In this document: piece after piece, positions 1-64,000 of the stretch
How positions within the stretch are numbered: the first letter of the stretch is position 1
How the letters are laid out: each line of letters begins with the position of its first letter
Source of the DNA: Nitrospirota bacterium
GTDB taxonomy: Bacteria; Nitrospirota; Thermodesulfovibrionia; Thermodesulfovibrionales; JdFR-88
Direction of reading: 5' to 3'
Length of the DNA stretch: 64,000 nt
NCBI GenBank assembly: GCA_021813405.1
Contig: JAKAKS010000018.1
Span: forward strand, 1 to 64,000
Translations under genes and position numbers: made by a program
The notes under the pieces: generated by a model
What the model was told of the DNA's origin: nothing
The model's database searches: none
The model's input: only the letters and a program-made list of their open reading frames with translations

Positions 1-435
1 AGAAAAAAACATGCCCTGCCAGACTGCAAACGGGACAAAATGGAAAAATGGCATCCCCAGATAAGCGGCCGGCAGCGCCGCGCAGAATGCTACTGCCTTC
101 CCGGCCATGCGGCGGGACAGGAGATAAACAAGAAGGACGATAGCTATGTAAATGAATAATCCAAGTGTCCGCAGCGTAAGAATTGAAACGCCGAATATAC
201 GGAACATCGCCGCCAGGGAGTAAAAAGAAAGGGGCGGCTGGTAACTGACAAAATCCCTGTTGGGTATCTGCCCGGCCAGTACGCGTACGGCGCCGTAAGC
301 CAGGAAGCCTTCGTCTCTCAGATCCAGGCCTTTATCATAGCGCGGCGCCCCTATTGCAAGGCAAAAAAGCAAAAGCAGCAGGCAGCAAATAATGTCCCCT
401 GCATAGCGTTTTACCGGGGATGCGTTAGTGTGCAT
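1..435 (-). CDS. Membrane glycosyltransferase, GT39/ArnT-like (N-terminal part only)
   Basis: Only the first 145 codons lie in the window; the gene runs off the left edge. A Leu-rich membrane segment at about residues 14-29 is followed by DLRDEGFLAYGAVRVLAG (Asp-Glu at 41-42) and a YQPPLSFY stretch at about 65-72, then a second hydrophobic segment. An acidic pair in the first external loop followed by Y-x-P-P is typical of the GT39/PMT/ArnT group, multi-spanning inner-membrane enzymes that move sugars from lipid-linked donors onto lipids or proteins. The acceptor cannot be inferred. The ATG at 433-435 is chosen because the conserved pattern follows it; I see no clear Shine-Dalgarno sequence. 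The catalytic core is not visible, so the exact family is open. Confidence 0.7.
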   Translation of the reverse strand, partial: MHTNASPVKRYAGDIICCLLLLLFCLAIGAPRYDKGLDLRDEGFLAYGAVRVLAGQIPNRDFVSYQPPLSFYSLAAMFRIFGVSILTLRTLGLFIYIAIVLLVYLLSRRMAGKAVAFCAALPAAYLGMPFFHFVPFAVWQGMFFS

Positions 436-542
436 GGAAAATGGCAGGCGGCCCGCCGGGCGCCGCAATAGCTTTGGGAAGGTATTTTTTTAAAACCGTC
501 TTTTTCCCCGCCAGTTTGTTCAGGATAAAATAAAATGGTTGC

Positions 543-564
543 CATGTCCGCCAAAGCGGGCATG
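543..564. repeat. Short palindromic hairpin
   Basis: CATG-T-CCGC, loop CAAA, then GCGG-G-CATG. It forms a 9-bp stem with one T-G wobble. There is no T-run, so it is not a simple intrinsic terminator. A shorter CCGC-CACA-GCGG hairpin lies at 6298-6309 in another intergenic gap, so this may be a dispersed hairpin element. Confidence 0.4.
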
Positions 565-915
565 ATTGCGGCAATACTGTTTCTGGTCCGCTGGTTGAAC
601 TCCTTTTCAGTTTGTTCATAATATTATTAATCCAAGGCGGAACTGCATAATTATAACAGAATCAAAAGTGGCAAGCAGGGAAGCGTACTTAAGGCAAATA
701 AGTGGAACAACCCTGAATTTAATCCAAGCGAGACCAGGCAAAACAGAGGTGAACGCCGTCCGTTAAAAAAACAGAGAACAATCTGGCATTGGCAAATGAA
801 TCAAGGGTGGCAGAAGCTAAATCACCGGGCCCGCCTTCGCCCTGTTGACTGCCGTTGGGAGCCCGCCATATACCCCCGGGAATCCCGGAAGGGCCTTAAA
901 TAAGCCCGTTTTCCC

Positions 916-945
916 TTGACAACATCTTTTGATGGCTGATACAGT
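916..945 (+). promoter_or_regulatory. Sigma70-like promoter of the tetR-efflux operon
   Basis: A consensus -35 TTGACA (916-921) is followed by an 18-bp spacer and TACAGT (940-945, 4 of 6 matches to TATAAT). An imperfect palindrome, AGTAAGTAAGCACTAACA (943-960), overlaps the -10 and presumed start site. It is a plausible autoregulatory TetR operator, but its symmetry is weak (5 of 9 positions). Confidence 0.5.
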
Positions 946-1001
946 AAGTAAGCACTAACATTGAAGGGGTATTCTGAAATCGCCGTGAATGGCATATTTT
1001 A

Positions 1002-1628
1002 ATGAGAATGGCCGCTGGCAAAAGCAAAGACACAAAGGAAAGGCTGATTGAAGCAGGGCTGAAGCTATTTTCCGAAAAGGGATACCTTGGCGCCTCAACC
1101 AAGGACATAGCGGCCCGGGCCGGGGTTGCCGAGCTTACATTATTCAGGCATTTTCCGAAAAAGGAAGACCTGTTTGAAGAGGTGGTGAACACCTATACGT
1201 TTCTGCCCGCGTTAAAGGGTCTTCTTCCCGAGATAAAGAAGATGGACTACCGCGAGGCCCTGCCGGTTATAGCGCACAGGTTCTTAAAGCAGCTTTCCGA
1301 CAGGCGTGATCTCATCAGGATAATGCAGTCGGAATTCAGGCTTTATCCGGAACAGGTAAGGGAGATATACCATAACTGCATAGGCGAGATATTCAGCACC
1401 CTTGCCTCATACTTCAAAGGGCTGCAGGAAAAAAGGGTGCTCAGGCGCTTTAATGCCGAATACGCGGCAAGGGCCTTTCTGGGCATGTTCTTTTCTTACT
1501 TCAACTCCAGGGAATTCATTCTCCTGGAACCTCTGGACGAGGAGACTGTGATCTGCGAATATACATCCCTGTTTGTAAACGGCACACTGGCCGCAAAGGG
1601 GCAAGGCACGGGCGCCAGGGCCAAATGA
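1002..1628 (+). CDS. TetR/AcrR family transcriptional regulator
   Basis: This 208-residue protein has the usual TetR length. Residues 10-56 form the N-terminal helix-turn-helix: TKERLIEAGLKLFSEKGYLG, then the recognition region DIAARAGVAELTLFRHFPKK ending in the family-typical F-x-x-K-x-x-L. The rest is the all-helical ligand-binding and dimerisation domain, which is not conserved enough to name a ligand. It is the first gene of an operon with a TolC-like channel, a membrane fusion protein and a DHA2 pump, so it probably represses the pump and is relieved by a pump substrate. The ATG at 1002 is used; a second in-frame ATG lies at 1008, and neither has a strong ribosome binding site. Confidence 0.9.
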   Translation: MRMAAGKSKDTKERLIEAGLKLFSEKGYLGASTKDIAARAGVAELTLFRHFPKKEDLFEEVVNTYTFLPALKGLLPEIKKMDYREALPVIAHRFLKQLSDRRDLIRIMQSEFRLYPEQVREIYHNCIGEIFSTLASYFKGLQEKRVLRRFNAEYAARAFLGMFFSYFNSREFILLEPLDEETVICEYTSLFVNGTLAAKGQGTGARAK

Positions 1629-1650
1629 ACAGCGGGGAGAAAAAGGCCTT

Positions 1651-3054
1651 TTGAATTCCATGCGCAAATTTATTGATAGGCTGTTTTTAGCCCTTGCGGT
1701 ATTTTTTCTTGTGCCTGCCAGTGTGGTATTTGCGGCGGGCACGCCTGATATTGCGGCAGCGGGACTGGTTAACACGCCGGAAATTGCAGCCCCGCCAGCA
1801 GTTGTAAACACGCGCGGTTCGCTCACCTTGCCTGAAGGGTTACGAATGCTCTTTGCCCGTTCCAGAGACGTGGCCATAGCAATGCAGCAGCAGATGGCCG
1901 CCGGTGCGGACGTTGGCATCGCGCGCTCGCCAATGCTGCCTGAGGTGGATTCCTTCTTCTCGCATACGGAGCTTGCATACCAGCCCGAAGCGCTTTTTGG
2001 CAGCCTGACCGTGCCGGAGTCCCAAAGGGCCTATAACGAATTCAATGTGAGCATACATCAGCTGCTTTTTGATTTTTGGGGGGCGGCTTCCCGTGTTAAG
2101 GCCAGCAAATCCGCGCTGGAAGCCAGCAGGGAAAAGACCAGGAGGGCAAAGAACCTGGCGGCCTTCAGATTTGTCTCTGGCTATCTGGACCTTTTGCAAT
2201 CGCGGAAGATGGTGCTTGTGGCCCAGAGGGAACTGGCCCGGCTGCGCTCCCACCTGAGTGACGCCTCGGCCCTCTATAACGGAGGCGTGATTACTAAAAA
2301 CGACCTTCTGCAGGCCCAGGTGAAAATAGCCGATGTGCAACAGCGGCTTTTGAATGCTGAAAACGTGGACCAGACGGCTGCATCCAGGCTGAACAGCATG
2401 CTTTCGCGCCCGCTGGATACCCCTGTAACTCCCGTGGAAGTGGGGCAGAATGAGCTTGCCATTGCCATGCCGGCAGACCTTAAAACCGTGTGGGCAGCCG
2501 CGCTGCGGCAGAGGCCGGAGATACTTGCCGAAGACAGTGTTTTAAAATCCCTCGGCTATGAGGAAAAGGCATATAAATCGCAATATCTGCCCTCGCTTTC
2601 CATAAACGGCGGGTACGATTACACTGAAAACAAATACATGTTACACCAGAGCAACCTTTCGGCAGTGGCGCTCATAAGGATAAACCTTTCAAATGGAGGT
2701 GCAACGAAAGCGGAGATAAGGAAGCTGGAAAGCCGCAAGGCGGAACTGGTTGAGCAGAGGGACAAACTGGCCGACCAGATAGGCCTGGAAGCGGAAAATT
2801 ACTTCCTTGGCCTTTCGTCCTCCCGCCAGAACCTGGAGGCGGCAAAGGCCGCGCTGGGGCAGGCGAAGGAAAACGTGCGGATAAACAGGGTGAGGTACAA
2901 GGAGGGCGTTGGCACCGCAACCGAAGTGCTGGACTCTATCGCCCTTATGACCGTTGCTGAAAGCAATTATTACTCGGCTTTTTATGACCTGATGAGGGCC
3001 CAGGCGGGCGTCCTTTATTCCGAGGGAATCGATCTTACGGAGGTATACAAATAA
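1651..3054 (+). CDS. TolC-family outer membrane efflux channel
   Basis: This 467-residue protein has an N-terminal signal peptide (hydrophobic stretch FLALAVFFLVPASVVFA) and long heptad-rich segments with the duplicated TolC/OEP pattern. The second repeat contains EAENYFLGLSSSRQNLEAAK and the family-typical NRVRYKEGVGTATEVLDS near the C-terminus. Three copies form the outer-membrane and periplasmic tunnel of a tripartite pump. The start is a TTG at 1651 with an AAGG just upstream; an ATG at 1660 is an alternative that keeps the signal peptide. It lies 22 bp after the regulator and its stop overlaps the next start by one base, so it is translated with the fusion protein. Confidence 0.92.
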   Translation: MNSMRKFIDRLFLALAVFFLVPASVVFAAGTPDIAAAGLVNTPEIAAPPAVVNTRGSLTLPEGLRMLFARSRDVAIAMQQQMAAGADVGIARSPMLPEVDSFFSHTELAYQPEALFGSLTVPESQRAYNEFNVSIHQLLFDFWGAASRVKASKSALEASREKTRRAKNLAAFRFVSGYLDLLQSRKMVLVAQRELARLRSHLSDASALYNGGVITKNDLLQAQVKIADVQQRLLNAENVDQTAASRLNSMLSRPLDTPVTPVEVGQNELAIAMPADLKTVWAAALRQRPEILAEDSVLKSLGYEEKAYKSQYLPSLSINGGYDYTENKYMLHQSNLSAVALIRINLSNGGATKAEIRKLESRKAELVEQRDKLADQIGLEAENYFLGLSSSRQNLEAAKAALGQAKENVRINRVRYKEGVGTATEVLDSIALMTVAESNYYSAFYDLMRAQAGVLYSEGIDLTEVYK

Positions 3055-4208
3055 TGCAGGAAGACCGGGGGGCTGAAGGCCGCACGGGCATGGAAGGCAG
3101 GCCGGAGGAGGCTGGGACGGCCCGGCCGTCCGGCAAGAGCCATAAAAAGAGGGCCGCCCTTGTAATCTTTATCATTCTGGCAATAGTGGCCGCGGTGGCG
3201 GCATTCTTTTATATCCAGTACAAGAAAACCCATATTTCAACTGATGACGCGTTCATCGATGGAAACGTGCATACAATAGCTCCTAAAGTGGCTGGCACGG
3301 TAAAGACGATTTTTGTGAACGATAACCAGTTTGTGAATGCCGGCGACGTTCTGGTGGAACTGGACCCTGTGGACTACGATACGCGGGTGCAGCAGGCGCA
3401 GTCCGGGTTTGACGCGGAAAAGAAGAGGGCGGTTGCCGACGCCTCCGTTATCCAGACGGCCAGAAGGAAGCTTGCCGAACAGGAGGCGGCGGTAGCGGCG
3501 GCAAGGGCGGAACTTGGCCTGCAACAGGCAACCATGGACCAGGCGGCCAGGGACGCAAAAAGGGCTGCCGCGCTATACAAGCAGGAAGCGCTGCCCCGGG
3601 AGCGCTACGAACAGGCAGGCACCGCATACGAGGTGGCCAAGGCGCGGGTGATGGCGGCGCGGGAGCAGTTAAGAAAGGCCCAGGCAGCTGTGCTTTCCCA
3701 GAAGGCGGTAGTCCGGCAGACAGAGGCTGCGCTGGACTTGCAGCACTCCGTAATAAACCAGCAGGGGGCGGCGCTGGACATCGCCATGCTCAACGCCGGG
3801 TATACGAGGATAGTGGCCCCTACGGACGGGTTTGTAACAAAAAAATCGGTTGAGGTGGGCAATCAGGTGCAGCCGGGCCAGCCGTTGATGGCCATTGTTC
3901 CTTTGTCTGACGTTTGGGTTACCGCCAATTACAAGGAGACCCAGCTTGCTCATGTCAGGCCCGGCCAGAAGGTTGATATGGAGGTGGACGCCTATCCCGG
4001 CAAGAAGTTCCGGGGATACGTCAACAGCATAATGTCCGGCACGGGGGCCAGCTTTTCACTTTTCCCTCCGGAAAACGCAACCGGCAATTACGTGAAAGTG
4101 GTGCAGCGCGTTCCGGTTAAAATTGTTTTTGCAAAAGGCGAAATCCCCGCGCAGGGAGGCAAGCTGAAGCTGGGAATGTCCGTGGTGCCCACTATACTGG
4201 TTAAGTAA
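3054..4208 (+). CDS. EmrA/HlyD-type membrane fusion protein
   Basis: The protein is 384 residues long. After a charged N-terminal tail of about 34 residues come one membrane helix (about 35-56: ALVIFIILAIVAAVAAFFYI) and the family-typical YKKTHISTDDAFIDGNVH. Then come a lipoyl/barrel-sandwich half, a long helical hairpin (about 115-240, rich in Ala, Gln and Arg), the second lipoyl half (RIVAPTDGFVTKKSVEVGNQ) and a beta-barrel domain with NYKETQLAHVRPGQKV. This is the EmrA type that joins a DHA2 pump to a TolC-like channel. The ATG overlaps the stop codon of the channel gene by one base. Confidence 0.93.
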   Translation: MQEDRGAEGRTGMEGRPEEAGTARPSGKSHKKRAALVIFIILAIVAAVAAFFYIQYKKTHISTDDAFIDGNVHTIAPKVAGTVKTIFVNDNQFVNAGDVLVELDPVDYDTRVQQAQSGFDAEKKRAVADASVIQTARRKLAEQEAAVAAARAELGLQQATMDQAARDAKRAAALYKQEALPRERYEQAGTAYEVAKARVMAAREQLRKAQAAVLSQKAVVRQTEAALDLQHSVINQQGAALDIAMLNAGYTRIVAPTDGFVTKKSVEVGNQVQPGQPLMAIVPLSDVWVTANYKETQLAHVRPGQKVDMEVDAYPGKKFRGYVNSIMSGTGASFSLFPPENATGNYVKVVQRVPVKIVFAKGEIPAQGGKLKLGMSVVPTILVK

Positions 4209-4213
4209 TTTTT

Positions 4214-4282
4214 GGTTCTTCAGGCTTTCTTTTGAGTAAAAGGGCCTTTGTTATTGGCCGTCTGATTTGTATTTGAAGTACC
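4214..4282 (+). repeat. Structured intergenic repeat, copy 1
   Basis: The stretch from TTCAGGCTTTC (4219-4229) to TTTGAAGTACC (4272-4282) is 64 bp long and matches a second 64-bp copy at 6083-6146. Flanking bases form an outer stem, GGTTCTTCA (4214-4222) with TGAAGTACC (4274-4282), 8 of 9 paired. A GGCC/GGCC inner stem lies at 4243-4259. It sits between the fusion-protein gene and the pump gene. Confidence 0.6.
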
Positions 4283-4469
4283 CAGGCAGGGCGGGGCGGT
4301 TGGTGAGCGCAGTGGCCGGCGAGGCCCAAGCGAGACCCAAAAAAACAAAACTGTACATTTGGAAGGCAGGCATACCGGCGGATGCCGCCGTAACGGAACA
4401 GGCAATGCCGTTTGCCCTAGCTTGTGTTGGTATAGGCGCTGCAAAAGCCGGTTGGGATCATAGAAAACA

Positions 4470-6053
4470 TTGAAAAACTCATCTGCCATAAATTCCTACG
4501 CCCCGTCTGAGGATGTCAGCAAATGGCTTGTGGCCCTTACCGTGATGCTGCCCACCCTTATCGAGATTATAGACACCTCAGTTGTAAACGTGTCTTTAAA
4601 CCATATAAGAGGCAGCCTGTCGGCCGGAATAGACGAGGCCACGTGGACCATAACATCCTATCTGGTTTCAAACGCAATTATAATTCCGATGACCGGGTGG
4701 CTTTCAGCCATGTTCGGCAGGAAGCGTTACCTGGTGTTCTCGATTTCACTGTTTACCATAAGCTCTCTTTTGTGCGGGGCCGCATGGAGCCTGCCAAGCC
4801 TGGTGGTATTCAGGGTCCTTCAGGGGATTGGCGGGGGCGCGCTTCAGCCGCTTTCACAATCCATACTGCTTGAGACTTTTCCAAGAAAGCAGCACGGCAC
4901 GGCCATGGCGCTTTTTGGGGTTGGAATTATGTTTGGCCCTATTATCGGCCCACTGCTTGGCGGCTGGATAACGGATAACTGGTCCTGGCACTGGATATTC
5001 TTCATAAACGTGCCAATAGGGGTGGTCTCCGTTATATTGGTTGCCCTGTTTATTCGTGACCCGCATTACGTGAAGCGCCGCATAATGAAGATAGATTACG
5101 CCGGGCTTTCACTGCTTGCCCTGGGGCTTGGCTGCCTGCAGATAGTATTGGACAAGGGGCAGAGGGACGACTGGTTTGCCTCCGGGCTTATATCAGCGCT
5201 TACGGCGGTTTCCGCGCTGTCTTTGATACTCTTTTTAATAAACGAATATTTTCTGGCCGAGCATCCGATTGTGAACCTGAAGGTGTTCAAAAATTACACG
5301 TTCACCTTCGGGAATGTGATAATGTTTTTCGCCTTCTTCAACCTGTTTGGCAGCATAGTCCTTTTGCCGGTGTTTGTGCAGAGAATGATGGGGTACACGG
5401 CCACGCTGGCAGGGCTTGTGCTTGGGCCAGGTGGTATCGCAACGCTGCTTGCCATGCCGGTTGCGGGCCGCCTGGTAAACAAGATAAGCCCCAAATTCCT
5501 GCTTGGCGGCGGGATTATACTGGGGTCCTACGCCACGTGGCTGATGAGCCGTTTTACGCTGGACGCCAGCTTTTACACCATACTTGTGCCAAGAATAGTT
5601 TTAGGCTGCGGGATGGGGCTGTTGTTCATACCGCTTACCACTACCACCATGTCCGTGATTCCAAGGGAGGACATGGGCAATGCCACGGCGGTTTACAATC
5701 TGCTAAGAAATCTTGGAGGCAGCTTCGGCGTTGCCTTCGTGACTACGCTTGAGGCCAGACGCGAGCAGATTCATCAGGCCTATCTTGTTGGCGACCTTAC
5801 CCCATTCAGCCGCCAGTTCCAGATCGCGCGCAATTCAATCGCGCATGTCGTAAGCCATCTTGGCCAGGCGCCCGCACCCGCGCTTACAAGCCGGGCGGCT
5901 TCAGGCTCAATATACATGAATCTTATGAAACAGGCCGCCATGCTGGCCTTCAACGATTCATTCCGGAGCCTCAGTTTTTTCATGCTGCTGATAGTGCCGC
6001 TTGTATTCATGATGAAACGCGGCCGCACCGAAGCCCCGCCGGGCGCGCATTAG
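4470..6053 (+). CDS. DHA2-family (EmrB/QacA-type) drug:H+ antiporter
   Basis: The protein has 527 residues and the hydrophobic pattern of a 14-helix DHA2 pump of the major facilitator superfamily. The first helix contains TLIEIIDTSVVNVSLNHI with the acidic residue typical of helix 1. Motif A appears as GWLSAMFGRKRYLV after helix 2 and motif C as GVGIMFGPIIGPLLGGWI in helix 5. It exports lipophilic compounds in exchange for protons together with the EmrA-like and TolC-like proteins encoded upstream. The start is a TTG at 4470, chosen because no other start precedes helix 1. The 261-bp gap before it is unusual for such an operon and holds one copy of the structured repeat. Confidence 0.93.
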   Translation: MKNSSAINSYAPSEDVSKWLVALTVMLPTLIEIIDTSVVNVSLNHIRGSLSAGIDEATWTITSYLVSNAIIIPMTGWLSAMFGRKRYLVFSISLFTISSLLCGAAWSLPSLVVFRVLQGIGGGALQPLSQSILLETFPRKQHGTAMALFGVGIMFGPIIGPLLGGWITDNWSWHWIFFINVPIGVVSVILVALFIRDPHYVKRRIMKIDYAGLSLLALGLGCLQIVLDKGQRDDWFASGLISALTAVSALSLILFLINEYFLAEHPIVNLKVFKNYTFTFGNVIMFFAFFNLFGSIVLLPVFVQRMMGYTATLAGLVLGPGGIATLLAMPVAGRLVNKISPKFLLGGGIILGSYATWLMSRFTLDASFYTILVPRIVLGCGMGLLFIPLTTTTMSVIPREDMGNATAVYNLLRNLGGSFGVAFVTTLEARREQIHQAYLVGDLTPFSRQFQIARNSIAHVVSHLGQAPAPALTSRAASGSIYMNLMKQAAMLAFNDSFRSLSFFMLLIVPLVFMMKRGRTEAPPGAH

Positions 6054-6077
6054 ACATATCTGTCCAAAATAAAAAAT

Positions 6078-6146
6078 GGACCTTCAGGCTTTCCTGTGGG
6101 TAAAAAGGGCTCTTGCATCAGCCCTTTGGTTTGTCTTTGAAGTACC
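6078..6146 (+). repeat. Structured intergenic repeat, copy 2 (possible terminator)
   Basis: The 64-bp core (6083-6146) has the same end sequences and the same length as the copy at 4219-4282. An outer stem pairs GGACCTTCA (6078-6086) with TGAAGTACC (6138-6146), 7 of 9 paired. A perfect 8-bp inner stem pairs AAAGGGCT (6104-6111) with AGCCCTTT (6120-6127), followed by a T-rich stretch. It lies 24 bp after the pump gene and may end its transcription. Confidence 0.6.
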
Positions 6147-6334
6147 GCTTGTATAACGTGGGGCGCGGCCCTAATGAGAAGACTAATTAAATTCTATTTC
6201 CGTTAATTCGCGCTTTATGAGCGGCCACCGGAGACTAACACCGCCCCGCGAAAAAATAAAACCCGGCTATTTTAAGATTCAGGCACACCAGCGTATGCCG
6301 CCACAGCGGACGTGATTTGAGGGGGCCTTTTAAG

Positions 6335-8365
6335 TCAGATCTTGAATTTCTGCAGTTCTGATGATAGGTTGGATGCCTGCTCTTTTAACGAATTTACGGA
6401 ACCGGCCATGTCCTTTACCGAGAGCACAAGGCTGTCTGCCATTCCGTTTACCTTCTGCATGTGCCCGGCAAGCTCCACGCTCATCTTTTTCTGGCGTTCC
6501 GTGAAGTGCGCAATCTGGACCGATTGCCCGGCCACGCTCTCGGCGGCCACGGATATCTGTACGCTGCCGCCCTTCTGGTCGTTTGCGGCGGACTTCACCT
6601 GGGCGGAAAGGTCCTTGATCCTTCCGGTCGCGTCAATGATAAGCTGGCTTCCCCTTGTCTGTTCCTGGAGCGCCCTGGATATCTTTTCCGTCTGCTCGGT
6701 CATGTTGCGGATGGTTTTGCTGATCTGCTTTACCACAACGGATTCTTCGGCGGTGGCCTTCCGGATTACCCTGGCCATCTCAGTTGAGGCGTTAGAGCTT
6801 TTCACTATGTTCTGGAGGGCACTGTGCACTTCCCTTACATGCGCCAGGCCCGTATTAACGGACTGTATCCCGTCGGCGGCCTTTTCGACGCTGGAACTGA
6901 CCATTTCCTGCACAGACTTTATAAGCAGCGATATCTCCTTGGTTGAATTGGCGGTCCTTTCCGCCAGCCCTTTAATCTCGTTGGCCACAACGGCAAAACT
7001 GTCCCCGTAGCTGCCCGCCTGGGCGGCCAGAATGGCTGCGTTCAGCGCCAGCAGACCGGTCTGGTCTGCAACTCCGTCAATTACCGTGACCACGGAGCCT
7101 ATCTCCTCCGATTTCACGCCCAGGGCATTTACAGCCTCGGAAATGTCCGCAACGCTGTTTTTGATATTGTCTATGCCGCGAATGGCCGTTTCGGCTGTCT
7201 GCATGCCTTTTTGGGAGGCTGTCTGAAGCAGGCTTTCGGCAAGCGCGGCGGACTCAACGGCGCTTTTTTCTATGTCCTTGATAGTCACGTTCACCTCCTC
7301 CACAGAGGAGGCGATGGACTCGGAGGAACTGGAATGGGTCTCCAGGCCTTCGGATATCTGGTTGATGCTGGTTATCATCTGTTCTATTGAGGTGACGGTC
7401 TCGCTGGCCGCCGCATCGAAGACCTCGGCGCTTTCAGCGATGGTGGAGATAGCGCTGGTCAGCTGGGCTATCGAGGCGGAGGTTTCCTGCGAAGCCGTTG
7501 AAAGCCCTTCCGTGGCGGCGTACACAGTGGCCGTGGATTCGTTGAGATCGGCCAGGGTAACTCCGGCCTCCGCCAGGGATGTTTTTTGATCTTCCACCCC
7601 GGCCACCACAACACGGGAGGACTCGTCCACCTGATGGGAAACTTCCGATATTATCCCGTTTATATTTATTATCTTGCCAAGCATCTGTTTGAAACTATCC
7701 GAGATTGTATTCAGGGAAGCGTTCATTGAGGCTATCTCGTCATTTCCCCTGATGCCGGCCCTCACCGTAAGGTCCCCGGAGGCTATCTGATGCGCTTTTC
7801 TGTTAAGCAGGTCTATCCGCTTTATGACGATGCGGTTCAGAAGAAAAAGCAGCAGGGCCGCCGACAAAGTCAGGCCCAGGGCCATCTGCAGGAGCGCTAT
7901 GCGTGCGTCCTTCATCAGCCTTGCGTAGGACTTGTCGGTTGAAAGCCGGATAGTAACGTTGCCGGAGGGGGTGCCGGCTATTATTACAGGCTCATTGACT
8001 TCTATAAAATGCTTCGCCGGTGTTTTTTTCTTCTGTTCCCTTACCGTTTTGCCGTCGGCGTCTTTTACCCGTACATAAAGCACATCGGGCTGTTTCATGG
8101 TTTTTTGCAGGATGGGGTCCAGAAGGGTATAGTCCAGCGACAGAAGGGCGAATTCGCTAAGGCCGCTTAGCAGCTGGGCCGTGCTGGTGGCCTTGTCCAT
8201 GGCCTGAGTTTTTATCTCGCGGGCCTGGTGCCAGAAGGAATACCCCGTGGTCATTATCATAATAAGCGCCATAAGGCTTATTACCACGGCGCTTATGCGC
8301 GTTCTGAGGCTGCTGGTCCATTTATTGTCCAGAAGGAATTTTCTGTTAGTCAGAAATTTTCGCAT
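6335..8365 (-). CDS. Methyl-accepting chemotaxis protein
   Basis: The protein has 676 residues. Membrane helix 1 is at about 23-45, followed by a small periplasmic sensor of about 115 residues and helix 2 at about 158-182. A HAMP domain follows (GDLTVRAGIRGNDEIASMNA), then a long coiled-coil signalling domain. The hairpin tip reads DQTGLLALNAAILAAQAGSY and then GDSFAVVANEIKGLAERT. Compared with E. coli Tsr, the Glu, Arg and Glu that contact CheA/CheW are Leu, Gln and Ser. From memory, Leu/Gln variants occur in receptors of related phyla. The gene starts inside the end of the PhnD-like gene (20-bp overlap), so the receptor probably responds to that binding protein. Confidence 0.93.
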   Translation of the reverse strand: MRKFLTNRKFLLDNKWTSSLRTRISAVVISLMALIMIMTTGYSFWHQAREIKTQAMDKATSTAQLLSGLSEFALLSLDYTLLDPILQKTMKQPDVLYVRVKDADGKTVREQKKKTPAKHFIEVNEPVIIAGTPSGNVTIRLSTDKSYARLMKDARIALLQMALGLTLSAALLLFLLNRIVIKRIDLLNRKAHQIASGDLTVRAGIRGNDEIASMNASLNTISDSFKQMLGKIININGIISEVSHQVDESSRVVVAGVEDQKTSLAEAGVTLADLNESTATVYAATEGLSTASQETSASIAQLTSAISTIAESAEVFDAAASETVTSIEQMITSINQISEGLETHSSSSESIASSVEEVNVTIKDIEKSAVESAALAESLLQTASQKGMQTAETAIRGIDNIKNSVADISEAVNALGVKSEEIGSVVTVIDGVADQTGLLALNAAILAAQAGSYGDSFAVVANEIKGLAERTANSTKEISLLIKSVQEMVSSSVEKAADGIQSVNTGLAHVREVHSALQNIVKSSNASTEMARVIRKATAEESVVVKQISKTIRNMTEQTEKISRALQEQTRGSQLIIDATGRIKDLSAQVKSAANDQKGGSVQISVAAESVAGQSVQIAHFTERQKKMSVELAGHMQKVNGMADSLVLSVKDMAGSVNSLKEQASNLSSELQKFKI

Positions 8366-9230
8366 AGCTGTAAGTTGACAGGTTTATCCCGGCCTTTTTT
8401 ATCATGCTGTAAAGGGCGCTGTAATCCCGGTCGCTTGCGGCCGTGAAGCCGCTTGCGCCCATCCCCCTCAGCACGCCGCCGGCCCCGGGGTCCGCGGACA
8501 TTCCCAGAAGCGCCGCCTTCAGCCTGCCTGCGGTGGTTTTGTCTATATTGCCGTTTATCGCAAGTACGTTATCGGGGAAGCCCGGCGCGGTATTCATGAC
8601 ACGCAGTTCTCTGGTTACGGAAGTGTTTTTGTAAGCAGTTGTTTCAAATACGCTGTCCTTGGCTGCGCCCATATCTGCCTGGCCGCTCAGGACGGCCGTT
8701 ATTGCAGCCTGATGCGTGCCCGCCCAGAATATTTTTACGTCGTTATCGATGTCTATGCCGAATTTTTTAAAATATATTCTCTGTGCCAGGTAGCCTGTGG
8801 TGCTCAGGGGGTCTACAAGAGCAATGGTCCTTCCCTTCATCGAGGCCGGGCTGTTTATTCTGCTGTTATTCCTGACGAAGGTGAATGCGGTGCATTTGCC
8901 GCCGGTGGCGGGCCTTATCTGCCGTGCCAGCGCTTCTATTTTTGCGTGGCTGTGCGCCATGCAGTAATCAAACGCCCCCATGAATCCGGCGTCCAGGGCG
9001 CCGTCCCTGAGCTCTTCATACAGCGCGCCGTAGTTTGGCAGGAATTTGATGCCTACCCGGATGCCAAGTTTTTGGCCAAGATATCTTGCAAGGGGGGCAT
9101 ACCGGTTAACTTCCTGTTCGATGCCATACTCCGGGATTACGCCGATTATCAGCTTCCCCTGGGCGCAGAGCGCCGGACGCCCGTGGGCAAGCAGCGCGAC
9201 GACGGCAAATATAATGAGCAATTTCTTCAC
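8346..9230 (-). CDS. PhnD-like phosphate/phosphonate-type periplasmic binding protein
   Basis: This 294-residue protein starts with a signal peptide (LLIIFAVVALLAHGRPALCA). The mature part begins KLIIGVIPEYGIEQEVNRYA and contains LSTTGYLAQRIYFKKFGIDI and SGQADMGAAKDSVFE. This is the pattern of the PhnD/type 2 periplasmic binding fold, in which a Ser/Thr loop holds the ligand. No phosphonate permease or ATPase lies nearby. The next gene is a chemoreceptor with a 20-bp overlap, so the protein more likely acts as a ligand-binding partner for sensing than for uptake. The ligand itself cannot be read from the sequence. Confidence 0.85.
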   Translation of the reverse strand: MKKLLIIFAVVALLAHGRPALCAQGKLIIGVIPEYGIEQEVNRYAPLARYLGQKLGIRVGIKFLPNYGALYEELRDGALDAGFMGAFDYCMAHSHAKIEALARQIRPATGGKCTAFTFVRNNSRINSPASMKGRTIALVDPLSTTGYLAQRIYFKKFGIDIDNDVKIFWAGTHQAAITAVLSGQADMGAAKDSVFETTAYKNTSVTRELRVMNTAPGFPDNVLAINGNIDKTTAGRLKAALLGMSADPGAGGVLRGMGASGFTAASDRDYSALYSMIKKAGINLSTYSYAKISD

Positions 9231-9304
9231 TTTCCCTCGCCCGCGCTTATAATAACAAATCTGTAAAATTCAAGCCACGGGACTTGTGGCGAGCTCACGT
9301 CCGG

Positions 9305-10357
9305 TCAGCCTTCGGGTGAGGCCGTTTTGCCCTTCAGGACATCCTCTATATATACCTTCTTTATGAATTCCACGACAAGTGCGGTAAGGGGAGTAGCGGC
9401 AATAACGCCAAGGATTCCAGCAAAAGAGCCCAGCAGCACCTGGGCGATAATGATAATACCCGGCGGCAGTTTGATCTGGTAGCGCTGGATCAGTGGATAT
9501 ACCACATATCCATCCAGTGTATGGATGAAAAGATACAGGAATATTACATACACTGTGGTTGCCGGGCTGGTGAGCAGGGCGATAAGCAAGGCCGGAATGG
9601 CTGAAACTATCGCGCCCAGGTAAGGGACAAATGTTAAAAGCATTGCCAATATTCCCAGGCTTAACGCCAGCGGCACGCCTATGAAATGCAGGCCCAGGGC
9701 AGAGAGCGTGCCTACCAAAGCCATCTCTATGAGCGTTCCCACGAGCCACCTGCGGAGGGCTGTTCCCATTGAATTGAAAAGCTCCTGAATGCTGGCTCTC
9801 TTTCTTTCCGGAAACAGGCTGAATATCCCCCGCATATACGCCTTCGGCTCAAATGACATGTAAACGGTAATAAAAAAGATCACAACCAGGTCTATGACAA
9901 TTCCGGAAAGAGAGGACAGGAAAGATTTGACTCTTTCAATTGCGTTGCCTCCTATCAGGGATTCCAGTTTCGGCGTCTTTCCGATGAATTTCCCGGCCGG
10001 ACCGGCCCCCAGCATGGAAGAAACGCGCGTCCAGGATTCTGAAAGCTTGCGGCCCATTTCGGATGCCTGTGCGGCAATACTGGGTACAAGCAGGATGTAA
10101 ATCAGAAAAAGCAATACCGCAACCGAAAGGTAAATGATAAATACGGAAATCGTGTCCGGCAGCCTTAATGTTTTGCTTAAAAAACCGCTTATGCCGCGGA
10201 TAAGTGTTGAAAAAAGAATGGCAAGGAATATAACAAGCAGAATGCGGACCGCAAACACCACAAACAGGGCACACAGGGTACACCCAAGTGCTATCAGGAC
10301 GGCAATAAGGGCCTTGCGCGCGAATGCTTTTTCCGCAGGTTTTGAATTTGCAGGCAT
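9305..10357 (-). CDS. AI-2E family (PerM/TqsA-type) membrane transporter
   Basis: The 350-residue protein has a paired N-terminal hydrophobic region (about 14-85), a soluble segment (about 90-145), and a C-terminal membrane region containing VPYLGAIVSAIPALLIALLT and the family-typical ILGVIAATPLTALVVEFIKK. Family members export small molecules such as AI-2 or run Na+/H+ antiport; the substrate here is unknown. A second, divergent family member lies at 25585-26634. It is a single gene 74 bp upstream of the PhnD-like gene on the same strand and may be cotranscribed with it. Confidence 0.88.
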   Translation of the reverse strand: MPANSKPAEKAFARKALIAVLIALGCTLCALFVVFAVRILLVIFLAILFSTLIRGISGFLSKTLRLPDTISVFIIYLSVAVLLFLIYILLVPSIAAQASEMGRKLSESWTRVSSMLGAGPAGKFIGKTPKLESLIGGNAIERVKSFLSSLSGIVIDLVVIFFITVYMSFEPKAYMRGIFSLFPERKRASIQELFNSMGTALRRWLVGTLIEMALVGTLSALGLHFIGVPLALSLGILAMLLTFVPYLGAIVSAIPALLIALLTSPATTVYVIFLYLFIHTLDGYVVYPLIQRYQIKLPPGIIIIAQVLLGSFAGILGVIAATPLTALVVEFIKKVYIEDVLKGKTASPEG

Positions 10358-10486
10358 ATGTTTTTCCGGAGCCGTGCTTGGGCTGATATTGGCCCAATGT
10401 GTTTCCTTACAGGCGTTTTAACAAGCGTTTTGATAATTAGAAGTTACCATTTGTTCCGCCCGCAGGCAATATTAACCCGGGCCGCT

Positions 10487-12130
10487 TTAAAGCATGTTTT
10501 TCCCGGAAAAAGAGAAGTAGCCGGATTTGCTGATTATGACGTGATCTGCAAGCTCTATCCTCAACAGCCTGCAAATGGTCTTTACGTTTAGTGTAAGCCG
10601 GATGTCCTCGGCGCTGGGTTCGAGCATTCCGGATGGATGATTGTGCACCAATGCTATGGCCGCCGCCCCGGCAAGCAGGGCGGACCTCACTATCTCCTGA
10701 GGGTAAACTGTTGCCTCGTCCGTTGTCCCGCGCGACACCACGTCGTAAGCTATCAGATTTTTCTGAGCGTCAAGGAAAACCGCAATGAAGTTTTCCTTGG
10801 GCTCCCAGGCCAGCCTGCCGAAAATCCTGTAGATGGAGAGGCCGTTTAAAAGTTTTGCGCTGTGGGGGGCGGTCTTTTCCCGTACAAAATAGCTCCTTAT
10901 TCTGTTTACGTGATACTTAAGGTCAAGGCCTCCGGCATTGCCCTCTCCAAAGGCCTCTCTTATTGCATGGGCAAGCTCTTCAAAATCGTAAGGCTTGCAG
11001 ATGAATTCAAACGGCGTCCCGTCCGCTATCTTTCCGCTGCTGCCTGCGCCGCTTGAAAGGATTGCCTTTATGCCGGGTTTTATCTGTTTGAAAATCTGGA
11101 GGACCTCTGTCCCCGGGATGCCAGGCAGGGCCATATCCAGTATGGCCATATCAATAAGGCCGGATTTTTCATTGAATATGTTCAGGGCCTCTTCTCCGCT
11201 GAAGGCGATAAAGACTGTATAACCGAGTGTCTCAAGCAATTCCTTTACGGCCTCGGCCACGTCGCGCTCGTCCTCCACAAGCAGAATGGTCTCGCAGCCG
11301 CCTTTCATCGCGCCATGCCCCATTTTGTTGCAGGGGTCATCCGGCTGTCCAGGGAAAAAAGCCGTAACTGCGGATATGTTGCTCACCACTTCCATCCAGC
11401 CGCCAAGGTCCTTAAGGGCCTGTTCAGCCAGACAGAGCCTTCCGCTGTTACCGGTTCCGGCCATGCCGCCATCCCATGTAATAGTGAGCCTTATAAACTC
11501 GCTGACCACAGTGCGGATTTTAATGGACTCGGGTGGCAATACTATGTTTTCAAGGGAGACGGTTATTAACCGCGGGCCGCTGCCGTTATGGGCGGTGGAG
11601 GACTCCCTTGCGGCCATCAGCAGGCCCATTACCGCCTGCTGTATCTGTGATGGAGCGCCGAATACCTTCCAGAGGCCAGGAGTGGCTTTCATGACCGTTT
11701 TTACCTTTGGATTCTCTATATTCAGCAGTTCCACCATTTTCCTGGCAAGCATGCCGGTATCTATGAGCTCCGGCCTGTTATTGTCCTGGCTGGAATACTG
11801 TATGTGCTGCACCATCTCCTTGCCGCGCCGGACCGCCGCGAGCGTCCTTTCGATATAGCCGCAGATATTTTCCGGCGATTTCATCTGGGCAAGCTCCATG
11901 TTGCTGAGGATCACTGAAAATATGTTGTTGAACTCGTGCGCTAAGCCGGCAACTGGCCATTCAAGTGGTTTCAGCGCCTGCCGGTGTTTGGACTTTAATG
12001 CCGCATTGCCATTGCCGCGATGGCGGGCCCGCATTACACCCCCATATGCGGCCTGTTCCGGGCGTGCGATTCCGGGGTCTGCGGCCTCAAAAGGGATTCT
12101 TATGGTTGTGTTGCCGGATTTGTTTGGCAT
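10487..12130 (-). CDS. Histidine kinase-receiver-RadC (JAB) fusion protein
   Basis: The 547-residue protein joins three modules. Residues 55-262 resemble a kinase core: the H-box AGLAHEFNNIFSVILSNMEL has a canonical His65, but the ATP-binding half lacks the N-box Asn residues (QAVMGLLMAARESS) and a clear D-x-G-x-G. Residues 279-395 form a full receiver with Glu286/Asp287, phospho-acceptor Asp332 and Lys379. Residues 425-547 are a RadC-type JAB/MPN domain with Glu446, His496 and His498 in LVHNHPSG, Ser506 and Asp509, so the metal-binding residues appear complete. RadC normally follows a DNA-binding HhH region, which is absent here. A strong AGGGGAC ribosome binding site precedes the ATG. It lies downstream of a kinase-regulator pair and behind twin palindromes. 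The function is unknown. Confidence 0.9.
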   Translation of the reverse strand: MPNKSGNTTIRIPFEAADPGIARPEQAAYGGVMRARHRGNGNAALKSKHRQALKPLEWPVAGLAHEFNNIFSVILSNMELAQMKSPENICGYIERTLAAVRRGKEMVQHIQYSSQDNNRPELIDTGMLARKMVELLNIENPKVKTVMKATPGLWKVFGAPSQIQQAVMGLLMAARESSTAHNGSGPRLITVSLENIVLPPESIKIRTVVSEFIRLTITWDGGMAGTGNSGRLCLAEQALKDLGGWMEVVSNISAVTAFFPGQPDDPCNKMGHGAMKGGCETILLVEDERDVAEAVKELLETLGYTVFIAFSGEEALNIFNEKSGLIDMAILDMALPGIPGTEVLQIFKQIKPGIKAILSSGAGSSGKIADGTPFEFICKPYDFEELAHAIREAFGEGNAGGLDLKYHVNRIRSYFVREKTAPHSAKLLNGLSIYRIFGRLAWEPKENFIAVFLDAQKNLIAYDVVSRGTTDEATVYPQEIVRSALLAGAAAIALVHNHPSGMLEPSAEDIRLTLNVKTICRLLRIELADHVIISKSGYFSFSGKNML

Positions 12131-12192
12131 TATTAGTCCCCTGTATTTTTAATTAAATAATTTTGAATATTTAAACCGGAGAAGGTTTTTTT

Positions 12193-12211
12193 AATTACCC
12201 CCGAAAAGGGG
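12193..12211. promoter_or_regulatory. Palindromic operator candidate, site 1
   Basis: AATTACCCCCGAAAAGGGG, with arms CCCC (12199-12202) and GGGG (12208-12211). It matches the site at 12236-12255 in 18 of 19 positions when that site is read in the same direction. It is probably a binding site for a dimeric regulator in front of the fusion gene. Confidence 0.55.
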
Positions 12212-12235
12212 AGAGCGGAGAATTTATTGCATTTA

Positions 12236-12257
12236 AATTACCCCCAAAAAGGGGGTA
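12236..12257. promoter_or_regulatory. Palindromic operator candidate, site 2
   Basis: TACCCCC-AAAAA-GGGGGTA is a perfect 7-bp-arm palindrome (12239-12257). Its centre lies 43 bp, about four helical turns, from site 1. Such phased spacing suggests two regulator dimers on one DNA face. The neighbouring LuxR-type regulator is the obvious but untested candidate. Confidence 0.55.
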
Positions 12258-12285
12258 GGCAAGTGGTAAACAACAGGGGGGGTGG

Positions 12286-12882
12286 TCAGCTGATCATCTT
12301 CATTACCGCAGAAACGAGGGCGGCCCTGTTATTGACGCCGAACTTGTTGTAAAGGCTGTCCAGGTATTGCTTGGCGGTGGATTCCTTGATGCACAATGCC
12401 CCGGCTATCTCCTGGTTTTTTGTGCAGCCGCTCTCGATCATCAGCTTAAGGATATTCATCTCCCTGGGGGTTATCTTCCAGGGTTTTATCCTGTCCCAGT
12501 AAAAGACCTCGTGTGCGTTTTTTTCAAGGCCTTTTTTTACTGATGCAAGAAGGTCCTCTATCTCAAACGGCTTTGTAAAGTAATCGAGCACCCCCTTGCG
12601 GATCGCCTCCACGGTGCTGTCGATGCTGGGGTAGGCGGTAATAATAATTACCGGCAGGCCGGGCATGTCCCTGAATATATAAGCGATCAAATCCATGCCG
12701 CCACTGCCCCCCGGCATCATCAGGTCCGTGATGACCAGGTCTATTTTTCTGCTTTTTAATACATCAATGGCCCCGTCCAGGGTTTTCGCTCCGGTTACGG
12801 CATAGCCGTGGCTGGTCAGGATGTAGGAGAGGTTTTTTCTGAGCACTTCTTCATCTTCGGCTATGAGGATATGGTATTGCAT
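12286..12882 (-). CDS. Response regulator, receiver plus LuxR-type HTH
   Basis: The 198-residue protein has a receiver domain (residues 1-120): acidic residues in LIAEDEEVLRKN, phospho-acceptor Asp53 in LVITDLMMPG, and Lys in YFTKPFE. A C-terminal LuxR/GerE helix-turn-helix (about 133-195) reads KITPREMNILKLMIESGCTK followed by KESTAKQYLDSLYNKFGVNN. It is a two-component DNA-binding activator. Its start lies one base after the kinase stop, so the pair is an operon. The 155-bp gap downstream, before the RadC fusion gene, contains two near-identical palindromes that could be its binding sites. The phosphodonor is uncertain because the partner kinase is degenerate. Confidence 0.92.
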   Translation of the reverse strand: MQYHILIAEDEEVLRKNLSYILTSHGYAVTGAKTLDGAIDVLKSRKIDLVITDLMMPGGSGGMDLIAYIFRDMPGLPVIIITAYPSIDSTVEAIRKGVLDYFTKPFEIEDLLASVKKGLEKNAHEVFYWDRIKPWKITPREMNILKLMIESGCTKNQEIAGALCIKESTAKQYLDSLYNKFGVNNRAALVSAVMKMIS

Positions 12883-12883
12883 A

Positions 12884-13666
12884 TTAAAAGGGAAGCTGCA
12901 ATTCGGCGGATTGCCTGCCGGTTTTGCCGTTCATCCTGAAGCGCACCGAGCCTGAATATTTGTGCGCAAGCTGCACGCAGATGTCCATCTCCAGCCCATG
13001 GCATCTTTCAGCGGCCCCGGTGTCTTCTATGCAAATGCTGATCTGCCGGCCGGGATTGCGGGTAATTATATAAAGTTCCTTTATTGCGGTCTTTTCCATT
13101 GCCTGCTCGGAATGCCTTACAAGGCCAAGCAGCATTTTCTTTAAATGCCCTTCATAGCACAGCAGTGGCGGAATCCCGGGCCCAAGTTCCGTAAACACGG
13201 ATATCCCGCTGCCGCACAATTTTCTTTTTACTATATCCAGGACTTTTTCGATCTCCGAATTGACGTCCACCGGCTGCATGAAATTTTCATTGGGCCCGTA
13301 AACGTCCAGCAGGGCCTTCACTATGGAAGACATCCTTGCAATCTCGCGCGATATCTCTCTTATTTTTTCCCTGTGCCCATCCGAGTCCAGCCGCATGTTC
13401 TCGACAATATAGAAAGACGTCCTCAGATTGGCAAGCGAACCGTTTATTTCCTGGGCAATCTCAGTGGCTATCATGCCTCTGGCTGCAAACTTTTCGGCCT
13501 CAACAAGCTTGCCCGAAATCTGGCTGGCTATCTCGGCCGCTATGGAGCTGCTCTTTCCTTTTGTGCGCATCGAGGCCACCGCAATAAACCCCCGCCTCCT
13601 GGAGATATCCGTCATGATCAGCGCATGCAAAAAAGTCTCGTCCGATTTGTTAATTCTAACTTTCAT
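12884..13666 (-). CDS. Degenerate sensor histidine kinase (H-box His replaced by Gln)
   Basis: This 260-residue cytoplasmic protein has the layout of a HisKA plus HATPase kinase without a membrane sensor. The H-box region reads GMIATEIAQEINGSLANLRT, with Gln72 where the phosphorylated His is expected (AHEIN in normal kinases). The N-box reads KKMLLGLVRHSEQAM, with both usual Asn residues replaced (Gly181, His185). A G1-like DTG is present at 215-217. It is probably a pseudokinase that may regulate or scaffold, for example as a partner of the His65-containing fusion protein downstream. It is operonic with the response regulator. The N-terminal 40 residues match no domain I recognise. Confidence 0.8.
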   Translation of the reverse strand: MKVRINKSDETFLHALIMTDISRRRGFIAVASMRTKGKSSSIAAEIASQISGKLVEAEKFAARGMIATEIAQEINGSLANLRTSFYIVENMRLDSDGHREKIREISREIARMSSIVKALLDVYGPNENFMQPVDVNSEIEKVLDIVKRKLCGSGISVFTELGPGIPPLLCYEGHLKKMLLGLVRHSEQAMEKTAIKELYIITRNPGRQISICIEDTGAAERCHGLEMDICVQLAHKYSGSVRFRMNGKTGRQSAELQLPF

Positions 13667-13713
13667 TCCGGATTTAGGGCAATGGGTTTTTTAAGGGTGG
13701 TTTTTTAAATAAA

Positions 13714-16293
13714 ATGCAAATCCGCCCTTTAAACATGGCATGCTTTTGGGGTATCCTAAAAAGACAACTTTTGGAGGTATTTAAACTGGCCGGCAAGTAC
13801 ATAGCTGAAGAAACAGAGCTTAAATGGCAGGGCCGCTGGGCCGGGCAGGACAGTTTTAAATGCCTGGCGGACGACCCGCGCCCCAAATTCTACTGCCTGG
13901 AGATGTTTCCATATCCCTCCGGCAGGATACACATGGGGCACGTACGCAACTACGCCATCGGAGACGTGATAGCCCGTTACAAGAGGATGCGGGGGTTTAG
14001 CGTCCTCCATCCCATGGGATGGGACTCTTTTGGCCTGCCCGCTGAAAATGCGGCCATAAAACAGGGCGCGCACCCCGCCCAATGGACCAGCGAGAACATA
14101 GCCTACATGAAAAAACAGCTTGCCAGGCTGGGATTGTCGTACGATTGGTCCAGGGAAGTGACCACCTGCCTGCCGGAATATTACAGGTGGAACCAGTGGT
14201 TTTTCATAAAGATGTTCGAGCAGGGGGTGGCGTACAGGAAGTCCTCTTTCGTCAACTGGTGCCCATCCTGCCTTACGGTGCTGGCAAATGAGCAGGTGAT
14301 AGACGGCATGTGCTGGAGGTGCGACAGCCAGGTTGTCCAGAAGGAGCTGGAGCAATGGTTTTTGAGGATCACCCAGTATCAGGACGAACTGCTGAAAGAC
14401 CTTGAAACCCTGAAGGGCTGGCCGGAGAACGTCACCCTCATGCAGAAAAACTGGATAGGCAGAAGCGAGGGTGTGGAGGCGCGCTTCCGGGTTGACGGAA
14501 CAACTGACGAAATAATTATTTTTACAACCAGGGCGGACACGCTCTTCGGGGCGGAGTTCGTTTGCATTGCCCCCGGCCATCATGTTGCTGAAAAATTCCA
14601 GATGGACGCCGGAGCGCTGAATCAGGTGAAAGAGCGCTATGGTAAATTGGATGAAAAGCACGGTCTTTTTACCGGCCGCTATGCAGTGAACCCGGTAAAC
14701 GGTAACAAAATCCCCATTTATATAGCCAATTTCGTTCTTATGGAATACGGCACCGGCGCAATCATGTCCGTTCCGGCGCATGATCAGAGGGACTACGAGT
14801 TTGCGGCCAAGTACGGCCTTCCGGTTAAAACGGTTGTGGTGTCCGCGGATGGCTCTGCCGCGCCGGAAGGAAAAGCATTTGAAGAAGACGGTGTGCTGGT
14901 GGACTCGGGCGAGTTTACGGGGCTTAAAAGCGCGGATGCCCGCAATAAGATAGCGGCCTGGCTGCAACAGAAAGGGCTTGGCCGGAAGGTGGTGAATTAC
15001 AGGCTGAGGGACTGGGGAATTTCCCGCCAGCGTTACTGGGGCACGCCCATCCCGGTGATATATTGCCCTGGCTGCGGAGCGGTGACCGTCCCGGAAGATC
15101 AATTGCCGGTGCGGCTTCCAACGGACGTGAAGTTTACGGGCAAGGGGGGATCGCCTCTGGCCGAATCGCCATCTTTCGTGAATACATCCTGTCCCAAATG
15201 CGGCGGGCCCGCGCGCCGGGAGACCGACACGATGGACACCTTCATGGACTCATCGTGGTATTACGTAAGGTATTGCTCTACCAAAGGCGAATATGCACTG
15301 GATAAAAACAACATAAAACGCTTCATGCCCGTGGACCAGTATGTGGGCGGCGTGGAGCACGCGGTTTTGCACCTGCTGTATTCAAGATTTTTTATGAGGA
15401 TTATCAGGGACCTGGGCATATCTGATGTTTCAGAGCCGTTTTCAAGCCTGCTTACCCAGGGGATGGTGTGCATGGAGACGCTCAAGTGCCCGGAGCACGG
15501 ATGGCTTTATCCGTCCGAAGCCAAAGGCGGCGTTTGCGCCCATTGCGGTAAACCGGTGGAGAAAGGCAGGACGGAGAAGATGTCCAAGTCCAAACGCAAT
15601 ATTGTGGACCCGGACCACCTCATATCCAGTTACGGGGCAGACACAGCAAGGCTTTTCTCACTTTTCGCGGCCCCGCCGGAGAAAGACCTTGAGTGGTCGG
15701 AAAAAGGCGTGGACGGCTCTTACAGGTTCATTCAAAGATTGTGGAATCTTGTTTTCTCTAATATTGAAAAGCTTAATTCGGTGAAAGGTTTTTCACCGGA
15801 AGCGATAACCCCGGTTGTGCGGAAGACCCATCAGACCATAATGCGTGTGACCAGGGACATTGAAAGGGACTACCACTTCAACACCGCCATTGCCGCCATG
15901 ATGGAGCTTGTAAACGCGATACAGGCGGAGTTTGCCTCCGGCAAGGAGGATTTGAAGGACGTCCGGTTTGCCCTTGAAAAAACCCTTCTTCTTTTAAGCC
16001 CGTTTTGCCCTCATGCCGCCAGCGAGCTTTGGGAGGCGCTGGGCAACGGCGATATCCAGACACAGAAATGGCCGGAATATGATGCGGAAGCCGCCAAAGA
16101 GGAAGAGATAGAGCTGGTAATACAGATAAACGGCAAGGTGCGGTCCAAGATCATGGTTGCGGCTGGGACGCCGGATGAGAAACTGAAGGAACTGGCGCTG
16201 GCGGACGGCAAGACGGCCGAGGCCACGGCGGGCAAGAGCATTAAAAATGTGTTTGTGGTGCGCGGCAGGCTTGTGAATATTGTGGTTAAGTAG
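13714..16293 (+). CDS. leuS: Leucyl-tRNA synthetase
   Basis: This class I synthetase charges tRNA-Leu and has an editing (CP1) domain. Motifs are the HIGH box as [11 protein letters not shown], the KMSKS loop as [15 protein letters not shown], a zinc module CPGCG/CPKCG, the editing segment around [13 protein letters not shown], and the C-terminal anticodon-binding part. The span is given from the first in-frame ATG (859 residues), but the start is uncertain. A perfect GGAGG at 13773-13777 sits 8 bases before an in-frame CTG at 13786, and similarity to the family begins right there ([17 protein letters not shown]). Initiation at CTG, giving 835 residues, is my preferred reading. The 24 codons before it do not resemble a LeuRS N-terminus. 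Confidence 0.97.
13773..13788 (+). promoter_or_regulatory. Shine-Dalgarno sequence and CTG start candidate of leuS
   Basis: GGAGG (13773-13777), 8 bases, then CTG (13786-13788) in the leuS frame. The upstream candidates, ATG 13714, ATG 13735 and TTG 13771, have no ribosome binding site. Confidence 0.55.
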
Positions 16294-16320
16294 AAAGCGG
16301 GGCCCTGTTAAGGCATACGG

Positions 16321-16337
16321 TCCCGCCCGAGGCGGGA
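16321..16337. terminator. Hairpin downstream of leuS
   Basis: TCCCGCC-CGA-GGCGGGA is a perfect 7-bp stem 28 bp after the leuS stop. It lacks a T-run, so intrinsic termination is uncertain. Confidence 0.4.
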
Positions 16338-16367
16338 TATCCATCGACTTCATTGTTTATTTCCGTA

Positions 16368-16394
16368 GTCATTCCCGCTAAGGCGGCAATCCAA
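16368..16394. repeat. GTCATTCCCGC...GCAATCC-type dispersed repeat
   Basis: It begins GTCATTCCCGCTAAGGCGGC and ends AATCCAA, with a CCGC/GCGG stem. This resembles the widely scattered short palindromic repeat with GTCATTCCCGC and GGGAATCC ends known from many proteobacterial genomes. Only one copy is seen here. Confidence 0.5.
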
Positions 16395-16711
16395 TTTAAA
16401 ACAGGTGGTTGTGGCGTTCGCCGATGTGCTGAATTTCTATTTCAAAGTTTTTTCTTTTTTCGCGGGTGGTGTTCGTCTGCGTCGGGTTGCGGTCTTATCC
16501 ACCAGGTTCAGCGTGGTGCCATATGCGGTTTACATGAATACGGCAAACGGCCATCGCCGCTTGACTATCGGTAGGTTCCGCCGTTCCCACTTCGCTCAAT
16601 CGCCACTCTTTCCCGGTAACGTACAAGACAGGCTTCATACAAAGGATGATGGGTGGGATAATAACATCTTCGTTTCTTGACGGCCAAAAATCTGCGTGAT
16701 AGCTTAAACTC

Positions 16712-17125
16712 ATGATGTACGAGCAGATAGAAGTTACGGGAGATGCGGGGATAAAGGCAAGCGGGGCCACGCTGGAAGAGGCATTTGCGGCGGCGGCAGA
16801 GGGTTTTTACAGCCTGCTTACGGATACTGAAAAAATAAGGGAAGAAAAAACTATTGAAGTGAAGGCCAAAGGGGACAACCTGGAATCCCTGCTGGTAAAT
16901 TTCCTGAACGAGCTTGTTTTTATTTTTGACACAAAGGGAATGTTAGGAAAGAAAGTGGCTGTTTCCACTCTGGGAAACGGAACTGCCACAGCCGGAATTT
17001 CCGGCGAGGAGTTTGATCCGGAAAGGCACCCCAGGGGGCTTCTGGTAAAGGCCGCCACCTATCACAATCTGAAAGTGGAAAACAAGAATGGCCGTTGGGA
17101 AGTAGAGGTCATTTTTGACATTTAG
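16712..17125 (+). CDS. Archease-family protein
   Basis: This 137-residue protein has the usual archease length. It begins YEQIEVTGDAGIKASGATLE (family: DHTADIGI) and contains ESLLVNFLNELVFIFDTKGM and VKAATYHNLKV, all characteristic of archease. Archease binds metal and speeds guanylation and turnover of the RNA ligase RtcB, whose gene follows 14 bp downstream. The operon therefore encodes a 3'-phosphate RNA ligation and repair system. The N-terminal His of the family's DHTAD motif is a Gly here (VTGDAG), while the Asp is kept. Confidence 0.88.
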   Translation: MMYEQIEVTGDAGIKASGATLEEAFAAAAEGFYSLLTDTEKIREEKTIEVKAKGDNLESLLVNFLNELVFIFDTKGMLGKKVAVSTLGNGTATAGISGEEFDPERHPRGLLVKAATYHNLKVENKNGRWEVEVIFDI

Positions 17126-17139
17126 CGGGTGACATCATC

Positions 17140-18588
17140 ATGGCTGTTCAAACAACATTTCACAGGATAGACATTTGCAGGGTGGAACTGCCGGAAAGCT
17201 ATAAATCCGGCATGCGCGTGAAGGGCGTAATCTATGTGGATGAAACGCTGGAGTCCGGGCTGGACCAGAAATGCCTGGACCAGGTTGCAAATGTGGCCAG
17301 TCTGCCAGGCATTGTGGGTGCGTCGCTGGCCATGCCGGACATCCACATGGGCTACGGTTTTGTTATCGGAGGCGTGGCCGCCTTCAGCCTGGACGAGGGC
17401 GTTATTTCGCCTGGTGGAGTAGGGTACGACATCAACTGCGGCGTGCGCCTTCTGGCCAGCAATCTAAGAAGGCACGAGGCCGCCGTCAGAATAAGAGAGA
17501 TAACGGCTGCCATATACCGGGAGGTGCCGGCTGGCGTGGGCTCAAAAGGCAAGCTGCGGCTGCTTCATGACGACTTTAACGCGCTGCTTAAAAAAGGGGC
17601 GCGCTGGGCGGTTGAGCGCGGAATGGGGAACGCGGACGACCTGGAAAGGACAGAGTCCGGCGGGGCCATCGAAGGCGCGGACCCCTCGCTTATAAGCGAA
17701 AAGGCATACGAGCGCGGCCGCACCCAGCTTGGCTCGCTTGGCAGCGGAAACCACTTCCTCGAAATCCAGTACGTAGACCAGATTTATGACAATGAAGCGG
17801 CGGCGGCTATGGGGCTTTTTGAGGGGCAGGTTACGGTGATGATACACACCGGCTCCAGGGGATTCGGGCACCAGGTGTGCACGGATTACCTGGAGGAGAT
17901 GGCAACGGCGGTGCGCAAATACGGGATATCACTTCCGGACAGGGAACTGGCCTGCGCGCCGGTAAATTCGCCGGAGGCCAGAAGCTATCTTGCCGCGATG
18001 CGCGGGGCCGCAAATTTCGCGTGGGCAAACAGGCAATGCATCATGCACTGGACCAGGGAGGCCTTTCTGGAAGCGATGGGCATATCGCCGCGCAATCTTG
18101 GCATGAGGCTTGTGTACGATGTTGCGCACAACGTGGCAAAGATAGAGGAGCATACTGTAAACGGCAAAGGGACGCGGCTTGCCGTTCACAGGAAAGGGGC
18201 CACAAGGGCGTTTCCGCCGGGGCATCCCGAACTGCCGCAGGTGTACAGGAAAATCGGGCAGCCGGTGCTTATACCCGGAGACATGGGAAGGGTTTCATTT
18301 GTGCTGGCTGGCAATGAAAAGGCTATGCATGAGACCTGGGGCTCTACATGCCATGGCGCCGGAAGGGTGCTTTCCAGGCACGAGGCCATAAGAAGGGCAA
18401 AGGGAAGGTCCATTTACCGCGAACTGGAGGACAAGGGGATCGTGGTAATGTCCGCGGGCCGGGAAACGCTGGCCGAGGAGATGTCCGAGGCCTATAAGGA
18501 CGTGGCAAACGTGGTGGACGTTGTGGACAAGGCCGGTATATCGAGGAAGGTTGCCAGGCTAAGGCCGATGGCCGTGGTTAAGGGGTGA
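17140..18588 (+). CDS. rtcB: RtcB-type RNA-splicing ligase
   Basis: The protein is 482 residues, the typical RtcB length. It joins 2',3'-cyclic phosphate or 3'-phosphate RNA ends to 5'-OH ends with GTP and Mn2+. Visible family motifs are MPDIHMGYGFVIGGVAAF, the metal-binding Cys in GGVGYDINCGVRLL, GSLGSGNHFLEIQ, HTGSRGFGHQ, YDVAHNVAKIEEH with metal-ligand His, and near the C-terminus the guanylylated-His region SWGSTCHGAGR-like (TWGSTCHGAGRVLSRHEA). Archease precedes it in the same operon. Its last 30 bases overlap the end of the convergent polysaccharide gene at 18559. Confidence 0.96.
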   Translation: MAVQTTFHRIDICRVELPESYKSGMRVKGVIYVDETLESGLDQKCLDQVANVASLPGIVGASLAMPDIHMGYGFVIGGVAAFSLDEGVISPGGVGYDINCGVRLLASNLRRHEAAVRIREITAAIYREVPAGVGSKGKLRLLHDDFNALLKKGARWAVERGMGNADDLERTESGGAIEGADPSLISEKAYERGRTQLGSLGSGNHFLEIQYVDQIYDNEAAAAMGLFEGQVTVMIHTGSRGFGHQVCTDYLEEMATAVRKYGISLPDRELACAPVNSPEARSYLAAMRGAANFAWANRQCIMHWTREAFLEAMGISPRNLGMRLVYDVAHNVAKIEEHTVNGKGTRLAVHRKGATRAFPPGHPELPQVYRKIGQPVLIPGDMGRVSFVLAGNEKAMHETWGSTCHGAGRVLSRHEAIRRAKGRSIYRELEDKGIVVMSAGRETLAEEMSEAYKDVANVVDVVDKAGISRKVARLRPMAVVKG

Positions 18589-19776
18589 AGGCGCTTCAGT
18601 TGAAAGGTGTTTCACGGCATCATCAAGGAATGCCTTGATGTACGGGCTGGAAAAGGCGGCCTCATTAATCTCCAGCAAAACGGCATCCTTGCTGAAAAAA
18701 TCGCGGTCCCAATCAATGGTTTGAGTCCTGTGGTCTATGGCCTGCGCGCGGAATTCGGTCTCCCGGGCAATGTCCTGCGGAAATGTCCAAAGGTCGCGCC
18801 TGTAATAATAATAAAAATCTATTGAGCTGAAACTGTGGGCAAGATTAAGCAGCACAAGGACGATATGGCTGAAGCTGTCGCCAACCATGGCAATGCTGCA
18901 CCTGGATATTTTTCCACCCGGCAGGACCGTTTTGAAATCCGGATAGGGAACCTTGTAATTATAAGGAGGCATCGCAAGGTTCAGCCCATCGGCCAGGTCC
19001 CGGTCGGACCCGTCGCCATCTTCCGGCCTGCTGCTCACTCTTATGCCATCCCATGAGATATTGGCAAGGCGCATCCCTTTGAGCCGTCCCACCTCGTTTA
19101 CCAGTTCGCGCACTGTGTAAGAGGCCCCAAGGTAATTCCAGTGGGTCCCCCCGCGGCAGAAAAGGGGTAGTGAAATCCCCATTTTTGCGTTCCGGGTGAT
19201 TCTGGCCCCGTCCACATAATCAATCCCGTATTGCCTGAACAGGGCGGTCATTATATCGTAATCCCTTTGCGCCCCGGTTTTCCTTTCCATGAATTCGTCC
19301 GGGATATACTCCGGGTAAACCGATGCCTTGCTGGGAGATATCAGCACAAGAAAAGCCACCCCGCGCTTTTTAAAAAGCGACTTCACAAGGGCGATCTCCT
19401 TTGCAAGGTTATTGGCATTATCCGCGCTCATGGCGGGCATTAAATTGCAATAGTCCTTTATATAGTCCAGTTCGTACAGCCAGTCCTGTTTGCCGATTAC
19501 GATATTTTCCATATAGGATTTTTTGAAGAGCCAGTAGTAGAGCTGATCGCAAAACAGTATGTATTGCCTGCGGAACGGAAAGCCACCGCCAAATCCCTTG
19601 CTGAAACCGGCCTGGAACGTTCCGGCAAGCCATGACTTGGCAGTAGGCAGGGTGGACGTGGAAGGCCTTTCAAAAACAAATCGCGCCGCGGCCAGCGCCC
19701 CTGGCAGCGCCAGAAGAAGCAGAAACAGGCACAGGATGGCAGCATGGGCCTTCTGTTTTTTTAAAAAATCTGCCAC
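18559..19776 (-). CDS. AlgX/AlgJ-like SGNH acyltransferase (DHHW-type)
   Basis: The 405-residue protein has an N-terminal membrane anchor (ILCLFLLLLALPGALAAARF) and a periplasmic SGNH-fold domain. Visible are FLVLISPSKASVYPEYIPDE, GGTHWNYLGASYTVRELVNE with the family T-H-W, and the nucleophile block SIAMVGDSFSHIVLVL. AlgX/J-type proteins transfer acetyl groups to exopolysaccharides in the periplasm. The preceding gene (3-bp gap) encodes the MBOAT membrane partner that supplies acetyl groups, so the pair is a polysaccharide O-acetylation module. No synthase lies nearby, so the polymer is unknown. Confidence 0.85.
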   Translation of the reverse strand: MADFLKKQKAHAAILCLFLLLLALPGALAAARFVFERPSTSTLPTAKSWLAGTFQAGFSKGFGGGFPFRRQYILFCDQLYYWLFKKSYMENIVIGKQDWLYELDYIKDYCNLMPAMSADNANNLAKEIALVKSLFKKRGVAFLVLISPSKASVYPEYIPDEFMERKTGAQRDYDIMTALFRQYGIDYVDGARITRNAKMGISLPLFCRGGTHWNYLGASYTVRELVNEVGRLKGMRLANISWDGIRVSSRPEDGDGSDRDLADGLNLAMPPYNYKVPYPDFKTVLPGGKISRCSIAMVGDSFSHIVLVLLNLAHSFSSIDFYYYYRRDLWTFPQDIARETEFRAQAIDHRTQTIDWDRDFFSKDAVLLEINEAAFSSPYIKAFLDDAVKHLSTEAPSPLNHGHRP

Positions 19777-19779
19777 TGG

Positions 19780-21192
19780 TCAAAACCTGAAATACAGGAA
19801 AGGATGAAATGATGTCATGGATATCTTCCCTATGGAGATGAAGCAGAGCAGGAATGCCCCCGCCAGTTCAAGTTCTTTGTTCCAGGCGATGCCCCTGAAT
19901 TTATCCGCGGCCCGTTCATAGAAACGAAACCCCGGCAAAAAGGCCATCACAAGCCCGGCGGACGCAAAAAAAACAGTCTGCGCCCCCGTATATACCAGGT
20001 CTCCGCCGCGGTCAAATGGGTTTAAAAGGGCGCGGATATAATATCCGGCCTGCGCGATGTCCGCCGAGCGGAAGATGGCCCACCCGATAAGCAGAAAGAA
20101 GAAAGTGAATGCCGTGTTGAGGGCGCGCGGCAGTTTCTTTTGCAAGTTCGCCCAAAAAAGCCTGTCTGCTATGAGAAACGTGCCATGATATGCGCCCCAT
20201 GCCACGAAGGTCCAGTTGGCGCCGTGCCATAACCCGGAGATAAGAAAACAGAGCCAAAGGTTGAAATAGACGCGGTATTTGGGTACCCTGTTGCCGCCCA
20301 ATGGGATGTAAAGGTAATCGCGAATCCAGGTGGAAAGCGATATGTGCCACCGCCTCCAGAATTCCGTGAAATTGGCCGCTATGTAAGGCGCGTTGAAGTT
20401 TTCCGGGATGCGGAAGCCCATCATCCTGCATATGCCGATGGCCATATCGGAGTACCCGGAGAAATCAAAATATATCTGAAGCGCAAAGCAGATTACGCCG
20501 GCCCATGCGTTATAAAAACCAAGCCCGGAATGCGGTAGTTTGAATATCCGGTCTACGGCCTCCCCAAGCGAGTCCGCTATGAGGACTTTTTTTGCAAGCC
20601 CGAAACCGAATCTTGCAAGCCCGGCGCTGATATTTTCGGCCATGTGGGGCCTGTCTTCCAATTGGCCTGCTATATCATGATATTTAATGATCGGGCCTGA
20701 AAGCAGTTTCGGAAACAAAAATACGTAAAGAAGATATGTGTCCAGCCTTGGGGACGGCTTGCCTGTTTGCCGGTAGATGTCCACAGTGTAGGTGATCTTC
20801 TCAAAGACAATGAACGACACCCCAATGGGCAGCGCTATCCTGGCCAGCGTTAGCGGCGCCATTCCAAATACGGCGATAGCCTTGCCCATATTTGAAACGA
20901 AGAAGTTGGCGTACTTGAAATAGGCAAGTATGCCTGTGTTCTGGATAACCGAAATAGCTGTGAATGCCTTCCTTGCGCCAGTGGTTTGGCTTTTATAAAT
21001 CAGATTGCCAAGATACCAGTCGATGATTCCGGAAATAATGACCACCAGGATAAATTCCGGCGCACCCCATGCGTAAAAAAGAACACTGGCCGCAAGCGCC
21101 GCGGTGTTCCGTAGTTTTTTGCCTGATAGAAAGTACAGGGCCAGAAAGACTGGCAGGAACAGAAAAAGGAATAAAGGCGAGTTAAAAAGCAT
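19780..21192 (-). CDS. MBOAT-family (AlgI-like) O-acyltransferase
   Basis: This 470-residue polytopic protein has about 10-12 hydrophobic segments. The signature is WRRWHISLSTWIRDYLYIPL followed by GLWHGANWTFVAWGAYHGTF; the invariant His of this family lies in the LWHGANW block. The N-terminus LFNSPLFLFLFLPVFLALYF is typical of AlgI. The protein is thought to pass acetyl groups across the inner membrane to a periplasmic AlgJ/AlgX-type transferase, and such a gene follows immediately. The gene is divergent from the macrodomain gene (73-bp gap). Confidence 0.93.
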   Translation of the reverse strand: MLFNSPLFLFLFLPVFLALYFLSGKKLRNTAALAASVLFYAWGAPEFILVVIISGIIDWYLGNLIYKSQTTGARKAFTAISVIQNTGILAYFKYANFFVSNMGKAIAVFGMAPLTLARIALPIGVSFIVFEKITYTVDIYRQTGKPSPRLDTYLLYVFLFPKLLSGPIIKYHDIAGQLEDRPHMAENISAGLARFGFGLAKKVLIADSLGEAVDRIFKLPHSGLGFYNAWAGVICFALQIYFDFSGYSDMAIGICRMMGFRIPENFNAPYIAANFTEFWRRWHISLSTWIRDYLYIPLGGNRVPKYRVYFNLWLCFLISGLWHGANWTFVAWGAYHGTFLIADRLFWANLQKKLPRALNTAFTFFFLLIGWAIFRSADIAQAGYYIRALLNPFDRGGDLVYTGAQTVFFASAGLVMAFLPGFRFYERAADKFRGIAWNKELELAGAFLLCFISIGKISMTSFHPFLYFRF

Positions 21193-21245
21193 CGTTCATT
21201 TTAACAAAACAGCTGCGCGTGATTCATTGCGCTTCCTTTTTGGTT

Positions 21246-21251
21246 TATAAT
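21246..21251 (+). promoter_or_regulatory. -10 element of the macrodomain gene
   Basis: A consensus TATAAT ends 14 bases before the ATG at 21266, implying a leader of only about 8 nt. I see no good -35. Confidence 0.4.
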
Positions 21252-21265
21252 CTGGCGAAGGTGCC

Positions 21266-21817
21266 ATGCCAATTACAGTACACGGCGAAAAGATAACAGG
21301 CGGGAAAACAATCAGGGTGGTTGAGGGCGATATAACCACGCGCGACGTGGACGCTATCGTGAACGCGGCTAACCGCCATCTCCAGCACGGCGGCGGTGTT
21401 GCCGGGGCCATCGTGCGGGCCGGCGGATATTCCATACAGGAAGAAAGCGGCAGGATAGGCTATGTGGAGACAGGGAGCGCCGCAATTACCGGGGCTGGCA
21501 GGCTTCCGGCAAGGTTTGTTATACATGCTGTTGGCCCAAGAATGGGGGAAGGCGGAGAGGATGCAAAGCTGAAAAACGCGGTCCAATCCACTCTGGAGCT
21601 TGCCTCAAAAAAAGGCCTGAAAAGTATTTCAATGCCGGCCATCAGCAGCGGCATATACGGCTTTCCAAAGGACAGGTGCGCCAATATACTGGTGAATACA
21701 GCCGCCGGTTTTCTGAAATCCAATCCGCATACAAGCCTTGAAATGATAGAATTCTGCCTCTTCGACCAGGCCACGGCCAGGCTTTTCCTGCGGGAACTTC
21801 AAAAGGTTTCCGCCTGA
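21266..21817 (+). CDS. Macrodomain protein (ADP-ribose binding / O-acetyl-ADP-ribose deacetylase type)
   Basis: The 183-residue protein is a single macro domain. Residues about 16-50 contain VEGDITTRDVDAIVNAANRH followed by LQHGGGVAGAIVRAGG, the conserved NAAN and glycine-rich catalytic loop of the MacroD/YmdB type. The second phosphate loop is PAISSGIYGFPKDRCANILV. Members bind ADP-ribose and remove it from Asp/Glu or hydrolyse O-acetyl-ADP-ribose. It is a stand-alone gene with its own -10 element. No ADP-ribosyltransferase is seen in the window, so its physiological target is unknown. Confidence 0.92.
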   Translation: MPITVHGEKITGGKTIRVVEGDITTRDVDAIVNAANRHLQHGGGVAGAIVRAGGYSIQEESGRIGYVETGSAAITGAGRLPARFVIHAVGPRMGEGGEDAKLKNAVQSTLELASKKGLKSISMPAISSGIYGFPKDRCANILVNTAAGFLKSNPHTSLEMIEFCLFDQATARLFLRELQKVSA

Positions 21818-21867
21818 TGTTGCGCGGCCCTCAAAAAGTCTGCTGTCCAAAAGAAGGAAGATAATGC

Positions 21868-21896
21868 TTGAAAAATGCTGGGCTTTTGTATATATT
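21868..21896 (+). promoter_or_regulatory. Sigma70-like promoter of the amidase gene
   Basis: TTGAAA (21868-21873), a 17-bp spacer and TATATT (21891-21896), ending 24 bp before the ATG at 21921. Confidence 0.5.
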
Positions 21897-21920
21897 GTTG
21901 TAAAACGTAAGTAGAACAAT

Positions 21921-23219
21921 ATGTTAAAGAGTAAAGTTCAAGAAGTCCTTGAGAAAAACCCGCCAGGCGGGCCGGTAATGCTAAAAACCCGCTGGAAGGC
22001 TCTCCTTGCCGCTTCGGTTTTGATATTGATTTCCTGGTTGCCGGGGATTTCATCGGCGGGTGAGATAACCAATATCGCACTGGGCAATGAGGACGGCATT
22101 TCAGGGCTGGTAATTGAGACTTCATGCCCGGTACGCTTTACGGAGCACAGGCTTCATAACCCCGAAAGATCGTATCTGGATATTTACGGCGTTTCCATTG
22201 CGCAGGACAGCAAAATCAAAAAAGAGTTCGGTTTACAAGGGCTGTTTACCAGGGCAAGAATAGCTCAGTTCAACAGGGGCACAGTGCGGATTGTATTCGA
22301 CTGCAAGAGGCTGGTAAAACTGAAAGCCCGGCAGCTTTCAGACCGCCAGGGCTTATTTATCGAACTGCCGGGGCAGGACGTGCCAGTTGTCAAAGATGCC
22401 GCGCAGGCCGCGCCCGTGCAGGCCGCTGTTGTTAAAAAGACCGTGGCCGAGAAGACATCCTATGAAAATGATGGCGAACTGGCCAAAAAAATAATTCACA
22501 TGCCTGGACATCACCGGTTCAGGATCATTATAGACCCTGGCCATGGCGGCAAGGACCCAGGCACAAGCGGTGATGACGGCCACCACGAAAAGCAATACAC
22601 ACTTGCAATAGCCGGAAAGCTTGCCTCCATACTTCGGAAAGACCCGCGGTATAAAGTATTTATGACAAGGGATGCTGATTATTTTGTAACGCTGGACAAC
22701 AGGACGCTGATGGCCAACCGGGACCGCGCCGATATTTTTGTGTCCATACACATCAACTGGAGTTCCGACCGTGCCACGCGTGGCATAACCACCTATTTCC
22801 TTAACTGGACGAACGATGCGGAAGCAAACAGAGTGGCTGCCAGGGAGAACTTCATATCGGCCAAAAGGATGCGGGCCGCCAGGACGGAGGTTGGCTCAAT
22901 CCTTGCCTCTCTTCAGCTTGATGCAAAAAGGGACGAATCGCTAAGGCTGGCCAACTACATAGAAAACTCGGTGGCCAGGTCCGTTCAGCTCTATCACCCT
23001 GAAGAACCAAGGCTGGGGGTGAAAGAGGCCCTTTTTTACGTGCTGGTGGGCGACAAGATGCCCGCCGTGCTTGTAGAGTGTTCCTTCCTCTCTAACCGCA
23101 GGGACGAGCAGCTCCTTCAGAAAGCCTCCTATATCAACGAGGTTGCAAAAGGCATAGCCGCCGGGATAAACAATTATTTTACAAAGCAAGCGATTCCGGA
23201 AGACCTGGCGCAAAGGTAA
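21921..23219 (+). CDS. N-acetylmuramoyl-L-alanine amidase with AMIN domain (AmiC-like)
   Basis: The enzyme is 432 residues from the first ATG. A signal peptide follows residue 20 (MLKTRWKALLAASVLILISW), so the ATG at 21978 is an equally good start. Residues about 50-145 form an AMIN domain that targets the enzyme to peptidoglycan at division sites. Residues about 195-425 form the Amidase_3 catalytic domain with the four expected zinc/catalytic residues: His in IIIDPGHGGKDPGTSG, Glu in HHEKQYTLAIAGKL, His in DIFVSIHINW, and Glu in AVLVECSFLSNRRDE. It cleaves the bond between MurNAc and L-Ala in the periplasm, which is needed for daughter-cell separation. Confidence 0.94.
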   Translation: MLKSKVQEVLEKNPPGGPVMLKTRWKALLAASVLILISWLPGISSAGEITNIALGNEDGISGLVIETSCPVRFTEHRLHNPERSYLDIYGVSIAQDSKIKKEFGLQGLFTRARIAQFNRGTVRIVFDCKRLVKLKARQLSDRQGLFIELPGQDVPVVKDAAQAAPVQAAVVKKTVAEKTSYENDGELAKKIIHMPGHHRFRIIIDPGHGGKDPGTSGDDGHHEKQYTLAIAGKLASILRKDPRYKVFMTRDADYFVTLDNRTLMANRDRADIFVSIHINWSSDRATRGITTYFLNWTNDAEANRVAARENFISAKRMRAARTEVGSILASLQLDAKRDESLRLANYIENSVARSVQLYHPEEPRLGVKEALFYVLVGDKMPAVLVECSFLSNRRDEQLLQKASYINEVAKGIAAGINNYFTKQAIPEDLAQR

Positions 23220-23269
23220 CTGGCTTCAGATAGCCCAACTGCCGGCTTTTCATATAAAATAAAAATATA

Positions 23270-24892
23270 TTGATCGAGGCGGACCTGTTAATTCGCGGCG
23301 GGCTGGTTTATGACGGCAGCGGTGCTTCTGCCGTAGAGGCGGGTATTGCCATAAAAGACGGCAAAATCCTTTCCATCAGCCCGCAATATACAGGCAAGAA
23401 TTCAGATGTGTCCCCGCGAGAAGTGCTGGACGCAGGCGGCCTGACAGTTACCCCCGGATTCATAGACGTTCACAGCCACTCGGATTTTACCCTGCTTGCG
23501 GACCCTCAGGCGGCGGAAGGCAAGCTTTTCCAAGGTGTCACAACGGAGGTAAACGGCAATTGCGGCATGTCCGGAGGGCCGCTTTATGGCCCCGCCCTGG
23601 AACGGCGTGAGTCCGAATTCCGGGAACTGGGCATAAAGCCGCGCTGGAACACGTTGTCAGAGTTTCTGGGGCTTATTGAAGCCACACAGCCGTACATGAA
23701 TTTCGCCACTCTTGCCGGCCATGGGAATATCAGGGGCTCGGTTGCGGGCTATGCCGACATCCCCACGCCTGATGAATCCTCCATGGCAAAGATGCTTTCT
23801 CTTATGAGGGAAGCGGTAAAGGAAGGGGCGATAGGGCTGTCTTCCGGGCTTATCTATCCTCCGGGCGTTTACAGCGCAACTGAAGAACTGTGCCGCCTGG
23901 CGGAGGCTGGCAGCCAGGCCGCGCGGCAGGGCGGTAAAAACTTTCTTTATAACACGCATATGCGCAGCGAGGGCGGCAGGCTTATCGAGGCGCTTGAAGA
24001 GGCGGTCACGATAGGCAGGGCCGCTGGCGCGCTGAACGTGTCCCATTTCAAGACCTCCGGGCCGGACAACTGGCCGAAGCTTGGCAAGGCAATAGAAACG
24101 CTTGATAATGCCAGAGCATCCGGGCTGAAGACCACGGCGGACCGGTATCCATACACGGCAGCATCCACAGATCTAGACATAATGCTTCCAAACTGGGCCT
24201 ATGAGGGCGGCGCGGCAGCAGAGCTTGCCAGGCTGAAAGACCCCGTAACAGCCAAAAGGATAACGGAAGAGGTGCTGGCGAATAAACCACGCTGGCACAC
24301 TGCATACGTTTCAAGCACGCCCTGTGAGGCCGACAGGTGGATGGAAGGCAAGAACCTGGAAGAGATAGCCGCCAGAACCGGCGAGGCCCCGGTTAAAACC
24401 CTGTTTGGAATCATAATCAGGAGCGAGGCCAGGGCGGGCGGCATATTCCATGGGATGAGCGAGGAGAACCTGGAGCGCATTTACGGCCTGCCGTGGGTGA
24501 TGGTTGGCTCCGACAGTTCGGCCAGGGCGTTTGCCGGGACAACCGCCGTTGGCAAGCCCCATCCGAGGGCGTTTGGAACCTTCCCCAGGTTCATTAAAAG
24601 ATATACAATTGAGAAGAGGATAGTAACTCTAGCCGAGGCGGTCAGAAGGACCACTTCCCTTGCGGCAAACGTCTTCGGGCTGGAGGGCAGGGGGCTTCTG
24701 AAACCGGGCCATTCAGCTGATATCGCGGTATTCGCCTCAAACGGGCGTTTCTTTGACAACGCTACCTTTGAAGACCCCTACAGGAAAGCTGACGGGCTGG
24801 TCCATCTAGTCATTAACGGAAAAACAGTGATAAGGGACGGCGCCCTTACCAGGCAGCGGTGCGGCAAGGTGCTCAGGAATGGCCGCGGATAA
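23270..24892 (+). CDS. N-acyl-D-amino-acid deacylase (amidohydrolase superfamily)
   Basis: This 540-residue metal-dependent amidohydrolase starts at TTG 23270. The N-terminal beta domain (ADLLIRGGLVYDGSGASAVE) and PGFIDVHSHSDFTLLADP supply the first metal ligands. GVTTEVNGNCGMSGGPLYGP, with its Cys, is a hallmark of D-aminoacylases and dihydroorotase relatives. Further ligands are likely in NVSHFKTSG, and GSDSSARAF contains the catalytic Asp. The substrate could be an N-acylated D-amino acid or a D-amino-acid dipeptide. The amidase gene upstream and the amidotransferase-like hydrolase overlapping by 14 bp suggest turnover of peptidoglycan peptides, which is inference. Confidence 0.9.
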   Translation: MIEADLLIRGGLVYDGSGASAVEAGIAIKDGKILSISPQYTGKNSDVSPREVLDAGGLTVTPGFIDVHSHSDFTLLADPQAAEGKLFQGVTTEVNGNCGMSGGPLYGPALERRESEFRELGIKPRWNTLSEFLGLIEATQPYMNFATLAGHGNIRGSVAGYADIPTPDESSMAKMLSLMREAVKEGAIGLSSGLIYPPGVYSATEELCRLAEAGSQAARQGGKNFLYNTHMRSEGGRLIEALEEAVTIGRAAGALNVSHFKTSGPDNWPKLGKAIETLDNARASGLKTTADRYPYTAASTDLDIMLPNWAYEGGAAAELARLKDPVTAKRITEEVLANKPRWHTAYVSSTPCEADRWMEGKNLEEIAARTGEAPVKTLFGIIIRSEARAGGIFHGMSEENLERIYGLPWVMVGSDSSARAFAGTTAVGKPHPRAFGTFPRFIKRYTIEKRIVTLAEAVRRTTSLAANVFGLEGRGLLKPGHSADIAVFASNGRFFDNATFEDPYRKADGLVHLVINGKTVIRDGALTRQRCGKVLRNGRG

Positions 24893-25601
24893 CCCGCCGT
24901 TAATCGGCATTACGGTGGACCTGGATGAAAGCGAAAACGGAAAAACATTCCTTTTCAGCTTAAAAACTTCATACGCCGATGCTGTCCGGCAATTCGGGGG
25001 CGTGCCCGTGCTCCTGCCCGTGACATGCAGCCCGGATATGTATTTCGGGCGGCTGGACGCGATTTTGATACCGGGCGGCGGAGACCTCCCCGCTAGGGCA
25101 TACGGCGAAAAGGAAAAATTCCCGGAGAAAAAAATGAGAATCTCTGAAAAGAGAGTGGAGTTTGAGATGGGGCTTGTAAGGAGGGCCTGGCTGGAGAAAA
25201 AACCACTGCTTGCCATCTGTTACGGGATGCAGATGGTAAATGTGGCCCTTGGGGGCTCGCTTTATCAGGACCTTGAGGGTGCCAGCCCTAATGAACCGGG
25301 CAAGCCAGGCCCGGGCGTGAACCACAAGGCCCCGCACCAGGTAATTGTGGAAGGCGGAATAAATTTTTTACCAGAAGGCCGGTTCGATGTGGTAAGCGCC
25401 CATCACCAGGGGGTTAAAAAAACGGCCCCCGGGCTTTGCACAATAGCCTTTTCCGATGACGGGCTTGTGGAAGCCATCCGGCAGAAAGAGCACCCGTTCT
25501 TTGTGGGGGTTCAGTGGCACCCCGAAAGGGCCCTGGATTCGCCCCTTTCCGCAGCGATATTCGGTTCGTTTATAAGGGCGGCGTATGAAAACAGAGCCTA
25601 G
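24879..25601 (+). CDS. Class I glutamine amidotransferase-like hydrolase (peptidase C26, PuuD-like)
   Basis: The protein is 240 residues and starts PLIGITVDLDESENGKTF. It has DAILIPGGGDLPARAYGE and the nucleophile elbow PLLAICYGMQMVNVALGG, with Cys where the family has AIC-R-G-x-Q. The catalytic His-Glu pair is in VGVQWHPERALDSPL. Relatives hydrolyse gamma-glutamyl bonds, for example gamma-glutamyl-GABA. Because it overlaps a D-aminoacylase gene upstream and an AI-2E transporter downstream (17 bp), a role with gamma-D-glutamyl cell-wall peptides is possible but not shown. The usual Arg after the Cys is Tyr. Confidence 0.88.
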   Translation: MAADNPPLIGITVDLDESENGKTFLFSLKTSYADAVRQFGGVPVLLPVTCSPDMYFGRLDAILIPGGGDLPARAYGEKEKFPEKKMRISEKRVEFEMGLVRRAWLEKKPLLAICYGMQMVNVALGGSLYQDLEGASPNEPGKPGPGVNHKAPHQVIVEGGINFLPEGRFDVVSAHHQGVKKTAPGLCTIAFSDDGLVEAIRQKEHPFFVGVQWHPERALDSPLSAAIFGSFIRAAYENRA

Positions 25602-26634
25602 CAGGTTTTTCTTCTTTACCATCGGCCTGGCCGCGCTGCTGCTTGGCTGGCTGGTTTTTTCTGTTATAAGGCCTTTCGTATTGCCAATAGCGTGGGCCAT
25701 TGTCTTTGCAACACTGTTCTATCCGGTTTATCTGGCTTTTCAAAAATGGCTCCGGTTCAAGGCGTTGGCCTCGCTGGCCACACTGGCACTGATACTGGTG
25801 ATCCTTATAGGGCCGGTCTCGTACTTGTCATACACGCTGGCCAGCGAACTGGCCGTTGTAGTTGGCAAACTGAAATCCGGCCAGATAAGCGTCGGCGCAT
25901 TGGCCCATACTCCGGCCGCTAACAGCATAATAAATTACCTGAAGGGGTTTTTCTTCTTCAGGGATGTGGATTTCGAACAGAAGCTGAACCAGGCGCTTGC
26001 CTCACTGGAGGGCTGGCTTGGCGGCCAGGTAACTGGCGGGGCAAAAAACATTCTTACGGGAATTTTCGATTTCGCTCTTATGGGGTTTTCGGTATTTTTC
26101 CTTCTTAAGGACGGGCCGGGGTTTATTAACAGCCTCAGGGGGTATCTGCCTTTGTCGGACCCCCAGAAGGACAGGCTGATAAAACAGGTAAAGGACATGG
26201 TGGTCTCCACGATATTCGGCGGCGTGGTTGTTGCGCTGGCGGAAGGGCTGACCGGCGGGCTTGCCTTCCTGGCGCTTGGGATGGGGTCGCCCATACTGTG
26301 GGGGGCCGGGATATTTATAATGTCCTTTGTGCCGGTAATTGGCGCTTCCGGAATATGGGTGCCTGTGGCGGCCTGGCTTTTTCTTACAGGTGGAATAGTC
26401 AAGGGGATAGCCCTTGTGCTTAGCGGCATAGTTATAACCGCGGAGGACACCCTTTTAAGGATGGCAATAATCAGCGGAAGGACAAAGATGCACGCGCTCT
26501 TGATATTTTTCAGCGTGCTTGGGGGAATAAACCTTTATGGCGTTATAGGGCTGATACTTGGCCCGCTTACGGTGGCCCTGTTTATCTCGGTATTGGAGAT
26601 TTTCGGAAACGTGGAAGGAGGCTTGAATGGTTGA
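25585..26634 (+). CDS. AI-2E family membrane transporter, second copy
   Basis: The 349-residue protein has two N-terminal helices (about 10-75), a soluble portion (about 85-150), and a C-terminal membrane bundle with SFVPVIGASGIWVPVAAWLF and LGGINLYGVIGLILGPLTVA, the conserved AI-2E block. It differs clearly in sequence from the family member at 9305-10357. It starts inside the amidotransferase-like gene and ends 8 bp inside the eRF1-like gene, so it belongs to a tightly coupled operon. A role in exporting a product of the neighbouring hydrolases is possible; the substrate is unknown. Confidence 0.88.
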   Translation: MKTEPSRFFFFTIGLAALLLGWLVFSVIRPFVLPIAWAIVFATLFYPVYLAFQKWLRFKALASLATLALILVILIGPVSYLSYTLASELAVVVGKLKSGQISVGALAHTPAANSIINYLKGFFFFRDVDFEQKLNQALASLEGWLGGQVTGGAKNILTGIFDFALMGFSVFFLLKDGPGFINSLRGYLPLSDPQKDRLIKQVKDMVVSTIFGGVVVALAEGLTGGLAFLALGMGSPILWGAGIFIMSFVPVIGASGIWVPVAAWLFLTGGIVKGIALVLSGIVITAEDTLLRMAIISGRTKMHALLIFFSVLGGINLYGVIGLILGPLTVALFISVLEIFGNVEGGLNG

Positions 26635-27745
26635 CCTTGATGAAATAAGAGACCTGGCTTCGATCAATCCCGGCTCCGCCCATTACGTTACGCTGTACCT
26701 GAATGTGGACCCGCTTACAAACCCGGCTGGCGAATACGCAATCAGGATAAACAACATGCTTAAAGACGCGCGGGAGAGTCTTGACAAGAAAACGCTCAAG
26801 GAGGTCTCGGCGGACCTGGACCTGATTTCGGATTACTTTGCCACTGAAAAAAGGGAGTTCAAAAAATCCGTCTGCATCATAACCAACAAGGCCGCGAACG
26901 TGTGGAAGGAATACCACCTTGCCGCGCCTGCCAAGAGCGAGCTGGTGGTGGAAAAGACCCCTCACCTGGACCCCATACTAGACATTATGGATAATTACGG
27001 GCGCTATCTTGTGATGCTGGCCAGTAAGGACAGGGCCAGGATATTTGTGACCCAGATGGGCGAGGTAACGGAATATGGCGAAGTAAAATCGGAAGATATC
27101 CCCGGCAGGCACGCCAAGGGAGGATGGTTTGCGCTCAGCCAGGACCATTACGAGCGCCATACGGACTGGCACGAAGGCTTTCATATAAAAGAGGTGGAGA
27201 AGAAGGTGGAATCCTTTATGGGCCGCCAGAAGGCCGGGGGAATTGTGATCGGCGGGCCGGAGGAATCCATCGCAATGGTAACTGAAAAAATGCCGCCAAT
27301 CCTGAGGGAAAAGGTGATCGGCAGATTCCGGGCGGAGATGTTTGCCACGCCGGTTGAAATATTGGCCGCGGCTTCCACCATAATAAAAGAGTACGAGCGC
27401 GCCGCCAAGGACAGGATGATTGAAGACCTGATAGCGCGCGTTTATAAAGACAACCGCGGTGTGCTGGGGATAGAGGACGTGATCCTGATGACTGAAGAGA
27501 AGCGCATACAGAAACTGATGGTTGACTCCGATTACGAGCAGCCGGGCTATATATGCCCCAACTGCCGGGCGCTGTCGATCACGCCGGACCCATGCAGGTT
27601 CTGCGGGGCAAAAACCGGGCGGACATCCCATCTTGTGGATTTCATAATGGAGAAGGCGGTGGAGCAGGGCGGCAGTGTGGCGGTTGTGCCGGGGGAGTCT
27701 AAGCTGAGAGAGGCCGGGAGGATCGGGGCTCTCCTGAGATATTAA
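26627..27745 (+). CDS. Bacterial eRF1-like (baeRF/Vms1-type) protein with C-terminal zinc ribbon
   Basis: The 372-residue protein has an N-terminal alpha-beta domain (ITSLYLNVDP-like text: HYVTLYLNVDPLTNPAGEYA). A middle domain contains YGRYLVMLASKDRARIFVTQ and GWFALSQDHYERHTDWHEGF, then IVIGGPEESIAMVTEKMP and a C-terminal L7Ae-like part ending in a zinc ribbon (YICPNCRALSITPDPCRFCG). This is the layout of the bacterial release-factor-1-like family related to eRF1, Pelota and Vms1. These are predicted to act on stalled ribosomes or peptidyl-tRNA. The classic GGQ loop is not obvious here; Gln/His residues in LSQDHYERH may stand in. It overlaps the AI-2E gene by 8 bp. Confidence 0.82.
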   Translation: MVDLDEIRDLASINPGSAHYVTLYLNVDPLTNPAGEYAIRINNMLKDARESLDKKTLKEVSADLDLISDYFATEKREFKKSVCIITNKAANVWKEYHLAAPAKSELVVEKTPHLDPILDIMDNYGRYLVMLASKDRARIFVTQMGEVTEYGEVKSEDIPGRHAKGGWFALSQDHYERHTDWHEGFHIKEVEKKVESFMGRQKAGGIVIGGPEESIAMVTEKMPPILREKVIGRFRAEMFATPVEILAAASTIIKEYERAAKDRMIEDLIARVYKDNRGVLGIEDVILMTEEKRIQKLMVDSDYEQPGYICPNCRALSITPDPCRFCGAKTGRTSHLVDFIMEKAVEQGGSVAVVPGESKLREAGRIGALLRY

Positions 27746-27749
27746 GCAT

Positions 27750-29333
27750 TTGAAGTTTCAAAGTTCAAAGTTCAAAGCTCTTTTGGCAAGTGCGCGCTGT
27801 GGTTTTGTAATCACCACGGCCCTTTTTCTCCTGGCGTGCTGCACCAGCTCTAATAACAGGGTGCCCGGATACCTGTATCTAAGGCTCCAGGCGGCCCCAT
27901 CCACACTTGATCCGGCCCTGATAACCGACGTGCCGGGCGGCGGGATAGCCGCAAAACTATATGACGGGCTTGTAAAGATAGGCGGCGGGCTTAAGATAAA
28001 GCCCGACGTCGCCCGCAGCTGGACCGTTTCGCCAGACGGCCGCCATTACGATTTCTCCCTCCGCAAGGGTGTAAGGTTTTCAAACGGCAGAGAGGTGCGC
28101 GCCAGTGATTTTCAATACTCTTTTGAGCGCGTGCTCAGCAGCAAAACACTGTCCCCAAATACCTGGGTGCTGAACCGCATCTCAGGCGCAAAGGCTTTTA
28201 TGGGCGGCAAGGCTGCTCATATAAGCGGGATAAAGGTAAAAGGGCCATACGAAATTGAGCTTACGCTGGACAAGCCATTCTCCCCCTTTTTGGGGCTGCT
28301 GGCAATGCCTACCGCCTATGTTGTTGCCCGTGAAGGGAATTCGCCTGTCCCCATTGGCTGCGGGCCGTTTACAGTCCAAAAATGGCTGCCTGGCCAGGAA
28401 CTGATGCTCAAGGCCAGAAGGCATTATTTTGCCGGACCACCAAAAATAAAAGGCATAGTTTACCGCGTGATTCCGGAGGACCTTACCGCCGTTGTGGAAT
28501 TTGAAACGGGCAATCTGGATATTCTGGGCATACCGGAATCGGTTTATGGCCGCTTCAAGAATGATCCGTTCTGGAGCAGATATGTAACCTCAACCGACGG
28601 GATAAACACATACTACCTTGGGCTGAACTGTTCCAGGCCCCCATTTAATGACAGAAAGCTCCGGCAGGCGGTCAGTTATGCCATAGACAGGCAAAAGATA
28701 CTTGAAACATATTTTGAAGGGCGCGGGGTTTTTGCCACGGGTCCGGTGCCGCCGGAACTGAGGGGCTGGGCCGCGCCGAAGGCTTATGAATACAATCCCG
28801 CAAAGGCCAGACAGCTTATAAAGGAGGCCGGGTACAAGGACCTGAAGGCGGAATTCTACGTGACAAACCAGGAAGAGGTTTTGGACATGGCCGAGATAAT
28901 CCAGCAATACCTCTCCAGAGTGGGCATACAAGTGAAAATCAAGCAGCTGGAATGGAACAGCTACAAGGAAGCCATCAATAATGGGGAGCCGGACATGTTC
29001 TGGCTCAGTTGGTGGGCAGACTATCCGGACCCTGAAAACTTTCTTTTTCCGTTATTCGACTCGGCCAACATAGGGCCGGCCGGCAACAGGACAAGGTACT
29101 CAGACCCGGTTGTGGACAAGCTTATCGAAGATGGCCAGAACGCAAGCACGGTGGCCGCCAGGGACCGTTATTACTCACAGGCGGAGCATATAATCGCGCA
29201 CGACGCGCCATGGGTGTTCTTCTGGCACAGGAAGGATATTGTGGTAAGAAGCCCAAGGGTAAGGGGGTATAAGGACTACCCGGTTTACAGCATGGATAAG
29301 GCAACGGAGATATCGCTTGACGCCTCAAAATAG
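27750..29333 (+). CDS. Peptide/oligopeptide ABC transporter substrate-binding lipoprotein (family 5)
   Basis: The 527-residue protein has a lipoprotein signal ending LFLLACC, then the SBP family 5 pattern: LYLRLQAAPSTLDPALITDV, AKLYDGLVKI, ARSWTVSPDGRHYDFSLRKG VRFSNG in two adjoining blocks, and the C-terminal WADYPDPENFLFPLFDS. It is a periplasmic receptor for short peptides, anchored by lipid. The TTG start at 27750 is weak and has no ribosome binding site; AAGTTCAAAG is tandemly repeated there. No permease or ATPase genes follow, so it either uses a distant transporter or acts as a sensor. Four bases separate it from the eRF1-like gene. Confidence 0.9.
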   Translation: MKFQSSKFKALLASARCGFVITTALFLLACCTSSNNRVPGYLYLRLQAAPSTLDPALITDVPGGGIAAKLYDGLVKIGGGLKIKPDVARSWTVSPDGRHYDFSLRKGVRFSNGREVRASDFQYSFERVLSSKTLSPNTWVLNRISGAKAFMGGKAAHISGIKVKGPYEIELTLDKPFSPFLGLLAMPTAYVVAREGNSPVPIGCGPFTVQKWLPGQELMLKARRHYFAGPPKIKGIVYRVIPEDLTAVVEFETGNLDILGIPESVYGRFKNDPFWSRYVTSTDGINTYYLGLNCSRPPFNDRKLRQAVSYAIDRQKILETYFEGRGVFATGPVPPELRGWAAPKAYEYNPAKARQLIKEAGYKDLKAEFYVTNQEEVLDMAEIIQQYLSRVGIQVKIKQLEWNSYKEAINNGEPDMFWLSWWADYPDPENFLFPLFDSANIGPAGNRTRYSDPVVDKLIEDGQNASTVAARDRYYSQAEHIIAHDAPWVFFWHRKDIVVRSPRVRGYKDYPVYSMDKATEISLDASK

Positions 29334-29353
29334 TAAACGGTATAAAATACTAT

Positions 29354-30736
29354 ATGTTTTTACATTTCGACCCAGGGTTGGCCCGCTTGAATCCGTTGCT
29401 GGAAGCATCCATCCCGGCAGGCAGCCTGGACGATAGAATTTCTCATATTACCCCGGTACTTTACTGGTTTCTGATTGTGCCGCTAATACCACTTGTGCTT
29501 CTGGCGATAAGGCGCATTTACATCTCAACCGTGGTGAAACGCCGCACGGTCAGCGCCTTCAGGGAGATGCACCGGCAGGCGGATGAATACATAAGACTCG
29601 GCATGCCGACATCCGCGGCCGTTATTTACGAGGAGAAACTTCATCTGCCGGATAGGGCCGCCCCGCTCTTTGAAAAAGGGGGCGACCTTGTCAGGGCCGC
29701 GTCCGCATATCTTCAAAGCGGGCGAAAGGATAAGGCGATGATGCTTTATGAGGAAGCTGGCGAGTTTGAAGAGGCGGCTGAGCTGGCCAGCTGCCTTGGC
29801 AAGCATGACAATGCCGCAAGGCTGTACGGGCAGGCGGGCAAGCACCATGAAAGCGCAATTTGCCTGCAGCGGGCCGGGCGCAAGATGGCGGCTGCCAAGG
29901 AATACAGAGTGGCGGGAGAATATAAGAAGGCCGCGGCGCTTCTTGAGGAACTTGAAATGCCTTCCGAAGCCGCGGAGATGTATTCCATTTCTATAAGGAA
30001 TGCCCGGATAGAGAGTTCCAGTCTCGATGAGTTTTACAGATATGCCGTTTTGCTTGAGAAGGCAGGGCAGCCAGAAAAAGCGCTTGACGTGTTAAATGAA
30101 ATTTCAGCAATTGATGCGCAGTATATGGATATAAGCGTAAGGATTCAGGCACTGGGGGCGGCAACCCAGGGGGCTGGGGAGAGTGCGGCAGAGATGCAGG
30201 GCAAAAGTCTGGATGCCATAATCACTGATATGGGCGAAATGACGGAAACTGAAGCCCCGGCGCAAAAAGAAAAGGAAAGAACGCTCAAGGATATTATAAA
30301 CTCTTACTCAGGCAAGCCTCTTGCTCCAAAAGAGTCCGTCAGGGTATGGGTGCTTGTACTAAAAGCCCTGAAGGAATACCAGCAGAAAAAAGGACCTCAC
30401 CTTCGGTTTTCCCCGGAGTGCATCTTTGTTTCGGGCGGAGGGTTTGAGATCAGGAAGGCTGAGGCGGCCTGCTGCCCTGCGTACCAGGACCCCGAGGGGC
30501 CAAACCCTTATTCGGATATGTACGCGATGGGGGTTATGCTTTTTGAAATGCTTACCGGAGCAGTTTCCGGATTAAATCCCGATGAGATGAGGAAGAGATT
30601 GCCGTCCGCAGTAAACATGGAAGTTCCGGCTGTGCTGGACGGGGTATTCAGCATTTGCGTTGCGCCGCCCGCAAAAAGATTCAAGGGCCCTGACGAGGCG
30701 CTGGCGGCATTGAAATCGGCATCCAGGGGAAAGTAA
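29354..30736 (+). CDS. Membrane-anchored TPR protein with kinase C-lobe remnant
   Basis: The 460-residue protein has one membrane helix (about 33-53), then a run of TPR/alpha-solenoid repeats (about 70-265) with units such as AAPLFEKGGDLVRAASAYLQ. Residues 325-455 match only the C-terminal lobe of a Ser/Thr protein kinase: an alpha-E-like helix, HLRFSPECIFV at the HRDLKPENI position, and NPYSDMYAMGVMLFEMLTG at the alpha-F helix. The catalytic Asp is Arg351, the Lys is Ser353 and the Asn is Cys356. There is no DFG motif, no N-lobe and no ATP-binding loop, so it cannot be an active kinase by itself. A TATAAA lies 7 bp before the ATG. The function is unknown; a scaffold role is plausible. Confidence 0.82.
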   Translation: MFLHFDPGLARLNPLLEASIPAGSLDDRISHITPVLYWFLIVPLIPLVLLAIRRIYISTVVKRRTVSAFREMHRQADEYIRLGMPTSAAVIYEEKLHLPDRAAPLFEKGGDLVRAASAYLQSGRKDKAMMLYEEAGEFEEAAELASCLGKHDNAARLYGQAGKHHESAICLQRAGRKMAAAKEYRVAGEYKKAAALLEELEMPSEAAEMYSISIRNARIESSSLDEFYRYAVLLEKAGQPEKALDVLNEISAIDAQYMDISVRIQALGAATQGAGESAAEMQGKSLDAIITDMGEMTETEAPAQKEKERTLKDIINSYSGKPLAPKESVRVWVLVLKALKEYQQKKGPHLRFSPECIFVSGGGFEIRKAEAACCPAYQDPEGPNPYSDMYAMGVMLFEMLTGAVSGLNPDEMRKRLPSAVNMEVPAVLDGVFSICVAPPAKRFKGPDEALAALKSASRGK

Positions 30737-30743
30737 TATTAGT

Positions 30744-30767
30744 CCGGCCCGCCTGAATGCGGGCCGG
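30744..30767. terminator. Strong hairpin between convergent genes
   Basis: CCGGCCCGC, loop CTGAAT, GCGGGCCGG. The 9-bp GC-only stem lies 8 bp after the TPR-pseudokinase stop and 34 bp before the end of the convergent small gene. There is no T-run, so it may mainly protect 3' ends. Confidence 0.5.
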
Positions 30768-30800
30768 TCAACTTGCCGGTTATTGCCTCAGGCCTGTTTC

Positions 30801-31061
30801 TTACCAGCTTTGACCAACCCCAAGGTCCACGTTCTCCATAATGAATTCTAAAATCCTGTTCTCCGCTTCCTTCATGGCCTGTTCGTGGTCATCGGGGATT
30901 TCAACCTGCCAGGTATCCTTGTCGGCCCTGTTCATCTCGGTCATAACGGCTTCGTGCAGGTTTTGCGTGGTGAAATTCGGGATTGAGTCTTTTTTTGCCA
31001 TGAGCCGCTCTTCCACCTTCTTCAGATATTTTTCCCGGTACTCCTCCACATCGATTTTCAT
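30801..31061 (-). CDS. Small acidic protein, function unknown
   Basis: This 86-residue protein starts at the ATG 31061, which has a near-perfect AAGGAGGGG ribosome binding site 4 bp upstream; the longer open frame to 31160 lacks one. The sequence (starting MKIDVEEYREKYLKKVEERL) is highly charged and predicted helical, with no signal peptide or Cys. It contains WQVEIPDDHEQAMKEAENRI and ends VDLGVGQSW. I do not recognise a family. It lies 50 bp downstream of the CBS-domain gene on the same strand, so the two are probably cotranscribed. Confidence 0.75.
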   Translation of the reverse strand: MKIDVEEYREKYLKKVEERLMAKKDSIPNFTTQNLHEAVMTEMNRADKDTWQVEIPDDHEQAMKEAENRILEFIMENVDLGVGQSW

Positions 31062-31111
31062 ATTGCCCCTCCTTGGGACCTGGCGCCCTTCCGGATAGCC
31101 GGAGGCATTGG

Positions 31112-31567
31112 CTACCGGCTGACCGTGTGCACCCGCTGCTGAAGTTCGTGTTCCTTCCAATAGCCCTTTTCCGCAAGCACGTTTATGACGCTTTTTCTTG
31201 TAATCAGGCCTATCAGCTTTTTCCCTTCCACCACCGGCAGGACGGAGAGCTTGCTCTCAAGGAAAAGGCCCACGATTTCTTCTATGGGCGTGGCAGCCTG
31301 CACTGTAACAGGTGACATGCAGTTGCCGTGCTCTGCATGTCCGCAGCTCATGATAGACTCCGCGCTGAACTCGTGCACCGTGCGGCCTTCCTTTAACGCG
31401 GTAAACACGTCGTATTCGGAGACTATCCCCATCACTTCCAGGTCTTCGTTTACCACCGGCAGCCCGGGGTAAGGGCACGTGAGCTTGTTAATAAGCGAGC
31501 TGCCTGCCTCGTTAGTGGGCAGGCTCATCCGTGGATACATGATGTCTTTTGCTGTTATACTGGCCAT
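31112..31567 (-). CDS. CBS-domain pair protein
   Basis: The 151-residue protein consists of two CBS motifs and little else. The first repeat holds LPVVNEDLEVMGIVSEYDVF (about 35-55) and the second SVLPVVEGKKLIGLITRKSV (about 110-130). Such pairs bind adenine nucleotides (AMP, ATP, SAM) and act as energy sensors, either alone or on partner proteins. A GGAGG ribosome binding site precedes the ATG. An unusual insertion between the repeats, CGHAEHGNC, contains two Cys and two His and could bind a metal. It lies between the octaheme cytochrome gene and a small acidic-protein gene. Confidence 0.9.
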   Translation of the reverse strand: MASITAKDIMYPRMSLPTNEAGSSLINKLTCPYPGLPVVNEDLEVMGIVSEYDVFTALKEGRTVHEFSAESIMSCGHAEHGNCMSPVTVQAATPIEEIVGLFLESKLSVLPVVEGKKLIGLITRKSVINVLAEKGYWKEHELQQRVHTVSR

Positions 31568-31710
31568 AAGAAAACCTCCAGTTTGGAAATCTTAAAGAAG
31601 AGAACTTCCTGATAAAATTATAGCAAAGGCGCGGGAAGTGTAAACTGGCGCTTTTAACGATGCGCGGGTCAAATTGTTTTGCTAATAGAAAACTTTAAGG
31701 GAGCGCCTTT

Positions 31711-33564
31711 CTATGCCTTTTGCCGGAGCTTTTTACTTTTGCGTATGGCCTTTTTACGTACAATCCTTTTTTTGCGCGCAGGCTTCCTGCTATGCGCGGT
31801 CCTTTTTTTGTAAGCGGTTTTCCTGTTTCTTCTGATCGCGCCTTTTTTCCGCCGGACCCGCCTTCCTTTTGTGCCTGCCCTTCTTTCCCGCGCTCTTTTT
31901 TCCCGTAGCAGGCGTCTTTCCTTCCGGGTGGTTTTTTTCTTTCTCCGGCGCGTTCTTTTCCCGGCGGCCCTCCTTCTTTCAGGCCTGGTCTTTTCATGAG
32001 GAGGGGTTACCTTTACCGGGGCTGGTTCCTGCAACTGTATTTTAGGGACTGGATGGCCGGTCCGGTCTTCAATCTTGTCCTTCATGTCCTGGATAACCTG
32101 TGACATCTGCCACCACCCGTGCCTGAAAGTCTGGTACCCCGGAGCTCCGGACATGGCAGCGGCATATCGTACGCCGTTTGCATTGAAAAGCCATTGGCTC
32201 ACCCACTGCATTTCAAGCGGGCCGTGGAAAGGGTTTGTTCTGTCCTCCAAGCCCAGGTCCCACGCTGCCATTAAAAGTTTTGTGGTGGCGTAGACCATAC
32301 TGTCCGCCTCTTTCACCTCGGAGTCCATATTCCTGAAGCTGCTGTCTACCCAATCGCTGCCATGGCAGGCAAGGCAGACGGATTCCATTACCGTTTTCCG
32401 GCTGGCCTGCTCTGCCGGGGATATCAGGTATTTCGATGCCGGCTCATCGGCAAATGTAGTTGGCAGCGGCAGCCCGTCCTTGTTGATAATCATGGTGGTG
32501 TCGCCATGCTTTGGCTGGGGATGTGAATATGGAAGCCCGAAAATCCTCACCCACAGGCGCGCGCCATTGTCATGGCTGCGTGCCGCTATTACGGAACCGT
32601 CCGGCCTTGCAAGCAGGCTCATGTGGCAGGCCGCGCAATCGGGTGATTTGAAATCCACGCCCGGCCTCCATGGCACGTGGTTGAAATCCCAGTCCGCCTC
32701 CTTTGAAAGGAAAGCGGCCCCATGCGCGCTTTTGCTAAATACGTCCCAGGCGGGTGATTCAGGCCCCGAGTGGCAGCGTGCGCAGATGTAAGGCTTTCTG
32801 GCTGTCTCTAATGAAAAAGAATGGCCGGGGTGGCAGGCCTCGCATGCCCCAAGGGAGCCGTCCGTGTTCACCCTGCCTATGCCCGTATCCGGCCAGTTTT
32901 TAAGCACGGGTACATTTATAATCCCAACCGGTGTTGGGATGCTCTTCATTCCATCCACTACCACCGGCATCCCATGGCAGCCCAGGCAGGTCTGCCCCCT
33001 GGTGGAATCCGAGGGGCGCAACAGAGTAACATCCGGCTTGCCGCTTGCCACGTCTTTTACGCCTGTTACCGTGTCCATGAGCGTGTGGTAGAGGGCGTTA
33101 TTGTTCAGGTTGCCATAGGCGTGCGCCTCCTTGCCCTGGCTGAACTGGGCCTCCTCAACGGGATGGCATACCGCACAGTCTTTCGGGGACACCACTACGT
33201 GTATGCGAAAGCCGAAATGCTCAAATTCGTCTTTGTGCGTGCCGGGGTTTGCGCCATGGCACTCAAAACAGCCAACCGCTTTATCGGCAATTGATTTGTC
33301 CGGCGCGCTGGCCGAAAAGAGCCGTTCCTGTTCCGGTTTTTCAAGGGCCTGTGTGGGTGTTGTCCTTGCGTGCCCGCTTGAAAGCCAGTCCTCCACAATT
33401 CCTGGCGTGTACAGCTTATGGCAGTCCACGCATGCGCGGGTCTGCTTGCTTAAAGGAGCGTTGGATTCTTGTGCCAGCGATGGCTTTCCGCCACAGATAA
33501 ACAAGGATGCAGCCAGGGAAGCTGCAAATATAAAGGCCTTAACATACTTTTTATTTATAAGCAT
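31711..33564 (-). CDS. HAO-like octaheme cytochrome c with Lys/Arg-rich C-terminal tail
   Basis: The 617-residue protein starts at ATG 33564, chosen for its AGGAG ribosome binding site. A signal peptide (FIFAASLAASLFICGGKPSLA) is followed by eight CxxCH haem sites at about residues 45, 99, 130, 193, 241, 261, 310 and 397. The block CARCHSGPESPAWDVFSKSA and a late FRHGWWQM match the hydroxylamine-oxidoreductase-like family, periplasmic enzymes that oxidise or reduce nitrogen compounds. The last 91 residues are extraordinary: about 51 are Lys or Arg, resembling a histone H1 tail, and no family member known to me has this. No quinol dehydrogenase or electron carrier gene is adjacent. The substrate is unknown. 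Confidence 0.88.
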   Translation of the reverse strand: MLINKKYVKAFIFAASLAASLFICGGKPSLAQESNAPLSKQTRACVDCHKLYTPGIVEDWLSSGHARTTPTQALEKPEQERLFSASAPDKSIADKAVGCFECHGANPGTHKDEFEHFGFRIHVVVSPKDCAVCHPVEEAQFSQGKEAHAYGNLNNNALYHTLMDTVTGVKDVASGKPDVTLLRPSDSTRGQTCLGCHGMPVVVDGMKSIPTPVGIINVPVLKNWPDTGIGRVNTDGSLGACEACHPGHSFSLETARKPYICARCHSGPESPAWDVFSKSAHGAAFLSKEADWDFNHVPWRPGVDFKSPDCAACHMSLLARPDGSVIAARSHDNGARLWVRIFGLPYSHPQPKHGDTTMIINKDGLPLPTTFADEPASKYLISPAEQASRKTVMESVCLACHGSDWVDSSFRNMDSEVKEADSMVYATTKLLMAAWDLGLEDRTNPFHGPLEMQWVSQWLFNANGVRYAAAMSGAPGYQTFRHGWWQMSQVIQDMKDKIEDRTGHPVPKIQLQEPAPVKVTPPHEKTRPERRRAAGKRTRRRKKKTTRKERRLLREKRARERRAGTKGRRVRRKKGAIRRNRKTAYKKRTAHSRKPARKKRIVRKKAIRKSKKLRQKA

Positions 33565-33633
33565 ACGCACTCCTGGAATGAAAAAAATCACTGGTATAAA
33601 CGGGTATAGTATAACTTAAAAAGCGGTGTAAAT

Positions 33634-34080
33634 TTAAATGGTCCCTTTATATTTATCCAGGTTTTTCAGAATGAAATTTTTATTATCTCGGGCTTCTTTC
33701 ATGCCAGGGTTGATTTCAATTGCCTTGTCCACGGCCTTTAGCGCCGCCTTGTATTGCCCTGTTTTAATCAGGACCGCGCCCATATTGTTCCAGGCCCAGG
33801 CAAAGCCGGGCCTGATCTCAACTGCCCTGGCATAAGCCTTTATCGCGTCTTCGTATCTGCCAAGCTCTGCAAGGGCCAGGCCCTTGTTGTACCATGCGGC
33901 GGCCAGTTTTGGATGCATCCTTATGGCCTTATCAAAATCTGTAAGCGCATCCTCATACTTCCCGCAATTTGCCATGTTTGCGCCCTGGTTATCCAGGGCT
34001 ACGGCGGAATTGAAATTGCCCCATCCGCAGGCTGGTATTACCAGGAGCATGATGGAAGCGGATATAAGCAGGTTTTTCAT
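33634..34080 (-). CDS. Exported TPR-repeat protein
   Basis: The 148-residue protein has an N-terminal signal sequence (LLISASIMLLVIPACG, possibly a lipobox) and three tetratricopeptide repeats: MANCGKYEDALTDFDKAIRM, LAELGRYEDAIKAYARAVEI and LIKTGQYKAALKAVDKAIEI. It probably acts as a periplasmic or lipid-anchored adaptor for protein-protein contacts. It lies 69 bp upstream of the cytochrome gene on the same strand and could help assemble or dock that protein, but that is inference from position only. Confidence 0.85.
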   Translation of the reverse strand: MKNLLISASIMLLVIPACGWGNFNSAVALDNQGANMANCGKYEDALTDFDKAIRMHPKLAAAWYNKGLALAELGRYEDAIKAYARAVEIRPGFAWAWNNMGAVLIKTGQYKAALKAVDKAIEINPGMKEARDNKNFILKNLDKYKGTI

Positions 34081-34140
34081 TTGCTGAAATTTAAATGCGT
34101 AGCTTAAAATAACAAGAAGAAAAAGGCCTTATGCAGCCGT

Positions 34141-34671
34141 TTACTGGCTCGGGCAGCCGGTCCTGTGCCAACCGGTATGTATCCAGTTATATGCATCATC
34201 CGTAAATTTGTTGACCATGTCCTCGAAATTAGTATATGGGTATGGGCCGCTGCTCAGGCTGGTAATCTGTCCGTTCCATCCCCATCCGTAAAGTGAGCCG
34301 TAAGCCGTCCATTTGTCATTGCCGTTATAGCCGCTGTCGTTGATGGTGATGTAAATATAAAAATTGGTTGCCTCGCCGTTTGCCGTGTGAAAGCTGTTGC
34401 CGTCGGCCCTGCCGTCATCATTCAGCCTGGATTCAATCATCGATTGGGTGTCTCCGGCGGCCTCATCTCCCTTGGGGGTATATGTATATGTAATGTTATA
34501 TGTCATTGCCATATTCTGATAACGGATCGGGGCGATTGGGGCCGGGCATGGCGGAGGGGTATATGAGGGGGTGGGCGCGCAGCCCGAAAGCCCCATCCAG
34601 CCGGATATGGCTACCACGGCCACCGTAAGCGCGGCTATTAAAAGCCCCTTGAGAAGCCTTCCCTTCAACAT
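34141..34671 (-). CDS. Lipoprotein, function unknown
   Basis: The 176-residue protein has a charged N-terminus, a hydrophobic stretch and the lipobox LSGC at about residues 28-31, so it is probably lipid-anchored. After a Pro-rich linker (APTPSYTPPPCPAP), the mature part is rich in Tyr, Asn, Gly and Trp, as in NFYIYITINDSGYNGNDKWT, suggesting a beta-rich fold. Two or three Cys remain, one four residues from the end. I recognise no family. It is the most upstream gene of the minus-strand group that includes the TPR protein and the octaheme cytochrome. Confidence 0.7.
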   Translation of the reverse strand: MLKGRLLKGLLIAALTVAVVAISGWMGLSGCAPTPSYTPPPCPAPIAPIRYQNMAMTYNITYTYTPKGDEAAGDTQSMIESRLNDDGRADGNSFHTANGEATNFYIYITINDSGYNGNDKWTAYGSLYGWGWNGQITSLSSGPYPYTNFEDMVNKFTDDAYNWIHTGWHRTGCPSQ

Positions 34672-34750
34672 GCAAATTATTCTATATAGTTCTTTAAAAA
34701 AAATACAAGGGCGTTGCTCACCAGTTTACTTCCATGCCTTCCTAATCCTG

Positions 34751-34756
34751 TATAAT
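34751..34756 (+). promoter_or_regulatory. -10 element upstream of pncC
   Basis: A consensus TATAAT 37 bp before the ATG at 34794. A GGGAGA ribosome binding site lies between (about 34779-34784). There is no clear -35. Confidence 0.4.
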
Positions 34757-34793
34757 CTTTATAAGTTCATCTGATAGCGGGAGAAATCGTGCA

Positions 34794-38114
<3,321 letters not shown>

Positions 38115-38118
<4 letters not shown>

Positions 38119-38930
38119 CCCGCCACACATTTGCGTAGCTGCCGGAACAGTTCCTGATTCTTCTGTATGCCTGGGCGGGTGATGGCGAAATCGTAGCGCA
38201 CCGGGTCCTCCGGGCAGAAGGCCGCAAAAGCCCCGGTTATCTCCAGAGCGGTCTTCATATCGGCCTGCTTCCTTTTTGTAAGACCAAGCTCCACGGACAT
38301 CCTGTGCATGTGAGTGTCCAGGGGGATTATGAGTTTGGAGGGCGATATGCTGTTCCAGCCGCCTGGGTCCACATTGTCCTTGCGGGCCATCCATCTGAAA
38401 TAGAGGTTCAGCCGCTTGAAGGCGCATGGGCCTGCCGGGTCCGGAATAAGCGTTTTAGGGCGCTTCCTGCCAAAAACCCGTTCTATAAAATGCCTGATTG
38501 CGCGCGCAATGGTCTCATCCTCAGTGCGCAATCCGTCAAGAAGGCAATGCTCTAAAGCACCATATTGCGTAAGCGCATGCCTTATTCCAGCGATAAAAGC
38601 CAAAAGATCACTTTCGTCTGTAAATCTGTATTTGAAGCCCGGATAAAGCTTTCCCAGGGCTTTGTCACTTGCGGATATTATAAATTCGCGCGGGGACGCT
38701 CCCATCGGTGTTAATATCTTCTGGACGCAAGTAAGTATCGCCTTAACATTGCCGTAAGCGAAAGAAGATGCGATAAACCCCACTACCTCGCGGTCTCCGG
38801 CATTTTTATAGCGGTAAAGAAATTCCAGGGGGTCCGGATGAACGAACTCCCGCCGGTTATATCTGCGGTAAAAATCCTCAAGCCCCCGGATAACCGCGCC
38901 GCGGTCCGGGCATGTGTTTAATGCCGCCAT
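38115..38930 (-). CDS. TIGR02757/DUF2400 family protein
   Basis: The protein is 271 residues from ATG 38930; an upstream start at 38975 would overlap the divergent ABC gene. It contains DPLEFLYRYKNAGDREVVGF, IASSFAYGNVKAILTCVQKI, LNLYFRWMARKDNVDPGGW and PLDTHMHRMSVELGLTKRKQ. These blocks match the TIGR02757 family, which is distantly related to HhH-type DNA glycosylases and whose function is not established. It converges with the phosphatase gene with a 4-bp overlap of stop regions. Confidence 0.85.
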
Positions 38931-38987
38931 CCATCCAGTATAACAGTGCCGATTGACCCAAATCACTCCTTTCATTTAACGTATTCG

Positions 38988-40478
38988 ATGCGCTGGTTTT
39001 TAAAGATCATTTCACTGCTGGCCGTGCTTGTATCGATTGTCTATCTGGGGCATCATTCGCATTCTTCCCAGAGCACCCTGCAAAAGATACAAAAACGCGG
39101 TTATCTGCTGTGGGGCTCGGACGCGGAGGGCGGCGCTCCTTATGTTTTCCCGGACCCTCATAACCCGCTAAAGCTGATCGGGTTTGAGCAGGATATTGCC
39201 GGGGACATAGCAAAACAGCTTGGTGTGAAGGCGGTACAGTCCCAGAACGCCTGGGATAGCCTTATCCCCGCCCTGGAGCGCGGCGACTTCGACATGGCTA
39301 TGAACGGCATAGAGATAACTCCGCAGCGCAGCCGGAAGGTGCTCTTTTCCATTCCATATTACGTCTACTCCGAGCAGCTTGTGGTACGCAAGGACAATAC
39401 GGACATAAAGGGCATGGCGGACCTTAAGGGAAAACGCGTGGGCACGCTGTCCGGCACGGTAGCGGCGGAGATGCTTTACAGGATGGGCGGGGTGAACGTG
39501 AAGATATATTCCGGCCAGGTAGAGCCTTATCAGGACCTTGCCCTTGGCCGGCTAGACGCCGTGCTTCTGGATTTGCCCATAGCAGCTTACTATGCAAAAC
39601 CCAATCCTGCTCTTAAATTCGCCGGCCCGCCCGTTGGCGAGGGGCTGTACGCCATAGCCATGCGAAAGGGGGATGCGGAGTTCAAGCAGAAGATAGACTC
39701 TATAATCGCAAACCTTATACGCACCGGGGAGCTTAAGCGCATATACCAGAAATGGGGTATCTGGAACGATAATCAGAAAAAGCTGTACGATAGCGCCGCG
39801 CAGACCGGCTATGTTGGCCTGAACGAGAGCAGGAGCGCGCCGATTGCCGGCTTTCTGCCGATGCTGTTGAAAGGTGCGGCCATTACCGTGGCCATTTCCG
39901 CATCCTCAATGATGCTGGCCATCGGGCTAGGGCTTGTTCTTACGCTGCTTAGGCTTTACGCAGCCCAGCCGTTAAGCTCGCTTGCAACCGCTTATGTGGA
40001 GGTTTACCGCGGCACGCCACTTCTGATACAGCTTTACATCCTATATTACGGCCTTCCAAATATAGGCATATCGCTGGCCCCGGTGATGGCAGCGTTCCTT
40101 GGGCTTGGAATGAACTATGCCGCCTACGAGTCTGAACTGTACCGGGCGGGAATCTCCGCAGTGCCGCAAGGGCAGATGGAGGCCGCCCTATCGCTTGGCA
40201 TGACGCGAGGGCTTGCGCTGAGGAAGGTTATACTTCCGCAGGCGGTGCGCATTGCTCTTCCGGGCATTACGAACGACTTTATCGCGTTATTTAAAGACTC
40301 CTCCCTGGTATCCATAATCGCCATGGTGGAGCTTACAAAAACATACAGCATACTTGCGGCCAGTACGCTCAGGTTCTTCCAGTTCGGGCTTATTACGGCA
40401 TTCATGTACTTTGTGATGAGCTATCCGCTGTCGCTTCTTGCCCGCAGGCTGGAGCGCAAACTGAAAGGCGCCAAATGA
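38988..40478 (+). CDS. Polar amino-acid ABC transporter, binding protein-permease fusion
   Basis: The protein is 496 residues from ATG 38988, with an N-terminal signal-anchor. Residues about 30-260 form a family 3 substrate-binding domain ([40 protein letters not shown]). Residues about 285-495 form a HisM/GlnP-type permease with the EAA-like loop [20 protein letters not shown]. Fusion of receptor and permease is known for glutamine-type importers such as GlnP. The ATPase gene overlaps its stop by 4 bp. A start at 38946 (GTG) would add 14 residues before the signal and overlap the divergent gene, so ATG 38988 is preferred. Confidence 0.93.
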
Positions 40479-41230
40479 TAAGCGTGCGCGATCTGCAAAA
40501 AAATTTCGGGGATGTACAGCTATTTAAAGGCGTAAGCCTGGAAGTGGAAAAGGGGCAGGCCATTGTTCTTATTGGCCCATCCGGCAGCGGGAAGAGCACT
40601 TTTTTAAGGTGCATAAACGGGCTGGAGACCTTTCATGGCGGCGAGATTATAGTGGAAGGCACCGTGCTTCACCCGGTGGGGGGTAACCGCCCGTCGCGCC
40701 AGGACGCGGATGAAATCCGGAAGGTGCGCAGGAAGACCGGAATGGTCTTTCAGCATTTCAATCTGTTTCCGCATCTTACAGTACTGGAAAATATAATTCT
40801 TGCGCCGGTGGAAGTGCTTGGGGTTAAGAAGGAAGATGCAGTCCGGCATGCCCGCAGCCTCCTTGAAAGGATCAACCTCAATGGTAAGGAGGGCAGCCAC
40901 CCCGGCCAGCTATCCGGCGGCCAGCAGCAGCGCGTTGCCATTGCGCGCGCCCTTGCCATGAAGCCGGAAGCCATGCTGTTTGATGAGCCTACATCCGCCC
41001 TGGACCCCGAAACCGTTGGCGAGGTGCTATCCGTAATACGCGGGCTTGTGGAAGAAGGGATGACCACGCTTATCGCTACGCATGAGATGGGCTTTGCACG
41101 CGAGGTTGCGCATAAAGTAATTGTCTTTGACGAAGGGGAAATAATTGAATCCGGCCCGCCTGAAGAGATTTTTACATATCCCAAAAAAGAGCGCACACGG
41201 AATTTTTTAAGCAGGGTTTTGAGGTTATAG
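40475..41230 (+). CDS. Polar amino-acid ABC transporter ATP-binding protein (GlnQ-type)
   Basis: The ATPase is 251 residues. Walker A is [18 protein letters not shown], the Q-loop is in [16 protein letters not shown], the signature is [18 protein letters not shown], Walker B is [18 protein letters not shown] and the switch His is in [13 protein letters not shown]. It drives the fused receptor-permease encoded immediately upstream. The ATG overlaps the previous stop. A short internal insertion ([20 protein letters not shown]) after the Walker A region is typical of GlnQ/HisP relatives. Confidence 0.95.
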
Positions 41231-41486
41231 CTGTTTACGAATACAAAGGCATCTAATTCTTGTAACTTCAATGGTTTCCCAAAATGGGCCTTTCAGAGCA
41301 GTCCAAAAACAAGATTGGAATTTTTAAATATACAGAGACCGTGTCTGCCCTTGCCAGGCGAGGAAACTTAATGAATCCATAGCTCGGGCGTATTTGCATC
41401 AGGATTAATGCACCTATGCGCGCAAGGATCAAACCAAAAGCTAGTCTTTTCTTTCTTGCCCAAAATGGGACAAGTTTACTTTTATA

Positions 41487-41515
41487 TTGACATTACTGAT
41501 GAATTATGGTTAATT
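41487..41515 (+). promoter_or_regulatory. Promoter driving the riboswitch leader
   Basis: Perfect -35 TTGACA (41487-41492), a 17-bp spacer and a weak -10 TTAATT (41510-41515). Transcription would start near 41522, 20-odd bases before the aptamer. Confidence 0.55.
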
Positions 41516-41544
41516 TTAGTCAGCTTGCAATTTTAAAATTGCTA

Positions 41545-41633
41545 AGCCAACGAAAAGGCAAATCCCGGGTAACCGGGTGGCGCAAAGCTACCTGTCCTGC
41601 TTTTGGCGGGATAGAGGGGCCGTCGAACTGGCT
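41545..41633 (+). ncRNA. Cyclic-di-GMP-I (GEMM-I) riboswitch aptamer
   Basis: P1 pairs AGCCA (41545-41549) and CGA (41551-41553) with TCG (41623-41625) and TGGCT (41629-41633). The conserved GGCAAA is at 41557-41562. P1b is CCCGG-GTAA-CCGGG (41564-41577) with a GNRA tetraloop. The conserved GCGCAAAGC is at 41580-41588. P2/P3 forms TCCTGC (41595-41600) with GCGGGA (41606-41611). This order, GGCAAA, GNRA hairpin, then CGCAAAGC, is the hallmark of GEMM-I. The next two genes encode HD-GYP and GGDEF proteins, as expected for this class. Confidence 0.85.
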
Positions 41634-41644
41634 GCATATGTTGG

Positions 41645-41676
41645 AAGGCCAGCCTTTTCGAAGGCGGGCCTTTTTT
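41645..41676 (+). terminator. Intrinsic terminator of the riboswitch
   Basis: AAGGCC-A-GCCTT, loop TTCG, AAGGC-G-GGCCTT, then a run of T (41671-41676). CAGCC in its 5' arm (41650-41654) can pair instead with GGCTG (41630-41634), which overlaps the P1 3' strand. Aptamer closure and antitermination are therefore mutually exclusive, suggesting an OFF switch. Confidence 0.8.
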
Positions 41677-41820
41677 AGTTCTGGGGGGGTAGTTTGGGGG
41701 CGGATTATAGAGGTGGGGGAAGATTTAATTTTAAAATCGATGTGTTAGCCGGAAGAAGCGCGCGTTTTTTAGGCGTATTCCGGCATGGCGGAGGGGAAAA
41801 TGTTGGGGGAAATGGCACAG

Positions 41821-41863
41821 CCCGTTAAAGACAGGCTGCAAAAGCCGACTGTTTTTAACAGGG
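41821..41863 (+). promoter_or_regulatory. Leader hairpin upstream of the first HD-GYP gene
   Basis: CCCGTTAAAGACAGGCT, loop GCAAA, AGCC-GAC-TGTTTTTAACAGGG. It forms a long imperfect stem (inner 4 bp, outer about 13 bp with a G-T wobble and one bulge) ending 36 nt before the ATG. It is probably an RNA stability or translation control element. Confidence 0.45.
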
Positions 41864-41899
41864 TTTGGATGTTCAGAGGGAGCGGCGGGTCTTTATAAA

Positions 41900-43678
41900 A
41901 TGTTTGGCTCAAAGAATCAATCTGCATACGATCAACCCTCTGACCTGGTCCTGGAACATAATGTCATGGCCTTGGACGGGAGCTTATTGCTACCCGCGGG
42001 CTCCGTCCTTTCAGCCAGTGTTATGAAAGGACTGATCTCATCGAGAAAGCGCGCTTTCCGGACGGCTTTTTTACTGAAACATGGCACGATCAGGAATGAT
42101 ATTGCCGATCTGATGTGCACTCCTCCATACGATACGATTTTCAAGGAAGCTGAGGTCATTGATGAAGTCCTCCGTGAAATGGAATGCACCCAACTTGCAG
42201 TCCCCCTTTTGGAGGCACTGGATTACTTCCGTACGAATGACTTCTACTCTTACCGGCACTGCCTCATGGTTTTTGCCCTCTCCATGCTGGTGGCCGGAGA
42301 GCTGGTGCCAGATTATAAAAATTTCGCCAGATTTTCCATGATTGGCCCCGTGCATGACATAGGCATGGCATGCGTTCCGCTGCACGTGCTTAAAAAAAAT
42401 ATGCCCCTTACATCTGAGGAAAAGAGCCTGTGCCAGAGCCACAGCGCGGCCGGATATGTTCTGTTAAGCTATTATCTGGGCAACACCATAAATCCGGCTT
42501 GCGTTTTGGCCAGGGACCATCATGAAAAACGGGACGGGTCGGGATATCCCAGAGGCTCAAAACTGACGGATATTTTCTCCGAGATTACCTCTGTTTGCGA
42601 CATATATGACGCTCTGCTGTCTCCAAGGCCATACCGGACCGCTCCATTTGATAACCGGTCGGCTCTTGAAGAAATAACAAAAATGGCGCAGGAGGGCAGA
42701 GTACGCTGGGAGATCGTAAAGGTGTTTGTGGCCCTTAACCGCAGGAGGAGCACGCCTCATGGGCAGGCTGATGTGTCACTCGATTACAGAGGCGAGCCCC
42801 CGGCAAACAATCTGTACGGCATACTCGAAAACGGCCATCATGGTAAAGCACGTAGTATTCCGCCGCCGGACCGGGCAATGGAGGAAAACCCCTCTGTCAT
42901 GGCCGGACAGGAGGATAGGGTTTTTCCCATAGACGGCTGGTATATCTTTCAAGGACGCCGGCTGCCTTATTACCGCATACTGTTTGAGCAGTCGCCTGAC
43001 GGCATTCTGCTTTTAAATGCAGAAGGGGAAGTGGTCCACTTCAACGGTGCCGCGCATTGCCAGACAGGATATACAGAGGAAGAGTTTGCAGGGATCCATA
43101 TCTCCAGGATATTTCCATTCATAGGCGAGGGAGGCGTTCAGGCCGCGATCAATGATTTTTTGGCGTCAGGAAGCGGCGGATTTGAAACCGTATGCCTGAC
43201 CAAGAACGGCGCCGCTAGGAACATATATATCACCAGCCGGGCAATAAACCTGTCCGGGCGTGTTTTTTTCCATATGGTCTTCCGCGACATAACCAGGCAA
43301 AAGGAAGGGGAAGAAGCGCTGCTTGAAAGCGAGGCTAAATACCGCTGCCTGGTCGAAAGCATGGGCGATTCGATATACGTTGTGGACAGAGACTATAAAT
43401 ATGTATTCATGAACAAAAGACAGGCAATGCGGATGGGCCTTTCGGAAAATGCATACGCGGGGCGCTCCTATAGTGAATTCCACACTCCTGAAGAGACCGC
43501 TGGTTTTATCCGGGACGCCAAAAGGGTATTTGAAACAGGAGAGCCTTCGCGTCATGAATATACAAGCAAGAGAGACGGTAGGCAGTTTATACAGATTCTG
43601 AGCCCAATAAGGTATAAAGAAGGGAAAATGGCGGTCGCGGTTATCTCCAGGGACATAACCTCGATCAAGGTGGGGTAG
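41900..43678 (+). CDS. HD-GYP phosphodiesterase-like protein with two PAS domains
   Basis: The 592-residue protein is cytoplasmic. Residues about 112-285 form an HD-GYP domain: His120 (YSYRHCLMVF), His152-Asp153 (GPVHDIGMACVP), His181, His207-His208 in DHHEKRDGSGYPRG, and Asp234 in VCDIYDALLSPRPYR. The usual Lys after HDIG is Met. Two PAS domains follow (about 362-475 and 483-590), the first preceded by FEQSPDGILLLNAEGEVVHF. HD-GYP enzymes linearise c-di-GMP. The gene lies behind a c-di-GMP riboswitch and is followed by a close paralogue with an added GGDEF domain, so the pair arose by tandem duplication. There is no output domain after the second PAS. Confidence 0.9.
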   Translation: MFGSKNQSAYDQPSDLVLEHNVMALDGSLLLPAGSVLSASVMKGLISSRKRAFRTAFLLKHGTIRNDIADLMCTPPYDTIFKEAEVIDEVLREMECTQLAVPLLEALDYFRTNDFYSYRHCLMVFALSMLVAGELVPDYKNFARFSMIGPVHDIGMACVPLHVLKKNMPLTSEEKSLCQSHSAAGYVLLSYYLGNTINPACVLARDHHEKRDGSGYPRGSKLTDIFSEITSVCDIYDALLSPRPYRTAPFDNRSALEEITKMAQEGRVRWEIVKVFVALNRRRSTPHGQADVSLDYRGEPPANNLYGILENGHHGKARSIPPPDRAMEENPSVMAGQEDRVFPIDGWYIFQGRRLPYYRILFEQSPDGILLLNAEGEVVHFNGAAHCQTGYTEEEFAGIHISRIFPFIGEGGVQAAINDFLASGSGGFETVCLTKNGAARNIYITSRAINLSGRVFFHMVFRDITRQKEGEEALLESEAKYRCLVESMGDSIYVVDRDYKYVFMNKRQAMRMGLSENAYAGRSYSEFHTPEETAGFIRDAKRVFETGEPSRHEYTSKRDGRQFIQILSPIRYKEGKMAVAVISRDITSIKVG

Positions 43679-43709
43679 ACATGCGCAGGCGCTATTGATG
43701 ATAATAGGT

Positions 43710-43750
43710 AAACCGGCTGTCCTTACAATTGATGAGGAGCCCGGTTTTTT
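43710..43750 (+). terminator. Intrinsic terminator between the HD-GYP paralogues
   Basis: AAACCGGCT (43710-43718) pairs with AGCCCGGTTT (43738-43747) with one bulged C, followed by a T-run. It separates the first HD-GYP gene from the second, so the two may be expressed at different levels. Confidence 0.6.
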
Positions 43751-43838
43751 ATCTGGCAAAATTGGCGAGGTGGAGGGCCTCGGCTAAAATGTCCGCCCCT
43801 CTGCTATCACAAAAAAGACAGATGGTAAATTTTTCGGA

Positions 43839-43871
43839 ATCGCGGAATGCGGGTAGTCCCGAAACGGCGAT
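43839..43871 (+). promoter_or_regulatory. Leader hairpin before the second HD-GYP gene
   Basis: ATCGC (43839-43843) pairs with GCGAT (43867-43871), enclosing GGG-TAGT-CCC (43851-43860). It ends 11 bp before the ATG and could affect ribosome access. Confidence 0.35.
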
Positions 43872-43882
43872 AGAGTGCAGGA

Positions 43883-46192
43883 ATGGCCAGTAAAGAATAT
43901 TCCTTCTTTCAGTCTATGCAGCCTGACCTGGTACTGAGGCACGATGTCAGGGCCTTGGACGGCAGTTTATTGCTGCATGCGGGCACTGAACTTTCCGCCC
44001 CCTTGATGAAGGACCTCATCTCATCAAGGAAACGGGCCTTTCAGACAGCTTTTTTGACGGATTACGGAAGCATCAGGAAGGATATAGCCGAACTTGCATG
44101 CACTCCCCCCTATGACACTATCTTCAAAGAACGGGAAAGTGTGGATGTAGTTCTGGAATCCATTAGAGGGACCCAACTTGCAATCCCTTTATTGGAGGCC
44201 CTGGATTTCTTCCGGGGCAACGATTTCTACTCTTACAGGCACTGCCTTATGGTTTTTGCTCTCTCCATGCTGGTGGCCAGGGAAATCACATCCGATTACA
44301 AAGACCTGATAAGACTTGCTTCGGCAGGCCCCGTGCATGATATAGGCCTGGCTAGCATGCCTCTGAATGTGCTAAAGAAAAGCACGCCGCTTACACCTGA
44401 AGAAAGAGGCATGTTTGAAAGTCATAGCGCAGCTGGGTACGTACTGTTGAGCTATTATCTGGGCAATACGATAAATCTGGCCTGCGTTCTGGCCAGGGAT
44501 CATCATGAAAAAAGGGACGGCTCGGGATATCCCAGGGGCACAATGCCAAATGATCTTCTGATCGAGATCACGGCCGTCTGTGATATATATGACGCCCTGC
44601 TGTCACCACGGCCATATCGTTCCGCCTCTTTTGACAACCGCTCTGCCCTTGAGGAATTAACACATATGGCGCAGGAGGGCCGGGTGCGTTGGGAGATTGT
44701 AAAAGCGCTTGTGGCACTCAACCGGAGAACGGGGTCCCCTCCTTTTCAAACTGAAATTTCCCTTGAGCGCAGGGGCGCTGCACCGGCCGGTAATTTATAT
44801 GGAATTATCGAAAAAAGCCCCCCGTGGGGAGGACAAAACATTTTGCTTCAGGAACAGGCGGCCACGGGTAAAATCCATGCGCTCTTCCGGCCCCTGCCGA
44901 AGGAGAGTGCGTCCTTCAAAGAGGATGGCTATGCCTCACATGAAGTCCAGGACGCCAACAGCCTTTATCGCTTCCTGTTCGAGCAGTCGCCTGATGGCAT
45001 TATAATCATAAATACGGAAGGCAAAGTAGTCCACTGTAACGAGGCAGCCCTTTCTCAAACAGAATACACAAGGGAAGAGCTTGCCGGAAATTATATCTCC
45101 GAAACCGGCCTTTTCGGGACCGCCGGAGAATATCAGACATTGCTGTATGACAAGCCCGCTGCAAACAAGAACGGGTTTGAAACCATGTTTAGGACCAGAA
45201 GCGGTGCCGCAAAACATGTTTATGTCACCAGCCAGCTGGTAAATATTCGCGGCCAGAATTTTTTCCATCTGGTCCTCCGGGATATAACCCCGCAAAAAAA
45301 GGCGGAAGAGGCGCTCCAGGAAAGCGAGAAGAAATACCGCTCCCTGGTCGAAGGCATGGACGACTCAATATATGTGGTGGACAGGGATTATAAATATGTA
45401 TTTATGAACAAAAGGCATGCAATGCGGATGGGGCTTTCTGTTCGTGAATACATCGGCCACTCCTATTGCGAGTTCCACTCTTCTGAAGAGACGAAAGGCT
45501 TTATGAATGACGTGGATAAGGTGTTTAAGACAGGTGAGCCTATCCGGCATGAATATAAAAGCAAAAGGGACGGGAGGTATTTTGTACAGATAATCAGCCC
45601 CATAAGAGACAGAACTGGGGAAACGATGGCCGCCATCGTCTCCAGAGATCTTACGGAGCGAAAGAAGATTGAAGAGGAACTGCGGAGGTTGTCCTTTACG
45701 GACGAACTCACAGGCCTTTATAACAGGCGGGGCTTCACTGTCTCCTCCGAGCAACTATTAAAGTTGTACAAGCGCAACGGGCAAAAGGCATTTCTGTTTT
45801 TTGCCGACCTGGACGGCCTTAAGAGGATCAACGATTCGTTTGGCCATGACGAGGGCGACCGGGCATTGATTGCCGCCGCCAATATCCTTAAAACAACTTG
45901 CAGGGAATCAGACGTGATTGCCAGAATTGCCGGTGACGAGTTTGTGGTCTTTCCGTTTGGCAGCTCAGTTGACGAAGTTGAAAAAATCACAAGACGTTTG
46001 GAAAGCAATATTGAAGACCATAATAAGAAAACACCAGCCCGTAACCTGTCGATGAGTTTCGGCGTTTCATGCTGCGAGCCGGATTCCGATTGCTCCATTG
46101 ATGAACTGGTCCGGAAGGCTGAAAAATTAATGTACACTCAAAAAAACCGGAAGTGGGCATCAGGCAGCCGAAGGGAGCCGCTCTATGAATGA
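43883..46192 (+). CDS. HD-GYP-PAS-PAS-GGDEF bifunctional c-di-GMP protein
   Basis: The 769-residue protein is a paralogue of the upstream gene over its first 590 residues. The HD-GYP domain keeps its metal residues (YSYRHCLMVF, GPVHDIGLASMP, DHHEKRDGSGYPRG, VCDIYDALLSPRPYR). Two PAS domains follow, then a GGDEF domain (about 605-760): FTDELTGLYNRRGF, ADLDGLKRINDSFGHDEGD and RIAGDEFVVFP. The active site reads AGDEF, a tolerated variant, and an inhibitory RxxD site (RESD) sits five residues before it. Synthesis and degradation of c-di-GMP may therefore be joined in one protein, with PAS deciding between them. The order HD-GYP first and GGDEF last is less common than the reverse. Confidence 0.92.
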   Translation: MASKEYSFFQSMQPDLVLRHDVRALDGSLLLHAGTELSAPLMKDLISSRKRAFQTAFLTDYGSIRKDIAELACTPPYDTIFKERESVDVVLESIRGTQLAIPLLEALDFFRGNDFYSYRHCLMVFALSMLVAREITSDYKDLIRLASAGPVHDIGLASMPLNVLKKSTPLTPEERGMFESHSAAGYVLLSYYLGNTINLACVLARDHHEKRDGSGYPRGTMPNDLLIEITAVCDIYDALLSPRPYRSASFDNRSALEELTHMAQEGRVRWEIVKALVALNRRTGSPPFQTEISLERRGAAPAGNLYGIIEKSPPWGGQNILLQEQAATGKIHALFRPLPKESASFKEDGYASHEVQDANSLYRFLFEQSPDGIIIINTEGKVVHCNEAALSQTEYTREELAGNYISETGLFGTAGEYQTLLYDKPAANKNGFETMFRTRSGAAKHVYVTSQLVNIRGQNFFHLVLRDITPQKKAEEALQESEKKYRSLVEGMDDSIYVVDRDYKYVFMNKRHAMRMGLSVREYIGHSYCEFHSSEETKGFMNDVDKVFKTGEPIRHEYKSKRDGRYFVQIISPIRDRTGETMAAIVSRDLTERKKIEEELRRLSFTDELTGLYNRRGFTVSSEQLLKLYKRNGQKAFLFFADLDGLKRINDSFGHDEGDRALIAAANILKTTCRESDVIARIAGDEFVVFPFGSSVDEVEKITRRLESNIEDHNKKTPARNLSMSFGVSCCEPDSDCSIDELVRKAEKLMYTQKNRKWASGSRREPLYE

Positions 46193-46295
46193 ATGGTCCT
46201 TCGCATTGGCAACGGTAACCGTAAAAATCGGAACTTGAGCCAAATCTTGGTCTTTTAGATAAACCGCAAGAAACGGGGACACATAGTAAAGAGGG

Positions 46296-46304
46296 TGCTA
46301 TAAT
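46296..46304 (+). promoter_or_regulatory. Extended -10 element 9 nt before the ilvA start
   Basis: TGC-TATAAT is an extended -10. It ends 9 bases before the ATG, so the transcript would begin almost at the start codon (leaderless). I see no -35. Confidence 0.45.
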
Positions 46305-46313
46305 CTCTCCAGC

Positions 46314-47510
46314 ATGCTCTTTAAGGACATAGAAAAAGCCGTCCAAAGCATAAAACCTTACGTGCAGCAAACCCCGCTTGTTTTTTCAAATTACCTGAGC
46401 CGTTTAACCGGCGGCGAGGTATATCTTAAATGCGAGAACCTTCAGGATACGGGCTCATTCAAGATAAGAGGAGCTTATAATAAAATACTTTTAACCGGGG
46501 CCAAAAAGGTGATAACCGCTTCCATGGGCAATCACGCGCAGGGCGTGGCCTGTGCCGCAGGCAGGCTTGGAGCCCGGGCCCTTATAGTAATGCCGGAGAC
46601 CGTATCGGCCGCAAAGGAAGAAGCCGTGAGGGCATATGGCGCGGAGGTGGTTCTGCGCGGTGAGGGGCTTACCCAGGCTCTTGAGTATGCCCAGAGTCAG
46701 AAGGGCTGGTTTTTCATCCACCCGTATGATGACGAGGATGTCATGGCGGGGCAGGGCACCGTCGCTGCGGAGATATCCTCGCAGATGCGGCAAATGAATA
46801 AAAAACCCGATCTGATTATAGTGCCGGTGGGCGGCGGAGGGCTTGCCGCCGGGATAAGCCTGGCCATAAAAAAATCGTATTTCCCGGCAGCTAAGGTGAT
46901 GGGCGTGCAATCCCAGGCGGCGCCTTCAGCGCTGCTTTCGTTTAATAAAAAAGAAGTTGTCCCAAGCGCTATAACTTCCCGCACGCTTGCAGACGGTATT
47001 GCGGTGGCAAACACAGGTGAAAAAACCCTGCCTGTGCTGCTTGAAAACATAGATGAGATTTTCCCAGTGGAAGACGAACTCATTGCAAATGCCATGTTTC
47101 TTCTTATGGAGCGCAAAAAACTGGTTGTAGAGGGCGCGGGGGCAACCCCGCTTGCGCTTGTCCTGAAGCAGCCGGAGCTGTTCAAAGGCAAGCGCAGCGT
47201 GCTTGTGTTGTCCGGCGGGAATGTGGACTTTACCGTGCTGGACAGGATTGTGCGACTGGGGCTTATGGCCCAGGGGAGGATAGGCACGTTCCGGATTGAG
47301 ATCGAAGACGTCCCCGGCGCACTGAACCAGATGACCAGTCTGCTGGCCAGCAGGAAGGCCAATATACTGGATATCCACCATGAGAGATACAGGCCCGGAA
47401 GCCAGATTTACCATACGTCTGTGGAGTTTGTTGTAGAGACACGGAGCAGGAATCATTTCAACGAGATACTTTTGGAAACAGGCGGGGAAGAGATAAAATC
47501 CGGGGAATAA
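46314..47510 (+). CDS. ilvA: Threonine ammonia-lyase with ACT domain
   Basis: The 398-residue PLP enzyme converts threonine to 2-oxobutanoate and ammonia, the first step to isoleucine. The PLP Lys is in ENLQDTGSFKIRGAYNKILL, the glycine phosphate loop is IIVPVGGGGLAAGISLAIKK, and the SGGNVD block is near 300. Residues about 325-395 form one ACT domain (FRIEIEDVPGALNQMTSLLA). With about 400 residues and a single ACT domain it matches the catabolic/short class (TdcB- or TM0356-like), so the choice between a biosynthetic and a catabolic role is open. It is monocistronic with a -10 right before the ATG. Confidence 0.93.
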   Translation: MLFKDIEKAVQSIKPYVQQTPLVFSNYLSRLTGGEVYLKCENLQDTGSFKIRGAYNKILLTGAKKVITASMGNHAQGVACAAGRLGARALIVMPETVSAAKEEAVRAYGAEVVLRGEGLTQALEYAQSQKGWFFIHPYDDEDVMAGQGTVAAEISSQMRQMNKKPDLIIVPVGGGGLAAGISLAIKKSYFPAAKVMGVQSQAAPSALLSFNKKEVVPSAITSRTLADGIAVANTGEKTLPVLLENIDEIFPVEDELIANAMFLLMERKKLVVEGAGATPLALVLKQPELFKGKRSVLVLSGGNVDFTVLDRIVRLGLMAQGRIGTFRIEIEDVPGALNQMTSLLASRKANILDIHHERYRPGSQIYHTSVEFVVETRSRNHFNEILLETGGEEIKSGE

Positions 47511-47551
47511 ACATATGCTGGCGCAAAAAGTCTTGTAATAGGAAATAGGCT

Positions 47552-47557
47552 TATAAT
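47552..47557 (+). promoter_or_regulatory. TATAAT abutting the annotated start of the DUF3047 gene
   Basis: A consensus -10 hexamer is directly followed by ATG 47558. If it is used, transcription starts inside the first codons and translation would more likely begin at ATG 47576 (seventh codon). Confidence 0.35.
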
Positions 47558-48343
47558 ATGAGTCGGATAGTCCGCATGATCTGCGGTCTGATAATTGCGT
47601 TTCTCATAGTGCTTAGTTCCGCAGCAGGCGCCCAGCCTGTTAAAGCCGCAAGCCCGGCAAATAATACAAACGTATTCATGTCCGAGGACTTTCACAACCT
47701 CGATAACTGGATGCCTTACAACCTCTTCAAGCAAAACAAGGAAACACGGTATGGGCTTGACGTTAAAGGCGGCGTGCAATGCGTAAAGGCTCAAAGCGAC
47801 TGCTCTGCATCGGCCCTTGTTTATAAAAAGCAGTTTGATGTTTACAAGTATCCGATTGTGAAGTGGAAATGGATGGCGGGTAATATATATCCCGACGGAA
47901 ATCTCACCAACAATTCAACTAACGATTCCCCCGCCAGGCTTTATATCCTGTTCAAGTACAACCCCAAAAAGGCCGGATTTTTCACCAGACTTAAATACTC
48001 GCTTGCAAAAAAGATATATGGAACTTACCCGCCCGGAAGCAATCTGTGTTATCTTTGGGCCAATCACCCGCACAAGGGAAGGATATTCACAAGCCCAGCC
48101 TGGAAATACTCCAAGGACATTGTGCTTGAGGCGGGCCCAAGCCTTCTGAACCAGTGGCGGCAGGAGAAGGTTAATATTCTGGAAGATTACAGGGCGGCAT
48201 TTGGAAAGGACCCGCCCCGCATGGCCGCAATCGCCATTATGGACAACTCCAACAACGCCAAAGGCAAGTCCACATCCTGGTTCGGCCCAATAAAGATATA
48301 CGGCCCCGCAGATGTTGCAAACACCTCAAGCGAGATGCATTAG
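47558..48343 (+). CDS. Exported DUF3047 family protein
   Basis: The protein is 261 residues, with a signal peptide (ICGLIIAFLIVLSSAAGA) and a mature domain containing IVKWKWMAGNIYPDGNLTNN, DSPARLYILFKYNP and AAIAIMDNSNNAKGKSTSWF GPI in two adjoining blocks. These match DUF3047, a family of exported proteins with a predicted beta-sandwich fold and no known function. It is probably periplasmic. Seven codons in lies a second ATG that may be the true start, because a TATAAT abuts the first. It is 47 bp after ilvA, but with its own -10 it may be independently transcribed. Confidence 0.85.
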   Translation: MSRIVRMICGLIIAFLIVLSSAAGAQPVKAASPANNTNVFMSEDFHNLDNWMPYNLFKQNKETRYGLDVKGGVQCVKAQSDCSASALVYKKQFDVYKYPIVKWKWMAGNIYPDGNLTNNSTNDSPARLYILFKYNPKKAGFFTRLKYSLAKKIYGTYPPGSNLCYLWANHPHKGRIFTSPAWKYSKDIVLEAGPSLLNQWRQEKVNILEDYRAAFGKDPPRMAAIAIMDNSNNAKGKSTSWFGPIKIYGPADVANTSSEMH

Positions 48344-48549
48344 GCTTGGGGCGCGTAGAATAAGCCTTCCGGTATTTCAGAAAAAACGCTGGGCCTGGAG
48401 CGCGCTGTGTATAAGGGATCATTACCCTCCCCAGTTTTAATATTTTTATTGAACGCCTTTTTTGCAACCTGACAGGTCATATATTTGTACCAGCAATTGA
48501 ACTTGAATTAAAGGATTTTCAATGTAAACTTTAATGGGGGACTTTTTTT

Positions 48550-51240
48550 ATGGCAGCTCCGTCCGAACCCGCGATAGACGTTATATTAAAGACAGGCCAG
48601 AGCCTCCGTATAAGGCCCATTACGCCGGAGGACAAGAAAAGGCTTGAGGAACTTTTTTACCGCCTCTCGCCATGGAGCAGGTACCTGCGGTTCGGCTATT
48701 CCAAAAGTTTCATAAGCCAGGCCGAGCTTTCCTATTTCACGGACATACAGCCGCCGGACACCTATGCCTTTGTGGCCACCACAGGCGAGGCCAGGGAAGA
48801 GCGCATTGTTGCCGTGGGCAGGTGGTTTCTGCTTCCTGACGGCGAGACGGCCGAGGTGGCCTTTGTTGTGGAGGACAATATCCAGATAAGGGGCATCGGC
48901 ACTGCGCTTCTGGAGCAGCTTGCCCAGGCCGCCGCCAGATACAGGATACGCCGCTTTGTGGCCCGCGTTCTTCCGGAGAACACGCGGATGATAGAGGTTT
49001 TTGACGAGAGCGGTTTCAGGGTTGTAAAACGGATAGAGGAAGGCGCGTTCCACATATCAATCGATCTGCGGGAGCAGGAGGAGTTTTCCAAGCGGCAGGA
49101 GCATCGTGAGCACATAGCCCGCTCCGCCGGCGTGAAAAAGATGCTGTACCCGCTCAGCGTGGCCGTGATAGGCGCATCGCGGGACCCCGGCAGCGTGGGT
49201 GGGGCGATATTCAGGAACCTTATAAGGGGCTCATTTACCGGCACCATATTTCCGGTTAACCCCAGGGCCGTATCTATCGGGGGTGTTCTCGCGTATCCAT
49301 CCGTACTTGATGTGCCCGGGGATGTAGACCTGGCAATAATCGCCGTGCCTTCTGCGGCCGTGCTGGACGTGGCCGACGAGTGCGGCAGGAAGGGCATATG
49401 GGGGCTGGTGATAATATCGGCGGGGTTTGGCGAGGCAGGCCCTGCAGGAAAAGAGCGCGAAAAAAAGCTTATCGAAAAGGCGCTTGGCTACGGCATGAGG
49501 GTAATAGGCCCCAACTGTCTTGGAATCCTTAACGCCAGCCCCAAGGTGAACCTTAACGCTACGTTCTCGCCCGTAAGCCCTGTTTCCGGCAGTATGGGCA
49601 TATGCTCGCAAAGCGGCGCCCTTGGGCTTGCGCTTCTTGAGTATTCAAGGAGTATGTCACTTGGCATATCCAGTTTCGTCAGCATCGGAAACCGCGTGGA
49701 CATATCCAGCAACGACCTCCTGGAGTTTTGGGAAGACGACGAGGACACCGCCATGGTTATTCTCTACCTGGAGTCTTTCGGCAACCCGCGCAAGTTCAGC
49801 CGCATAGCGCGGAGAGTGTCGCACAAAAAACCTGTCATCGCGGTAAAGGGAGGCAAGTCCGAAGCGGGCGCAAAGGCTGCCGTCTCACACACCGGCGCGC
49901 TGGCCGCTGCCGAAGTGGCCGTTGAGGCGATGTTCAGGCAGACTGGCATTATCCGGGTGGACACGATAGAGGAAATGTTCAATGTGGCAAAATTCCTTTC
50001 CGAGCAGCCGCTTCCAAAAGGGCCGGGCGTAGGCATCCTTACAAACGCTGGAGGGCCGGGTGTGCTTGCCGCAGACGCCTGCATAGGGTGGGGGCTTACA
50101 GTGCCCGCGCTGTCGGACCATACAAAAAGAAAGCTGCAGGATTTCCTGCCGGCCGAGGCTGCGCTATCAAATCCCGTAGACATGATAGCTTCCGCCCCGG
50201 CTGCTGCATATGAACAAGCTATAAATGTTATGCTTGACGATCCGCACCTGGATGCCCTGATCGTGATTTACATACCGCCACTTGTCACACGTCCGGAGGA
50301 TGTGGCCGCCGCGATTAGAAGCGCCCTTGGTTCTTACGATGGCGATAAACCAGTGAGCGCCTGCTTCATGACAACTGCGGGCAAGGTGGATCTGGAGCTG
50401 GAAAACAAAAAACGCGTACCCGCTTATATTTTCCCCGAAGACGGCGTTCAGGCGCTTGCAAGGGCGTACAGGTATTCGCTTTTCCGGCAGGCGCCAACAG
50501 GTGTGGTGCCGAAATTCGATGACATCAACGAGGCTGCCGCTGCAAAGATAATCTACAGTGCGGCAACTGGCGCGGAGGCCGCGTGGTTGTTACCTGAGGA
50601 CTGCGTTCAGGTGCTGGGCAGTTTCGGGATTAAATCCATCCGCACGGAGGCCGCCATGAATGCCGCAGAGGCCGCGGCCAAGGCAGTGCAGGTAGGTTTC
50701 CCGGCGGCTATAAAGCTGCGTTCCTCATCGCTTACACACAAAACGGATATAGGAGGAGTTATACTGGACGTTGGCAGCGAGGCCGAGGCTGTGAAAGCGT
50801 TTGAATCCATCAGCGGCCAGATGACCCAGGCGGGACTGGATCGCGATATGCAGGGCGTTATTGTGCAGCAGATGGCCTTTGGCGGACAGGAGGTGATAGT
50901 GGGGATGACGCAGGACCCCACCTTCGGCCCCCTTGTGATGGTAGGCCTTGGCGGCATTCAGGTGGAGCTTATGAAGGACGTGTCCTTCTCGCTGCATCCG
51001 CTTACCGATCTGGACCCTGCTCGCATGCTTGGCCGCCTCAAGAGCCTGCCGCTACTGAAAGGCTGGCGGGGCCGGCAGAAAAGAGACATTAAGGCACTTG
51101 AGGAACTGCTATTGAGGTTTTCAGCGCTTATTGAAGCATTTCCAGATATAGAGCAGATGGAGATAAATCCGGTGCTAGTGCTGGACGAAGGTAAGGGATG
51201 CGTTTGCGTAGATTCCAGAATCCGGGTAAGGCCTGCCTGA
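48550..51240 (+). CDS. GNAT acetyltransferase-ADP-forming acyl-CoA synthetase fusion (Pat-like)
   Basis: The 896-residue protein has an N-terminal GNAT domain (about 10-175, with EDNIQIRGIGTALLEQLAQ as the acetyl-CoA loop). It is followed by the CoA-binding, ligase and ATP-grasp domains of ADP-forming acetate-CoA ligases: PLSVAVIGASRDPGSVGGAI, MGICSQSGALGLALLEYS, VSHTGALAAAEVAVEA and AAIKLRSSSLTHKTDIGGVI. E. coli Pat/YfiQ carries the same parts with GNAT at the C-terminus. The SHTG His (about 447) that is phosphorylated in active synthetases is present. It may acetylate lysines of metabolic enzymes, or also make acyl-CoA. A GGGGGA ribosome binding site precedes the ATG. Confidence 0.92.
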   Translation: MAAPSEPAIDVILKTGQSLRIRPITPEDKKRLEELFYRLSPWSRYLRFGYSKSFISQAELSYFTDIQPPDTYAFVATTGEAREERIVAVGRWFLLPDGETAEVAFVVEDNIQIRGIGTALLEQLAQAAARYRIRRFVARVLPENTRMIEVFDESGFRVVKRIEEGAFHISIDLREQEEFSKRQEHREHIARSAGVKKMLYPLSVAVIGASRDPGSVGGAIFRNLIRGSFTGTIFPVNPRAVSIGGVLAYPSVLDVPGDVDLAIIAVPSAAVLDVADECGRKGIWGLVIISAGFGEAGPAGKEREKKLIEKALGYGMRVIGPNCLGILNASPKVNLNATFSPVSPVSGSMGICSQSGALGLALLEYSRSMSLGISSFVSIGNRVDISSNDLLEFWEDDEDTAMVILYLESFGNPRKFSRIARRVSHKKPVIAVKGGKSEAGAKAAVSHTGALAAAEVAVEAMFRQTGIIRVDTIEEMFNVAKFLSEQPLPKGPGVGILTNAGGPGVLAADACIGWGLTVPALSDHTKRKLQDFLPAEAALSNPVDMIASAPAAAYEQAINVMLDDPHLDALIVIYIPPLVTRPEDVAAAIRSALGSYDGDKPVSACFMTTAGKVDLELENKKRVPAYIFPEDGVQALARAYRYSLFRQAPTGVVPKFDDINEAAAAKIIYSAATGAEAAWLLPEDCVQVLGSFGIKSIRTEAAMNAAEAAAKAVQVGFPAAIKLRSSSLTHKTDIGGVILDVGSEAEAVKAFESISGQMTQAGLDRDMQGVIVQQMAFGGQEVIVGMTQDPTFGPLVMVGLGGIQVELMKDVSFSLHPLTDLDPARMLGRLKSLPLLKGWRGRQKRDIKALEELLLRFSALIEAFPDIEQMEINPVLVLDEGKGCVCVDSRIRVRPA

Positions 51241-51246
51241 AAAAAG

Positions 51247-52146
51247 TTAAAGCATGGCCCCGCGGCAACTGAGTGTTTTTGAGCTGTTCACCCCGCCGGA
51301 GCCCTCGATATTTGCTTCAACGGTTATCGAACTGCGGTTGTCGCACGCCTCTTTCACATTATCGCCATATTCTCCGGTGAATCCCACCTGTCCTTTTTCC
51401 GGTTCGCCATTAACAAAAGCGGGCAGGATGTTGTCCCACGGGTTTTTCTTCTGGCCGCCCTTCTCCTCCAGGGAGGCCGCTGCTGACGTTGTGACTTCTG
51501 CGGGGCTGTAAGAGTATTGGTCCATCTGGGCCTGCACATAATATATTGCCTGATGATAATTTTCCAGGACCAGCCTGTGTTTTGCTTCGTTTTTATAGCC
51601 CATAAGTGCGGGGATGGCAATTGCGGCAATTATGCCCGCGATTGCGATACTTAACAGCACCGCCACAAGTATTAAAACGGCATTGCCCACTCCGCCAGAG
51701 GCGGCCATTGCAACCCTCTGGGCCTCCGGCGAATAATGCCGTTGTTTGATCTCAAGCATTTTTTTCTTTGCGTGATTGTAATATATCCAGTTGCCTGTTA
51801 TGGCCCAGGCGATGCGGATTAAAAGCGGCCCCACTATGGGAATGAGCGTAAGGAAAAAAGCAAACACGGCCCATCCGTAAAGCTTTCTGTAAAGCATCCA
51901 CCAGAATGTCACAAAGAAAGCGGGCCAGTGCCAGGTTGCCCTGAAGTTGTCCACCCCGGACTCGTTGAATTTGGCGAATTTATAAGAGTACTTATCCCAG
52001 TTGGGCCCGACAAAGGCGGCCAGGTCATCGGTAGTAACTTGCTCGGACGCGCCAGTAATTGTGGACAGCCGGTGGCCGCACGAATGGCAGAATATGCTGC
52101 CCTCAGCTACTTCCTTTCCGCATCTGGTACAAAAGGACATGGTCAA
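51247..52146 (-). CDS. Zinc-ribbon, DUF2628 membrane and type IV pilin-like fusion protein
   Basis: The 299-residue protein starts with a zinc ribbon (FCTRCGKEVAEGSIFCHSCG). A DUF2628-like membrane region follows (about 65-140: WHWPAFFVTFWWMLYRKLYG and further helices). A third hydrophobic helix, IAIAGIIAAIAIPALMGYKN (about 165-185), continues as an amphipathic helix and small C-terminal domain with three Cys in total, closely resembling the N-terminal half of a type IV pilin or PilE-like minor pilin. The start is TTG 52146 or ATG 52140. Zn-ribbon plus DUF2628 is a known arrangement in uncharacterised proteins; its extension by a pilin-like module is unusual. The function is unknown. Confidence 0.8.
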   Translation of the reverse strand: MTMSFCTRCGKEVAEGSIFCHSCGHRLSTITGASEQVTTDDLAAFVGPNWDKYSYKFAKFNESGVDNFRATWHWPAFFVTFWWMLYRKLYGWAVFAFFLTLIPIVGPLLIRIAWAITGNWIYYNHAKKKMLEIKQRHYSPEAQRVAMAASGGVGNAVLILVAVLLSIAIAGIIAAIAIPALMGYKNEAKHRLVLENYHQAIYYVQAQMDQYSYSPAEVTTSAAASLEEKGGQKKNPWDNILPAFVNGEPEKGQVGFTGEYGDNVKEACDNRSSITVEANIEGSGGVNSSKTLSCRGAML

Positions 52147-52225
52147 AAAACCCTTTCCTTGTAAGGCATGCCCGGCGAGTTTAGATTATACAAGTAATCG
52201 GCAAAAAAACAGAGGCGCAATTCCT

Positions 52226-53233
52226 TCACAGCGGCAAATACGCCTGGGCATTCAAGTCTGGCCCGGCAGTCTGTCCATTTTTAAAACGTTTTGCCCCGGC
52301 AAAGGCGATCATTGCCGCGTTGTCAGTGCAGAAGCGAGGGGACGGTACAAACAACTCAATTTCGCGCTTTTCGGCCATGGCGGCCATTTTCTCTTTCAGA
52401 CCGGCGTTGGCGGCCACGCCGCCGCCCATTGCAAGCCGCCTGATGCCTGTTTGCATAATGGCCCACTCACATTTCCTTACAAGCACGTCAGTTACCGCCG
52501 CCTGGAAGGATGCAGCCACGTCTCTGGCAATTTCCTGTTCAAGCGGTTTTGCGGAATCCCCCAAGCCAGTAAGGTAGTTGACTACGGCGGTCTTCAGGCC
52601 GCTGAAACTGAAATCGAACGTTTCGGGCAGGTAGGCGCGCGGGAACCGGATAGCTTTAGAATTTCCTTCGTGCGCCAGCCGGTCCATCTTCGGGCCGCCC
52701 GGATATTCCAGCCCCAGAAGTTTGGCCACCTTGTCGTAGGCCTCTCCGGCTGCGTCATCCCTGGTGCGTCCCAGTTCCTCATAATCGGCAAAACCGTTTA
52801 TTTTGTAAATGGATGTATGCCCGCCTGAAGCTACAAGGCATAAATAAGGGAAGTCGGGCCTGGCCTCCAGAAATGGAGTCAGCGCGTGCCCCTCCAGGTG
52901 GTTTACCGCCATAAGCGGAATTTTATTGGCCCAGCAAAACGATTTTGCAAAAGACACGCCCACAAGAAGCGACCCTATCAGCCCAGGGCCGTAACATACA
53001 GCAGCGGCGGACAGGTCTTCCGGCTTGGTACTGCCAAGGGCCTCCGTCACCACCGGCACTATCATCTCGATGTGACGCCTGGAGGCAAGCTCCGGCACTA
53101 TACCTCCGTATTTGGTATGTATCTCCGACTGTGACGAAATGACATTTGTGATAACCGATGGTCTTCCGTTTTCAATGGATAAGAGCGACGCCGACGTATC
53201 ATCGCATGAGGTGTCTATGCCAAGAATCAGCAC
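52226..53233 (-). CDS. tsaD: tRNA N6-adenosine threonylcarbamoyltransferase
   Basis: The 335-residue protein of the ASKHA fold transfers threonylcarbamoyl to A37 of ANN-reading tRNAs together with TsaB and TsaE. Motifs are ILGIDTSCDDTSASLLS, GGIVPELASRRHIEMIVPVV, the metal-binding His pair in MAVNHLEGHALTPFLEARPD, GGHTSIYKI, and AMGGGVAANAGLKEKMAAMA near the end, with the Asp of FCTDNAAMIAFAG. The start ATG 53233 overlaps the stop of lolA. It is the last gene of a scpA-lolA-tsaD operon. Confidence 0.96.
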   Translation of the reverse strand: MLILGIDTSCDDTSASLLSIENGRPSVITNVISSQSEIHTKYGGIVPELASRRHIEMIVPVVTEALGSTKPEDLSAAAVCYGPGLIGSLLVGVSFAKSFCWANKIPLMAVNHLEGHALTPFLEARPDFPYLCLVASGGHTSIYKINGFADYEELGRTRDDAAGEAYDKVAKLLGLEYPGGPKMDRLAHEGNSKAIRFPRAYLPETFDFSFSGLKTAVVNYLTGLGDSAKPLEQEIARDVAASFQAAVTDVLVRKCEWAIMQTGIRRLAMGGGVAANAGLKEKMAAMAEKREIELFVPSPRFCTDNAAMIAFAGAKRFKNGQTAGPDLNAQAYLPL

Positions 53234-53862
53234 TAGTGCGTGTAATCCAGGAACGCGGCGCCTGCGGGCTGGTTCAGTCTGAAAACGGAATCCTTTATGC
53301 CGGTGTTGGTCTTAACGTCCTCAAACGTTAACGATATGGTGCTGGATTTCATGTGCATCGTCATGCTTTTAATTGGGAACGGATTTTTTGACGGCACTAT
53401 CTCGAGAAGCGTTATCCCGCCCATTGGCCCTTTCGGCGTAAGGAGGAGTTTTCCGTTTTTCTCCGTGATATTAAACTCTCGCTGCAAATTGCCAAGACCG
53501 CCCAAAAGGGCAACCGGGGCCGCTCCGTAAGAGGCGGGATCGAATTTGCTTTTTACCACCTGGTTCTGGTTCTGCTGGTACAGAAGGATAGTGGTGCCCT
53601 CCACCAGGACCTTGTCCTTGCTGCCTTGCCTGTATTTATAGAACATCTTTGAGGGTATCTTCATGTAAAAATCGCCCTTGTAGGTTTCCGTTTCGCCGAT
53701 CTCTTTTATAAAACTCTTCTGGACAAAGGCCCCTTTTGCGTCGGTCAGGTTTTTATAGGCGGACTGGATATGGGAGGCCAATTCAGTGCCGGATGCGCTG
53801 GCGAGGGAAGTGAAAACCAAACAGAGTGCCAATGTATAAAAAACGGTTATTTTCTTTTTCAT
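53233..53862 (-). CDS. lolA: Outer-membrane lipoprotein carrier protein LolA
   Basis: The 209-residue protein has a signal peptide (FYTLALCLVFTSLASASG) and the LolA pattern: LTDAKGAFVQKSFIKEIGET, GDFYMKIPSKMFYKYRQGSK, DKVLVEGTTILLYQQNQNQV and ITLLEIVPSKNPFPIKSMTM. It ferries lipoproteins from the LolCDE complex across the periplasm to LolB or the outer membrane, confirming a diderm envelope. The start overlaps the scpA stop by 4 bp, and its stop overlaps the tsaD start. Confidence 0.9.
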   Translation of the reverse strand: MKKKITVFYTLALCLVFTSLASASGTELASHIQSAYKNLTDAKGAFVQKSFIKEIGETETYKGDFYMKIPSKMFYKYRQGSKDKVLVEGTTILLYQQNQNQVVKSKFDPASYGAAPVALLGGLGNLQREFNITEKNGKLLLTPKGPMGGITLLEIVPSKNPFPIKSMTMHMKSSTISLTFEDVKTNTGIKDSVFRLNQPAGAAFLDYTH

Positions 53863-54704
53863 TGAGTTTGCCTTTCCTTTTCCTGCACTTTCTCCAGCTT
53901 CCTGAATTCTTTTCTTGAAAATTCTTCATCCGGCCAGTCTTCCTGGATGGCCTCCGCTGTTTCATCCATTTTTTCGGCCTTCATCACCCATATGGGGCCG
54001 AACCGCTCCGCCTGGTGGACCCTGGCCAGCCCAAGTTTCAATATCTCCAGCAGGGCCACGAATGTAACGATAAGATGCGAACGTGGCGCGCCAGCCTCAA
54101 ACAGGTCCTCAAACCGGACGGTGTCTTTTTCCTCAAGCGCCTGGATTATCCTTGCAATCTTGTCGTTGACGGTAAGAACAGCCCTGGTGATATTGGCCAT
54201 TTCAGCCGGGACTTTTTCAAGTATCTGCCTGAATGCCGTTATAAGCGAGAATAGGTCCAGGTCGAAAAGTGACAGCTCCTGCTGCTGGTCCTCTTCAGGT
54301 TTGCCTTCATCCAGTTCCGGCGGCCTGGTGACGGCGCATGCCCGGCTATCGCCCATCTCCTTCAATGCAAGGGCCGCTTCCTTGAACGATTTGTATTCCA
54401 ACAGTCTGTAAACTAATTCCAGGCGCGGATCCGCCGGCGGCTCCTCCCCGGCCTGCTGTTCGTCAACCGGCAGAAGCATTCTGGACTTGATGTGTACCAG
54501 CGTAGCCGCCATCACCAGGAAGTCTCCCGCTATGTCCAGATCCAGCTCTTTCATCAGGTCTATATAGTCGATGTATTGTCTGGTTATGAGGGCAATGGGG
54601 ATATCGTAGATATCGATCTCATTCTCTTTGATAAGGTGCAGCAGAAGGTCCAACGGTCCTTCAAAAGTAGGTATCCTGATTTTGTACTGTTCCGGCATGA
54701 TCAC
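53859..54704 (-). CDS. scpA: Segregation and condensation protein A
   Basis: The 281-residue kleisin joins the SMC heads with ScpB for chromosome condensation and segregation. The N-terminus reads YKIRIPTFEGPLDLLLHLIK, followed by ENEIDIYDIPIALITRQYID and AATLVHIKSRMLLPV, which are diagnostic. The C-terminal winged-helix region contains RSHLIVTFVALLEILKLGLA. The C-terminal tail is charged and about 25 residues longer than usual. scpB is not in the window. It is the first gene of the operon with lolA and tsaD. Confidence 0.94.
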   Translation of the reverse strand: MIMPEQYKIRIPTFEGPLDLLLHLIKENEIDIYDIPIALITRQYIDYIDLMKELDLDIAGDFLVMAATLVHIKSRMLLPVDEQQAGEEPPADPRLELVYRLLEYKSFKEAALALKEMGDSRACAVTRPPELDEGKPEEDQQQELSLFDLDLFSLITAFRQILEKVPAEMANITRAVLTVNDKIARIIQALEEKDTVRFEDLFEAGAPRSHLIVTFVALLEILKLGLARVHQAERFGPIWVMKAEKMDETAEAIQEDWPDEEFSRKEFRKLEKVQEKERQTQ

Positions 54705-54708
54705 TATT

Positions 54709-54822
54709 TTAACCTAAAGTCCCGGCATCACGCCCGTTTGCGGTTCAGACCCCCTCAGATTAGCACTGTTCTGAATTTCCTATAGCAAGTCTACAGGCTG
54801 TTTTGTTAACTTTTTAGGTTAA
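54709..54822. repeat. AT-rich promoter region with a 10-bp inverted repeat
   Basis: TTAACCTAAA (54709-54718) and TTTAGGTTAA (54813-54822) are exact inverted copies 94 bp apart in the divergent scpA/GGDEF gap. The stretch 54800-54870 is strongly AT-rich. It could be a regulator site pair or chance. Confidence 0.3.
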
Positions 54823-54937
54823 GTTAATTGTATTAAGTCTTTGATTATATGATATTTTATTCCTTACAGTCCGGCACGTTTAAGTGAAAGGTTTCACCGC
54901 TGGCCAATCTGGTCTGAAAACTCTGTAAAAATGACTG

Positions 54938-54946
54938 TGGTATAAT
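54938..54946 (+). promoter_or_regulatory. Extended -10 element 9 nt before the diguanylate cyclase start
   Basis: TGG-TATAAT is an extended -10 ending 9 bases before the ATG at 54956, again implying a leaderless or nearly leaderless transcript. It has the same geometry as at ilvA. Confidence 0.45.
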
Positions 54947-54955
54947 CCGGCAATT

Positions 54956-55798
54956 ATGATTGTCAAACTTTTTAACATGCCCAAAGGCATGGCGGTAATT
55001 GTGTCCCTGGCGGCACTGGCCTTAATTGGTTATCTGGACAACATAACAGGCAATGAGCTTTCCCTGTCTGCCTTTTATCTGCTGCCCATTGCCGTTATCA
55101 CGATGAATTTCAACAAAGCCGCTGGGGTTTTAGCCGCAATCGCCAGCGCTGTAGTGCAGCTGATGGTGCATGTGGTTTGGGGCGGATTTTTTTATCCTCC
55201 TCTGATCACGTTCTGGAACATGGGCATCCTGATGGCGATATACATTATTATTTCCCTGCTGTTATCGTCGCTTAAAGTGGCCGTCCGTCAGGAAAGGGAA
55301 AACGCGAGGAAGGATTTTTTAACCGGGATAGCCAACTGGCAGGCGTTTATCGAGCTTGCCGAAAGGGAGCTGGAAAGGGCAAAGCGGTTTAAATGCGCCC
55401 TGACCATGGCATATATAGATTGCGACAACTTTAAGGCTGTAAATGACAACCTTGGGCATCGCACTGGTGATGTTGTGCTGCGCAGCATTGCGGCGGTCTT
55501 GCAAAAACATGTAAGGAAGACGGATGTGAATGCAAGAATAGGCGGCGACGAGTTTGCCATTTTGTTTGTCGATTCCCAGGCGGAAGGTGCGCAGAAGGCC
55601 ATGACGGAAATCCGGCGGCTGCTTCTGGAAGAGATGGGCAAAGGCGGGTGGGACGTTACGTTCAGTATCGGGCTGGCAACGTTTGAAGAGCCGCCCGGCT
55701 CCGTGGACCTGCTTGTCGGCAAGGCCGAGGAGCTGATGTATGGCGTGAAGAAGAACTCGCAAAATGCCATACGTTATGAAGTTGTTCGAACTGAATAA
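54956..55798 (+). CDS. Membrane diguanylate cyclase (GGDEF)
   Basis: The 280-residue protein has three or four membrane helices in residues 10-108 (MAVIVSLAALALIGYLDN; SAFYLLPIAVITMNF), forming a compact membrane sensor. A GGDEF domain follows (about 120-278): DFLTGIANWQAFIELAEREL, YIDCDNFKAVNDNLGHRTGD and ARIGGDEFAILFVD. The GGDEF active site is canonical, and an RxxD inhibitory site (RKTD) precedes it by five residues, so c-di-GMP synthesis with product inhibition is likely. The start may be leaderless. A strong terminator follows at 55863. Confidence 0.94.
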   Translation: MIVKLFNMPKGMAVIVSLAALALIGYLDNITGNELSLSAFYLLPIAVITMNFNKAAGVLAAIASAVVQLMVHVVWGGFFYPPLITFWNMGILMAIYIIISLLLSSLKVAVRQERENARKDFLTGIANWQAFIELAERELERAKRFKCALTMAYIDCDNFKAVNDNLGHRTGDVVLRSIAAVLQKHVRKTDVNARIGGDEFAILFVDSQAEGAQKAMTEIRRLLLEEMGKGGWDVTFSIGLATFEEPPGSVDLLVGKAEELMYGVKKNSQNAIRYEVVRTE

Positions 55799-55862
55799 AG
55801 AAATTCAGCCGGAGCGACGCATGATTTGGTTCACCCGTATTCTTATCAGGCGGTAAAGCGGG

Positions 55863-55887
55863 AAGGGCCGGCTTATCCGGCCCTTTT
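55863..55887. terminator. Intrinsic terminator between GGDEF and hsp20 genes
   Basis: AAGGGCCGG, loop CTTAT, CCGGCCCTT-TT. The perfect 9-bp stem is flanked by A and T bases, so it can serve both converging genes. Confidence 0.75.
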
Positions 55888-55910
55888 ACGTCATAAAAGG
55901 TTTCAGGTTT

Positions 55911-56408
55911 TTACTCTACCGGGACTTTCTGTGCCTTTTTTTTTGCCTCTTCGGTCTTGGGCATGCGCACTTCCAGCACGCCGTCATGGAATTTTGCCTT
56001 CACCTGGTCGCTTTTAACGTCCGTTGGTATCTCAAAGGAGCGGACGAAGGAGCCGTAGGAGCGCTCCAGGCGGTAAAAATTCTTGTCTTCCACCTTTTCT
56101 TCCTGTTTCTTTTCGCCCGATATCGTGAGCATGTGATCGGTCAAATCCACGGAGACGTCCTCTTTATTCATGCCTGGAAGTTCGGCCTTTACTACAATGT
56201 CACTGCCTTCCTCAAAGATGTCCACTGAGGGGGTAGGCTCCATGTGCTCGAAAACCCTTCTGGGCGGCCACCATGGCTGGTTCAGCATCGAAAAAGGCCT
56301 GCGGAACATGTCTTCGAACTGCCGTTCCCATCTCTCAAACGGAGTGAGCGCATGCGCCGGCTCCGCCTTCGTCAACTGTTCCGATTTTTCCTTCGTTTTC
56401 AAGGCCAT
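55911..56408 (-). CDS. Hsp20/alpha-crystallin family small heat-shock protein
   Basis: The protein is 165 residues. The N-terminal arm has ALTPFERWERQFEDMFRRPF. The alpha-crystallin domain (about 57-150) contains PSVDIFEEGSDIVVKAELPG, LTISGEKKQEEKVEDKNFYR, and LERSYGSFVRSFEIPTDVKS, then FHDGVLEVRMPK and a C-terminal tail ending VPVE. It is an ATP-independent holdase chaperone that binds unfolding proteins in the cytoplasm. The ribosome binding site is near perfect (AAGGAGGTG). I found no CIRCE or ROSE-like element in the short leader. Confidence 0.95.
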   Translation of the reverse strand: MALKTKEKSEQLTKAEPAHALTPFERWERQFEDMFRRPFSMLNQPWWPPRRVFEHMEPTPSVDIFEEGSDIVVKAELPGMNKEDVSVDLTDHMLTISGEKKQEEKVEDKNFYRLERSYGSFVRSFEIPTDVKSDQVKAKFHDGVLEVRMPKTEEAKKKAQKVPVE

Positions 56409-56517
56409 TTGGCACCTCCTTTTGAAGTTTTGCTTTAATATAGCCCCTTACATAGAAAGATTTATCAAATTAATGATCAGACGTCAATACAAGAAGATTG
56501 GGCGTAAAATCCGGACG

Positions 56518-57684
56518 CTATGCCCGGGCGGGTTTGCTTAAATTCCTGATGGCGCGATCATATCCGTACTGCACCAGCAGGCTGAAAAGCAGTGTAACGG
56601 CAAATATCACGAATTCCAGCAGAACGTTCCTTGGAGATGCCGCTATGGTTATCATCGTGGTAAAATCGATAAACCTGTATTGCGCTATCCCCTGGCGCAA
56701 AAGGAATTTCAGGACTGCTATGTTCAGGTTCTGATGGATAAGAAACAAAAAATACGAACCGTATGCGACTATATTCCATATTTTTTGGGTTGCCGGCGAT
56801 ATGGAGACTGCCAGTTTGAATATCCAGTACAGCGCCAGGAAAAAAAGCATAAAGAAGATATTTATAAAAAGTGGAGTGCCAAAAAAAGCGTGGTTGTTTA
56901 TAAGATACAGGAGCAAAAACGCCGCAACGTAATAAAAAGGAACGCAAACCGGAGAAAAGAGTCTTTTGAAAAAGGGTTTTCCGTAATGCATTCCCTCTGC
57001 CAGGAACATGCCGAATACGAAGCTGGAAAGATATAATGTGGGCAGCTTGCCCAGCGGTTCGTATCCTGCCATGCCCATTGCTTTTTTAATGAGAAACGTC
57101 CCGGACAGGGATATAAGCACCAGAAGGATTTTTAGTTTTGTATTCTGAAATGCCTTAACAAAAAGCGGGAACAACGCATACATTTCGGCTATATACCCCA
57201 CAAACCATACAGCGCTGAACGATAGGGCATATTTCGTAAAATTCTGTAAAAGAAACAGATGATAGATCAGCACCTTGGGGCCGTCCTGCGGGGTATATAA
57301 CCTGTTTTCATAAAGTATTACCACTACTATCCAGTAAAGGGGCAGTATCCTTAAAAACCTTTTTTTGTAGAATACGGCCCAGCCTTCATTTTTCCTGAGA
57401 TAGCTCAGGTACAACCCGAACCCGCTGGCAATTATAAACAGATGCGGCATTTCCATGCCAAGGGACAACGCCATCATCGAAAATGTTTTCAGGCCGCTCA
57501 TAATGCCGGACACCGGATAGCGTATAAGTATTTCGGTGAGGGCGTTTTTCTGGAGAAGCTTCATATTGCCGCAAGAGGTCAGAAGCCCCCAGTAGTGCCA
57601 GCCCGCGATCAGCATTATGGAAACCGCCTTGCAGAAATTGATGTATGGCCTGATATCGGCTGGTTCATTTTCGCCACGGAACAT
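56518..57684 (-). CDS. Acyltransferase 3 family membrane protein
   Basis: The 388-residue protein has about ten hydrophobic helices. It begins with the family pattern YINFCKAVSIMLIAGWHYWG, where the His is the presumed catalytic residue, then FIIASGFGLYLSYLRKN and YKKRFLRILPLYWIVVVILY with the R-x-x-R-I-x-P motif. Such enzymes O-acylate sugars of LPS, exopolysaccharide or other envelope glycans. It stands alone with no glycan genes beside it, so the acceptor is unknown. Confidence 0.9.
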   Translation of the reverse strand: MFRGENEPADIRPYINFCKAVSIMLIAGWHYWGLLTSCGNMKLLQKNALTEILIRYPVSGIMSGLKTFSMMALSLGMEMPHLFIIASGFGLYLSYLRKNEGWAVFYKKRFLRILPLYWIVVVILYENRLYTPQDGPKVLIYHLFLLQNFTKYALSFSAVWFVGYIAEMYALFPLFVKAFQNTKLKILLVLISLSGTFLIKKAMGMAGYEPLGKLPTLYLSSFVFGMFLAEGMHYGKPFFKRLFSPVCVPFYYVAAFLLLYLINNHAFFGTPLFINIFFMLFFLALYWIFKLAVSISPATQKIWNIVAYGSYFLFLIHQNLNIAVLKFLLRQGIAQYRFIDFTTMITIAASPRNVLLEFVIFAVTLLFSLLVQYGYDRAIRNLSKPARA

Positions 57685-57828
57685 GGCTCTAAAAATAACA
57701 TTTCACCGGATGAGAAATCAAAAATGAAGCGGAGGCAGGCAGGATTGGTTTTTCTTATTGCGCTTTGCCGGATATATCGGCGAATGCCCTAAACCCCGGA
57801 AAAAGATCCCGAAACAAAAAAGAAGTTT

Positions 57829-58980
57829 TTATTTTATAAGCTGGTTCATCTCGAATATCGGCAAAAGCACCGAAAAGACCACAAAACCCACTATCACGCC
57901 CATCATCAGTATCATCGCCGGCTCCAGTAGGGCAAGGGAGCGCTCAAGTTTCCTCTTGAAGTCCTCCTCATAGGAAACGGCGGCCTTCCTTACGGCTGCT
58001 GGCAGGTTTCCGCTCTTCTGCCCGGTATTCATCAGTTTCACAAGCACTGGCGGGAACGCCTGGAGCGCCTGGGCCAGGTCCGCCCCTTCCTGGAGCCTTC
58101 GCCGGGCGTCATTTGTCTTTTCCTCTATGGCCGCGTTGCCGCTTGAGGGGCCGGCCAGGTCAAGCGCCTTTACCACCGGCAGCCCGCCCGCCAGCAGGAA
58201 GCCAAATGCCCGCGTAAAACGGCTCAGGTAAAGGCTGCGCAGTATGCCGATCTTAAGCAGAACCTCATCTGCCTTAAGCCTGTTTTTTTTAAGCCAGTTT
58301 TTAAGCGCGTACCCCATGCCGATTGCCAGGCCAAGAAGCAGCCACCAGTAATGCATGAAAAAGTCGCTCATGAAGATGAGTATGGTTGTTGTAATTGGCA
58401 GGGCCTGTCCGGAGTCCTTGAATATGCCCGTGATGCGTGGCATGACAAACGCAAATATGAATACCAGCACAACCGCGCCCACGCAGGCCATGAATGCCGG
58501 GTAGAGAAGGGCGCTTTTCACGCGGGAGCGCGTCTTGGCGTCTTCGTCCAGGAAGTCCGCAAGGCTGGCAAGGACGTCCTCCAGCGTGCCGCTTGCCTCA
58601 CCTGAAGCCACCATCCTGCAATAGAATGTGGGGAATACCGGATATTGTTCCAGGGCCTTTGAAAGCCCCATGCCGCCTGAAACATCCTCGGCCAGCTTGT
58701 CCAGCAGCCACTTCCAGCCGCGCCCGGATTCCCCGGCCGCGGTCCGCAGCGCTTCCACCACGGGCACCCCCGAAGATATTAAAAGCGACAACTCCCTGGT
58801 TAAGCCTGGCAGGCCGGAAGGGTCAATTTTCTTGGTGGGGGGCTTTTCAGGGGCAAGCTCGCTGGGATAGATACCCAGATCCTTAAGTTTAAGGGCCGCC
58901 TGCCTTTCGCTGTCGGCCGATATTGTCCCTGATGTGAGGCGGCCTGCCTCCGCAAATGCCTTATACCTGAATTCCGGCAT
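57829..58980 (-). CDS. gspF: Type II secretion inner-membrane platform protein GspF
   Basis: The protein is 383 residues. Two homologous cytoplasmic domains, each followed by membrane helices, are visible: LTRELSLLISSGVPVVEALR with VASGEASGTLEDVLASLADF in the first, and FTRAFGFLLAGGLPVVKALD with LMNTGQKSGNLPAAVRKAAV in the second. The ends PEFRYKAFAEAGRLTSGTIS and VIVGFVVFSVLLPIFEMNQL are typical. It anchors the GspE ATPase and assembles the pseudopilus. Its start overlaps gspE by 20 bp. No pseudopilin genes follow in the window. Confidence 0.95.
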   Translation of the reverse strand: MPEFRYKAFAEAGRLTSGTISADSERQAALKLKDLGIYPSELAPEKPPTKKIDPSGLPGLTRELSLLISSGVPVVEALRTAAGESGRGWKWLLDKLAEDVSGGMGLSKALEQYPVFPTFYCRMVASGEASGTLEDVLASLADFLDEDAKTRSRVKSALLYPAFMACVGAVVLVFIFAFVMPRITGIFKDSGQALPITTTILIFMSDFFMHYWWLLLGLAIGMGYALKNWLKKNRLKADEVLLKIGILRSLYLSRFTRAFGFLLAGGLPVVKALDLAGPSSGNAAIEEKTNDARRRLQEGADLAQALQAFPPVLVKLMNTGQKSGNLPAAVRKAAVSYEEDFKRKLERSLALLEPAMILMMGVIVGFVVFSVLLPIFEMNQLIK

Positions 58981-60499
58981 ACTCCTTCTGTGTTACCCTT
59001 AAAATCTCCTCTGGCGTGGTAAGACCGCGCGCAACTTTTATAAACCCGTCTTCCCGGAGAGGCCTCATTCCCTGGCTGACTGCCTTGTCCCTTATCGTTC
59101 TGGCGTCCGCTTTTTCAGTTATGAGTGCCCTTATCTCAGGGGTTATCAGCAGCAGTTCGAATATCCCCGCCCTGCCGGTGTATCCCGTATTGCCGCAGTC
59201 GGCACACCCGCGCCCCTTTTTATACACTGAAAAATTGAGGCCGTCGATACCGGTGCCAATGTGCTCCAGGTACTCGCTTGAAAGCTTGTGCTCCACGGAG
59301 CAGGACGGGCAGTTAAGCCTTACAAGCCTCTGGGCCAGCACGCCAACCAGCGATGAGGCCAGCAGAAACGGTTCCACGCCGATGTCCAGCAGTCTTGTTA
59401 TGGCAGAAGGGGCGTCGTTTGTGTGAAGGGTGCTTAGAACAAGGTGGCCAGTAAGCGACGCCTGGGTTGCTATCTGGGCGGTTTCAAGGTCCCTTATCTC
59501 GCCCACCATGATGATGTCCGGGTCCTGCCTTAAAATGGACCTCAGTCCGGATGCAAAGGTAAGCCCCACCCTGGGGTTTATCTGTATCTGGCCGATGCCC
59601 TTCAGTTCATACTCCACTGGATCTTCTATGGTGACTATGTTTTTCTGTTCCGTATGCACCTTGTTCAGGGCGGCGTAGAGCGTGGTTGTCTTTCCGCTTC
59701 CGGTAGGCCCGGTAACCAGAATGATGCCGTTTTGCCTCTGGAGCATCTCCTCAAACCTGTTCCGGAACTGCTGCTCCATGCCTATCTCGCCCATACCGAT
59801 AACGCCGCTTCGCCTGTCCAGTATTCGCAGCACCACGCGCTCGCCGTGAATGGTTGGCATAAGCGACACCCTCACGTCCACGTCTCTGCCGCCGATTAGC
59901 AGCCGTATCCTTCCGTCCTGCGGAAGCCGCCTTTCGGCTATGTCCAGGTTTGCCATTATTTTTACCCTGCTTATAAGGGCGTCCTGTATTATCTTGGGAG
60001 GGGCCAGTATCTTTCTTAAAACGCCGTCCACGCGCAGGCGCACTTCCAGATCCTTTTCAAACGGCTCTATGTGTATGTCGCTAGCGCGCTCCTTGAGGGC
60101 CTGCCTTAAAAGCGCGTTTAAAAGCCTTATTATCGGCGCCTCGCCTGTAAGCTCCAGTATGTCCTTGGGGCGCTCGAATTCCGTGGCAACGGAAGTGAGG
60201 TCCTCCTCGCGGATATCCTCCATCACTTCCTCGGCGCTTCCAAGCTGGCCGTAGTAGCGGTTTATCGCGACGGTTATCATCTCCGGGGTGCCCCAAAGCG
60301 GCCTGGGTTTTAATGACATCTCGCGTGAAAGTTCACGAAGGGCAAAAAGCCCCTCTTCGTCCGACACGGCGCAAACAAGCTCTCCGTCGCGCACCGTTAT
60401 TGGCATAAGCAGGTTGCCCTTGGCGTAGGCCAGCGGCACCCCGGCCAGCAGTTTCAGTTCCACCTGGCCGTCCTGAATCTCCTTTACTTCTTCTCTCAT
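58961..60499 (-). CDS. gspE: Type II secretion ATPase GspE
   Basis: The 512-residue protein drives pseudopilus assembly. It has an N1-like domain, then a RecA-like ATPase: ILVTGPTGSGKTTTLYAALN (Walker A), EDPVEYELKGIGQIQINPRV (Asp box), SILRQDPDIIMVGEIRDLET (Walker B), and the His box LVLSTLHTNDAPSAITRLLD. A four-Cys zinc element (CPSC...CADC) follows. The first base of its ATG (60499) is also the last base of the gspD stop, so the genes are coupled. Confidence 0.96.
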   Translation of the reverse strand: MREEVKEIQDGQVELKLLAGVPLAYAKGNLLMPITVRDGELVCAVSDEEGLFALRELSREMSLKPRPLWGTPEMITVAINRYYGQLGSAEEVMEDIREEDLTSVATEFERPKDILELTGEAPIIRLLNALLRQALKERASDIHIEPFEKDLEVRLRVDGVLRKILAPPKIIQDALISRVKIMANLDIAERRLPQDGRIRLLIGGRDVDVRVSLMPTIHGERVVLRILDRRSGVIGMGEIGMEQQFRNRFEEMLQRQNGIILVTGPTGSGKTTTLYAALNKVHTEQKNIVTIEDPVEYELKGIGQIQINPRVGLTFASGLRSILRQDPDIIMVGEIRDLETAQIATQASLTGHLVLSTLHTNDAPSAITRLLDIGVEPFLLASSLVGVLAQRLVRLNCPSCSVEHKLSSEYLEHIGTGIDGLNFSVYKKGRGCADCGNTGYTGRAGIFELLLITPEIRALITEKADARTIRDKAVSQGMRPLREDGFIKVARGLTTPEEILRVTQKEYAGIQV

Positions 60500-62649
60500 T
60501 ACTGCACCGTCGTTTTTACTTTGTAGTTGGGCGTCGCGGATTCCACTCTGGAATCCTTCAGAAATTCCTGTTGGGCGGCCCTGACGCCCTGGCCCGCCCG
60601 GAGCCTTACAAGATAGGTATTTTTGCCAAGGGCCTCAAGCACAAACGCCCCTTTGGCTGCTATCGCCCCGGTTGCCTGGACTTCCCCGATGCCGTTTCTG
60701 AACTGAACAATAAGCTCGCCTTCCTGGAAATAACCGCTGGCTTTTCCGAATGCGGCGCTTTTCATGGAAGTAAGATTCTCCATATCGCTTGGGCTGTTGA
60801 TCACTATCGGGGTTATGAATATAAGAAGGTTGGTCTTTACCTTGGAGAGGGTATTCTCTTTAAAGAGATATCCCAGTATCGGTATGTCCCCCAGTAAAGG
60901 CATCTTGGTAGTTGTCTTCTCCATGGTCTCTGACATCAGCCCGCCTATTACCACAGTCTGCCCGCTGTTTACGAAAACAGAGGTTTTGGTTGAGCGCTTC
61001 GTCAGAGTAGGGCCTACCTGCGTAAGTATCTGCGTGGCGTTAGTGCCGGCAGCGGTTGATTGCACGGCCGATATCTCCTGGTAAACGTCCAGCCTTACCG
61101 TGTTGCCCTCGGTGGTATGGGGAGTGATCTGTAATTTTATACCGACGTCGTTTCTCTGTACGGAGGTGATCAATCCGGCAGTGGCGGTACCGGCTGAGCC
61201 GTAGGCCGACTGGCTTGCTGTCGGGAAAGGCACGTTCTCGCCAACCAGTATCTCGGCCTTCTGGTTATCGGAGGTGAATATCTGGGGCTCACTCAGCACG
61301 TCCACAGCGTCCTTGAAATCGCTTAAGTTGAAGAGGGCGGCGTAGCCAGGCACGGTAAGCGTCTGCTGCGTTCCTGTTGACGGATCGGTAAACGAGAAGT
61401 TAAGAAAATTGCCCAGCCCGCCAAGCGTAAGCCCGGAAAGGCCGCTTGCTATGCCTGATATGGTGGAGGCGTCTATGGTGCCTATTCCGCCGATGGCCAC
61501 CGGGGAACCGCCTTTTGTGGCTATCAGCCTCCATTTGGCGCCAATGTCACGCAGGTCGTTTATGGTAGCCTCAACTATAAGGGCCTGCACAAATACCTGC
61601 TTTCTTTGCCTGTCCAGCTTTTTTATAACCGAAACAAGGCTCTGATAATCCGCCTGCGATGCCATTATAACCAGCGAATTGGTGGCCTTGTCCGGGGTGA
61701 TAACTATATTTCCTGCCCCGGAAAGCGCGGAGTTCTGCACGCCGGGCACTCCGGGCGCGCCTGCGGCGGCCCTTTTTTGGGCGGAGATTACCCCCTGAAG
61801 GGTCTTGGCCAGGTCCTCGGCGTTCGCATGTTCCAGGAAATAAACGTTTATCCCGCCCTGCACGGCGGCGCCAGGTATATCCAGGCGGCTGATAAGCTTG
61901 CTCATCGCCTCCTTGTCGCCCTTGTCGCCAAGCAGTATCACCGCATTCAAACGAGGTTCCGATATTGCCCTGGCCTGAATGCCCATGCCGGGCACACCTC
62001 CGGCCCGCTGCATCCCCTCATTAAGTATCCGCGCAATCTCATCCGAGGATGCATATTTTAAAAATACTATCTTGCTCTGCTCGGCTATAGGCGGGGCGTC
62101 TATGGTGTTCAGTATCCCTATTATCTTGTCGATATTCAGCCCGGAATCTATTACCAGCAGGTAATTGCCCTGACTGAACCCGGAGATATAGCCATCTCTG
62201 GAGACCACTGGCCCCAGAAACTTTACAGCGTCGTCCGCGGAGATGTATTTGAGCGGAATAAGCCTGATGGCGTAGGAGTCGTTGACGCGCGCCTGCTGGA
62301 TGGGCAGGTTCTGGGTCTTGGCTTCCGCAACCGGGATTATCTTGTAAGCATTGACGCCGGAGGGTTGGAGCGTGAACCCCTTTAACTCCAGCACGGATGT
62401 AAACAGGTTGAACACGTCCTGTTTGCTGAGGCCGGCGGGCGTCATTATTGTGACCTTGCCCTTCAGTCTGTCATCAAAGATGAAATTCTTGCCTGTGGTA
62501 TCGCTTACGAACTTGGCAAATGTGGCAAGGTCCACGTCCACAAAATTCATCGATATCTTTCGTGCCGCCCAGACTGTTGAGCACAGAATAAGCAGGATAG
62601 CCGCTATCAGGACGGTTTTCTTTAGCATTTGGAAATTTTTCCCTGGCAT
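60499..62649 (-). CDS. gspD: Type II secretin GspD with subtilase-propeptide-like C-terminal domain
   Basis: The 716-residue protein has a signal peptide (TVLIAAILLILCSTVWA). N0 to N3 domains span about 30-330 (FVDVDLATFAKFVSDTTGKN; TNSLVIMASQADYQSLVSVI in N3), and the secretin domain about 350-615 contains LNFSFTDPS and VIGGLMSETMEKTTTKMPLL GDIP in adjoining blocks. Twelve to fifteen copies form the outer-membrane gate of the type II system. Unusually, residues 644-716 are an extra domain beginning GELIVQFRNGIGEV and ending DSRVESATPNYKVK. It resembles the inhibitor I9/subtilase propeptide family in its strand start and its final R-V-E-x-A-x-P-N-Y. The usual pilotin-binding S-domain is not seen. 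Confidence 0.93.
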   Translation of the reverse strand: MPGKNFQMLKKTVLIAAILLILCSTVWAARKISMNFVDVDLATFAKFVSDTTGKNFIFDDRLKGKVTIMTPAGLSKQDVFNLFTSVLELKGFTLQPSGVNAYKIIPVAEAKTQNLPIQQARVNDSYAIRLIPLKYISADDAVKFLGPVVSRDGYISGFSQGNYLLVIDSGLNIDKIIGILNTIDAPPIAEQSKIVFLKYASSDEIARILNEGMQRAGGVPGMGIQARAISEPRLNAVILLGDKGDKEAMSKLISRLDIPGAAVQGGINVYFLEHANAEDLAKTLQGVISAQKRAAAGAPGVPGVQNSALSGAGNIVITPDKATNSLVIMASQADYQSLVSVIKKLDRQRKQVFVQALIVEATINDLRDIGAKWRLIATKGGSPVAIGGIGTIDASTISGIASGLSGLTLGGLGNFLNFSFTDPSTGTQQTLTVPGYAALFNLSDFKDAVDVLSEPQIFTSDNQKAEILVGENVPFPTASQSAYGSAGTATAGLITSVQRNDVGIKLQITPHTTEGNTVRLDVYQEISAVQSTAAGTNATQILTQVGPTLTKRSTKTSVFVNSGQTVVIGGLMSETMEKTTTKMPLLGDIPILGYLFKENTLSKVKTNLLIFITPIVINSPSDMENLTSMKSAAFGKASGYFQEGELIVQFRNGIGEVQATGAIAAKGAFVLEALGKNTYLVRLRAGQGVRAAQQEFLKDSRVESATPNYKVKTTVQ

Positions 62650-63531
62650 TTACCTTATCTGGTAGGAAAGCGTGAGTTTCTGGCCGCCCCTCATAACGTC
62701 GAGGTCTACCCGGTCCATTCCCCTGAGCGACGTAAAGGCCTGTAACGCCGCTCCCGGACCGGATATGTCGTTATTATTTACCCTTAGAAGCACGTCACCG
62801 TTTCTGAGGCCCAGATTGCTGAAAACCCCTCCGGGTTTTACCTCATTAAGCACAAAACCCTGCTGTTTGCCGTTTACCATGTTGGGCAGCATTCTGGCGT
62901 CACCCAGTATCCTGGAAGGGTTGTTCAGTTCGGCAGCCATCGCGCCTTTGTCCACAATATAAGAGTCTGAGCCGGTCTGCTTGATGCCGTCCTGGGGGCC
63001 AGCCTGCGGCGCGCCAGCCGTTCCCGGGTTTCCGGGTATCTGCGGTCTGTTTCCCATGTCCTTTATGGCGGCAAGGTCCTTTAGCTGCACCGTCATATTG
63101 CCGCCTTCCAGTCCGGCTATTTCCACATGGTGGCGAGCGATCTTTTTAAGATATCCCACGCCTGGTATCATCTGGTTTGCCTTATAAATCTCCTGCTTTG
63201 GGCCCATCAGGAACACGGCGTAATCCAGTGCGCCGGATACAGTTCCTATCAGATCCAGGGAGGAGGGTGCGGCGGCGCCGGGCCGGCCGGTGCCGATTGG
63301 CTTAAGTTCCACGGGCGGGAACCCGAATACGTTGTCCCTGGTAACCTGGGCGTATGCCATCAGGTTTTGGGCTGGGGCAGGTCCGGCGGCGGTGGGTTGC
63401 CCCTGCGCTAACTTAAAGGATTTCTCCGGTGTGCTGGCGGAAACTACACCTCTAATTGCAAGCAGGACGGTGGCCACGATTGCCACCATTAAAAGCAGAT
63501 TGGCAACCTTAAGGAGCCGTTTTTTATCCAT
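62650..63531 (-). CDS. gspC: Type II secretion protein GspC (HR plus PDZ domains)
   Basis: The 293-residue protein has one membrane helix (about 8-30: VANLLLMVAIVATVLLAIRG). An HR domain (about 90-165: LDLIGTVSGALDYAVFLMGP) binds the secretin N0 domain. A Pro/Gly/Gln linker follows, and then a C-terminal PDZ domain (about 205-293) with VLNEVKPGGVFSNLGLRNGD and LLRVNNNDISG. GspC links the inner-membrane platform to the secretin. It is the first gene of the gspC-D-E-F run and ends directly against gspD. Confidence 0.92.
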   Translation of the reverse strand: MDKKRLLKVANLLLMVAIVATVLLAIRGVVSASTPEKSFKLAQGQPTAAGPAPAQNLMAYAQVTRDNVFGFPPVELKPIGTGRPGAAAPSSLDLIGTVSGALDYAVFLMGPKQEIYKANQMIPGVGYLKKIARHHVEIAGLEGGNMTVQLKDLAAIKDMGNRPQIPGNPGTAGAPQAGPQDGIKQTGSDSYIVDKGAMAAELNNPSRILGDARMLPNMVNGKQQGFVLNEVKPGGVFSNLGLRNGDVLLRVNNNDISGPGAALQAFTSLRGMDRVDLDVMRGGQKLTLSYQIR

Positions 63532-63588
63532 TCAATTAAAATAACAGAAGACATGGGGCAAGTCAAAAGGAACAAAGCTTTAAAAGCC

Positions 63589-64000
63589 TTATTTTTTGCC
63601 GCCCCCCCACCGGAGCTTGTATAGCATATCAAAGCCTGTTTCGGCGCCGGACTCGGCCTGAACCATCCAGCTTCTGGTTACGCTGTAGCGTACCCGGAAG
63701 ATGCTGCTTGGCACAAAAATCCCAATGCCATATCCCACATAAAGCCGGGGCGAAAGGTATTTGCCCAGGAAGAGCCTGGCCTTCGCCGGCCCAGCGGTTT
63801 TTTCCACTTTCACATGCTTGATGCCGAAGAAACCGCCAATCCTCTGTGCCAGCAAACCGCCTCCAGCAATCCCTAGTGTTGTGGCTGCGTTGTAAAGCTT
63901 ATTGCCCTGGGAGGCCGAGGACGAGTGCATCGGCTTGCCAAGCACCAGATAGGAGAGGGCGTCCGCCTGGTCCATTGGGGGTCTGGAAAAAATTGTGAAC
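63589..64000 (-). CDS. tamB: TamB-like translocation and assembly protein (C-terminal end only)
   Basis: The reading frame enters from the right edge, so only about 136 C-terminal residues are present. They read PPMDQADALSYLVLGKPM, then GGGLLAQRIGGFFGIKHVKV, LGKYLSPRLYVGYGIGIF and RYSVTRSWMVQAESGAETGF, ending YKLRWGGGKK. This is the conserved DUF490/TamB C-terminus. TamB bridges inner and outer membranes and helps export phospholipid or assemble autotransporters, usually with TamA, whose gene would lie outside the window. It lies 57 bp upstream of gspC. Confidence 0.88.
   Translation of the reverse strand, partial: FTIFSRPPMDQADALSYLVLGKPMHSSSASQGNKLYNAATTLGIAGGGLLAQRIGGFFGIKHVKVEKTAGPAKARLFLGKYLSPRLYVGYGIGIFVPSSIFRVRYSVTRSWMVQAESGAETGFDMLYKLRWGGGKK

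Follow-up and report, generated by a model that had tools for sequence, protein, structure and literature searches.

RadC is very widespread in bacteria and has no settled function. JAB domains carrying a JAMM motif are metallo-hydrolases; to our knowledge, 2QLC is the only solved RadC, and metallo-hydrolase or DNA-end activity has been proven for none. Receivers control enzymes such as CheB and PleD, and pseudokinases of the DivL and RetS type act on partner kinases. Earlier work has argued that nucleic acids or nucleotides are what RadC acts on (PMC5512222, PMC3482391) and has considered it unlikely to have a ubiquitin-tail groove (PMC5512222). Deletion of RadC could not tie it to DNA repair (Attaiech 2008, cited by PMC11981726), and the latter, a 2025 review, sees a continuing need for work on the RadC-like domain. 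RadC-like DinG helicases and RadC polyvalent proteins of mobile elements resemble the protein described here in that RadC is a module of a larger protein. Their RadC partners are helicases, HhH, ArdC-N and other conflict domains, and two-component domains go unmentioned in the accessible parts of these sources (PMC11981726, PMC5512222).

The gene described here occupies positions 10487-12130, on the reverse strand, of a 64,000-nucleotide stretch of Nitrospirota DNA that was analysed as a whole (the window). ORF analysis revealed an ATG start followed by 547 codons with zero internal stops, and ORF, Pfam and orthologue data give the order HisKA-like, degenerate ATPase, REC and RadC-JAB. Pfam scored RadC at 123.8 bits (cut-off 22.1; residues 439-544, model positions 14-119 of 121) and Response_reg at 58 bits (cut-off 30.2; residues 282-391). 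HisKA reached 22.7 bits over residues 60-117, below its cut-off of 26.9, and no HATPase_c match was found anywhere in the 547-aa protein. The initial annotation had proposed that an H-box domain, a receiver and a JAB domain are joined in one frame with their key residues intact. ORF, Pfam and residue check all agree with this, as His65 (AHEFNN), Asp332, Glu446, His496 and His498 (HNHPSG), Ser506 and Asp509 are present. A search of a defence library with the fusion returned weak matches to the receiver part only.

A sequencing frameshift had been named as the event that could have created such a protein, and we examined orthologues accordingly. A whole-protein search of 100 relatives revealed the same architecture in a single frame in G001, a genome of the same genus (93% identity). 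Single-frame fusions were also found in G005, of the same family (35% identity, 464 aa), and in G018, of another family (43% identity over residues 53-547, 802 aa). Thus, four independently assembled genomes carry the junction in one frame, free of internal stops, with 35-93% identity across it. These observations rule out an assembly or frameshift artefact or a chance join of two genes, the probability of which we consider negligible. Of the 176 genomes retrieved for the order, every one of which was searched, four have the architecture; they belong to 3 of 85 genera and to two families.

When the full kinase was used as query for relatives, ordinary kinases dominated the matches. A profile of the REC-RadC part (A2) scored fusions at 1e-126 or better and ordinary RadC at best at about 1e-33 in seven test genomes. 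With this profile, which may overlook independent fusions of strongly diverged REC and RadC domains, no further fusion was detected in 396 genomes of the same phylum and 230 of the class. Outside the phylum, four samples of about 1,040 genomes in all gave no fusion either; they were drawn from the phyla of G438 (58 genomes, reached via a locus labelled Thermodesulfobacteriota), G439 (Pseudomonadota, 398 genomes), G441 (Acidobacteriota, 297 genomes) and G442 (Victivallales/Lentisphaerota, 289 genomes). Likewise, tblastn against 2,868 plasmid and 49 phage records yielded no match spanning 80% of REC-RadC, and in the best 80 IMG/VR RadC loci the match was confined to the RadC part; what these plasmid, phage and viral searches picked up was ordinary RadC or receivers. 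The best 80 genome-contig RadC loci among the matches listed contained no frame with REC and JAB together, and the 35 DNA matches to the VYPQEIV signature in viral contigs included no RadC. Long RadC frames in G042 (487 aa) and G060 (290 aa) were considered as fusions and rejected, being either RadC with an unrelated C-terminus or a short RadC-like protein, with no REC. L033:981-2441 of G042, a genome of the same order, encodes a 486-aa RadC with a long C-terminal extension that lies near a similar RadC of one Acidobacteriota genome in the tree described below. The architecture had been put forward as undescribed, and the open-access literature, as far as its accessible text goes, held neither a RadC joined to kinase or receiver domains nor a two-component protein with a RadC output. 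The parts are known; their combination is conserved and, to the extent that this literature shows, undescribed.

The C-terminal domain (residues 439-547, positions 10490-10816, reverse strand) is recognised as a RadC-type JAB domain by Pfam, PDB match, alignment and fold. Among solved structures, the nearest is 2QLC, the RadC of Chlorobium tepidum (sequence E = 1.3e-20; 35% identity in the fold alignment), and the AlphaFold model of the JAB part, with pLDDT mostly 94-98, matches this fold with a TM-score of 0.80-0.84 on the target. The fusion is like housekeeping RadC (UPF0758; TIGR00608/NF000642) in its JAB fold and in its complete Glu, His-x-His, Ser, Asp (JAMM) site, which is invariant in all four fusions; in the other RadC rows, His and Asp are conserved at 100% and Glu at 92%. 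Unlike housekeeping RadC, it stands behind a receiver and scores under both curated cut-offs (113.5 vs 133.85 bits for TIGR00608 and 123.6 vs 180 bits for NF000642). Furthermore, no Pfam match to the N-terminal HhH/UPF0758 region was found in the fusion, the N-terminus of which is HisKA/REC.

The fusion also differs at a near-invariant position. Across 158 aligned, non-identical RadC domains, the conserved Arg of the RadC 'PRE' motif, at position 478 (10697-10699), is lost and replaced by Gln in all four fusions, whereas other RadC carry Arg (91%) or Lys (6%), and Gln is not among the five commonest residues of non-fused RadC. Since the alignment rows were gathered partly with the fusion's own VYPQE pattern, the absence of Gln elsewhere is no artefact of that pattern. 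Position 457 is Lys in the fusions vs Asn in 81% of the other RadC of this alignment. The Arg-to-Gln change suggests a substrate different from that of housekeeping RadC. In the tree, the four fused JAB domains form a separate clade (SH-aLRT 94) with one label change, pointing to one origin, and this clade sits outside that of the stand-alone RadC of the order, in a tree of 108 columns with weak deep forks. Fusion-bearing genomes, including that of the window, also encode a separate housekeeping RadC.

The N-terminal half resembles hybrid histidine kinases of CckA type in its HisKA-HATPase-REC order, and CckA models were among the best NCBIfam matches of the fusion. It is unlike them in that RadC follows the receiver and in that the window member has neither sensor nor ATP site. 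HisKA-like dimerisation and phosphotransfer helices (residues 51-120, positions 11771-11980, reverse strand) were identified from the sub-cutoff Pfam match, orthologue alignment and AlphaFold, and contain the H box AHEFNN with His65 at 11936-11938. The model shows two helices, 41-84 and 87-114, and from residue 61 onward most pLDDT values lie at 80-92. The following segment (residues 121-270, positions 11321-11770, reverse strand) is a degenerate HATPase_c remnant, as shown by comparison with the intact G018 protein. The N box reads VMNLYLNARDAI in G018 vs VMGLLMAARESS in the window protein, with both Asn lost, and the stretch of the ATP lid and GSGIGL glycine box (G2 box) is deleted. The loss is therefore wider than that of the N-box Asn alone, which was all that had been claimed, and the sequence fits the proposal that the kinase part can only accept or pass phosphate. 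The kinase remnant was modelled with pLDDT of about 90, and CckA and RetS are among the DHp-CA structures that match its fold. Like the pseudokinases DivL and RetS, the window protein has a kinase fold without normal ATP-dependent function that is kept in signalling; unlike them, the fusion carries its own receiver and enzyme domain.

The G018 protein retains all the motifs of an active hybrid kinase, including the N and G boxes, and its Pfam domains are all over cut-off in one frame: HAMP, HisKA (36 bits), HATPase_c (75), REC (63) and RadC (139). Its N-terminus, read from sequence, is a transmembrane periplasmic sensor. The window and G001 proteins have kept His65 and have no sensor or membrane part, and both share the loss of the N-box Asn and the lid/G2 stretch. 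The parsimonious reading of these sequences would be an ancestral hybrid kinase with a RadC output, the input half of which was then lost in one family. In G018, a gene encoding a periplasmic ABC_sub_bind protein (L034:8139-9062) ends 10 bp before the kinase-RadC gene (9073-11481), and the ligand of this protein may be the signal for the adjacent kinase-RadC. In the window itself, a gene for a PhnD-like periplasmic binding protein overlaps a chemoreceptor gene (HAMP-MCP) at 6335-9230 on the reverse strand; these are probably a binding-protein/chemoreceptor pair, akin to the binding-protein/kinase pair of G018.

Receiver-controlled enzymes require a complete receiver ahead of the enzymatic domain, and this was found here. 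The receiver (residues 278-396, positions 10943-11299, reverse strand), identified by its 58-bit Pfam match, PDB receivers and residue check, has the acid pair E286/D287, Asp332 (11135-11137), the Ser switch residue and Lys379. Asp332 and Lys379 are invariant in the four fusions, and the full pocket is present in three, including the window protein. The REC-JAB linker (residues 397-438, positions 10817-10942, reverse strand), delimited by residue spacing and predicted helices, consists partly of lead-in helices of the JAB domain, and Lys379 and Glu446 lie 67 residues apart in three of the fusions and 64 in the fourth. The receiver was modelled with pLDDT of about 35, as MAFFT misplaced receiver fragments in the fold alignment, the rows of which left out the fusion homologues from the relative-genome search. 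In the G005 protein, the H-box His is gone, as are one residue of the acid pocket and the Ser/Thr switch residue of the receiver, which scores 17 bits vs a Pfam cut-off of 30.2, and the whole JAB site is kept. Therefore, not every member strictly requires phospho-gating. The proposal of the initial annotation that a receiver controls RadC is thus supported in part: the architecture is conserved and the intact kinase ahead of REC-RadC in G018 favors signal control, but phospho-gating would not be needed in all members.

We observed that selection is unevenly distributed along the fusion. Between the congeneric genomes G000 and G001, the JAB domain showed 1 nonsynonymous and 10 synonymous substitutions (dN/dS 0.029), and the rest of the fusion 42 and 38, respectively, a difference with a Fisher p of 0.008 for this one genome pair and a JAB count of 11 substitutions. 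The dN/dS ratio was 0.215 for the receiver, 0.210 for the HisKA part and 0.354 for the ATPase remnant, making the JAB domain the most constrained folded part and the ATPase remnant the least. The receiver is under purifying selection, at a ratio that does not fall below the HisKA value. The weak constraint on the ATPase remnant would be expected if RadC were always active and the kinase-receiver part had decayed to a dimerisation or docking scaffold recruiting RadC to a partner, with the N-terminus becoming a relic. This is the main rival to receiver gating, although we consider it rather unlikely. It draws further support from the loss of sensor and ATP site in three of the four fusions and from G005, in which all JAB residues outlived the H-box His and part of the receiver pocket. 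The absence of kinase function from three of the four fusions likewise weighs against gating. Conversely, a decaying scaffold accounts poorly for Asp332 and Lys379 being kept in every fusion, for a full pocket in three of them, the window protein with its dead kinase included, for purifying selection on the receiver and for the full kinase of G018.

Two genes lie directly upstream of the fusion on the same strand. The first encodes a FixJ-like response regulator, REC-LuxR/GerE, of 198 aa (12286-12882, reverse strand), recognised by Pfam and kept beside the fusion in G001. The second, identified by ORF and Pfam, encodes a kinase-like protein of 260 aa (12884-13666, reverse strand) that ends just before the regulator, and in which the H-box His is replaced by Gln (AQEINGSL) and the N-box Asn is lost, a state shared with G001. 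This neighbour is a second predicted pseudokinase adjoining the fusion; judging from their motifs, both kinase-like proteins of the cluster seem incapable of forming phosphohistidine from ATP unaided. In G001, the regulator and the kinase-like neighbour have dN/dS of about 0.2. A pattern search revealed two GC-rich, half-similar palindromes between the regulator and fusion genes (12197-12256). One, at 12240-12256, is perfect (ACCCCC-N5-GGGGGT) and is the sole match to its pattern in the genome, although its count in the window alone is not above chance; the weaker copy lies 43 bp from it, and both are largely conserved in G001. The perfect palindrome may be a site of the REC-LuxR regulator itself.

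This neighbourhood raises a second alternative, in which the fusion would pass or sequester phosphate for the adjacent regulator and kinase-like protein, and RadC would be a non-catalytic accessory module for binding or oligomerisation. Both genomes of the genus have a response regulator and a pseudokinase adjoining the fusion, and the conserved palindrome between the regulator and fusion genes fits such a role. However, the JAB domain rather than the phosphotransfer part is the most constrained, every metal ligand is kept, and in G018 and G005 the immediate neighbours of the fusion gene are neither regulator nor pseudokinase. We therefore regard this alternative as improbable.

We give an even chance to the reading in which the fusion is a two-component signalling protein with a specialised, receiver-gated RadC/JAB metalloenzyme as its C-terminal output. 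The intact kinase upstream of REC-RadC in G018 supports the idea of a signal-controlled RadC. The complete form, that of G018, is a membrane-bound hybrid kinase with the order periplasmic sensor-HAMP-HisKA-HATPase-REC-RadC, encoded beside a periplasmic substrate-binding protein, in which a signal would drive His-to-Asp phosphotransfer. The receiver, whose linker to the JAB domain is of near-fixed length, would then open or position the metal site. The window lineage no longer has the sensor, the transmembrane part or ATP-binding function and retains a soluble dimerisation and phosphotransfer helix pair with REC-RadC. Since sensor and ATP site are gone, phosphate must come from a partner, and Asp332 might receive it from another kinase or a small donor. 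The sequences themselves establish the architecture and its recurrence, the intact metal and receiver residues and the unusual constraint on the JAB part. Phosphorylation, receiver gating and enzyme activity are what we infer the fusion would have, and published arguments about RadC would make a nucleic acid or nucleotide our guess for its substrate. Tentatively, a RadC with a lineage-specific change of a near-invariant residue, as a receiver-gated output that lets an environmental signal sensed in the periplasm switch a hydrolase of nucleic acids or nucleotides (or peptides), could define a class of bacterial signalling proteins.

If true, no regulated RadC was known before this fusion, which would open a way to the RadC substrate, and a metallo-hydrolase of RadC type would join the known response-regulator outputs. 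A RadC under a receiver would provide an experimental handle, as one can look for its activity with the switch fixed in either state. Furthermore, the process that RadC serves may be indicated by the sensor of the complete form in G018.
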